A stretch of DNA of 36,101 nt from Acidobacteriota bacterium (GTDB taxonomy: Bacteria; Acidobacteriota; Vicinamibacteria; Vicinamibacterales; UBA2999). The stretch's first letter is position 1. Each line of letters starts with the position of its first letter. The stretch is from positions 1 through 36,101 of the forward strand of contig SHUG01000015.1 of the NCBI GenBank assembly GCA_009694735.1, written 5' to 3'. The notes under the pieces were generated by a model that saw nothing but the letters and a program-made list of their open reading frames with translations, made no database searches and was not told where the DNA came from. Positions 1 through 36,101 of the stretch are shown here, one piece after another. A program made the translations under genes and the position numbers.

Positions 1-2
1 GG

Positions 3-8
3 TATAAT
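3..8 (+). promoter_or_regulatory. -10 box directly upstream of the first gene
   Basis: A perfect TATAAT lies at 3-8, only 8 nt before the GTG start at 17. The -35 region would lie outside the window. If this box is used, the transcript would begin at or within a base or two of the start codon, so the message would be leaderless. An in-frame stop at 5-7 rules out an earlier start. Confidence 0.5.
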
Positions 9-16
9 CCCGCCGC

Positions 17-898
17 GTGGCATTTCGTCCCAGCTCAACCGCGCTCGCGCTCCCCGTGCTGGCAGTACTGGCCGGTTCGCTGGTGGCTGCGCAGCCGGCT
101 TCGCCTGGGCTGACGGACGTGCTGCAGCGAGTGGGGGAGCGCGTCGAGCAATACTTCGCGCGCGCCCAAAGCATTGTCTGTCTCGAAATTGTCGGCCTCA
201 TGCCGGTGGATGCCATCGGCGCCTCGCGCGGCCGAACCGTCGAATCCGAGCTGCGCCTCTCGTGGGAGCCCAGCGACGAGAACCCCATCCCGATTGAAGC
301 GCGCACCCTGCGCCAGGTGATCAAGGTCAACGGCCATCCGCCGCGCAAGAACGACCACGACAACTGCACCTCGCCGGAACAGAACACCTCCGAGGTGCAG
401 CCGCTGTCGTTGTTGCTGCCGCGGCAACGCGACGAATACACCTTCAAGCTCGCCGGACCCGGACGCATCGACAATCGCACCGCCATCCTGCTCGACTACC
501 GCATGGTCGACAAGCCATCGGTGAAATCGGAATTGGTCAACGGCAACGACGAGTGTGTCAGCTTCGCGCTCGACGGCGGCATGCGCGGCCGCATCTGGAT
601 CGACGCGGAGACGTTCGACGTCCTGCGCATGGATCAATCGCTGATGGGCCTGGTCGACATCCCGCTGCCGCGCAAGGCGGCGAGCCGCGCCCGGTCGTGG
701 ACGATGGAACGCTGGGACACGTCGATCCGGTTCAAGCCGGTGACCTTCCAGGATCCCCACGAAACGCTGGTGCTGCCGGCCTCGGCCACCTCGTTCCGCA
801 TTACCCGCGGCGCGGGCACGCCGCAGTTGCGAACGAGCACCCGGTATTCGAGTTACCGCCGCTTCATGACGGGCGCCCGCGTTCTCCCACCCCAGTAA
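17..898 (+). CDS. Secreted hypothetical protein (293 aa)
   Basis: The protein has a clear cleavable signal peptide (hydrophobic stretch of about residues 8-25, then AAQPAS) and no further membrane segment, so it should be periplasmic or outer-membrane associated. The C-terminal half has alternating beta-strand character with the phrase GRIWIDAETFDVLRMD, which recalls the LolA/outer-membrane-lipoprotein-sorting fold in which a sheet covers a hydrophobic pocket. That is a resemblance, not an assignment. Two cysteines around residues 117 and 180 could form a disulfide. The GTG at 17 is chosen because an in-frame stop at 5-7 blocks any earlier start and because it gives a full signal peptide. I do not recognise the family and infer no function. 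It stands alone, 68 nt ahead of the porin promoter region. Confidence 0.75.
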   Translation: MAFRPSSTALALPVLAVLAGSLVAAQPASPGLTDVLQRVGERVEQYFARAQSIVCLEIVGLMPVDAIGASRGRTVESELRLSWEPSDENPIPIEARTLRQVIKVNGHPPRKNDHDNCTSPEQNTSEVQPLSLLLPRQRDEYTFKLAGPGRIDNRTAILLDYRMVDKPSVKSELVNGNDECVSFALDGGMRGRIWIDAETFDVLRMDQSLMGLVDIPLPRKAASRARSWTMERWDTSIRFKPVTFQDPHETLVLPASATSFRITRGAGTPQLRTSTRYSSYRRFMTGARVLPPQ

Positions 899-914
899 TT
901 CCAACGGATTGCGC

Positions 915-943
915 TTGACAGTCCAGGACTCCCCAAGTATTTT
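915..943 (+). promoter_or_regulatory. Sigma70-type promoter of the porin-CuA-dihaem operon
   Basis: A consensus -35 TTGACA (915-920) is followed after 17 nt by TATTTT (938-943). Transcription would start near 950, giving a leader of about 17 nt. No Shine-Dalgarno sequence is visible before the ATG at 967. The -10 hexamer is the first part of the palindrome at 938-957, so this promoter is very likely regulated. Confidence 0.65.
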
Positions 944-957
944 GATAACTCAAAATA
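938..957 (+). promoter_or_regulatory. Palindromic operator over the -10/+1 region
   Basis: TATTTTGA-TAAC-TCAAAATA is a perfect 8-bp inverted repeat with a 4-nt spacer. It begins at the -10 box and runs past the expected start point, which is the usual place for a repressor site. The AT-richness stands out against the GC-rich surroundings. It is not an FNR box, because the TTGA/TCAA halves are 4 nt apart rather than 6. The cognate regulator is not visible in the window. Confidence 0.6.
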
Positions 958-966
958 TTTATTTAG

Positions 967-2118
967 ATGATTACATTAATAAAGTTTGTTGACTGGAAGT
1001 TTCAGGCTGCCCTTCTGGCGGTCTTGTTGGCCGGCACCGCCGCCCAGGCGCAGCCGGCCGCCCCTCCCCGCGAAGGCGTCCCGACGCTCTCGGGCTACAT
1101 GGAGGTGCACCTGAATAAGGTGGAAGACTTGCCGACGGCGGTGGACTTCCATCGCTTCGTGCTGATGATCGGGCACGGCTTCTCGGACCGCTTGAAGTTC
1201 TGGTCGGAAGTGGAAGTGGAGCACGCCTTCGTCGAGGGTGGGGAACCGACGGGCGAGGTCGCGGTCGAGCAGGCTTATGTCGACTTGATGATCCACCGCC
1301 GGCTTAATCTGCGGGCCGGCATGGTGCTGGTGCCGGTCGGCATCCAGAACGAGCGTCACGAGCCGCCGACCTTTAACGGTGTCGAGCGAACGTTTGTCGA
1401 CAGCGTGATTGTGCCCACGACCTGGCGGGATACCGGCGTTGGCTTGTTCGGTGATCTGGGCCGCGGGTTCTCGTATCGCGCGTACGTGCTGCCCGGACTG
1501 AACGCCGCGGAGTTCTCAGCAGACGAGGGCATTGCCGGCGGGCGGCAGCAGGGGTCGCGAGCGGATGCCAGCGATCCGGCGGTCACGGGCCGCCTCGAGT
1601 TCCGGCGCGCCGGACTGACCGCGGGCGCGAGCATGTGGCGCGGGGGCAGCGGCTTTGGCTTGATCCGGCTCGACATCGAGACGCCGACCGTTGGCGTGTC
1701 GTCCCTGGATGCGCGCTACCGGCGGGGACGCCACGAGTTACGCGGCCAGTGGTCGATGGTCAACATTGGCGCCGCCGCGGATCTCAACCGCGCCTTGCAG
1801 TCGCAGTCTGGCAATAGTCCCAACATCGCGAGCCGCCTGATGGGCGCCTATGCCGAGGCGGCGACGCGGGTCAGCCCGAACGCGTGGGCGCACGAGGTCG
1901 TGGTGTTCGGTCGCTACGAGAAGTTCGACACGCAGAACAAGATGCCGGACGGGTTTCTCCCGCTCGAGGAGCTTCAGCGATCGGCCTGGGTGGCCGGCGC
2001 GACGTATTACCCGGATCCGGATGTGGCCTTCAAGGTCGACTTCGTCCGCGAGCGCAACAAGAGCAGCGTCGTGCAGGCGCCGTGGCAAATAAATGTCGGT
2101 GTGGGTTGGTGGTTTTAG
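967..2118 (+). CDS. Outer-membrane beta-barrel porin-like protein (383 aa)
   Basis: An N-terminal signal peptide (hydrophobic residues about 13-26, ending AQAQP) is followed by a chain of alternating amphipathic strands. The protein ends in a terminal phenylalanine (GVGWWF), the C-terminal aromatic signature recognised by the BAM machinery. Phrases such as LNLRAGMVLVPVGIQNERHEPP and a strand-rich body resemble phosphate-selective porin O/P-like barrels. The substrate cannot be read from the sequence. It is the first gene of a tight operon: the next start is 2 nt after its stop. No Shine-Dalgarno sequence precedes the ATG. As a diffusion channel beside two periplasmic redox proteins, it may admit their substrate or a metal, which is inference. 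Confidence 0.75.
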   Translation: MITLIKFVDWKFQAALLAVLLAGTAAQAQPAAPPREGVPTLSGYMEVHLNKVEDLPTAVDFHRFVLMIGHGFSDRLKFWSEVEVEHAFVEGGEPTGEVAVEQAYVDLMIHRRLNLRAGMVLVPVGIQNERHEPPTFNGVERTFVDSVIVPTTWRDTGVGLFGDLGRGFSYRAYVLPGLNAAEFSADEGIAGGRQQGSRADASDPAVTGRLEFRRAGLTAGASMWRGGSGFGLIRLDIETPTVGVSSLDARYRRGRHELRGQWSMVNIGAAADLNRALQSQSGNSPNIASRLMGAYAEAATRVSPNAWAHEVVVFGRYEKFDTQNKMPDGFLPLEELQRSAWVAGATYYPDPDVAFKVDFVRERNKSSVVQAPWQINVGVGWWF

Positions 2119-2120
2119 TC

Positions 2121-2501
2121 ATGCGCAAAGTCAGCATTGCGAGCTTCGTCTGCTTGTCCCTGGCCTTGAGCACGCCGGGATTGGCGGCCAATTCAAATCA
2201 CCAAATCACCCAATCACCAACGCACAAGGTCATCAAGATGTCCGCGGAGCGCTTCGCCTTCTCACCCTCCGAAATCACCGTGGAGAAGGGCACCGTCATT
2301 GAGTTCCACCTGACGAGCGAAGACACCGACCACGGCTTCCGGATCATCGGCAGCGACGTGGACGTCCAGATTTCGAAGCGGCGCCGTGGTGAGACGGTCG
2401 TGACCTACACCGCCGATACTGCCGGACGGTTCATCATCGAGTGCTCGCGCCCTTGCGGCGCGGGTCACACGGCGATGCGCGCCACGTTGATCGTGAAATG
2501 A
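2121..2501 (+). CDS. Exported single-domain CuA cupredoxin (126 aa)
   Basis: A signal peptide (residues 1-23) precedes a single cupredoxin domain. The motif C108-S-R-P-C112-G-A-G-H116-T-A-M119 has the same spacing as the CuA loop of cytochrome oxidase subunit II and nitrous-oxide reductase, and H71 (in DTDHGF) fits the first histidine ligand. The position usually filled by Glu or Trp between the two cysteines is R110, where only the backbone carbonyl binds copper. The protein should therefore hold a binuclear copper electron-transfer centre in the periplasm, without the membrane anchor of CoxB. A short Asn/Gln-rich stretch after the signal peptide (NSNHQITQSPTHK) comes from a CAATCACC-type repeat word. 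Its stop overlaps the start of the di-haem gene, so the two are translationally coupled and may pass electrons to each other. Confidence 0.8.
   Translation: MRKVSIASFVCLSLALSTPGLAANSNHQITQSPTHKVIKMSAERFAFSPSEITVEKGTVIEFHLTSEDTDHGFRIIGSDVDVQISKRRRGETVVTYTADTAGRFIIECSRPCGAGHTAMRATLIVK
2188..2222 (+). repeat. AATCACC-word repeat inside the CuA gene
   Basis: AAATCACC-, AAATCACCC- and AATCACC-type units follow one another just behind the signal-peptide codons. They encode a non-conserved Asn/Gln/Ser linker before the cupredoxin domain. Similar CAATC words occur in imuB (13795-13878). Confidence 0.5.
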
Positions 2502-3673
2502 GAGGCACCCTCGCGCTCGCCGGCGCCGCGACGCTGCTGATTCTCACCGCGCTCCGTGTGTCGGCGCAGTCCCCGGCCGTCGCCGGCGATCCACTCCCGG
2601 GCATCACCCCCCGCGAGTTCCAGGAATTCCGCCTCGGCCTCGAAGACTTCCGGGAGGTCGAAGAGGCGAGCGACGGCCTCGGCCCGCTCTTCAACGGCAC
2701 CGGCTGTGCCGTGTGTCACAACGTGCCGGCAATCGGCGGCAGCAGCCCCATGACCGAGCTGCGCGGCGGGTTTCGCGATGCCGACGGCAAATTCCACATC
2801 GTCGGCGGCACGACGCTGTTCCAGATGTTCTCGCTGCCGGACCACCGGTGCCAGGCGGTGATTCCCGCCGAAGCGAACGTCGTCGCTAGGCGCGCGCCCA
2901 TTCCGTTGTTCGGCGGCGGCCTGGTCGAAGCGGTGCCCGACGAAACGTTGTTGGCGCTCGAAGACCCGTTCGATCGTGATGGCGATGGCATCAGCGGCCG
3001 GGCCGCGGTGATTGTCGACAAGGCCACCGGGCAGCGGCGCGTGGGCCGGTTCGGGTGGAAGGCACAGATCGCCACGCTGCTCACCTTCTCCGGCGACGCC
3101 TACACCAACGAGATGGGGATCACCAACGACGTGTTTCCCGACGAGCCGCGCGGCGGCATCTCCGAGGCCCGAATGCGCGAGTGCGATCGGCTCAAGGATC
3201 CCGAAGACCGTGTCGACCCGCGAACCGGCAAGCGCGCCATCGATAACTTCGAGGCGTTCATGAAGTTTCTGGCGGCGCCGCCCAGGGGCACCATCACGGA
3301 TGAAGTGCGGATCGGCGAACAGGTCTTTGCGGCCGTCGGCTGCACCTCGTGTCATGTGTCGACGCTCACGACCGGCGCGAATGCCTCGGCAGCCCTCGAT
3401 CGCAAGACGCTGGCGGCCTTCTCCGACTTCTTGCTGCACGAGCTTGGCACCGGCGACGGCATTGAACAGGGCGCCGCGGAACAAGATGAGATTAGGACGC
3501 CGGCACTATGGGGACTTCGGTTGCGACGGCCACTGTTGCACGACGGCAGCGCCGCCACACCGGCCGAGGCCGTTCGCCGGCACGGTGGAGAAGCGTCGGG
3601 CGTGATCGAGCGCTACAACCGCGCGACCGAGCCGATGCGACGTGCCCTATTGGCCTTCCTCGATTCCCTTTAA
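2498..3673 (+). CDS. DUF1111 di-haem oxidoreductase, putative (391 aa)
   Basis: The protein is exported (signal peptide residues 1-24, ending VSAQ) and has two c-type haem sites, C70-A-V-C73-H74 and C282-T-S-C285-H286. Their spacing and the surrounding sequence (NGTGCAVCHN, ITNDVFPDE, RTPALWGL, LLHDGSA) match the DUF1111 or DHOR family, often labelled thiol oxidoreductase or di-haem peroxidase. Physiological substrates of this family are poorly known. The ATG at 2498 overlaps the CuA stop (ATGA) and gives a proper signal peptide, so it is preferred over the upstream in-frame start at 2441. With the CuA protein and the porin it forms a compact periplasmic redox operon, in which CuA is the natural electron partner by inference. 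The final AFLDSL tail is typical of the family end, so the gene is complete. Confidence 0.82.
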   Translation: MRGTLALAGAATLLILTALRVSAQSPAVAGDPLPGITPREFQEFRLGLEDFREVEEASDGLGPLFNGTGCAVCHNVPAIGGSSPMTELRGGFRDADGKFHIVGGTTLFQMFSLPDHRCQAVIPAEANVVARRAPIPLFGGGLVEAVPDETLLALEDPFDRDGDGISGRAAVIVDKATGQRRVGRFGWKAQIATLLTFSGDAYTNEMGITNDVFPDEPRGGISEARMRECDRLKDPEDRVDPRTGKRAIDNFEAFMKFLAAPPRGTITDEVRIGEQVFAAVGCTSCHVSTLTTGANASAALDRKTLAAFSDFLLHELGTGDGIEQGAAEQDEIRTPALWGLRLRRPLLHDGSAATPAEAVRRHGGEASGVIERYNRATEPMRRALLAFLDSL

Positions 3674-3680
3674 GGGCTTT

Positions 3681-3794
3681 AGCCACAGAGGGCACAGAGG
3701 ACGCAGAGAATAATTCTTAAAATGCATCGTGCCCGTTAGCGGCTTGAATGCGTTTAGAAGAATGGCTTCGCGCCCTCCGTGCCCTCTGTGGCCA
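3681..3794 (+). repeat. CACAGAGG inverted-repeat element, copy 1
   Basis: GCCACAGAGGGCACAGAGG at the left end faces an imperfect reverse complement (CCCTCCGTGCCCTCTGTGGCC) at the right end, about 55 nt apart. It fills most of the gap between the di-haem gene and the next gene. A related element sits between imuB and dnaE2 (14141-14272). It has no coding capacity and could be a MITE-like element or form a stem in RNA. Confidence 0.6.
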
Positions 3795-3796
3795 AC

Positions 3797-3822
3797 TTGA
3801 CAAGATGAAACCGGGCTAGAAT
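3797..3822 (+). promoter_or_regulatory. Possible promoter of the 382-aa secreted protein
   Basis: TTGACA (3797-3802) and TAGAAT (3817-3822) lie upstream of a good Shine-Dalgarno (GGGAGG) and the ATG at 3844. The spacer is only 14 nt, shorter than the usual 16-18, so the pairing is uncertain. Confidence 0.3.
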
Positions 3823-3843
3823 CACCTCGTACGGGAGGCATTC

Positions 3844-4992
3844 ATGAGCGGTCGTTCCACGCAGTCCATCGCCGCCTTCGTCTTGCTGGTGCTCGGCTGT
3901 TTCATCGTCCCCGCGACGCCGGTGAGCGGGCAGGCGCCCGCGGCGACGGCGCCCTCGTCAAAAGCGAAGCCGTGGGTCGTGCCGCGCACGGCCGATGGCA
4001 AGCCTGACCTGCAGGGCAACTGGACCAACGAGACGCAAACGCCGCTCGAGCGGATGGGCGCGCAGGGCACGACGCTGACCGACGCGCAGGCCACCGCGAT
4101 CGAGCAGCGCGCGCAACTGGTGGAAGAGATCCGCGACCAGCCCAGCGATCCCAATCGCCTCGCGCCACCCAAGGGCGGTGGAACCGGAGGCTTCTCGGCG
4201 CCAGGCCAGAAATCGTTCATCGAAATCATCTCCGAAGCCGCGGGCGGCGCCGTCGGCGGCTACAACGGCTTCTGGCTCGACCCCGGCTTGAGTGTCATCC
4301 GCATCGACGGCGTGGCGCGCAGTTCGATAGTCATCGACCCGCCAAATGGCCGCCTGCCGGCCCTGACGGATGCCGGCAAGAAGCGCCTGGCCGAGATTGC
4401 CGCGCGGGGGAAGAAGTTCGGCGAGTTCGATCACCCCGAGATGCGGCCACTCTCCGACCGGTGCCTGCTCTCGTTCGGATCGAACGCCGGGCCGCCGATG
4501 TTGCCGAACTACTTCTACAACAACAACTACACCATCGTGCAGACCAAGGGTCACGTGATGATCCTGACCGAGATGAACCACGACGCGCGCATCATCCGCC
4601 TTGGCGCGAAGGAACACGCGCCGGCGAACCTTCGCTCGTGGTTCGGCGATTCGATTGGCCGATGGGAAGGCGACACCCTGGTGGTGGAAACCACCAACAT
4701 TCATCCCATGCAGCTGGAACAAACCAGCATCCTCTGGGCGTATCGTGGCGCTTCCGAAAACCTGAGGGTGACCGAGCGATTCACGCGCACGGGGCCGGAC
4801 ACCCTGAAGTATCGCTTCACGATGGAAGATCCGGTGACCTTTACCGCGCCCTTCACCGGCGAACTGCCGTTCAATCGTCTCGACGAGATGGTCTACGAGT
4901 ACGCCTGCCACGAGGGCAACCATGCGATGACGAACATCTTGTCGGGGGAGCGTTCGAAGGAGCGGGAGGCGGCCAAGAAGCCGCGGCAGTGA
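3844..4992 (+). CDS. Secreted PDLQGNW-type protein of unknown function (382 aa)
   Basis: A signal peptide (residues about 10-30, ending VSGQ) is followed by PRTADGKPDLQGNWTN, the opening phrase of a large family of secreted proteins that I associate with Acidobacteria. The later conserved phrases are also present: LSDRCL, GHVMILTEMNHDARII, IGRWEGDTLVVETTN and YEYACHEGNHAM. The body appears beta-rich. C216 and the C in YACHEG may pair in the periplasm. No catalytic signature can be named. GGGAGG 8 nt upstream of the ATG supports the start. Family members often lie near exported hydrolases and amidohydrolases, as here, but no role can be deduced from that. Confidence 0.75.
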   Translation: MSGRSTQSIAAFVLLVLGCFIVPATPVSGQAPAATAPSSKAKPWVVPRTADGKPDLQGNWTNETQTPLERMGAQGTTLTDAQATAIEQRAQLVEEIRDQPSDPNRLAPPKGGGTGGFSAPGQKSFIEIISEAAGGAVGGYNGFWLDPGLSVIRIDGVARSSIVIDPPNGRLPALTDAGKKRLAEIAARGKKFGEFDHPEMRPLSDRCLLSFGSNAGPPMLPNYFYNNNYTIVQTKGHVMILTEMNHDARIIRLGAKEHAPANLRSWFGDSIGRWEGDTLVVETTNIHPMQLEQTSILWAYRGASENLRVTERFTRTGPDTLKYRFTMEDPVTFTAPFTGELPFNRLDEMVYEYACHEGNHAMTNILSGERSKEREAAKKPRQ

Positions 4993-5002
4993 CCGACGGC
5001 GG

Positions 5003-5302
5003 GTGTTGTTCTACGTCTGCAAGAACCCGGGGATTACGCTGGATGAAATCCTCGAGATCACCAAGATCGGCACCCTGAATGCGCAGGTCGCCGATCTGAT
5101 CGCCACATCGGCTCAATGGATGCAGAACGAGCAGGTGAAGCTCAATCTGGTCCAGAACCCGAAGACGCCCACGCCGACGGCCCTCAAACTGATCAGCGGC
5201 CTCAACATCAGGCATCTGCAGGCAATGGCGAAGAGCTGGAACATCAGGCCGCAGCTCAAGCAGGCGGCGCTCAAACTCGTGATCGAGCGCGGCGGGCGGT
5301 GA
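5003..5302 (+). CDS. Short helical-repeat protein or truncated remnant (99 aa)
   Basis: The ORF starts at a GTG 10 nt after the preceding stop and has no obvious ribosome-binding site. Two related units are visible, beginning NPGITLDEIL and NPKTPTPTALKLI, each followed by predicted helices ending near NIR-like segments. This pattern recalls the C-terminal part of longer alpha-helical repeat proteins I associate with Acidobacteria and Deltaproteobacteria (NP.TP..L.LI..L..R.L..MAK). The short length and the start directly at a repeat unit suggest that an N-terminal part has been lost. It may be a remnant that is translated only by coupling. No function is proposed. Confidence 0.45.
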   Translation: MLFYVCKNPGITLDEILEITKIGTLNAQVADLIATSAQWMQNEQVKLNLVQNPKTPTPTALKLISGLNIRHLQAMAKSWNIRPQLKQAALKLVIERGGR

Positions 5303-5609
5303 CTTCTGAATCTTGCCGAGAGGGTCAAGACTGGTCGGGAGGAGAGACCGGTATAGACCCCTTCCCGGTGGTCAGCTCCGCGGGGTGGAAGGCGGCATCG
5401 AACTCGGAGGCCGACCGGCCGTTGGCGGATTCCTGACGGCAGCTTGATAACGTGCAGCTACGCGTCTGGCGTCTTGAGGTGTCGGTCAATCCGTTCAATC
5501 GATTGTCCTGCCGGTCAGCCGCACTTCGGCCTCCTGTGAAGGGGTCGCAGCAAGTTCCGCGCTCGACGAAGGTTGGTAGCTCAGATGCCGGACTTGCCCT
5601 TCGAGCGGG
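5303..5609. other. Gene-free stretch
   Basis: About 300 nt separate the 99-aa ORF from the antitoxin stop. I see no convincing ORF, RNA gene, promoter or terminator. Short open stretches exist on the minus strand (around 5355-5433), but they match nothing I recognise. It is probably decayed sequence flanking the toxin-antitoxin island. Confidence 0.4.
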
Positions 5610-5966
5610 TCAGGCGGGGACGCTCAACGACTCCAGACGCTCGAGTGTGTCAGGGTATTTCCGAACGAGTCGGATGAGCGCCGAGGCCTGCTCATTCGGC
5701 TTGCTGCGTCCTTGCTCCCACCGTTCAAGCGTGCGCGGATTAACTCCAATCTTGAACGCGAACACCTGCCGAGACATGTGCAATGCTTCGCGTGTCTCCC
5801 GAACGAAGTCCGGATCGACGCGAGGAACCGCGATCGGTTCTACCTCGTACGTCCTCAACGTGAGGCGCCCCTCGCGATGATCGCGCATCGCCCCTACCCC
5901 CGACATGAGTTCGCGGAAGAGGCTCCGCTTTTTTGGTGCTTTACCTTGCTTGGTCTTATTCGCCAT
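5610..5966 (-). CDS. XRE-family antitoxin, HigA/NadS-like (118 aa)
   Basis: The C-terminal half holds a helix-turn-helix of the XRE/Cro type (REALHMSRQVFAFKIGVNPRTLERWEQGRSKP, about residues 59-91). An N-terminal basic and flexible part precedes it. This architecture, downstream of a RelE/HigB-like toxin, is that of HigA or NadS antitoxins, which neutralise the toxin and repress their own promoter. The ATG lies 2 nt after the toxin stop, with its GGAGGAGG ribosome-binding site inside the last toxin codons, so translation is coupled. The expected operator is the palindrome at 6338-6354. The pair lies among decayed recombinase sequence, which suggests horizontal acquisition. Confidence 0.82.
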   Translation of the reverse strand: MANKTKQGKAPKKRSLFRELMSGVGAMRDHREGRLTLRTYEVEPIAVPRVDPDFVRETREALHMSRQVFAFKIGVNPRTLERWEQGRSKPNEQASALIRLVRKYPDTLERLESLSVPA

Positions 5967-5968
5967 CG

Positions 5969-6328
5969 CTATTTCCTCCTCCGGTCTGTCCGACGCATCG
6001 CGCGCTGTTGGGTCTGACGTTCGATTGCTGCCTTGAGGACGCGCTTCTCAGCAGGGCTCAGGTCGCTCATGGAATCCTTGTCGTAAAGCGTTATCAGCCA
6101 GATCTGCGCATCTGCGAGGAAGAAGTAGTAGATCAAGCGCAGGCCGCTGCGCTTTCCTTTGCCCCTGCGTGTGTCCGCCCACCGTAGCTTCCGGAAGCCT
6201 CCGGTCCCCGGCATAACGTCGCCGGCCTCCGGATCGCGGCTCAGGTGCTGTTGGAGATCGCGATATTCGTCGTCCTTCAGGAAGTTCGGGAGGAGCTGTG
6301 TGAAGAGAGGCGCCTCGATAAACTCCAC
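5969..6328 (-). CDS. RelE/HigB-type toxin (119 aa)
   Basis: The sequence matches the RelE/HigB-like toxin family: a FLKDDEYRDLQQHL helix, then PGTGGFRKLRWADTRRGKGKRSGLRLIYYFFLADAQIWLITLYDK, followed by a basic tail. Known members are ribosome-dependent mRNA endonucleases. The basic RRGKGKRSG region and the nearby Arg and Tyr residues are where catalytic residues lie in relatives. An upstream ATG at 6364 is possible, but the GTG at 6328 (VEFIEAPLF) matches the usual family N-terminus and lies just downstream of a promoter and operator. Translation from 6364 would begin inside the -35 box, so I prefer 6328. Toxin-first order fits higBA. Confidence 0.8.
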   Translation of the reverse strand: MEFIEAPLFTQLLPNFLKDDEYRDLQQHLSRDPEAGDVMPGTGGFRKLRWADTRRGKGKRSGLRLIYYFFLADAQIWLITLYDKDSMSDLSPAEKRVLKAAIERQTQQRAMRRTDRRRK

Positions 6329-6334
6329 CTTCAA

Positions 6335-6364
6335 AGCATACGCAAATTGCGTATAGTCGGTCAA
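6335..6364 (-). promoter_or_regulatory. Toxin-antitoxin promoter
   Basis: On the minus strand TTGACC (6364-6359) and TATGCT (6340-6335) are separated by 18 nt. The GTG of the toxin comes 6 nt after the -10 box, so the transcript would be leaderless or nearly so. The palindrome 6338-6354 overlaps the spacer and the edge of the -10 box. Confidence 0.6.
6338..6354. promoter_or_regulatory. Palindromic operator of the toxin-antitoxin operon
   Basis: ATACGCAA-A-TTGCGTAT is a perfect 8-bp inverted repeat around one central base. It sits between the -35 and -10 boxes and overlaps the -10. Its size and place fit the autoregulatory site of an XRE antitoxin dimer. Confidence 0.7.
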
Positions 6365-6439
6365 GCACCGGGCGTAAAGCTAAACAGGAGCCATTGGCCG
6401 GTTGTCGGCTCGGCGTCACGACCACACCTCGCGGCCGAA

Positions 6440-6700
6440 GCCAGGGAGCGCGAGCGTCAACGTGACCAGCTGCTGCAGGAGGCCGCTTCATTCGACCGCC
6501 TGCGCGACGTAGCAACTGGACGTCGCGCGCATGAAGAAGGACCTGAGAGCGCGAGCGCGTGATATGCGCGCGTTGCTCGGCAGGCAGGTGCCGGTCGCGC
6601 GTAAGAATGCGTCGAAGCCTGGATGGCCGCTTGGTGTTCACGGCGCGCCAAGACCGTCGTACGAGTTCACCGGCCGCGCTTCACCAGGGTTGTTGCGCGC
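6440..6700 (+). pseudogene. Decayed C-terminal fragment of a large serine recombinase
   Basis: Pieces in different frames together resemble the C-terminal end of resolvase/invertase-type recombinases. They are a charged helix (REAASFDRLRD-like phrase, 6470-6515), LRARARDMRALLGRQVPVAR (6541-6600), DGRLVFTARQD (about 6621-6655) and YEFTGRAS (about 6659-6682). The order matches the family (helix, RALLGR..ARK, LL.GRLVFTP, YEF.G.A), but frameshifts separate the pieces and no catalytic N-terminal domain is present. It is a dead remnant of a mobile element next to the toxin-antitoxin pair. The assignment rests on motif order alone. Confidence 0.4.
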
Positions 6701-6791
6701 TTCAGCGTCGAGTCCTTGTCGAGCGCGCTCGTTCCCTTCGACCTTCGTTCCGCTACGGCGGACAGGTCGGCGCGCAAGCAAGGAGTTGTCG

Positions 6792-6863
6792 TCCCGACAA
6801 GCAGTGCCCTCCCGTCAAGGAGTGCCGCCCCGACAAGAATTGCCCTCCCGCCAGGCTCAGTTA
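6792..6863 (+). repeat. Four degenerate 18-nt tandem units ending at the MFS stop codon
   Basis: Units at 6792, 6810, 6828 and 6846 follow the pattern TCCCGACAAG-NAGTGCCC with the last unit diverged. One plus-strand frame would read Pro/Lys/Cys-rich hexapeptides (PDKQCP, PVKECR, PDKNCP). The last unit contains the stop codon of the minus-strand MFS gene, so the array also forms its 3-prime flank. Confidence 0.55.
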
Positions 6864-8069
6864 GATGTCCTTCAACCCGTGCCCGCGGATCAGGAAGAAC
6901 GTCGCCACCGACGCCAGCACCAGGCCGTTGACCATCAACACCGTCGGAGCGGATCCCACCTGTGTCACCAGCCACCCGCTGGCCAGCCCGCCCAGCGGCG
7001 AGCCACCGCGAAACGCCACCATGTAGATGCTGACCACCCGGCCGCGCAGTTCAGCGGGGGCGAGCAGTTGCGTCAGCGACGTGGTGAGCGAGAAGCACAT
7101 CACCAGCAGCGCGCCGGCGATGAACAGGATGGCCGCGCTCAGCATCGGTGTTCTCGACAGCGAGAACGCCGCCATCGCGAAGCCGAACAATCCGAGGCAC
7201 ACCAGCAGCATCCGGCCGATGTGCTTGTGCTTGCCGATCCACGCCACGATCAGCGCGCCGGTGACCGCGCCCGCGCCCGAGCAGGTCATCAGCCACGAAT
7301 AGAAACCGACATCCTGCTGGAACACATCCTTGGTGATGACCGGCAGGAAAGTGAGCAGCGGCAGGCCCAGGAAGGCGCCGATGAAGCCGAGTGCCGTGAC
7401 CGACATCAGGTTGCGCGAATTCCGGACGTAGCGGAGGCCGTCCTTCATCTGCTCCATCATGTTGGTGGTCGCCGCGGGCGGCACGTGGATGTTGCGTAAG
7501 GCGAGAATCGCCGCGATCACAAACAGGAACGAGATGCCGTTCAGCCCGAAGCACGCCACCATGCCGACCGTGGCGAGCGCGGTGCCGGCGACGATCGGGC
7601 CGATCACGCGCGCCAGGTTGAACTGGATCGAGTTGAGCGCGATGGCGTTGGGCAGATGGTCCTTGCTGACGAGCGTGGGGATCAGCGACTGATAGGCGGG
7701 CCCGCCGAAGGCCTGGGCGCAGCCCGAGATGAACGACAGCCCGAGGATCATCCAGATCTGGATGCTTTCCGTGTAGACCAGGGCGGCGAGAATGAACGCC
7801 ACCGTCATCTGCGTGACCTGCGAGGTCAGCATCATGTGCCGCCGATCGCGGCGATCGGCGACCACGCCGCCAATCAGCGTGAACAGGAGGATCGGGAGCT
7901 CGCCGACAAAGCTGTCGAGCCCGATGTAGAACGCCGACGCCGACCCCGTCATCGTCACGATCAGCCACGCCTGCGCGATCTTCTGCATCCACGTGCCGAT
8001 GCTCGACGTGAGCGCGCCCAACCACAGGAGCCGGAAGTTGCGATGCGTGAGGGCCACCGCGATGCGCAT
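6861..8069 (-). CDS. MFS transporter, EntS/MFS_3-like exporter (402 aa)
   Basis: The protein is almost wholly hydrophobic, with roughly 12 membrane segments and the cytoplasmic MFS signature GGVVADRRDRRHMM in the loop after segment 2. The opening ALTHRNFRLLWLGALTSSIGTWMQKIAQAWLIV is typical of the MFS_3 group, which includes the enterobactin exporter EntS and many macrolide or drug efflux proteins. The substrate is not predictable. The ATG at 8069 is chosen because it gives this N-terminus. The open frame continues far upstream, but only across the start of the opposite-strand amidase. It is divergent from the amidase with 66 nt between the starts, so their promoters share that gap. Confidence 0.85.
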   Translation of the reverse strand: MRIAVALTHRNFRLLWLGALTSSIGTWMQKIAQAWLIVTMTGSASAFYIGLDSFVGELPILLFTLIGGVVADRRDRRHMMLTSQVTQMTVAFILAALVYTESIQIWMILGLSFISGCAQAFGGPAYQSLIPTLVSKDHLPNAIALNSIQFNLARVIGPIVAGTALATVGMVACFGLNGISFLFVIAAILALRNIHVPPAATTNMMEQMKDGLRYVRNSRNLMSVTALGFIGAFLGLPLLTFLPVITKDVFQQDVGFYSWLMTCSGAGAVTGALIVAWIGKHKHIGRMLLVCLGLFGFAMAAFSLSRTPMLSAAILFIAGALLVMCFSLTTSLTQLLAPAELRGRVVSIYMVAFRGGSPLGGLASGWLVTQVGSAPTVLMVNGLVLASVATFFLIRGHGLKDI

Positions 8070-8121
8070 CGCAGCTTGATTCAATCTGTTTTGCAAGAGC
8101 TTCAATTTTATGCGATTTGGG

Positions 8122-8127
8122 TATGCT
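8122..8127 (+). promoter_or_regulatory. -10-like box directly upstream of the amidase
   Basis: TATGCT lies 8 nt before the ATG at 8136, a distance that would give a leaderless or near-leaderless message. No good -35 hexamer is visible at 16-18 nt, so this is tentative. Confidence 0.35.
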
Positions 8128-8135
8128 AGGCGGCT

Positions 8136-9962
8136 ATGAAGAACATCCACCTCCGCCAAGGCTACGGCGGACAAGTCGACCAGACCAGACGACGATTCAT
8201 GGCCCACTTCGCGGGTGCGGGCCTCGGCACGACGCTGGCGCCAGGCATTTTGTGGGCGCGGATGCAGGACGCCGGCACCCAGCGGGTCAGCCTGGCGATG
8301 GTCACCGAGGCGCTCAAGCTGTCGGGCATCGACCTGACCGAAGAAGAGCGCACGGGCCTGGTGGAAGGCGCCAATCGCAACCTGACCGGCTACGAAGAAA
8401 TCCGCAAGCTCCACATTCCGCCCGATGTCTCGCCGCCCTTTCACTTCAGCCCCCTCGTCGCCGGCTTGACCGTGAACAAAACGAAGCAGCCGTTCCGCCT
8501 GAGCGCGGCGTCGGCCGTGAAGCGCCCGGCCCATCTTGAAGACGTGGCGTTCTGGCCGGTGCGCCACCTCGCCGAACTGGTGCGGACGAAGCAAGTCACA
8601 TCGCTTGAACTGACCGAGATGTACCTGGCGCGGCTCCATCGCTACAACCCGCTGCTCAACAACGTCGTCACCTTCCTCGACGACTACGGCCGCGCCGAAG
8701 CGAAGCGTGCCGACAGCGAAATTGCCGCGGGCAAGTACAAAGGTCCGCTGCACGGTATTCCGTGGGGTGCCAAGGACATCATCTCGGTGAAGGGCCACAA
8801 GACGACGTGGGGGTCGGCGCCGTTTAAGGATCAGGTGCTCGACTACGACGCGAGCGTGGTGGAGATGCTGCGCGACGCTGGGGCGGTGCTGATTGCCAAG
8901 GTGGCCACCGGCGAGCTGGCGGGTGGCGACAACTGGTTTGGCGGGCAGACCAAGAACCCGTGGGATCCCACGCAGGGCTCCAGCGGATCATCGGCCGGGC
9001 CGTCTTCGGCCACCGCCGCCGGGTGTGTCGCGTTTGGCATTGGCACGGAAACCAGCGGATCGATTCTCAGTCCAGCCGCACGGTGTGGCCTGGCCGGCCT
9101 GCGCCCGACCTTCGGCCGCGTCAGCCGGTACGGCGTGATGGCGCTGTCGTGGACGCTGGATCGGCTCGGCCCGATCTGCCGCTACGCCGAAGACACCGCC
9201 ATCGTGATGCAGGCCATCGCCAAGCCCGATGGCCGCGACATGAGCGTGACCGACGTGCCATTCAACTGGGATGCGCGGTTCGACATCAAGAAGCTGAAGG
9301 TCGGCATCATCCAGGATTCGTTCGACGACATCAGCAACGCGTCGGCGAAGGCCAATGCCGAGCAGATGCTCGAAACGCTGCGAGGGCTCGGCATCACCCA
9401 GTTCATTCCGGTGATCGTGCCGGAGTTCTCGGCGAACATCAGCGGCCTCAATGTGGAGCGGACGGCGTATTTCGACGAGCACATTCGCGCCGGCCGCATG
9501 AAGGGCACGCGCGGTGGCAACCAGGCCAATGGCCGCCTGATTCCCGCGCCCGATTACCTGCAGCAACAGCGCGCGCGCATGATGATGATGATCGAGCTGG
9601 CCAAGGCCACCTCGCACGTCGACGTCTACATCGTCGCGTCGAACAACACCGGTGTGGGGGGGCCAGGCCCGCGTGCGGCCGGTGCGCCCGAAACGCCGCC
9701 GGCGCCGCAGCCACAGCGTCCGCAGACGCCCACAGCGCGGCACTTCACCATGGCTAACGCGGCGGGCTATCCGGCCATCAACCTGCCGAATGGTTTCGCC
9801 GATACTGGCAGCCCGACCAACGCGGTGATTTACGGCCAGCCGTATCGCGAGCTCGAGATTATCGCGCTCGCCAAGGCGTATCAGGATGTCGCCGGCTTCC
9901 ACACCAAGAAGCCGGCCAAGCTCGACGCGCCACCCACGCCAACGCAACAGGCCGCCGATTGA
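8136..9962 (+). CDS. Tat-exported amidase-signature hydrolase (608 aa)
   Basis: The protein belongs to the amidase signature family (GatA-like fold), which hydrolyses amide bonds with a Ser-cisSer-Lys triad. The triad is visible as K213 (WGAKDI), the GSSGSSAG segment with the cis-Ser near 283, and the nucleophile S309 in TETSGSI. A twin-arginine signal (QTRRRFMAHFAGAG, residues 16-30) indicates export in folded form. A region of about 100 residues separates the signal from the catalytic domain. An Ala/Pro-rich insert (about 507-530) interrupts the C-terminal part. Oddly, the first 14 codons contain a dispersed hairpin repeat that encodes LRQGYGGQ ahead of the Tat motif. This exported member is unlikely to be the tRNA-dependent GatA. 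A secreted amidohydrolase follows 55 nt downstream. Confidence 0.87.
   Translation: MKNIHLRQGYGGQVDQTRRRFMAHFAGAGLGTTLAPGILWARMQDAGTQRVSLAMVTEALKLSGIDLTEEERTGLVEGANRNLTGYEEIRKLHIPPDVSPPFHFSPLVAGLTVNKTKQPFRLSAASAVKRPAHLEDVAFWPVRHLAELVRTKQVTSLELTEMYLARLHRYNPLLNNVVTFLDDYGRAEAKRADSEIAAGKYKGPLHGIPWGAKDIISVKGHKTTWGSAPFKDQVLDYDASVVEMLRDAGAVLIAKVATGELAGGDNWFGGQTKNPWDPTQGSSGSSAGPSSATAAGCVAFGIGTETSGSILSPAARCGLAGLRPTFGRVSRYGVMALSWTLDRLGPICRYAEDTAIVMQAIAKPDGRDMSVTDVPFNWDARFDIKKLKVGIIQDSFDDISNASAKANAEQMLETLRGLGITQFIPVIVPEFSANISGLNVERTAYFDEHIRAGRMKGTRGGNQANGRLIPAPDYLQQQRARMMMMIELAKATSHVDVYIVASNNTGVGGPGPRAAGAPETPPAPQPQRPQTPTARHFTMANAAGYPAINLPNGFADTGSPTNAVIYGQPYRELEIIALAKAYQDVAGFHTKKPAKLDAPPTPTQQAAD
8151..8175 (+). 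repeat. Dispersed hairpin repeat (QGYGGQ word) in the amidase start
   Basis: TCCGCC-AAGGCTAC-GGCGGA (8152-8171) forms a 6-bp stem with an 8-nt loop. The same word occurs in imuB (13051-13075) and in the PBP-SpoIID gene (23593-23634 and 23659-23686), with a partial copy at 6749-6766. Here it encodes residues between Met1 and the Tat motif. Confidence 0.7.
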
Positions 9963-10005
9963 AGGAAATACGGCCAGACCTCAAGACCTCAAGACCCTCT
10001 TCCGT

Positions 10006-10011
10006 TATCAT
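10006..10011 (+). promoter_or_regulatory. -10-like box directly upstream of the amidohydrolase
   Basis: TATCAT ends 6 nt before the GTG at 10018, compatible with a leaderless message. No convincing -35 is present, and the sequence just upstream is a CTCAAGAC tandem word (9977-9995). Confidence 0.35.
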
Positions 10012-10017
10012 TTACTC

Positions 10018-11736
10018 GTGAAACACCTCACTCTCTCCGCCACCGCTCTCAGTGTCGCTGTTCTGAGCGTTGCCCTGACCGTTGCGCAAACCATCCAGCC
10101 TGCCACCCTCGTGCTGCGGAACGGCAAGGTCGTGACCGTCGACGCCGCGATGCCCGAAGCCCAGGCGATTGCCATTCGGGGCGACCGCATCGAGGCGGTT
10201 GGAACCAATGACAGCATCCAGCGATACATCGGGCCCGCGACCCAGGTCATCGACTTACGGGGACAGCTCGCCATCCCCGGCCTGATCGAAAGTCACGGGC
10301 ACTTCATGGGACTCGGGCAGTCGAAGATGACGCTCGACCTGATGGACGTCAAGAGCTGGGACGAGATCGTTTCGATGGTGGCGGCGGCCGTCAAACAGGC
10401 CCAGCCCGGTGAGTGGATTGTCGGGCGCGGCTGGCACCAGGAGAAGTGGAGCAGTGTCCCCAAGCCCAACATCGAGGGCTTCCCGTTTCACGACGGGCTG
10501 AGCAAGGTGTCGCCGAACAACCCGGTGTTGCTGACGCATGCCAGCGGGCACGCGTCGTTCGTGAACGCCAAGGCGATGGAGCTCTCGAACATCACTGCGG
10601 CGACCCAGAATCCGTCGGGCGGCGAGATCCTGAAGGACGCGGCCGGGCGGCCGATTGGCCTGCTGCGCGAGACTGCCTCGGGCCTGGCGAGCCGCGCGCT
10701 CGACGCCTGGCGTGCGAAGAAGACCGCCGAAGAGCGCGATCTGGATGCGCGCCGCCAGGTTGAGCTGGCCGCCAGGGCGGCTCTCGAGGCTGGCGTCACG
10801 AGCTTTCAAGACGCCGGTTCGAACTTCAACACCATCGACCTCCTGAAGAAGATGGCGGCGGAAGGCAAGCTCGGCATTCGACTGTGGGTCATGGTGCGCG
10901 ACAGCAACGACAACATCCGCGCGAAGTTGCCGCAGTACAAGGCCGTGGGCCTGAGCGACAACCATTTGACGATCGCCGCGATCAAGGTCGTCGCCGATGG
11001 TGCGCTGGGCTCGCGAGGCGCGTGGCTGCTGGCCCCGTACGCCGATTCGGCCGCGAGCGTGGGACTGCCGACCAACTCGCCCGAAAGTATTGCCGAGACG
11101 GCGCGGATCGCCGCCGACAACGGCGTGCAACTGTGCACGCATGCGATTGGCGATCGCGCCAATCGCGAGACGCTGAACGTCTACGAGCGCCTGTTCAAGA
11201 CTCGTCCCGACCTGAAAGACCTGCGCTGGCGAATCGAGCACGCCCAGCACATCAGCGCCGCCGACATCCCGAGGTTTGGACAGCTCGGCGTCATCCCGGT
11301 AATGCAGGCAATCCATGCCACGTCCGATGCGCCGTACGTGCTGGCGCGCCTCGGCGCGCAGCGCGCTGAAGAAGGCGCCTATCCGTGGCAGAAGCTGATG
11401 AAGAGCGGTGCCATCATCGCCAACGGCACCGATGTGCCGGTCGAGCGCATCGACCCGATGGCCAACTTCCACGCCACGATCACCCGCAAGACGAAAGACG
11501 GCGCGGTGTTCTACGGCGATCAGAAGATGTCGCGCGCCGAGGCGCTGAAGTCCTACACGTGGAACGGCGCGTTCGCCGCAAAGGAAGAGACGTTGAAGGG
11601 CTCGCTCGCGGCGGGCAAGCTCGCCGACATCACGGTGCTGTCGAAGGACATCATGACGGTGGCGGAGGATGAGATCCCGTCGACGACGGTGAGTTACACC
11701 ATCGTGGGCGGGAAGGTGGCGTACGAGCGGCAGTAG
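10018..11736 (+). CDS. Exported amidohydrolase-3 family protein, YtcJ-like (572 aa)
   Basis: The signal peptide (residues 1-24, ending TVAQ) is followed by the amidohydrolase small beta domain (LVLRNGKVVTVD, residues 31-42). The TIM-barrel metal ligands are H93 and H95 (SHGHF), a histidine in CTHAIGDRA, IEHAQH and the late aspartate in NGTDVPVE. The long KVVADGALGSRGAW segment is typical of the amidohydrolase-3 group, which includes N-substituted formamide deformylases and YtcJ. Zinc-dependent hydrolysis of an amide-type bond in the periplasm is expected, but the natural substrate is unknown. The GTG start gives the correct signal peptide and lies 6 nt after a TATCAT box. An in-frame ATG at 9886 lies inside the amidase gene and is rejected. 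The gene runs in the same direction as the amidase and may act on related compounds. Confidence 0.85.
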   Translation: MKHLTLSATALSVAVLSVALTVAQTIQPATLVLRNGKVVTVDAAMPEAQAIAIRGDRIEAVGTNDSIQRYIGPATQVIDLRGQLAIPGLIESHGHFMGLGQSKMTLDLMDVKSWDEIVSMVAAAVKQAQPGEWIVGRGWHQEKWSSVPKPNIEGFPFHDGLSKVSPNNPVLLTHASGHASFVNAKAMELSNITAATQNPSGGEILKDAAGRPIGLLRETASGLASRALDAWRAKKTAEERDLDARRQVELAARAALEAGVTSFQDAGSNFNTIDLLKKMAAEGKLGIRLWVMVRDSNDNIRAKLPQYKAVGLSDNHLTIAAIKVVADGALGSRGAWLLAPYADSAASVGLPTNSPESIAETARIAADNGVQLCTHAIGDRANRETLNVYERLFKTRPDLKDLRWRIEHAQHISAADIPRFGQLGVIPVMQAIHATSDAPYVLARLGAQRAEEGAYPWQKLMKSGAIIANGTDVPVERIDPMANFHATITRKTKDGAVFYGDQKMSRAEALKSYTWNGAFAAKEETLKGSLAAGKLADITVLSKDIMTVAEDEIPSTTVSYTIVGGKVAYERQ

Positions 11737-11759
11737 CCCGGCCGGGTGCGTCTTGCCCC

Positions 11760-11787
11760 TTGATCTTCGCCAGACTTTCGCTATAAT
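11760..11787 (+). promoter_or_regulatory. Promoter of the imuA-imuB-dnaE2 cassette
   Basis: TTGATC (11760-11765) and a perfect TATAAT (11782-11787) are 16 nt apart. Transcription would start near 11794, giving a leader of about 23 nt with GAGGTGAG before the ATG at 11817. The -10 box forms the spacer of the palindrome at 11774-11796. Confidence 0.72.
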
Positions 11788-11796
11788 GGCGAAAGT
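11774..11796 (+). promoter_or_regulatory. SOS-type candidate operator over the imuA -10 box
   Basis: ACTTTCGC-N7-GCGAAAGT is a perfect 8-bp inverted repeat whose 7-nt spacer is TATAATG, so the -10 hexamer lies exactly between the arms. A protein bound here would block RNA polymerase. ImuA-ImuB-DnaE2 cassettes in other phyla are usually LexA-controlled, so a LexA-type repressor is the first candidate. The half-site does not match the CTGT, GAAC or GTTC half-sites of well-known LexA groups. Confidence 0.68.
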
Positions 11797-11816
11797 TAAG
11801 CGAACCGAGGTGAGAT

Positions 11817-12677
11817 ATGGCCGTCCGCGCCACCGTAGAAGCCCTGCTCCGAGAGCGAAAACTCGACCGTACCCTCACCTCGGCCATACCCGAACGCCTG
11901 GGCGAAGACGCGGTGTCGCCGCTTGATGTCGAGGCACTGGACCGCGGACTCGCCGGTGGCTTGCCGCGCGGGCAGGTGTCTGAAGTGGTGGGGCCGGCTT
12001 CGTCTGGTCGTACGGGATTGCTTTGGGCCGCGCTGGCTGCCGCCACCCGCCGTGGCGAATCGGTAGCTCTCATTGACACTTTCGATCGCTTCGATCCGCC
12101 TACGGCGGCGGCGTGCGGCATCGTGCTGCCGCGCCTGCTCTGGGTGCGCGGCCAGGCGGTGTCGAAAACCGCGGTGGCCATCGATCCGGCGTGGCTACCA
12201 GGCGTACGCGCGGTCAATGGCCCGGGCACCTTTGTGGAGCGCGTGATCGATCGCGCGATCAAGTCGCTCAACCTGGTGGTGCAGTCGGGCGTATGCACGC
12301 TGGTCGCCATCGATCTGATCGATGTGCCAGCCACGGCGCTACGACGATTGCCGCCCGCCACCTGGTTCCGCATCGAGCGCGCCATCGAAGGCAGCGACAC
12401 GGCCGTCGTCATTCTCGCGGCCCAACCCGTGGCCCGCAGCAGCGGCGGGCGTTCGGTCATGATGGGATCCAGTCGGCGGGGTTCGGCCGTTGGAGAACGC
12501 GGATCCCCGATCCCGGATCCCGGATCCCGGATCCCGGATCCCGGTATCACGTGGAAAGGCGACCACGACCGTTCGCGCCGCTTGGGCGGTGTTCGCTCTG
12601 GCGCGGCCGTCTCGGCGGCCCGGTGGTCGCACGCGCAGCACATCGACGTCAACACGCGCTTCGTTCACGCGGTGTAA
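11817..12677 (+). CDS. imuA: ImuA, RecA-like mutasome accessory protein (286 aa)
   Basis: ImuA proteins are RecA/SulA-related factors that work with ImuB and DnaE2 in damage-induced mutagenesis. This protein opens with ERLGEDAVSPLDVEALDRGLAGGLPRGQVSEVVGPASSGRT. The last part (residues 59-66) takes the place of the RecA Walker A loop but lacks the usual GK[ST], as is common in ImuA. A hydrophobic strand around 84-86 (VALIDTFDRF) corresponds to the next RecA strand. Near residues 227-243 the gene carries a GGATCCC-tandem insert encoding PIPDPGSRIPDPG, in a poorly conserved loop before the C-terminal HIDVNTRF strand. It is the first gene of the cassette, 2 nt ahead of imuB, and sits behind a palindromic promoter. 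Confidence 0.85.
   Translation: MAVRATVEALLRERKLDRTLTSAIPERLGEDAVSPLDVEALDRGLAGGLPRGQVSEVVGPASSGRTGLLWAALAAATRRGESVALIDTFDRFDPPTAAACGIVLPRLLWVRGQAVSKTAVAIDPAWLPGVRAVNGPGTFVERVIDRAIKSLNLVVQSGVCTLVAIDLIDVPATALRRLPPATWFRIERAIEGSDTAVVILAAQPVARSSGGRSVMMGSSRRGSAVGERGSPIPDPGSRIPDPGITWKGDHDRSRRLGGVRSGAAVSAARWSHAQHIDVNTRFVHAV
12496..12546 (+). repeat. GGATCCC tandem repeat inside imuA
   Basis: Four to five consecutive 9-nt units of GGATCCCGG type. It is read in frame as Pro/Asp/Ile-rich peptide and does not break the gene. Related tandems lie in dnaE2 (14517-14592) and between msrP and msrQ (33643-33665). Confidence 0.7.
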
Positions 12678-12679
12678 TC

Positions 12680-14140
12680 GTGTTTGCCGCGCTCTACGCC
12701 CCGTCGATCCCGGCGGCAGCCATCATTGATGTGGCGCGCGCGTTTACGCCGCGCTTCGAGCAGGTCGGTCCGCTCGTGCTGCTCGATGCCGGCGGCCTGT
12801 CGCGCTTGTTCGGTAGTCCGCAGGACCTGGGCACGCACTTGAGCGAGGCATTGACGAAGCATGGCGCCGGTGGCACTGCGCCTCGCGTAGCGATTGCCGC
12901 CACGCAAACCGCCGCAGCGTTGCTCGCGCTCGGCCGCCCCGGCCTGACGGTCGTCGAACCCGGACAAGAAGAGAAGGCACTCGCGCCTCTCAGCATCAGC
13001 GTCCTCGATCGCTATGAGAAGTTGAGGATTTCAAGCTCCAAGCCCCCCACCTTCGCCAAGGCTTCGGCGGGCGAGCAAGCCCCAAGTCCTGAGGTTGGCA
13101 GCGGCTGGCACCACCCTCACCACACGCACCAGGCCAGCCGTCCCAAGCCGCGCGCGCAAGAAAATCGTCAACTCGAGATTCTCACCAAGTGGGGCATTCG
13201 CACGCTCGGCGCGTTTGCCGCCATCGCCGGCCCCGACGTGTTCGAGCGCCTGGGCGATCGCGGCCTGCAGTGGCAGGCGCTGGCGCGTGGGGTGGATGCG
13301 CGTCCGCTGGTGCCGTGGGTGGACGAGGTCCCGTTCGAGGCGGCCCTGGAACTGGAATGGCCGATCGAAGGCCTTGAACCGTTGTCGTTCGTGCTGGCGC
13401 GGCTGTTCGAACCGTTGTCGGAACGATTGGAACTCGCCGATCGCGGCGCCGCCGCGGTCTTCACTTCGCTTCGTCTCACCACCAAGCGGGTGCACACGCG
13501 CACGTTGCCGCTGCCGGCGCCGATGCGCGATGCCAAGACGCTGCGCACGCTGGTGCTGCTCGATCTCGAAACGCATCCGCCCGATGCGCCCATCGATACG
13601 GTGCGCGTGTTCATTGAGCCGACGCCGGGCCGCGTGCTGCAGTGGACGCTGCTCGAACGCGCGCAACCGGCGCCCGAACAGGTGTCCACGCTGATCGCGC
13701 GCCTGAGCGCGCTGATGGGCGATAAGCATGTTGGCTCACCCGTCCTCGTGGATACCTGGAGGCCGGGGGGCTTTGAAATGAGTGATTTTCGATCGTCAAT
13801 TGACGATCGATCGTCGATTGCCAATCGCCAATCTGAAATTGATCGTCAATCGTCAGTCGCCAATCTGCAATCTGCCCTCCGCCGCTTCCGATTTCCCATT
13901 CCCACGCGCGTGCAAGTCCAGGAAGGCCGGCCCATTCGCGTCAATACCGATCGCCAGGGCTGTTCGAGCGGCGCCATCGTCCAGTCGGCAGGACCATGGC
14001 GCACATCGGGCGAGTGGTGGCAGGAAGGGCAGGCGTGGGATCGCGACGAATGGGATGTGGCCATGGCCGACGGCACCATCTATCGGTTAGTAGTGGAGCG
14101 CGGGGTTGGTCAGTGGTTCTTAGAGGGGATCGTCGATTAG
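12680..14140 (+). CDS. imuB: ImuB, Y-family polymerase-like mutasome protein (486 aa)
   Basis: ImuB is a Y-family polymerase homologue without polymerase activity that links ImuA and DnaE2 to the sliding clamp. Consistent with this, the first catalytic Asp region is replaced (MFAALYAPSIP). The segment that holds the second acidic pair in active enzymes reads LLDAGGLSRLFG. The fingers/thumb-like part (LTKWGIRTLGAFAAIAG, helix-hairpin-helix type) and little finger (GLEPLSFVLARLFEPL onward) are recognisable. QWTLLER in the little-finger end is a possible but unproven clamp-binding motif. The GTG at 12680 is used, 2 nt after the imuA stop; the longer frame upstream overlaps imuA. Two repeat inserts occur: an AKASAG hairpin word plus CCAAG words (residues about 118-155) and a CAATC/GATCGTC word cluster (about 367-398). 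Both are in frame. Confidence 0.85.
   Translation: MFAALYAPSIPAAAIIDVARAFTPRFEQVGPLVLLDAGGLSRLFGSPQDLGTHLSEALTKHGAGGTAPRVAIAATQTAAALLALGRPGLTVVEPGQEEKALAPLSISVLDRYEKLRISSSKPPTFAKASAGEQAPSPEVGSGWHHPHHTHQASRPKPRAQENRQLEILTKWGIRTLGAFAAIAGPDVFERLGDRGLQWQALARGVDARPLVPWVDEVPFEAALELEWPIEGLEPLSFVLARLFEPLSERLELADRGAAAVFTSLRLTTKRVHTRTLPLPAPMRDAKTLRTLVLLDLETHPPDAPIDTVRVFIEPTPGRVLQWTLLERAQPAPEQVSTLIARLSALMGDKHVGSPVLVDTWRPGGFEMSDFRSSIDDRSSIANRQSEIDRQSSVANLQSALRRFRFPIPTRVQVQEGRPIRVNTDRQGCSSGAIVQSAGPWRTSGEWWQEGQAWDRDEWDVAMADGTIYRLVVERGVGQWFLEGIVD
13039..13096 (+). repeat. Hairpin word and AAGCCCC words inside imuB
   Basis: The element CTTCGCCAAGGCTTCGGCGGGCGAG (13051-13075, given here in parts as TTCGCC-AAGGCTTC-GGCGGG) is a copy of the dispersed hairpin word. 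AAGCTCCAAGCCCCC before it and CAAGCCCCAAGTCC after it are the same words found in dnaE2. Together they encode a Ser/Pro/Ala linker (about residues 120-139). Confidence 0.68.
13779..13878 (+). repeat. GATCGTC/CAATC word cluster inside imuB
   Basis: About 90 nt of alternating GATCGTCAAT, GCCAATCGCCAATCT and CAATCTGCAATCTG words, AT-richer than the flanks and partly self-complementary (TCAATTGA, CGATCGATCG). It is read in frame as a Ser/Asp/Ile/Gln-rich segment between the little-finger end and the C-terminal domain. Confidence 0.65.
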
Positions 14141-14272
14141 AGGACGCAGAAAGAGTCAGCCATAGAGGACTCAGCGGACACAGAGAAATTCCTTTCTTGC
14201 TGTCACGCTGGGTCGGAACTGTCACGACGCCGTTCGAAAGATTTTGTTTTCTCTGAGTCCTCTGTGGCCCGT
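14141..14272 (+). repeat. CACAGAGG inverted-repeat element, copy 2
   Basis: GCCATAGAGGACTCAGCGGACACAGAGAAA on the left faces TTTTCTCTGAGTCCTCTGTGGCC on the right, an imperfect inverted repeat. It fills the gap between imuB and dnaE2 and resembles the element at 3681-3794. It may have separated two genes that were once adjacent and could affect transcription into dnaE2. Confidence 0.6.
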
Positions 14273-14281
14273 ACGTGACCC

Positions 14282-17200
14282 GTGTATATAGAACTACATA
14301 CTTCATCTGCGTTCAGCTTCTTGCGCGCAGCGTCGGCGCCGGAAACGATCGTGGAGCGCGCCGCCCGGTTGGGCTACCCGGCGGTGGCGCTGCTCGATCG
14401 CGACGGTGTCTCGGGCGCGCCTCGCTTTCATAAAGCGGCGCTGGCTGCCGGCCTGCGCCCGCTGATTGGCGCCGAACTCACTCTTGTTACGCGCCGGGAT
14501 CCCTTCGACTCCGCTCAGGGCAGGCCGGGATCCGGGATCCGGGATCTTAGGACGCGCGGACCCCGGACCCCGGACCCCGGACCCCGGACCACATGGTCTC
14601 TTCCGGTGTTGGTTTCTTCCCAAGAAGGCTGGCGCAACCTCTGCCGCCTGCTCTCGCGCATGAAGCTGCGGGCGCCGAAAGGCGAAGGCGTGCTGGCCAT
14701 CGACGAGCTCGACGGCTTCACCACCGGGCTGATTGCCATGCCCGGCCGGGCGTTGTTGCGCGCCGAGCGCTACGGCGTGGGCGGATTGCTGGATCGCATT
14801 GTCGGCACGTTCGGGCGTGCCAACACCTACGTGGAACTGCAGCGGCATTTGCATCGCGACCAGGAAGACGACAACGACGCGCTGGTCTGCCTGGCCGAGG
14901 CGTTTCGCGTGCCGCTGGTGGCCACCGGCGGCGTGAGCTTTGCCACGCCCGAGGAACGGCCGCTGTTCGATCTGTTGACCGCCATTCGCGAGCACGTGCC
15001 GCTGCATCGCGCCGGCCGGCGCCTGGCGGCGAATGCCGAGCGCTATCTGAAGCCGCCCGCGCAAATGGTGCGCTTGTTCGCGGATCGGCCCGCCGCGGTG
15101 CATGCCACGCGCGATCTGGCCGATCGCCTGCAATTCCGGATGACCGACCTGGGCTACCGCTTTCCCCGCTATCCGGTGCCGGATGGCGAGACCGAGATTT
15201 CGTTCCTGCGGAAGATTGCGGAAGTGGGCGCGCGCGATCGCTACCGGCCGTTCCACGACAAGGCGCGCGCGCAAGTGGCGCGCGAGCTGGATCTGATCGA
15301 GAAGCTGCAGCTCGCCGGTTACTTCCTGATCGTCTGGGACATCGTCAACTTCTGCCGGCAGCAGGACATCCTGGTGCAGGGCCGCGGCTCGGCCGCCAAC
15401 AGCGCCGTCTGCTACAGCCTCGGCATCACCGCCGTCGATCCGGTGGCGATGGAGTTGCTGTTCGAGCGCTTCCTGTCGGAAGAACGCGGCGAGTGGCCCG
15501 ACATCGATCTCGACTTGCCGAGCGGCGATCGGCGCGAGCGCGTGATCCAGCACGTCTACCAGAAGTACGGGCAGCACGGCGCGGCGATGACCGCCAACGT
15601 CATTACCTATCGCGGCAAGAGCGCGGCGCGCGAAGTGGGGAAGGCGCTCGACCTGGACGAGGGGCAGATCGATCGCCTCGCCAAGGTGATGCACCAGTTC
15701 GAGTTCATCGATCCCGCCGACACCTTGTCGAAGAAGCTCGCCGAAGTCGGCATGGCGGCCGACGAGCCGCGGGTGCGGCACTTCGCCGAGTTGTGGCGGC
15801 AACTGCAGGACCTGCCACGTCACCTGGGCCAGCATTCGGGCGGCATGGTGGTGTGCCAGGGCGACCTGTCGTCGGTGGTACCGCTCGAGAACGCGAGCAT
15901 GCCCGGCCGCGTGGTGGTGCAGTGGGACAAGGAAGACTGCGCTGACATGGGCATCATCAAGGTGGATTTGCTGGGGCTCGGGATGATGGCCGTGCTGCAA
16001 GACACGATCCATCTGATCAACAGCGAGCAGACCGACAAGATCAGCCTTGCGTCGATCCCCGCAGACGACCCCGAGGTCTACAAGATGCTGCGCGCGGCCG
16101 ACACCATTGGCGTCTTCCAGGTCGAGTCGCGCGCGCAAATGGCGACGCTGCCGCGGCTCAAGCCCGAGAAGTTCTACGACCTGGTGGTCGAAGTCGCCAT
16201 CATCCGCCCGGGACCGATCGTCGGGCAGATGGTGCATCCCTACTTGAACCGCCGCGCGGGGCGGGAAGAGGTGATTTACGATCACCCGCTGCTCGAGCCG
16301 ATTCTCAAGCGCACGCTCGGCGTGCCGCTGTTCCAGGAGCAGTTGCTGCGCATGGCCATGGTGGTGGCAGGCTTCACCGGCGGACAGGCCGAAGACCTGC
16401 GGCGTGCCATGGGCTTCAAGCGATCCGAGCAGCGCATGCGGCAGCTCGAAGGCCTGCTGCGCGACGGCATGGCAAAGAACGGCATCACCGGAGAGGCCGC
16501 CGATCGCATCGTGCTCGCCATCACGTCGTTTGCCTTGTATGGCTTTCCTGAATCGCACGCCGCCAGCTTCGCGCTGCTGGCATATGCGAGTGCCTACTTC
16601 AAGGCGCATTATCCGGCGGCGTTCTACACGGCGCTGCTCAACAACCAGCCGATGGGCTTTTACCACCCCGCCACGTTGGTGAAAGACGCGCAGCGGCGCG
16701 GGGTGCGCTTCAATCCGATTGACGTGCAAGTGTCGGACTGGGACTGCACCGTCGACGCCGATGGCTCGATCCGGCTCGGCCTGCGCTACGTCAGGGGTTT
16801 GCGCTCCGAGGCGGGGCAGGCGATCGCCCAGCCTTCGCTCGCGCAATCACTGGCGAGCTTCGGCGCGGCAGGCCCTGATCGGTGCCTCAAATGTGGTTGT
16901 GACGATCCATCGCTTATTGAGTCAGTCCCGCAGCCCCAAGCCCCAAGTCCCGGGCCCCCGGCGCGGCAGCCGCGCTGGGGTGGAAGTCCCAAGCCCCAAG
17001 CCTTTTTCTGCAACGTCTGCTCGCATGAATGGTCGGTGGCTGCTCCACGGACCGGACGCTTTCGCAGCGTCGACGAACTGGTGCGCCGCACCGGGCTTCG
17101 TCGTGACGAGATGGTGGTGTTGGCAGAGATCGGCGCCCTCAACTCGCTGGGCCACGATCGCCGCTCGGCGCTATGGCAAGTCGAACGCGCTGTCCGCCCG

Positions 17201-17755
17201 GCCGGCGAACTCTACGAAAAGTTGGAAGAGGGAGTGGAGCAATGGGAAACAGGCCCAAGCCCCAAGCCCGGGGCCCCCGGCGCGGCAGCCGCGCTGGGGT
17301 GGAAGTCCCAAGCCTCAAGCCCTTTGACTGACATGACCGTCTCCGAGCGGCTGATCGCCGACTACTCCGGCACCGGCCTCACCGTCGGGCCGCATCCGCT
17401 GACCTTCCGCCGCCACGAATTGTCCATGCGCGGCGTGCTGCCGGCCATCGAGCTGCCGAAGGCGCGCGCCGGCCGGCGTGTGCGCACGGCCGGCATGGTG
17501 ATCACGCGCCAGCGCCCGGGCACCGCCAAGGGTTTCGTCTTCCTCACGCTCGAAGACGAAACCGGCATCGCCAACATCATCGTCCGGCCCGATCTCTACG
17601 CCGCCGATCGCCCGATCATCGTCGAGTCGTCTTTTCTGCTGGTTGAGGGCGTGCTGCAGAACCAGGACGGCGTCACCTCGATCAAGGCCGAGCGCGTGTC
17701 GAAGCTCGCCGGCCTGCCCGACAGCGCGGCGATCGACTCGCACGATTTTCACTGA
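14282..17755 (+). CDS. dnaE2: DnaE2 error-prone DNA polymerase III alpha subunit (1157 aa)
   Basis: DnaE2 is the catalytic C-family polymerase of the ImuA-ImuB-DnaE2 translesion mutasome. The N-terminal PHP domain begins ELHTSSAFSFLRAASAPETIV. The palm contains GRGSAANSAVCYSLGI, the catalytic pair in PDIDLD (about residues 406-410) and the third Asp in IKVDLLGLGM (about 561). A C-terminal OB fold (AGMVITRQRPGTAKGFVFLTLEDETG, about 1065-1095) is present. The GTG at 14282 gives the standard N-terminus. Three repeat inserts keep the frame: residues 70-104 in the PHP domain, about 884-907 and about 990-1015. The second lies between two Cys pairs (CLKCGC and CNVC) that form an apparent zinc-ribbon-like insert in a region where I expect DnaE2 to be short. 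No stop or frameshift is present, so the gene looks functional. Confidence 0.92.
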   Translation: MYIELHTSSAFSFLRAASAPETIVERAARLGYPAVALLDRDGVSGAPRFHKAALAAGLRPLIGAELTLVTRRDPFDSAQGRPGSGIRDLRTRGPRTPDPGPRTTWSLPVLVSSQEGWRNLCRLLSRMKLRAPKGEGVLAIDELDGFTTGLIAMPGRALLRAERYGVGGLLDRIVGTFGRANTYVELQRHLHRDQEDDNDALVCLAEAFRVPLVATGGVSFATPEERPLFDLLTAIREHVPLHRAGRRLAANAERYLKPPAQMVRLFADRPAAVHATRDLADRLQFRMTDLGYRFPRYPVPDGETEISFLRKIAEVGARDRYRPFHDKARAQVARELDLIEKLQLAGYFLIVWDIVNFCRQQDILVQGRGSAANSAVCYSLGITAVDPVAMELLFERFLSEERGEWPDIDLDLPSGDRRERVIQHVYQKYGQHGAAMTANVITYRGKSAAREVGKALDLDEGQIDRLAKVMHQFEFIDPADTLSKKLAEVGMAADEPRVRHFAELWRQLQDLPRHLGQHSGGMVVCQGDLSSVVPLENASMPGRVVVQWDKEDCADMGIIKVDLLGLGMMAVLQDTIHLINSEQTDKISLASIPADDPEVYKMLRAADTIGVFQVESRAQMATLPRLKPEKFYDLVVEVAIIRPGPIVGQMVHPYLNRRAGREEVIYDHPLLEPILKRTLGVPLFQEQLLRMAMVVAGFTGGQAEDLRRAMGFKRSEQRMRQLEGLLRDGMAKNGITGEAADRIVLAITSFALYGFPESHAASFALLAYASAYFKAHYPAAFYTALLNNQPMGFYHPATLVKDAQRRGVRFNPIDVQVSDWDCTVDADGSIRLGLRYVRGLRSEAGQAIAQPSLAQSLASFGAAGPDRCLKCGCDDPSLIESVPQPQAPSPGPPARQPRWGGSPKPQAFFCNVCSHEWSVAAPRTGRFRSVDELVRRTGLRRDEMVVLAEIGALNSLGHDRRSALWQVERAVRPAGELYEKLEEGVEQWETGPSPKPGAPGAAAALGWKSQASSPLTDMTVSERLIADYSGTGLTVGPHPLTFRRHELSMRGVLPAIELPKARAGRRVRTAGMVITRQRPGTAKGFVFLTLEDETGIANIIVRPDLYAADRPIIVESSFLLVEGVLQNQDGVTSIKAERVSKLAGLPDSAAIDSHDFH
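14503..14592 (+). repeat. TCCGCTCAGGG word plus GGATCC and GGACCCC tandems inside dnaE2
   Basis: CCTTCGACTCCGCTCAGGG is followed by three GGGATCC-type units and four GGACCCC-type units. It is read in frame as DSAQGRPGSGIRD and Arg/Thr/Pro-rich peptide within the PHP domain, between the TLV strand and the LPVLVSSQEG strand. Confidence 0.68.
16931..17003 (+). repeat. 70-bp AAGCCCC/palindrome element in dnaE2, copy A
   Basis: AAGCCCCAAGTCCC words flank a core with the perfect palindrome GCGCGGC-A-GCCGCGC, then GGGGTGGAAGTCCC and more AAGCCCC words. It is nearly identical to copy B at 17251-17325 but is translated in a different frame (PSPGPPARQPRWGG here). Confidence 0.78.
17251..17325 (+). repeat. 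70-bp AAGCCCC/palindrome element in dnaE2, copy B
   Basis: This copy lies 319 nt after copy A with only a few mismatches. Because 319 is not a multiple of three, it is read as PGAPGAAAALGWKSQA instead of the peptide of copy A. The same DNA is thus tolerated in two frames, which points to insertion at DNA level. Confidence 0.78.
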
Positions 17756-17785
17756 CGAATGCGGCCCCTGCCGTGTCATGGTTCG

Positions 17786-17815
17786 GTGAGCAGGCTGGCT
17801 CCTGAACCTCTACGC
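17786..17815 (+). terminator. Possible stem-loop after dnaE2
   Basis: GGTTC-GGTGAGC and GCTCCTGAACC form a nested, interrupted stem in the gap between dnaE2 and dps. No T-run follows, so it may be a factor-dependent terminator or just structure. Confidence 0.25.
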
Positions 17816-17876
17816 CATGCCGCCGCGTCACACAGGGATAACCCGGGCCAGAGCTTTTTCTCAAAAGGACTGCCGC

Positions 17877-18347
17877 ATGCTGATCGACATTGGAATCGAC
17901 AATAAAGACCGCGCGAAGATCGCCGCGGGGCTGTCGCGGCTGCTGGCCGACACCTACAGCCTTTACTTGCAGACCCACAATTTCCACTGGAACGTCACCG
18001 GCCCGATGTTTCAGACCCTGCACGTCATGTTCGAGACCCAGTACACGGAACTGGCGCCGGCGGTGGATCTGATCGCCGAACGCATCCGCTCGCTTGGCTA
18101 CCCGGCCCCAGCGACCTACAGCGAGTTCGTGCGCCTTACCTCGCTGACCGAAACCACCGGCGTGCCCAAGGCCGAGAAGATGATTCGCCTGCTGATGGAG
18201 GGACAGGAGGCGGTGGTTCGCACGGCGCGCTCAGTCTTCCCGCTGGTCGACAAGGCCGGCGACGAAGCCACGGCGGACCTGCTCACCCAGCGCATCCAGC
18301 TGCATGAGAAAACGGCGTGGATGCTGCGGAGCCTGCTGGAAAAGTAA
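17877..18347 (+). CDS. dps: Dps-type ferritin-like protein (156 aa)
   Basis: Dps proteins form 12-subunit shells that oxidise and store iron with peroxide and so protect DNA. The inter-subunit ferroxidase ligands can be placed by spacing: H37 (HWNV), H49, E53 (in place of Asp), D64 and E68. The four-helix pattern runs from [20 protein letters not shown] to the final [13 protein letters not shown]. The short N-terminus has few lysines, so DNA binding through a tail is doubtful. The ATG at 17877 follows AAAAGGA at good spacing; an upstream in-frame start would add an unlikely Arg-rich extension. It lies 121 nt after dnaE2, so both could answer to oxidative or DNA damage, although no shared promoter is visible. 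Confidence 0.88.
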
Positions 18348-18366
18348 GGGAATAAAATAGGGGCGC

Positions 18367-20121
18367 ATGCGCGCGCTTGTTCTATTTGGTGTGGTCGTCG
18401 GCGCCCTGGTTGCCTTGCTGTGGGCCCGCCCGTCGATGGTGCCAGGCGGCGAGGCTCCCCGGCTGACTTACCTCACCACCGCTCATCAGCTCGGCGTCGT
18501 CGGTTATCGCGACCCGATCGGCGTGATCTCTCCCGATGCCACGCGCCTGGCCTATACCGAGGGCCGCCACATCCGGGTGTTGCCCATCGCCGGCGGTGTG
18601 CCGCGGACCCTTCCCGCAGGCGAGGGGCAGATTCGCTACCTGGCCTGAGCCGACAACACCACGCTCGTCGCCGAGGACACCGGCGCGAGTGTCCGCTGGC
18701 AGCGCTATCACCTCACGGCCGACGGCGGCGTGCGCCAGCCCCTGTGGGGTGGCAAGGACGTGAACCATCTGCGCCAGCCGGCCTGGAGTGCCGATGGCAA
18801 GTCGGTGGTCGCACTGGCCACTGGCAAGGAGGGCGCCGAGTTATGGCGGATCTCCGCCGATGGCGCCACGCGCGAACGCACCGCCCTCTCGGGCCGGCCG
18901 TCGTCGCCGGCCTGGACCCGATCCGGCGAAGTCGCCTGCATCTCGAATGATGGAGGACGCCCGCGCCTGTCGATTCCGTGTGGCGCTCCAGCGCTGCGCT
19001 TCGATCCCGACCTCGACGTGTTCGGGCCGATCGCCTTCTCACGCGACGGCAAGGAGGTGTACTTTGCCTCGCCCAACGACCAGGGCATGGTCGAGCTGTG
19101 GGCTGCTGATCCGGCGAAGAGCCGCGCGCGCCGGCTGTCGTCGTTCTCGCGGGATGCGTACGCGCCCTCGGTCGCCACCGATGGCACTACCGTGTTCAAG
19201 GTCCAGTCGTACCGCACGTTCCTCGCCGACGCGCCCGCTGCCGGCGGCGCGACCCGGCAGCTCACCACGTTCCAGTCAGAAACCCCGTCGTACCACCCCA
19301 CTCGCCGTCGCCTGGCCTTCACCTATGGCACCTGGCGCCGCGTCGTGGACGATGCGAAGTATCCGGATATCGCACAAGAGATCGGCGTCATCGACCTGTC
19401 GCAACCGGTGCCCGCGGAGAAGCCGCTGGAAGTGATCGCGCGCTCAGATTCAGAAGACCAGGCCATGGCGTGGTCGCCCAACGGCCGCTGGATCGTGTTT
19501 CACACGCACCGCGAGATGTCCGACGATGTGTGGTTGAGGCCGGCGGGCGGCAAGTCGCCGGATCGCCGCATCACCTTTCTGGGCCGTGGTGCTGAAGTGG
19601 GGTGGCCGCGGTGGTCGCCCGATGGCCAGACCGTGCTGCTCGACGGCGCCCGCAAGAGCGATGGCCGCTCGGTGGTCTACACCATTGGCGTCGATCAGGC
19701 GAGCGGGACGGTGACCTCGGAGCTTCGTGAAGTGCTCGCCGAGGGATTTGACGGTGAGATTACCCACGCCGAGTGGTTGCCGAGCAGCACCACGGTGATT
19801 GCAATCGCCAAGGTTGCGCCGGGCCGGCACGCCATCATCACCTTGCCGATCACCGGCGGCCGCCCGCACATCGTCCACGAGTTCGACACCGAGCACGACT
19901 TCCCGGGCCTGGCGGTGTCGTCCGATGGCCGGACCGTCGCGTTCACGGCGCCGGCCAGGGACGGCTATTTCCAGATCTTCCGCATGCCCTTCGGCGCTGG
20001 CGAGTCGGTGCAGGTGACGAGCGATCCCTCACACAAGACCCAGCCGGCGTGGTCGCCGGATGGCACGCGCATCGCCTTCACCGTGTGGAGCTACGAGGCG
20101 GTATTCTTCACCATGCGATGA
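18367..20121 (+). pseudogene. TolB-like beta-propeller protein interrupted by one in-frame TGA
   Basis: One reading frame runs from the ATG at 18367 to 20121 (585 codons) but carries a TGA at 18646-18648. An N-terminal membrane anchor or signal (residues 1-20) is followed by repeated PD40/WD40-like blades: AWSADGKSVVAL, AFSRDGKEVYFA, AWSPNGRWIVF, RWSPDGQTVLLDG, AVSSDGRTVAFTA and AWSPDGTRIAFTV. At the stop the protein reads RYLA-stop-ADNTTLVAED, where the blade pattern calls for Trp (TGG). A single G-to-A change, natural or a sequencing or assembly error, would explain it. If real, only a 93-aa peptide or a product re-initiated near 18730 would be made. The 3-prime end overlaps the SulP start (ATGA), so translation of sulP may depend on this frame. 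Function is unknown; propellers of this type bind proteins or scaffold dipeptidyl-peptidase-like domains, none of which is present here. Confidence 0.8.
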
Positions 20122-21782
20122 AGAGCGGTCTGCCAGCTTGGCTGCCACGGTCGGTGCTGACCCTCTCGGAGGGTTACGACCGCGCTGCATTGGCCGCTGA
20201 TCTGATCGCCGGCGTTACCGTCGGACTCGTCGCCTTGCCGCTGGCCATGGCCTTCGCCATCGCCTCGGGCCTCACGCCGCAAGCCGGCATCTACTGCGCC
20301 ATCATTACCGGCTTCATCATCTCGGCCCTCGGCGGGTCGCGATTCCAGGTTGGCGGGCCGACCGGTGCCTTCGTGGTGGTGGTGTCCGGGATCGTCGCAA
20401 AGTACGGCATCGACGGCCTGTTCATGTGCACGTTGATGGCCGGCGTGATCCTGGTGGTGATGGGGCTCGCCGGTACCGGGACCGCGGTGAAGTACATCCC
20501 CAAGCCGGTGATCATCGGCTTCGCCAACGGCATCGCGCTTGTGATTGCCAGTACCCAAGTGAAGGACTTCCTGGGCCTCGAGATCGCGGTGCCAGGCGAG
20601 TTCATCGAGCGCCTCGAAGTGATTGGCGCCAATCTCGGATCGGTGTCGCCCGACAGCCTCGCGCTTGGCGCGGCCACGTTGCTGTTGCTCGTGCTCTGGA
20701 GCCGCTACGTCAAGCGTATCCCCGCCTACATCGTCGCGCTGTTTGCCGGCACGGGCGCGGCGTTCGTGTTCCAGCTCGACGTCGCCACCGTGGGCTCCCG
20801 GTTTGGCGGCATTCCGCCGGGCCTGCCCGCGTTTCACGTCCCGGTCTTCAGGCCCGAACTGGTGCTCACGCTGATCTCGCCGGCGTTGACGGTGGCCATG
20901 CTGGGCGCCATCGAGTCGTTGCTGTCGGCGGTGGTCGCGGATCGCATGGGCGGCGATCGCCACAACCCCAACACCGAGCTGTTCGCCCAGGGTGTGGCCA
21001 ATATTCTGTCGCCGATGTTTGGCGGGTTGCCGGCCACTGGCGCCCTCGCGCGCACCGCGACCAACATCCGCGCGGGCGCGCGGTCGCCCATGTCGGGCAT
21101 CATCCACGCTGTCACGTTGCTTGGCGTACTGCTGTTTGGCGCCAGGCTCGCGGCCTATGTGCCGTTACCGGTACTGGCGGCGATCCTGTTCGTGGTGGCG
21201 TGGAACATGGGGGAGTGGCTGGAGATTGGCGAGGTCTTCAAGCAGTCGTACGCCGACATCCTGGTGTGGACCGCGACGTTCATGCTGACGGTGCTGGCCG
21301 ACCTGACGGTGGCGGTGGAGGTGGGAATGGTGCTGGCGGCCCTGTTGTTCATCCGCCGGGTGGCCAATACAACCACTGTCAGCCGTGTGACCCACGCGTA
21401 CGTCGAAGCCGGGCGGCCGCACATCCTGCAGGACAAGGTGATTTCCGACTACGTCGCCATCTTCCGCATCCACGGCCCGTTCCTGTTCGGGGGAACCGAC
21501 AAGCTGCACGAGATCTCCGATCGCGCCGACGAATTGCCACGTGTCGTGGTGCTGCGGTTGAGAAACATGACGGCAGTGGATGCCACCGGCCTGAGCGCGA
21601 TTGAAGAACTCGCCGACGAGTTGAAGGCGAAGGGCCGAACGTTGGTGCTGTGCGGCGCGCCATCACAGCCGCTGGCGGCCATGTGGAAGGCGGAGTTTCA
21701 TGCGCGGCTAAGCGAGGCAAACATCTGCGCGAACGTGCAGGCCGCGCTCGATCGCGCGGCGGCGGTGGTGGGTGAACTGTGA
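20118..21782 (+). CDS. SulP-family anion transporter with STAS domain (554 aa)
   Basis: SulP proteins carry sulfate, bicarbonate or other anions. The membrane part starts RDLIAG-like (DLIAGVTVGLVALPLAMAFAIASG) and has the GGSRFQVGGPTGAFVVVV motif and roughly 12-14 membrane segments. A cytoplasmic STAS domain follows (about residues 430-550) with FGGTDKLHEI and VVVLRLRNMTAVDATGLSAIEEL; in some relatives this serine or threonine region is phosphorylated. The substrate is not certain. The SulP members I regard as bicarbonate carriers and those that take sulfate are not separable by eye. The ATG at 20118 overlaps the stop of the propeller gene. The gene ends 10 nt before the 33-bp inverted repeat. 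Confidence 0.87.
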   Translation: MKSGLPAWLPRSVLTLSEGYDRAALAADLIAGVTVGLVALPLAMAFAIASGLTPQAGIYCAIITGFIISALGGSRFQVGGPTGAFVVVVSGIVAKYGIDGLFMCTLMAGVILVVMGLAGTGTAVKYIPKPVIIGFANGIALVIASTQVKDFLGLEIAVPGEFIERLEVIGANLGSVSPDSLALGAATLLLLVLWSRYVKRIPAYIVALFAGTGAAFVFQLDVATVGSRFGGIPPGLPAFHVPVFRPELVLTLISPALTVAMLGAIESLLSAVVADRMGGDRHNPNTELFAQGVANILSPMFGGLPATGALARTATNIRAGARSPMSGIIHAVTLLGVLLFGARLAAYVPLPVLAAILFVVAWNMGEWLEIGEVFKQSYADILVWTATFMLTVLADLTVAVEVGMVLAALLFIRRVANTTTVSRVTHAYVEAGRPHILQDKVISDYVAIFRIHGPFLFGGTDKLHEISDRADELPRVVVLRLRNMTAVDATGLSAIEELADELKAKGRTLVLCGAPSQPLAAMWKAEFHARLSEANICANVQAALDRAAAVVGEL

Positions 21783-21792
21783 ACTGGTGAAC

Positions 21793-21879
21793 TGGGGTCA
21801 GGTCAAGAAAATCACAGTTTGGGATTGCGGGGGACTGTCCCCAATCATCCCAAACTGTGATTTTCTTGACCTGACCCCA
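21793..21879. repeat. 33-bp perfect inverted repeat (MITE-like)
   Basis: Left arm 21793-21825 begins TGGGGTCAGGTCAAG and right arm 21847-21879 is its exact reverse complement, with a 21-nt loop. The loop itself contains GGGGACTGTCCCC, a smaller palindrome. It fills the gap between two convergent genes, so it could end transcription from both sides. Words of the type GGGGTCAGGTC and GGGGACNGTCCCC are, as I recall, common in dispersed elements of several phyla. Confidence 0.85.
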
Positions 21880-21886
21880 ATCATTT

Positions 21887-23053
21887 CTACTTTGCGGCGA
21901 TGAACATGATCTCGACCAGGCCGTCGGCGCCGACCAGGCCCGCCTTCACCGTGGCGCGGGCGGGGAAGTCTTTCGACAGCACCGAGCGGTAGCCCGCGTT
22001 CATGGCGTCGAAACCGGTCAGGTCGGTGATGTAGACCATGCCGTCAACCAGGTCGCTCCAGCTGAAACCGGCGGCGGTCAGCGTGCGGCCAACGCGGGCC
22101 AGCGTTTCCTTGGTCTGGGCTTCCATGTTGCCCTTGTTATCGGCGTTGTTGCCGAGCAGTCCGGCGAGATACAACGTGTTGCCCACCTTGATGGCGCTGC
22201 TGAGCGTGGCGCTCGGCCGGCCGGGCGTGCCGTCAGCCGCCGGCGTGCTGAACGCCTGCTTCGGCCGCTTGTTGGCGGTCATCGTGATCTCCACCTGATA
22301 CTGCGGACCGGGCAGGCCCACGATCACCGTGGCGCGGGTCGGTGGATCCTTGGGGAAGTGCGGCACGTATGCCTTGTTCATCTCCCCGAATTTCGTGCCA
22401 TCGGTGATGTAGACGCGATTGGCGACGACGTGCTCGAAGCCGAAGCCGGCGGCCTTCAACAGCTCCGCCGCATTCGCCATAATCGTGTTCATCTGCGTCG
22501 TCATGTCGCCTTCAACGGCCACGTTGTCCTTGACGCCGCGTGAGACGAGGCCGGCCAAGAACAGGCGGTCGCCCGACTTGATGGCGTAGCTGTAGGGGTT
22601 GGCGGTGGACCACCCCTCAGGTGTGATCACCACGCGTTCGCCGCCGGTGGGAATGGCCACGGCCGACATCTCGAGCAGGGCGCCAGGGACGACGAAGTCG
22701 GAAATCACGGTCGTGCGGGCGGGGGCGTTCTTCGGAAAGGTCTCGCGCCACACTTCGGTCATCGCGGCCGCGTCGGCGGCGTTCTTCAGGTAGACATTGA
22801 CGCTGGCCACCATCGACAAGCTCGAGCCCGCCTTGGTGAGCGTCTGGCTGATGCTGTTGAGCACGGCCTTGGTCTGAGCCTTGATGTCGCCCTGGGCGGC
22901 GATCGTGCCCGCGACGTAGATCAAGCCATCACCCTTGGCCGCGGAACTGAACGGCAGATCGCCGGTCCCCGGGAACAGCTGTCGCTGGCCTTGCACGGTC
23001 ACCCCCAAACTCACCACGGACACAAGCAGAAACGTCGTCAAATAGCCTCGCAC
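21887..23053 (-). CDS. Exported protein with three tandem RidA (YjgF/UK114) domains (388 aa)
   Basis: RidA proteins hydrolyse reactive enamine/imine intermediates such as 2-aminoacrylate and normally are about 130 aa, trimeric and cytoplasmic. Here three copies follow each other: about residues 27-140, 150-265 and 278-388. Each keeps the catalytic arginine context (PARTTV, PTRATV, PARATV) and the NVYL/RVYITD/MVYITDL strand. A signal peptide (residues 5-27, ending VTVQGQ) sends it out of the cytoplasm. The three domains could fold as a pseudo-trimer in one chain. The GTG at 23053 is chosen because GAGAGGTG precedes it and it gives a clean signal peptide; the TTG at 23074 would add seven charged residues. 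The family also includes members without deaminase activity, so the exported substrate is open. Confidence 0.85.
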   Translation of the reverse strand: MRGYLTTFLLVSVVSLGVTVQGQRQLFPGTGDLPFSSAAKGDGLIYVAGTIAAQGDIKAQTKAVLNSISQTLTKAGSSLSMVASVNVYLKNAADAAAMTEVWRETFPKNAPARTTVISDFVVPGALLEMSAVAIPTGGERVVITPEGWSTANPYSYAIKSGDRLFLAGLVSRGVKDNVAVEGDMTTQMNTIMANAAELLKAAGFGFEHVVANRVYITDGTKFGEMNKAYVPHFPKDPPTRATVIVGLPGPQYQVEITMTANKRPKQAFSTPAADGTPGRPSATLSSAIKVGNTLYLAGLLGNNADNKGNMEAQTKETLARVGRTLTAAGFSWSDLVDGMVYITDLTGFDAMNAGYRSVLSKDFPARATVKAGLVGADGLVEIMFIAAK

Positions 23054-23067
23054 GGTGCACCTCTCGC

Positions 23068-23097
23068 GCGACAATGTATCATTCCTCTTGCTACACT
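23068..23097 (+). promoter_or_regulatory. Possible promoter of the SET gene
   Basis: GCGACA (23068-23073) and TACACT (23092-23097) are 18 nt apart, ahead of AGAGGT and the TTG start at 23124. The gap is shared with the divergent RidA gene. Confidence 0.35.
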
Positions 23098-23123
23098 GGC
23101 TGAACCGTTAAGAGGTCGTTAAA

Positions 23124-23528
23124 TTGCCCCTCCCGACAATTCTTCGCAAACGCTCCAAACTGCACGGCTACGGCGTCTTCGCCATGGAGCCCATCAACAA
23201 GAACAAACGCATCATCGAGTATTCCGGTGAGCTGATCACCAACAAGCAGAGTGAGAGCCGGGAAGATCGCTACCTGTCGAAGGGCTGCATCTGGGTGTTC
23301 CGGGTCAACCGCAACTGGAGCCGCGACGCGCACGTCGGCGGTAACGACGCCCGCTTCATCAACCACTCCTGCACGGGCAACTGCTGGATTGACGTGGTCG
23401 ATAAAACCATCTGGATCCGCGCCTCGAAGTTCATTGCCAAGGGCGAAGAGCTGGCCTACGACTACAACACGGAAGGGGACAAGATCATTCCCTGCCTGTG
23501 CCGGCCTGATTGCAAGACCAAGCTATGA
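23124..23528 (+). CDS. SET-domain protein, lysine-methyltransferase-like (134 aa)
   Basis: SET domains transfer methyl groups from S-adenosylmethionine to protein lysines. All core motifs are visible: the opening SKLHGYGVFA (11-20), ARFINHSC (76-83) forming the pseudoknot, EELAYDYN (108-115) with the catalytic tyrosine, and a post-SET zinc cluster CLCRPDC (124-130). The last has three residues between its second and third Cys, one fewer than the usual four. The protein is a bare domain without other parts, as in many bacterial and chlamydial-type SET proteins. The start is a TTG after AGAGGT. No in-frame ATG would keep the first motif. Its stop overlaps the ATG of the next gene (ATGA), so the two are translated together. 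The substrate is unknown. Confidence 0.88.
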   Translation: MPLPTILRKRSKLHGYGVFAMEPINKNKRIIEYSGELITNKQSESREDRYLSKGCIWVFRVNRNWSRDAHVGGNDARFINHSCTGNCWIDVVDKTIWIRASKFIAKGEELAYDYNTEGDKIIPCLCRPDCKTKL

Positions 23529-25912
23529 CCTGGCGCGGCGGCGCGCTGGCGCTGGCGATGATGGCCGCGATCGGCGGCACCCACGCCCCCACCTCCGCCA
23601 AGGCTTCCGCCTCCGCTAAAGCTACGGCGGACAGGACGGTGGGCAAGCAGTCGCCCAGCCTCCGCGCCGACGCTTCGGCGGGCAAGCCCTCGGCTGCCGC
23701 GTTCTTCGTTCGCAGCCTCGACAACCCGCGCGACCGGCGCGAGGCGCGCGCCGACATTCTCGACACCCCGGTGTTGCCAGGGTCGATCGTCAAGGCGGTG
23801 GCCCTGGTGGCGGCACTCGAGGACGGCGTCATTGACGCGGACTCCAGCCACATGTGCCGGCGCACCGTCACGGTTGATGGCCAGAAGTTCGTGTGCGCGC
23901 ATCCTGATGTGAAGCGAGCCTTGTCGCCCGCCGAAGCGCTCGCCTACTCATGCAACGATTTCTTCGTCTCGCTGGCGCCTCGCCTGTCGCGCGACAGCCT
24001 GAATAAGACGCGGCTCGCCGCCGGCCTGGCGCCGATTACCAGCGGCACACTGATGGCGCCCGCGCTGGTCGGCCTGGCCGGTCCGCGCACCAGCCCGCGC
24101 GCGCTCATCGATGTCATGGCGCGTCTGGTTGGCGCGGGCAAAGACCAGCCGGTGCCCATGAGCGCCGCGACGCGCGCGGTGCTGCTCGACGGCCTGCGCG
24201 GCGCCGCTGACTACGGCACGGCATCAGCCTTGAAGGTCGGTGGGATCTCGGCACTGGCGAAGACCGGATCGATCCTCATGCCCAGCGGCGCGGCCCTGGG
24301 CCTGGTCGTCGCCCTGACCCCGGCCGACCGCCCAACCCACGGCATTGTGGTCGCTGCACCCGGCGGCGCGGGAGTAGATGCCGCCGCGATCGCGGCGGAT
24401 CTGCTCTCGCAAGGCACTGCGGCACCCGTGGCACCCACCCAGGCACCCAAGGCACCGTACGCACAATTGGCACCGAGTGTGCCCTTGGCACCGATCCGTT
24501 TGGGGCGCACGTTAACCGATGGCAAGACGCGCGTTGAAACCATCCCCGTCGATGACTACATCGCGCAGGTGCTGGCGGGCGAAGGGCAGCCGCGCGCCGG
24601 TGACGCGGCGCAACAGGCGCTGGCAATTACCGCGCGGACGTTCGCAATGGCCAACCGCAATCGCCACCGTCGTGAAGGCTTCGATCTGTGCGACACCACG
24701 CACTGCCAGGTCGTGCGCGCGGCCACGGCGACTACGACGCGGGCGGCGCAAGCGACCTCTGGGCGGTTACTACTGAATCAGGGCCAGCCGGCCTTTGTCT
24801 TCTATTCGGCCTCGTGTGGAGGGCGCACGGAGTCGGCCTCCGAGGTCTGGCCTGGCGCCATCGACTATGCTGGCACGCCGTCCCTCCACGACGATGCGGA
24901 CGAGAGCGAACCTGGATGGGAGAGCGACGTGCGCGTGCCAGACATCGAGCGCGCGTTGCGCACGGCGGGCCTGCGCGGCGACCGGCTGCGCGACATCCGC
25001 GTGTTGACGCGCAACAAGTCGAACCGGGTGTCACGCGTGCGCGTTGAAGGTTTCACCCCAGCCGAAATAAGCGGGCACGAGTTCCGGATGGCGGTGGGCC
25101 GGGTCGCCGGGTTTCAGGCGATCAAGAGCACGGCCTTTGAGCTCACCCGCACTGGCACCGGCTACCACTTCCGCGGCCGCGGTTTTGGCCACGGCGTCGG
25201 CCTCTGCGTGATCGGCGCCGGCAATCGCGCGTCGCGCGGTGCGACGGCCGACGACATCCTGAAATTCTATTATCCCGGTCTCACGATTGGGGCGGGCTCA
25301 CCGGCGGCCCTCAGCACGAGCGCGGCATCTCCCGCACCTGTTGGGCCTGATCCTCGCGTTGCTCCAGTGGTCCCCGTGTCACCCGTCGCCACTGACATCG
25401 CGCTGGCGCTACCAGGCAACGACGAGCGCGATCGCGGCACGCTGCTGTCGCTCATTCGCAAGAGTCGGGATGACATCGTCAAGGTAACCGGAGCCATTCC
25501 TCCGGCGGGCATGCGGGTGACCGTGCATCCCACGGTCGACAGCTTCGGCCGGGCCACGGGCCAGCCGTGGTGGGTGTCGGGCGCCACCGACGGCGCGGCG
25601 ATCGATCTGTTGCCGCTGACGACGCTCAGGCAGCAAGGCCAGCTCGATCGGACCATTCGCCACGAAGTCGCGCACGCGTTGCTCGATGGTGCGTTATCGA
25701 AACGGCCGATGTGGGTGAGGGAAGGCGCCGCGGCGTATTTTGCCAGTCCGTCACCGTCACGGAGTGCGGATCCGGCGCGAGTGAAGTGTCCAGCCGACGC
25801 CGAGTTGCTGCGTCCGATCTCCGCCGGTGCTCAACGCGAGGCCTATGCGAGGGCCGAAGCGTGTTTCGCCCGCGCGATCGCGGATGGCAAGCGGTGGGAC
25901 CAGATCAAATAG
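23525..25912 (+). CDS. Exported PBP-like / SpoIID / HExxH-peptidase fusion protein (795 aa)
   Basis: Three domains are joined. The first (about residues 60-300) has the three serine-transpeptidase/beta-lactamase motifs: S87-I-V-K90, S142-C-N144 and K246-T-G248. The second (about 340-590) is a SpoIID/LytB-type domain, from IPVDDYIAQVLAGE through [12 protein letters not shown] to the GRGFGHGVGLC motif at 551; SpoIID itself is a lytic transglycosylase. The third (about 640-795) has H713-E-V-A-H717 and E733 (VREGAAAYF), the zinc pattern of MA-clan peptidases. A short signal-like segment (residues 7-22) starts the protein. Two repeat inserts follow: hairpin words giving AKASASAKATADR and ADASAGKP (about 24-54), and GGCACC words giving an Ala/Pro linker (about 296-325). 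Periplasmic peptidoglycan work is inferred. The ATG at 23525 overlaps the SET stop. Confidence 0.85.
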   Translation: MTWRGGALALAMMAAIGGTHAPTSAKASASAKATADRTVGKQSPSLRADASAGKPSAAAFFVRSLDNPRDRREARADILDTPVLPGSIVKAVALVAALEDGVIDADSSHMCRRTVTVDGQKFVCAHPDVKRALSPAEALAYSCNDFFVSLAPRLSRDSLNKTRLAAGLAPITSGTLMAPALVGLAGPRTSPRALIDVMARLVGAGKDQPVPMSAATRAVLLDGLRGAADYGTASALKVGGISALAKTGSILMPSGAALGLVVALTPADRPTHGIVVAAPGGAGVDAAAIAADLLSQGTAAPVAPTQAPKAPYAQLAPSVPLAPIRLGRTLTDGKTRVETIPVDDYIAQVLAGEGQPRAGDAAQQALAITARTFAMANRNRHRREGFDLCDTTHCQVVRAATATTTRAAQATSGRLLLNQGQPAFVFYSASCGGRTESASEVWPGAIDYAGTPSLHDDADESEPGWESDVRVPDIERALRTAGLRGDRLRDIRVLTRNKSNRVSRVRVEGFTPAEISGHEFRMAVGRVAGFQAIKSTAFELTRTGTGYHFRGRGFGHGVGLCVIGAGNRASRGATADDILKFYYPGLTIGAGSPAALSTSAASPAPVGPDPRVAPVVPVSPVATDIALALPGNDERDRGTLLSLIRKSRDDIVKVTGAIPPAGMRVTVHPTVDSFGRATGQPWWVSGATDGAAIDLLPLTTLRQQGQLDRTIRHEVAHALLDGALSKRPMWVREGAAAYFASPSPSRSADPARVKCPADAELLRPISAGAQREAYARAEACFARAIADGKRWDQIK
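23593..23686 (+). repeat. Two hairpin words inside the PBP-SpoIID gene
   Basis: The first (23593-23634) is a nested version with TCCGCC-AAGGCTTCC and GCTAAAGCTAC-GGCGGACAGG; the second (23659-23686) is TCCGCGCCGACGCTTC-GGCGGGCAAG. Both sit right behind the signal peptide and are read in frame as Ala/Ser/Lys linkers. Confidence 0.62.
24413..24499 (+). repeat. GGCACC word cluster inside the PBP-SpoIID gene
   Basis: Nine-nt words of the type AAGGCACC, GTGGCACCC and TTGGCACC recur irregularly and encode an Ala/Pro-rich linker between the transpeptidase-like and SpoIID domains. Confidence 0.5.
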
Positions 25913-25954
25913 GTGCTGAAGTGCTGGGGTGCTGAGGTGCTGGGGTGCTGGCAA
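25913..25954 (+). repeat. GTGCTG word tandem
   Basis: GTGCTGAAGTGCTGGGGTGCTGAGGTGCTGG-type units follow directly after the stop of the PBP-SpoIID gene. The same word family, in the opposite direction, occurs at 26293-26321 and 32359-32398. Confidence 0.6.
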
Positions 25955-25977
25955 CAGGGTTGCTTGGCTCTGCGGGC

Positions 25978-26324
25978 ATGGGAGCCAAAGCCTTCACCGA
26001 ATTAGCAGCATGGCAGCGCGGAGACGAACTCCGGCGATTTGTCATGGAAGTAACTGCCAGACCGCAGGTCGCACGAGACCTCAGATTCTGCGATCAGTGC
26101 AAGTCCGCTGCCCGGTCCGTCACCAACAATATCGCCGAAGGCTCCCTCCAAGAGGTCCGTGATCAAATGAGCGACGCGTTCGAACGTGGATTTCAGAAGA
26201 AGAATGGCTGGCGGTCGACACCACGATCAGGCGGGCAATTGCGTCGTGCGCGGGTCTGGAGCGTTACCTGAGGTCAACGAAGGCGCCGCCGTCCCGCAGC
26301 ACCTCAGCACTCAAGCACTTGTAG
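25978..26324 (+). pseudogene. Decayed four-helix-bundle (23S rRNA IVS-type) protein gene
   Basis: The N-terminal half (FTELAAWQRGDELRRFVMEVT...SVTNNIAEG) is a good match to the four-helix-bundle family first known from 23S rRNA intervening sequences. After NNIAEG about 20 residues usually present (FGR...F) are missing and the frame goes straight to SLQEVRDQM. Near 26193 a 1-nt loss moves the reading frame. The true C-terminus (ISEEEWLAVDTTIRRAIASCAGLERYLRST) continues in another frame to 26324. With one internal deletion and one frameshift the gene should be inactive. The 3-prime end is a GCACTT word tandem shared with the convergent membrane-protein gene. Confidence 0.7.
26293..26321 (+). 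repeat. CAGCACCTCAGCACT word tandem at convergent gene ends
   Basis: GCAGCACCTCAGCACTCAAGCACTT lies at the 3-prime end of the four-helix pseudogene and also supplies the last codons (SA) and stop (26311-26313) of the minus-strand membrane protein. Confidence 0.6.
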
Positions 26325-27021
26325 ACGTGGCTTGTCGAATGAGAAGCGCGACGCCGATCGCCATCAACACCGCCGTGACCGACAGCTTGGCGATGATGAA
26401 GATCAGTTCGACCGAGGTGGCGGGCAGTGTCCCAGGCCGCCACGGGGCCAGGTAAACCCACGGAGCGGCTACCAACACGGCGAAGATCACAGTCGCCGTG
26501 CCGATCTGGAATGGTGCGAGGGCTCGCGTGATCCATGCGACCCCGGCAAGCGCGCGCCATCCGGCAGTGGCGATGCCGGCCATCAGCGAGATCGCCAGCA
26601 TGGGCGCGACCACCCATGTCAGCCACCGGGCCAGCCAGGTCACTCCGATAAACAACCAGGAGACGTCGTCCCACCCAAACGCGGCAATGAACCAGGCGTT
26701 GATGGGACCGCTGTAGATGGTGACGCGATCGGTGGCACTGCCAGCCAACCACCACAACAGGGCGACGATCAGCGCGGCTGGAATCACGGCCGGCACGCCG
26801 ACCACGGCCGCTCGTACGTGGCTGGTCGAAATACCGTCACGCCAGCCGACGATGGCGCCGCTGATGGTGAGGGCCGCCAGGAACAGTGTGGTGAGCAGCA
26901 AGAGGGCGGACACCGCCAGGCTCCAGATGGTCGACTCGGGCGTAATCAGAAACGACCAGTACGCGCCGCCGGTCAGGGCCGCACCCGCCAGCACCCACAG
27001 CGTGACGGTGAGCAGCCTCAT
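26311..27021 (-). CDS. Multi-pass membrane protein of the macroglobulin operon (236 aa)
   Basis: About six to seven membrane segments are visible, from LLTVTLWVLAGAALTGGAYW at the N-terminus to LIFIIAKLSVTAVLMAIGVALLI at the C-terminus. A Trp-rich region lies in the middle (INAWFIAAFGWDDVSWLFIGVTWLARWLTWVV). I do not recognise the family. The ATG at 27021 overlaps the macroglobulin stop (ATGA), so the two are co-translated. The longer open frame upstream runs antiparallel-free over macroglobulin codons and is not used. Its job may be to anchor, release or sense the macroglobulin, which is inference from the tight coupling only. The C-terminal TSTSA residues and stop come from a GCACTT repeat word. 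Confidence 0.72.
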   Translation of the reverse strand: MRLLTVTLWVLAGAALTGGAYWSFLITPESTIWSLAVSALLLLTTLFLAALTISGAIVGWRDGISTSHVRAAVVGVPAVIPAALIVALLWWLAGSATDRVTIYSGPINAWFIAAFGWDDVSWLFIGVTWLARWLTWVVAPMLAISLMAGIATAGWRALAGVAWITRALAPFQIGTATVIFAVLVAAPWVYLAPWRPGTLPATSVELIFIIAKLSVTAVLMAIGVALLIRQATSTSA

Positions 27022-30000
27022 CGTGAGCCTCCCGCGGGAGCGGTGACGACGAAGGTCTGCGGCTCGCTCGAGGCGTGCACGCCCGGCATATACATCGGCG
27101 AGACCTGCGCGGGAATGGCCCGGAACTGTCCCGGCGCCATCACCTTCACCAGGTAGCTGTATTCGTAGCGGCCCCGCTCGAAGGTCTCCTGGAAGAACAC
27201 GGTTCGCGAATCGTGGTATTCGACCCGCGAGCCATACCACCACGCGTCGGTCGTTTCTCGCTCGAGCGGATACGCCGTAGTGTCCTGGATCGCCTCCACA
27301 CCCGCTGGCAGCGGATCCTCGATTGCCAGGTATCGCCACTCGGGCGAGCCCGCCACGGTCAGGCGGACCGTCAACACATCACCAGGACTGGCCGTGCCAG
27401 TGAACGGCTGTTCGCGATAGACGATGCGTCCTTTCACGGTGACGGGCGTGAGCACCGCGTACTTGCGCGTGAGCGCGAGTTGGCGGTTGCCGGCGCGCGC
27501 GCCGGCGCCAACAGTGTCGTAATAATTCGCCGCCGCCGACCAATACAGGGTGCCGCCATCGCCCTTGACCAGTCGCACCTGATTGGCCCCGGCATTGGCC
27601 GGTACCGAGATCACCTGCGGATCGGGCGCGGTCATCGCGGCCGCCGAGAACGTTCGCCGGCCGACGTTGGCGCCGTTCACGAACACGTCCACCGAGAACG
27701 GCTGCGCCGCTTCACCACGCGCCTGCATGAACGACAGCAGCCCGTAAATCGCCATCGCCGTCTGCTTGGTGCTGGACCAGTAACCGGCGGTGCGGTTCAG
27801 CATCATCCAGCGCACCGCGCGCTCGACGAGCGGGTTCTTCGGGTCGCGGCGCGACAGCGCTTGCACCGCAAACGCGGTGGCCTCGATGCTGGTCTCCGCG
27901 GCATCGAACAGCAGCGGATCGTTGGCCACCGCCCACCACGACACCTCGCCCCGGGTCTGCGCCTCTCCGGCCAGCGTCTCCGCCAGCTCGTTGCCACGGG
28001 CATCCTTCGCCTCGTCCAGCAGCAGCAATAGCAACGCGCGGCCATACGCACTCATGCGGCTGCGCGCGTTCCACACTTCGTCGCGAGCCGTCAGGTGGTT
28101 GTAGCGATGCTCGGTGCCGTCGGCATGCCAGGAGATGTCGCCTTGCGCCGCTGCGGCGCGCTGCAGCACGTAGGCTTCATACACCTTCAGATCGGGCTCG
28201 ACCCGCGGGTAGGTCGCGTAGAGCTGTGCCAGCGCACGCGCGCCGCTGGTGATGCGGTACTCCTGGACCTTGACCCCGGCGCGACGCGCTTCATCCAGCC
28301 CCCACAGCGCGTAGGCGGTCATGAACGGATGATTGCCGTCCGACTTCCACCAACCCCAGCCGCCATCATCGTGCTGATAGTCGTAGAGGCGCTGGAGGCC
28401 GGACGACACCTGCCGATCCAGGGCCGACAGGCGTTCGGTCGGCACCAGTTTCAACTCGGTGAGCGCGCGCGTGACGAGAAGATTGGGGAGAAAACTTGAG
28501 ATGGTCTGTTCGGTGCAGCCGTAAGGATAGGTGGTGAGGAAGTCGAGCGCGCCAAGCATGGAACCCGCGAGCGAGGGGGCCAGCGCGATCGACACGGTCC
28601 GGGCAATCGGATTGGCACCGTCAGGAACAGTGACCACGGTGGAGGCTTCGCCCGCGCCGACGATCGAGCCCGCGGTGCCGGATTCGCGACGAATGCCGAA
28701 GGGCAACACGGGCAGCGGCAATTCGACCGCGTCGGAGTCGTTCTCGGTCTTGGCGGTCGCCGTGATCGTGGCCGTGCCGACGGCCTTCGCCGAGAAACGC
28801 CAGTCGTCGCGACGTTCGCCGCCGCTGGCGAGCGCGGACGAAGTGGGTGCCGAGGAGGAGGCGGGTTCCAGGCCTGAGGCCTGGACAGAAACACTGGCGG
28901 TCTGCGTGTCGGGCCGGTAGTTGTGCACCATGGTCGGCACCACCACCTCGTCGCCCTCGGTCAGAAAGCGTGGCGTGATCACGCGGACGATCAGGTCCTT
29001 GGTGGTCGTGGTTCTCGCCACGGCGACGCCGGCCTTGGTGTCGTCGGTGAAGGCGCGCGCGGTGAGGCGCCAGGTGGTCAGCGCATCCGGGTAGTTCACC
29101 GCGATGCGCCCGCGGCCTTGCGCATCCGTCACCAGGTCGCCGACCCAATAGATGGCGTCGGGAAAGTCCTTACGGACTTCGGGCTGCACTTCCTTGTCGC
29201 CCTTGAAGTCGGCCAGCGTAAACGGCCGCCGGCCGCGGCGCGCGAGCTGCAGGCGGTCGCGACCCGAATAACCCGTGAAGTAGTACTCGCGCGAGAACAT
29301 GGTGTTCACCCGCGAATACTCGCGGCGGTAGAAGTGGCGAATCGGATCGGGCGTGTCGTCGGCCTTGACGCCGTAGACCGCCTCGTCGATCACAGCCAGG
29401 CTGACCTGCGCGCGCACCGGTGCGCCGGCCTGATCGGTGACGAGAACCGAGAACGCGCCCGGCTCACGAGGCTTTGACACTGCCTGATCGGCGGTCACCG
29501 AAACCTTCAGGGTTCGCGAGGTGGCGGGCACACCAATGCGCCGCTCGGCGCGGCTCAGTCGCCCATCCCGCAGGAAGGCGATGCTGATGAACACATCACC
29601 GACATCGCCCTCGTCGATCGGGACCTCGATCGATTCGGTCGCCGTGGGCCGCATCAAGCGGAACCAGGACACGTGCTGACCCTCCTTGGTCACCAGCACC
29701 GGACCGGTGATGGTTTCGCCACGGACGATCAGACGCGCCGATTCACCCGGCTGATACGATTTTCGATCCGAGAGCAACTCAAGGTAGCGCTCGTCGCTGT
29801 CGGCGACGGTCTCGCTCGGCCCCGGCACCCACAGCCAGACATCGTCCTGGACCGTTCGACCCTGGCTCGGGGCGCTGACCCGGATCCGGAAGCTGCCCGT
29901 CTGGTTCGGCAAGGTGACGCGGCCGGTGGCCAGGCCGTTCGCGTCGGTGGTGACGCCGGTCTCGCTGATCCGATCGACTTCCGGTTCGCGGTAGTAGCCC

Positions 30001-31712
30001 GCGCGGTAGGTCAATCGCTCGAGCACGACACTGAGGGGCACGTTGGCCTGCGCGGCGCCCGTGTAGTCCAGCGCGCGAATGGCGACCTCAACCGCGCTGC
30101 CGGTGGCGAAGACCGAGTTGGTCGTCTGCGCGGAGATCAGGAACGATCCAAATGTCGCGTGCACGACCGTGTTGCCCGAGACCTCGCGATTGGCCGCGTC
30201 GGTGACCTGCGCCTCGATGCGCGCGCTGAAGTCGCGGCCGTTCTCGTCCACTGCCAGGGGAATGCGCACTTGCGCCTTGCCCTCGGCATCCAGCCGCACG
30301 GTGCCTTGCGCGGTCTGGTCGTCACCGTACCAGTAGCTGCTCTCGCCGCCCTCGAACCCGTCGTCCCACCGCAGGGGCGAGTAGTAGGACTGCTGGTTCA
30401 CGACCCAGCGCACCTGGCCGTTGGCGACCGGTTGCCCGAAGTAGTAGCGTGCCTGGATCGACACCACCGCTTCGCGGCCCTGGATTTCGAAGCGCGCCGC
30501 CGGCGTGACGATGACTTCGAACTCCGGCTTGCGATACTCCTGCACCTCGAAGCCGCTGGACGTCTGGAGGTCGCCGCTCTGCACGCGCAGCGCGTAGTTG
30601 CCGAGGGCGGCCGTGGGTGGCACCGGGAAGCTGGCCTGCACCGACCCGAAGGCATCAACCTTCACCTGCTGGCGGAACACCACCTTGTCGTTGGGATCCG
30701 ACACCACCACCTCGACCTCGGGCCGGTCGAACTTCGCCAGCGCGTCGTGGTGCCGCCATCGCAGCACCGCCTTCAAGTGGACGGTGTGGCCGGGACGGTA
30801 GATCGGCTTGTCGGTGTAGAGGTAGCCGGCCAGTTCCCTCGCCGGTTCCCGCAGCGACCACGAGCCAGGATCGGTGGCCGCCATCTGATCGCCACATCGC
30901 GCGACCCCGACCACGTCCTCCAGCGGTTGCTCGGGAAGAGTCGCTTCGAACAGGCCGTCGGCCGACGTCTTGCCCTCGGCGATCGATTGCTGCGACACGA
31001 TCACGCGGACCGCGCAATCGGCCACCGGCTCGCCGGTGAAGCGGTTGGCGGCGAAGAACAGCATCTGACCCGGCGACGTCTTGGTGACCAGGCCGACGTC
31101 AGAGACGATCACGATCGTATAGGCGCGCAGCAGGTCGTTGACGGCTTCGACGACGTAGATGCCGGGTTGGCGAAGGTCGACGGGCACGCGCCGCACTTCC
31201 GGATCGCGATGGTTCGGCAGAATCTCGCGCCAGGTGGTGACCACCTGATTGGGATTGAGCAGTGGCACCTGCGCAAAGGTGTTGGCGTTCAGCACCACGC
31301 GTTGCGCGACGACTGTCTGGTCGGTGGCGGCGCGCCGCGTCGCGCGGTATTGGTGACTGGCCTGCGCGCGCGCGAAGCGCTGCACGTATTGCCGCTGGCC
31401 ACGTTTCCAGTCCGCCAGGCGCTCGATCCAGGTGCGCTCCTGCTGTACTTCGACCTCGCTACTGCCTAACTGGTGCGGGTCGCGGAGGTTCGAGAAGAAG
31501 GCGAATGGGTCGCGGACCTTATAGACGCGGAAGTCGAGGTGCGGAATGCGGCGGAACGTCAGGTAGAAAGTCGGCGCGTCCCTGGTCGTGAAGACCTCGC
31601 TCGTCGAGAGCGAGAACGCCGGACGGTCTTCGCTGTCGGTCTGAGCCTGTGCCGACAGCGAATAACAAAGAACGAATAACGAAGAAAGAAAGAGTGCTCT
31701 TGCAATCTTCAT
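27018..31712 (-). CDS. Bacterial alpha-2-macroglobulin, YfaS-like (1564 aa)
   Basis: Bacterial alpha-2-macroglobulins trap proteases in the periplasm by covalent capture through an internal thioester. The thioester motif is present as YPYGC1066-T-E-Q1069, followed by an alpha-alpha toroid TED-type region (QRLYDYQHDDGGWGWWKSDGNHPFMTAYALWGL). Upstream lie MG domains, including YTDKPIYRPGHTVHLKAVLRW, typical of MG2. AVIDEAVYGVKAD is the conserved stretch before the bait and MG7 part. A signal peptide without a lipobox Cys (FLSSLFVLCYSLSAQAQ) suggests a soluble periplasmic form. The length is near that of E. coli YfaS. ATG at 31712 overlaps the stop of the DUF1175 gene. No penicillin-binding PbpC partner is nearby, so it belongs to the YfaS/YfaT arrangement, not the MagD/PbpC one. 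Confidence 0.92.
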   Translation of the reverse strand: MKIARALFLSSLFVLCYSLSAQAQTDSEDRPAFSLSTSEVFTTRDAPTFYLTFRRIPHLDFRVYKVRDPFAFFSNLRDPHQLGSSEVEVQQERTWIERLADWKRGQRQYVQRFARAQASHQYRATRRAATDQTVVAQRVVLNANTFAQVPLLNPNQVVTTWREILPNHRDPEVRRVPVDLRQPGIYVVEAVNDLLRAYTIVIVSDVGLVTKTSPGQMLFFAANRFTGEPVADCAVRVIVSQQSIAEGKTSADGLFEATLPEQPLEDVVGVARCGDQMAATDPGSWSLREPARELAGYLYTDKPIYRPGHTVHLKAVLRWRHHDALAKFDRPEVEVVVSDPNDKVVFRQQVKVDAFGSVQASFPVPPTAALGNYALRVQSGDLQTSSGFEVQEYRKPEFEVIVTPAARFEIQGREAVVSIQARYYFGQPVANGQVRWVVNQQSYYSPLRWDDGFEGGESSYWYGDDQTAQGTVRLDAEGKAQVRIPLAVDENGRDFSARIEAQVTDAANREVSGNTVVHATFGSFLISAQTTNSVFATGSAVEVAIRALDYTGAAQANVPLSVVLERLTYRAGYYREPEVDRISETGVTTDANGLATGRVTLPNQTGSFRIRVSAPSQGRTVQDDVWLWVPGPSETVADSDERYLELLSDRKSYQPGESARLIVRGETITGPVLVTKEGQHVSWFRLMRPTATESIEVPIDEGDVGDVFISIAFLRDGRLSRAERRIGVPATSRTLKVSVTADQAVSKPREPGAFSVLVTDQAGAPVRAQVSLAVIDEAVYGVKADDTPDPIRHFYRREYSRVNTMFSREYYFTGYSGRDRLQLARRGRRPFTLADFKGDKEVQPEVRKDFPDAIYWVGDLVTDAQGRGRIAVNYPDALTTWRLTARAFTDDTKAGVAVARTTTTKDLIVRVITPRFLTEGDEVVVPTMVHNYRPDTQTASVSVQASGLEPASSSAPTSSALASGGERRDDWRFSAKAVGTATITATAKTENDSDAVELPLPVLPFGIRRESGTAGSIVGAGEASTVVTVPDGANPIARTVSIALAPSLAGSMLGALDFLTTYPYGCTEQTISSFLPNLLVTRALTELKLVPTERLSALDRQVSSGLQRLYDYQHDDGGWGWWKSDGNHPFMTAYALWGLDEARRAGVKVQEYRITSGARALAQLYATYPRVEPDLKVYEAYVLQRAAAAQGDISWHADGTEHRYNHLTARDEVWNARSRMSAYGRALLLLLLDEAKDARGNELAETLAGEAQTRGEVSWWAVANDPLLFDAAETSIEATAFAVQALSRRDPKNPLVERAVRWMMLNRTAGYWSSTKQTAMAIYGLLSFMQARGEAAQPFSVDVFVNGANVGRRTFSAAAMTAPDPQVISVPANAGANQVRLVKGDGGTLYWSAAANYYDTVGAGARAGNRQLALTRKYAVLTPVTVKGRIVYREQPFTGTASPGDVLTVRLTVAGSPEWRYLAIEDPLPAGVEAIQDTTAYPLERETTDAWWYGSRVEYHDSRTVFFQETFERGRYEYSYLVKVMAPGQFRAIPAQVSPMYMPGVHASSEPQTFVVTAPAGGSR

Positions 31713-32377
31713 AGCACTGCCAATCGAAAGACGCCGACGAAGCGCGGGTTTGAGGTGAGCGGCCGCCATCGCGCGGCCGGGTGCTGTTGCAGCGTGGCCA
31801 GGCGGACCTTGCGAACTTCTCCAGGTCCAGCGTCTGCGGGCCCGGTGTGATACACGACCCAGTCGTCGCCCTCGTCTTCAAAGTGGGAGCGGCCGACAAA
31901 CACCATGAGATGGTCGGGCTCCTTCTGTCCGGGCTGGCGGAAATACAGCAGGTCGCCTGAGCGCAGGGCCTTCGTCTCGCGGCCGAGCGGCCGCGCGTTG
32001 AGGGCAATCAGGGTCTTCGCATCCGCGAACTCGGCGAAGTGCGCCTTGGGGCGGGCACTGACCTGGAACAACGGCCAGCCATTGGCGCCGGCCGTGGGCG
32101 CCGACCGGACGTCGGCAAATTGTGGCGTGAAGGGCAGTGTGGCGCGCCGGATCCATTCCGGGGTGTGCGCCCGCATGGCTTCGCGGAAGGCGTGGCGAAT
32201 CAAGGCCGCGCAATCGATCACATCGGGGGTGGCGCGTTCGAACTGGGCATCGGCCATCAGCACGAACCACGAGCGAAACGCCGCACGATCCGATTCATCG
32301 GCCAGCCGCACCTGTGCGACGGGCTGGGCGACACTCGCCAGCACCACCAGCAGTGCCGCACCTGAGCACTTCAGCAC
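31709..32377 (-). CDS. DUF1175 protein, YfaT-like, exported (222 aa)
   Basis: In E. coli the DUF1175 protein YfaT is encoded beside the macroglobulin YfaS, and the same pair is seen here with overlapping stop and start (ATGA). The core has a papain/NlpC-like pattern: VIDCAALIRHAFREAM with a candidate Cys at 55, then SGDLLYFRQPG and HLMVFVG with a His. That agrees with a cysteine-peptidase or amidase-type fold, but no activity is known to me. The signal peptide is MLKCSGAALLVVLASVAQPVAQ. The GTG start and the first five codons lie inside a GCACTT/GTGCTG repeat word (32359-32398). The present start may therefore have been created by that insertion. Confidence 0.8.
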   Translation of the reverse strand: MLKCSGAALLVVLASVAQPVAQVRLADESDRAAFRSWFVLMADAQFERATPDVIDCAALIRHAFREAMRAHTPEWIRRATLPFTPQFADVRSAPTAGANGWPLFQVSARPKAHFAEFADAKTLIALNARPLGRETKALRSGDLLYFRQPGQKEPDHLMVFVGRSHFEDEGDDWVVYHTGPADAGPGEVRKVRLATLQQHPAARWRPLTSNPRFVGVFRLAVL

Positions 32378-32398
32378 CTCAGCACTCTAGCACTTCAA
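32359..32398 (+). repeat. GCACCTGAGCACTTCAGCACCT word tandem
   Basis: Five to six GCAC-containing units overlap the start of the minus-strand DUF1175 gene. They give its GTG codon and the residues MLKCS. The same words occur at 25913-25954 and 26293-26321. Confidence 0.6.
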
Positions 32399-32669
32399 AG
32401 TGTCACCACGAACCCCGCCCAGCGCCCCGCCACCACCGCCTGCACGGCCTGGTTGAGAACGGAGCGTAACGACATGCTGCGCAGCGTCAGCTTGACACTC
32501 CGGTGGGTCCCCGAAGCTCATGCGAGGCGAGCGATAACAGCGTTGGCAGGGTGGTGTCAGACATGGCAGTGACTCATGATCCCATACGAAACCCCTGCGC
32601 CTTGCGCGGCGTCTTATCCGGTGACCGGTGGGGTATCATCGGCGGAGGCCGAAGGCCGAAAGGGTTCCT
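32399..32669. other. Intergenic stretch before msrP
   Basis: The 270 nt between the divergent DUF1175 gene and msrP contain no convincing ORF. A TATCAT at 32634-32639 may be the -10 box for msrP but lacks a clear -35. The leader ends with GAAAGGG ahead of the ATG. Confidence 0.35.
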
Positions 32670-33641
<972 letters not shown>

Positions 33642-33642
33642 C

Positions 33643-33665
33643 GGGATCCGGGATCCGGGATCCGG
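33643..33665 (+). repeat. GGGATCC tandem between msrP and msrQ
   Basis: Three GGGATCC units and a GGATCCGG end fill the 30-nt gap and leave no ribosome-binding site close to the msrQ GTG. Similar tandems occur in imuA and dnaE2. Confidence 0.7.
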
Positions 33666-33671
33666 CTGCAC

Positions 33672-34301
33672 GTGACTCAAACACAATGGAGACAACGGGT
33701 GTTCAAGCCCGTCGTCTGGATCCTGTGCCTTGCGCCGCTTGGCTTCCTGATCTACGACGGGTTCACGGATAATCTGACCGCGAACCCGATCGAGAAAGTC
33801 ACCAACACCACCGGCATCTGGACGTTGCGGCTGATTGTCGCCACGCTTGCGATCACGCCGCTGCGAGGGCTGACCGGCGTCAACCCACTGGTGAACTATC
33901 GGCGGCTGCTCGGGTTGTTCGCCTTTTTCTACGGCTCAATCCACTTCATCATCTACGTCGTCACGACCTTCTTCGTCGGCGGGTTTTCGGAGTTTGATGC
34001 GTCGGGACTTGGCGCCGACCTGGTCAAGCGTCCGTACATTACCGCCGGCTTCACAGCGTTCGTGCTCATGATTCCGCTGGCGGTGACGTCCACCACCGGC
34101 TGGATCCGTCGCCTGGGCGGCAAGCGCTGGAACCTGCTGCACCGCCTGGTCTACATCACCGCGCTGGCGGGCGTGCTGCACTACTTCTGGAAGGTGAAGC
34201 TCGACGCCACGTACCCGGTGTATTACGGCCTGGCCGTGGCGCTGTTCCTGGGCATCCGGGTCTGGATCGCATATTCGAAAACGCAGTTACGGAAGTCGTG
34301 A
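33672..34301 (+). CDS. msrQ: MsrQ, haem-b membrane subunit of the MsrPQ system (209 aa)
   Basis: MsrQ is the inner-membrane haem protein that passes electrons from the quinone pool or a flavin reductase to MsrP. Five to six membrane segments are visible. Candidate haem histidines lie in SIHFIIYV, LLHRLVYI and VLHYFW. The family phrase NPIEKVTNTTG with WTLRLIVATLAITPLR is present. The GTG start at 33672 has no Shine-Dalgarno, since the upstream bases are a GGATCC tandem. Its TGA overlaps the start of the NmrA-like gene (TGATG). Confidence 0.9.
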   Translation: MTQTQWRQRVFKPVVWILCLAPLGFLIYDGFTDNLTANPIEKVTNTTGIWTLRLIVATLAITPLRGLTGVNPLVNYRRLLGLFAFFYGSIHFIIYVVTTFFVGGFSEFDASGLGADLVKRPYITAGFTAFVLMIPLAVTSTTGWIRRLGGKRWNLLHRLVYITALAGVLHYFWKVKLDATYPVYYGLAVALFLGIRVWIAYSKTQLRKS

Positions 34302-35164
34302 TGAAAGTTCTGGTGCTTGGCGCTACGGGTTCGGTCGGTTCCGCTGTTCAAACCCTGTTGAAGGGTGGTGCATCGGTCGCCGCGCTCACCCGGAGTGCCG
34401 AGAAGGCGAAGGCGTTGCCTGCCGGCGTTGAAGCGCGCATGGGTGACCTGAACGATCCGTACCACGTTGGCGCGGCCTTCAAGGGCGTGGACGCAGTCTT
34501 TCTGCTGAACGCGGTGAGCTCGACGGAAACCCAGGAAGGCCTGTTTGCCCTCGAATGGGCGAAGTTGCAGGGCGTGAAGAAGCTGGTGCACCTCTCGGTG
34601 CAGCATGTCGATCGCATCCCACACCTGCCGCACTTCGCCAGCAAGATCGTGATTGAGTCAGCGATCGAGCAGTCGGGTCTCGCCTACACGATTCTTCAGC
34701 CGAATAATTTCTGCCAGAACGACTACTGGTACAAGGACGCGATGCTGCAATACGGCGTCTACCCACAGCCGCTCGGCAGCGCCGGCTGGGACCGCGTCGA
34801 CATTCGCGACATCGCTGATGCGGCGGCCAAGGCGCTTGATGGCGACGCCGCCAATGGTACGACCGTGATTCTGGCAGGTCCGACCAGCGAGACCGGTGCC
34901 TCGACGGCGGCGACGTGGTCGACCCACCTGGGCAAGCCCATCGCCCACGCCGGCGACGATCTGGAGGCATGGGAGCGGCAGAACCTGCAGTACCTACCGC
35001 CGTTCATGGTCTTCGATTTCAAGATGATGTATCGCTGGTTCCAGCAGCACAGCCTCAAGGCCGCGCCGGGCGAGCGCGAAGCAACCGAGAAGCTGATTGG
35101 CCATCCCATGCGGACATTCGATGGGTTCGTCAAGGAAACCGCGGCGATGTGGCAGGCGTCCTGA
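34301..35164 (+). CDS. NmrA-like NAD(P)-binding reductase or sensor (287 aa)
   Basis: The protein is an atypical short-chain dehydrogenase of the NmrA/NAD(P)H-azoreductase-like group. The dinucleotide-binding loop is GATGSVGSAV (residues 8-17), followed by MGDLND and DAVFLLNAVSS. The usual YxxxK pair is not intact: the SK in HFASKIVIESAIEQSGL takes that place. Members include quinone reductases and redox sensors. The gene is coupled to msrQ by TGATG, so it may supply electrons or reflect NAD(P)H state for MsrPQ, which is inference. No signal peptide is present and the protein should be cytoplasmic. Confidence 0.8.
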   Translation: MKVLVLGATGSVGSAVQTLLKGGASVAALTRSAEKAKALPAGVEARMGDLNDPYHVGAAFKGVDAVFLLNAVSSTETQEGLFALEWAKLQGVKKLVHLSVQHVDRIPHLPHFASKIVIESAIEQSGLAYTILQPNNFCQNDYWYKDAMLQYGVYPQPLGSAGWDRVDIRDIADAAAKALDGDAANGTTVILAGPTSETGASTAATWSTHLGKPIAHAGDDLEAWERQNLQYLPPFMVFDFKMMYRWFQQHSLKAAPGEREATEKLIGHPMRTFDGFVKETAAMWQAS

Positions 35165-35222
35165 GCCGACCTTGACATCACCGTTGTTCGCGGAGTCGAC
35201 GACGACGCGGGCGAAGTAATTC

Positions 35223-35804
35223 TCAGCGCGGCGTGAGCTTGCCGCCTTCCGCGAGGATCTTGATGTTCTGGATCGCGCGCGTGAAGGTGGCGGTTCGCGA
35301 CAGCTTGTCCTTCTCTCGGGCCGCTTCGTCCGGCAGCATCGAATTGTCGTAGATCAGCGTGTAGTGGATCTGCGAGGTCTTCTCAGTCACCGGCCGGACT
35401 TCCAGCGTGCCGTGATAGAGGTTGTAAGGGCGGCCGGCTCGCACGGTCTGCGTGTAGGTGTACGAGAACTCGGTCTTCCCAACCAAAACTTCGTTGGCCA
35501 CCGATCGCACGGCCCCGATCTCACCGTCGATGCCCGACAGAATCTTGCATCCCGCGGCAATCTGTAGCCACTCGGCGATGTCGCAGTACTTGCCGATGCG
35601 CTTCCAGACCTCGGCGGTCGGCCGGTCAACACCCAACTCGAGCGGGATGGAAATGTAGGTCGGGTTGTCGACGACAATGTTCGCGTTGGGTGTGGCCGGC
35701 GGCGCCGGCGGCGCCGATGGGGCAGGTGCCTGGGCAGCGGCGGTCAGCGGCAAGCTGAGTGTAAGGGCCATGGCAGCGACGGTGTGGGTCAGTCTGGTTC
35801 GCAT
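35223..35804 (-). CDS. Exported SRPBCC-fold protein (193 aa)
   Basis: A signal peptide (residues 5-25, ending TAAAQ) and a Pro/Ala-rich linker are followed by a START/polyketide-cyclase-type domain (SRPBCC). The domain runs from ISIPLELGVDRPTAEVWKRIGKYCDIAEWL to IHYTLIYDNSMLPDEAAREKDKL and the terminal helix. These proteins bind small hydrophobic ligands; the ligand is unknown. Two Cys near residues 78 and 90 of the mature part could form a disulfide. ATG at 35804 follows GGAGGATCG, while the longer frame reaches into the tRNA promoter region. The gene is divergent from the tRNA. Confidence 0.78.
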   Translation of the reverse strand: MRTRLTHTVAAMALTLSLPLTAAAQAPAPSAPPAPPATPNANIVVDNPTYISIPLELGVDRPTAEVWKRIGKYCDIAEWLQIAAGCKILSGIDGEIGAVRSVANEVLVGKTEFSYTYTQTVRAGRPYNLYHGTLEVRPVTEKTSQIHYTLIYDNSMLPDEAAREKDKLSRTATFTRAIQNIKILAEGGKLTPR

Positions 35805-35843
35805 CGATCCTCCAGCGGGGAAGCCTACACTTGTTCGGCGGAA

Positions 35844-35872
35844 TTGGCACTTCGCGACCGATGTGCTAGTAT
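35844..35872 (+). promoter_or_regulatory. Promoter of the initiator tRNA
   Basis: TTGGCA (35844-35849) and an extended -10 TGCTAGTAT (TAGTAT at 35867-35872) are separated by 17 nt. Transcription would begin near 35879, just before the tRNA. Confidence 0.75.
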
Positions 35873-35887
35873 CAATCTCTTCCGTGT

Positions 35888-35964
<77 letters not shown>

Positions 35965-36012
35965 ATTTTTCAACTGTCGGCTGGCAAATGGCTGACAATC
36001 GGTAGAAGCTCA

Positions 36013-36035
36013 CGGGGCGCTGCGGCGCCCCGTTT
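36013..36035 (+). terminator. Rho-independent terminator after the tRNA
   Basis: CGGGGCGC-TGCG-GCGCCCCG is a perfect 8-bp stem with a 4-nt loop, followed by TTT. It lies 49 nt after the tRNA. Confidence 0.75.
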
Positions 36036-36054
36036 GAGCGTACGGTCTCAACCG

Positions 36055-36101
36055 TTTGCTGCCAGCAGCCGACGCGGTATCCTGATGCGGGAGAGTCCAA
36101 G
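36055..36101 (+). promoter_or_regulatory. Promoter and possible start of a riboswitch leader, cut by the window end
   Basis: TTTGCT (36055-36060) and TATCCT (36078-36083) are 17 nt apart. The expected transcript would begin with or just before GCGGGAGAG (36087-36095), the phrase that opens many glycine riboswitch aptamers. The rest lies outside the window. Confidence 0.35.

Follow-up and report, generated by a model that had tools for sequence, protein, structure and literature searches.

A putative double LexA operator of direct repeats at the promoter of an acidobacterial imuA-imuB-dnaE2 operon

The imuA locus

The window, as we call the whole stretch of DNA which was analysed, has 36,101 nucleotides and belongs to an acidobacterium of the order Vicinamibacterales (contig SHUG01000015.1, assembly GCA_009694735.1). 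It contains three genes in the order imuA, imuB, dnaE2 (Table 1). ImuA and ImuB are assigned by position and by weak family matches which stay below the cut-off; the imuB-like frame has no Pfam match at 1e-3. About 60 bp past dnaE2, on the same strand, there is a ferritin-like gene (PF00210, 17817–18347), and transcripts started at the imuA promoter could extend into it.

Table 1. Features of the imuA promoter and operon in the window
Feature	Position	Strand	Basis
-35 element TTGATC, imuA promoter	11760..11765	+	sequence; likeness across the family imuA loci seen by eye
putative LexA box A, TTCGC-CAGACT-TTCGC, between -35 and -10, occupying the whole spacer	11766..11781	+	forward box common in family imuA promoters
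-10 element TATAAT	11782..11787	+	sequence
putative LexA box B, TTCGC-TTAACT-TTCGC (GCGAAAGTTAAGCGAA on the plus strand), directly 3' of the -10	11789..11804	-	inverted box kept in family and order
palindrome, made up of the two inner half-sites and flanking ACT/AGT	11774..11796	.	sequence; N7 form only in the window locus
imuA, RecA-like, 286 aa	11817..12677	+	Pfam RecA 2.6e-9; NCBIfam ImuA_translesion 1.7e-9, 37.8 bits, below the curated cut-off of 150
imuB-like Y-family polymerase, start tentative, frame open from 12113	12575..14140	+	NCBIfam DNA polymerase IV, weak matches below cut-off (best 5.1e-11)
dnaE2, error-prone DNA polymerase	14282..17755	+	NCBIfam NF004225, 1218 bits vs cut-off 939

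Just upstream of imuA lies the palindrome ACTTTCGC-TATAATG-GCGAAAGT, with no mismatch. Its arms enclose TATAATG exactly, as an earlier note on this DNA had stated, and this spacer contains the consensus -10 sequence TATAAT. The -10 is separated by 16 bp from the -35 element and by 29 bp from the ATG of imuA (11817). A scan of the whole 3.25-Mb assembly gives this one perfect copy of the palindrome; the next best match has two mismatches. The palindrome is flanked by two outer half-sites which the earlier note did not mention, TTCGC in positions 11766–11770 and GCGAA in positions 11800–11804. The full element, 11766–11804, is TTCGC-N6-TTCGC-N7-GCGAA-N6-GCGAA: the palindrome is formed by the inner half-sites of two facing boxes, A and B, together with the flanking ACT and AGT. 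GTTC is found only in the distal half of box B; the letter before TTCGC is C, T and T in the other three half-sites, and neither box has GTTC in both half-sites as in the alphaproteobacterial type GTTC-N7-GTTC.

As a bare 8-bp inverted repeat the palindrome is unremarkable here. The window has 24 perfect repeats of this kind with spacers of 3–12 bp (overlapping ones counted separately), and ten dinucleotide shuffles counted in the same way give a mean of 16 and a range of 9–27. The weight of the palindrome comes from its position and from the conservation of its parts.

imuA promoters in the family and the order

For the family of the window we used the 30 best imuA loci, from 15 genera, which were found by an ImuA search; partial ImuA matches in five genomes (G016, G017, G019, G029 and G034) were left out. 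The numbers of families and genera given below (g1, g2, g24, f17) are arbitrary codes. The rows G288 and L361, the latter cut by a contig end, do not enter the analysis. Boxes were counted with the pattern TTCG[CT]-N6-TT[CT]G[CTG], an inverted box being its exact reverse complement. Outside the family the ImuA search matched 90 of 95 genomes, some through RecA only, and a second set was read there, with 33 imuA promoters (13 loci and 20 further ones) that represent eight more families of the same order.

Among the 30 family loci only that of the window has the palindrome in its N7 form, and the 33 loci from the rest of the order do not have it at all. At other distances, the same arms of 8 bp are found in 9 of the 29 other family loci: 18 bp in seven of them, 19 bp in one and 22 bp in one. 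A distance of 18 bp corresponds to 7 bp plus one 11-bp turn, and in these N18 loci the left ACT is part of the -35 sequence TTGACT. The N7 palindrome is thus ruled out as a conserved unit (0/29). The earlier note had treated the 8-bp palindrome as the operator unit and proposed looking for its conservation at imuA of relatives: in the N7 form it is not conserved, while the half-site boxes are, and the operator unit is most likely the direct repeat TTCGC-N6-TTCGC instead.

The inverted box is present in 27 of the 30 family promoters (shuffle mean 0.19, max 2), the forward box in 21 (shuffle mean 0.17, max 3) and both together in 19; nine promoters have no strict forward box. Elsewhere in the order the inverted box is found in 31 of the 33 promoters (shuffle mean 0.26) and the forward box in only three (shuffle mean 0.12). 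As the forward box is rare outside the family, box A, in the spacer, was probably gained later, in or near the family, loss elsewhere being the alternative; box B, on the 3' side of the -10, is probably the older one.

The gap between the facing boxes is either 7 or 18 bp in genus g1, a difference of one 11-bp step. In other genera we find gaps of 6, 8, 13, 14, 17 and 25 bp, and a fixed helical phasing was rejected as a rule. Since the gap varies between genera, the data do not call for a contact between two dimers. In two genomes with the 18-bp gap (G005 and G007) box A is TTCGC-TTGACT-TTCGC; in the window it is TTCGC-CAGACT-TTCGC and adjoins the -10. The compact form of the window could have arisen by the loss of 11 bp between box A and the -10.

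The same repeat at lexA and recA

The gene lexA (TIGR00498) is present in 41 of the 43 family genomes. Promoters were read in 30 of these 41. All 30 promoters have the repeat TTCG[CT]-N6-TT[CT]G[CTG] (shuffle mean 0.34, max 3), a pattern whose last letter was widened after inspecting the promoters; the stricter TTYGY-N6-TTYGY is found in 23 of them. In 28 of the 30 the sequence TTG[AC] stands 1–2 bp before the box, which places the lexA repeat in the -35/-10 spacer, as in the example TTGACT-TTCGC-CTCTTG-TTTGC.

In the case of recA the repeat T[TA]CGC-TTGACT-TTCG[CT], also loosened after inspection, is found in 18 of 20 family promoters, including that of the window's own genome; the strict pattern is found in 11 of the 20. 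The two exceptional promoters have TACCC and GTCGC as their first half. Here the -35 sequence TTGACT forms the middle of the box. About 100 bp upstream of the recA box a second conserved piece can be seen by eye in genus g1, GGCGAAAGTGGTC...CCCCTAAAGTGTTGA or near it (L097–L104), and also, in a looser form, in other genera; perhaps it is a promoter of the opposite strand.

The distance between half-sites has its peak at 11 bp in 30/30 lexA, 21/30 imuA and 11/20 recA promoters; imuA coding DNA, used as a control, has this spacing in 0/30 cases. A minor peak at 7 bp in the lexA promoters (13/30) is due to their T-rich spacer. The sites vary, as it is apparent in genus g1: the second half-site of lexA is mostly TTTGC or TTTGT, and the first half-site of recA is mostly TACGC.

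LexA proteins and half-sites in the phylum

The LexA of a member of the genus aligns over its full length to solved LexA repressors. It keeps an A-G pair, which we take to be the cleavage site, and the serine of GESM and the lysine of VTLKKF, which we take to be the catalytic residues. We did not find lexA in the window's own genome, whose assembly is 86% complete. A DNA search of this assembly with the lexA of a relative and 1.5 kb on each side gave three short matches only, of 38–120 bp, which suggests a possible assembly gap.

In a sample of the whole phylum 270 of 297 genomes have a LexA match. The other 27 have none at 1e-3; 23 of them are among the 273 genomes with a completeness of 90% or more and a contamination of no more than 5%, and some lineages of Acidobacteriota may have lost LexA or may have a divergent one.

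From this sample we could use 66 lexA promoters for which coding sequence follows downstream; the recognition helix could be read in 65 cases. The loci of the order L189–L201 have too little coding sequence and were left out of the helix table. Proteins with the helix S[LV][AS]TVHKH have a TTCGC-type repeat in their own lexA promoter in 22 of 25 cases and never one of the TTCAC type. Those with the helix N[AG][VIA]xKH have a TTCAC-type repeat in 12 of 14 cases and never the TTCGC type. Counted by families the proportions are 13/16 for the TTCGC type vs 9/9 for the TTCAC type; the remaining three families have neither and there is no mixed case. The association has a Fisher p = 2e-6, a value uncorrected for shared descent and obtained with classes set after seeing the promoters. 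The other 27 promoters, one of them without a readable helix, have the TTCGC type in two cases, the TTCAC type in four and neither in 21; several show other 11-bp repeats by eye.

The half-site, TTCGC or TTCACC, appears thus to go with the recognition helix of LexA across the phylum, a link for which few evolutionary changes may be responsible. Of all the evidence, this covariation speaks most strongly for LexA itself as the reader of the site.

Specificity and other candidate targets

The repeat alone is too unspecific for predicting a regulon. In six genus members TTCGCN6TTYGY has 36–66 matches per genome, 1.4–2.6 times the backward control, and it was rejected as a genome-wide predictor. 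When a -35 sequence is added and one mismatch allowed, the counts stay near the backward control in several of nine genomes. A matrix built from 23 lexA boxes ranks box B 6th and box A 9th in the window; it over-weights the spacer and was also rejected. The boxes of the window are singled out only by their position and conservation.

We looked at 20 further matches of the pattern: about 13 lie inside likely genes, as judged from open frames. The rest include the promoter of an efflux adaptor (L236), a radical-SAM gene (L231) and three sites in a conserved, apparently non-coding stretch.

The efflux gene codes for an RND-type periplasmic adaptor (NCBIfam TIGR01730, over the cut-off). A forward box is found in 14 of 22 family promoters of this gene: 8/8 in genus g1 (L340–L346, L353), 4/5 in g2 (L348–L350, L352), 2/2 in g24 (L354, L357) and 0/7 in the others. 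The boxes start 32–64 bp upstream of the aligned start. If LexA reads them, the efflux operon would fall under SOS control. In the window's own assembly the adaptor has no match at E 1e-60.

Before the radical-SAM gene the repeat has the orientation of box B, GCGAA-N6-GCGAA, at 3 bp from its start in L231 (contig 100 of G000, the window's own genome) and at 36 bp in L129 (G003, contig 3). A piece of 110 residues of its product matches the NCBIfam Rv2578c family with 1.1e-23, which stays below the cut-off. Both loci were found through the pattern and are therefore not independent evidence. The LexA regulon described for Balneolaeota includes a radical SAM protein (PMC7739468). The third case is a conserved, apparently non-coding stretch of about 200 bp which ends in TTCGC-N6-TTCG[CT] in three genus members (L229, G000 contig 89; L234, G003 contig 8; L248, G004 contig 6). 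It has no Rfam match.

Interpretation of the element

We consider it very probable (about 0.88) that direct repeats TTCGC-N6-TTYGC form here a double LexA operator of the operon imuA-imuB-dnaE2, giving derepression upon DNA damage, because the same repeat is also found at lexA and recA of relatives. A site shared by lexA, recA and imuA of related genomes was the support for which the earlier note had suggested looking, and it is found in 30/30, 18/20 and 27/30 promoters respectively. Its proposal that the palindrome might be the LexA box of this lineage is thus very probably right with respect to the site. Its other proposal, that a bound repressor would cover the -10 of the mutasome promoter, agrees with the two boxes that flank TATAAT.

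The LexA of this lineage would read the direct repeat TTCGC-N6-TTYGC with a period of 11 bp, which puts both half-sites on the same side of the DNA. Each box would be bound by one LexA dimer, and the two dimers together would span the promoter from the edge of the -35 to about +10. With box A in the -35/-10 spacer and box B reaching to about +10, they would exclude RNA polymerase. After DNA damage RecA filaments would induce the self-cleavage of LexA and the operon would be freed. We infer LexA binding, the presence of two dimers at once, repression and induction from the sites, their conservation and their presence at lexA and recA. The double box should make the imuA promoter tighter than those of lexA or recA.

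A different damage regulator, for example of the XRE or WYL type, could read this operator and control lexA and recA, while LexA reads something else. The failure to find lexA in the window's own genome would fit such a regulator, which we judge unlikely. The site is present in all 30 family lexA promoters read, between the -35 and the -10, a place at which one expects an autorepressor to bind. Furthermore, in the 22 families with a box and either helix type, the letter of the half-site changes with the helix of LexA, so that any second regulator would need to have changed along with LexA.

It is still less likely that the palindrome itself is the operator, with a symmetric repressor bound as a single dimer to ACTTTCGC-N7-GCGAAAGT. 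The perfect 8-bp arms of the window and the same arms 18–22 bp apart in 9/29 family loci would agree with it, but the N7 form is absent from the 29 other loci, the left ACT of the N18 loci belongs to the -35 TTGACT and the gap between the facing boxes varies from 6 to 25 bp. An inverted partner accompanies the direct repeat in just 2/30 lexA promoters and 0/20 recA promoters.

A chance repeat or an RNA feature such as a terminator or leader hairpin, suggested by the abundance of such repeats in the window (24 vs a shuffle mean of 16), is hardly credible: the half-sites are conserved across genera and families, the first arm lies upstream of the start site expected from the -10 (about 11794), so that the RNA would lack it, no run of T follows the palindrome and there is no Rfam match in positions 11500–12100 of the window.

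The element provides a candidate SOS box for Vicinamibacterales, a route to predicting the damage regulon of a group in a phylum described as abundant but rarely characterized (PMC8852301). Within one phylum the LexA helix and the operator letter have changed together while the 11-bp architecture was kept; this offers a natural experiment on the way in which LexA alters its site, a question posed by the large number of LexA motifs known (17 in the count of PMC8565304). From the two facing boxes at the mutasome promoter one would expect a tight control of mutagenesis. We put forward more tentatively, at somewhat below even odds, that an 11-bp-phased direct repeat was the ancestral LexA code of much of Acidobacteriota. 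Its half-site would have switched between TTCGC and TTCACC together with the helix. In one family a facing copy would have been gained at the mutasome promoter, two dimers clamping the -10 and restraining mutagenesis until LexA is nearly gone. If this is true, the state from which the alphaproteobacterial box arose would be identified as well.

Comparison with known LexA systems

We know of no experiments on the LexA of this acidobacterial group. One of the closest known cases is in the same phylum, probably in a different class: Mazon et al. 2006 are said to have found GTTCN7GTTC as the LexA box of Acidobacterium capsulatum, whose recA reportedly has no LexA box. In contrast, recA is boxed in the family of the window, and the half-site is TTCGC both here and in 4/4 lexA promoters of family f17, which we provisionally take to be Acidobacteriaceae.

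Among the matches listed for the open-access literature, none gives a LexA box for Vicinamibacterales or describes TTCGC-N6-TTCGC as a LexA box. The work of Mazon et al. 2006 on the A. capsulatum box is cited among direct-repeat LexA motifs in PMC7739468 and is also referenced by PMC3323433, PMC1978210 and PMC3789691.

LexA motifs vary widely among bacterial groups: PMC8565304 counts 17 reported by 2021, among them direct repeats GTTC-N7-GTTC. Direct-repeat reading by LexA is held in PMC7739468 to have arisen independently several times. The Balneolaeota repeat TTACACATATTTTWTACATA given there is likewise a case outside Alphaproteobacteria, but it has another sequence and comes from another phylum.

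The cassette itself has a known counterpart. A LexA-regulated imuA-imuB-dnaE2 cassette (PMC6511836) has the same gene order and the SOS control expected here, but the operator sequence and the facing double arrangement around the -10 are different in our case. In Caulobacter imuA is among the SOS genes studied, and about 97% of the SOS promoters are reported to have a single box (PMC12700426), whereas here imuA has two facing ones.

The alphaproteobacterial box GTTC-N7-GTTC (PMC8565304, PMC12700426) is also a direct repeat with an 11-bp period and a TTC core. It differs by its half-site: GTTC there, TTCGC here, where the leading G is not required. As the 11-bp architecture and the TTC core are kept and the GTTC half-site is not, we regard the putative operator of the window as a variant of the known direct-repeat LexA boxes.
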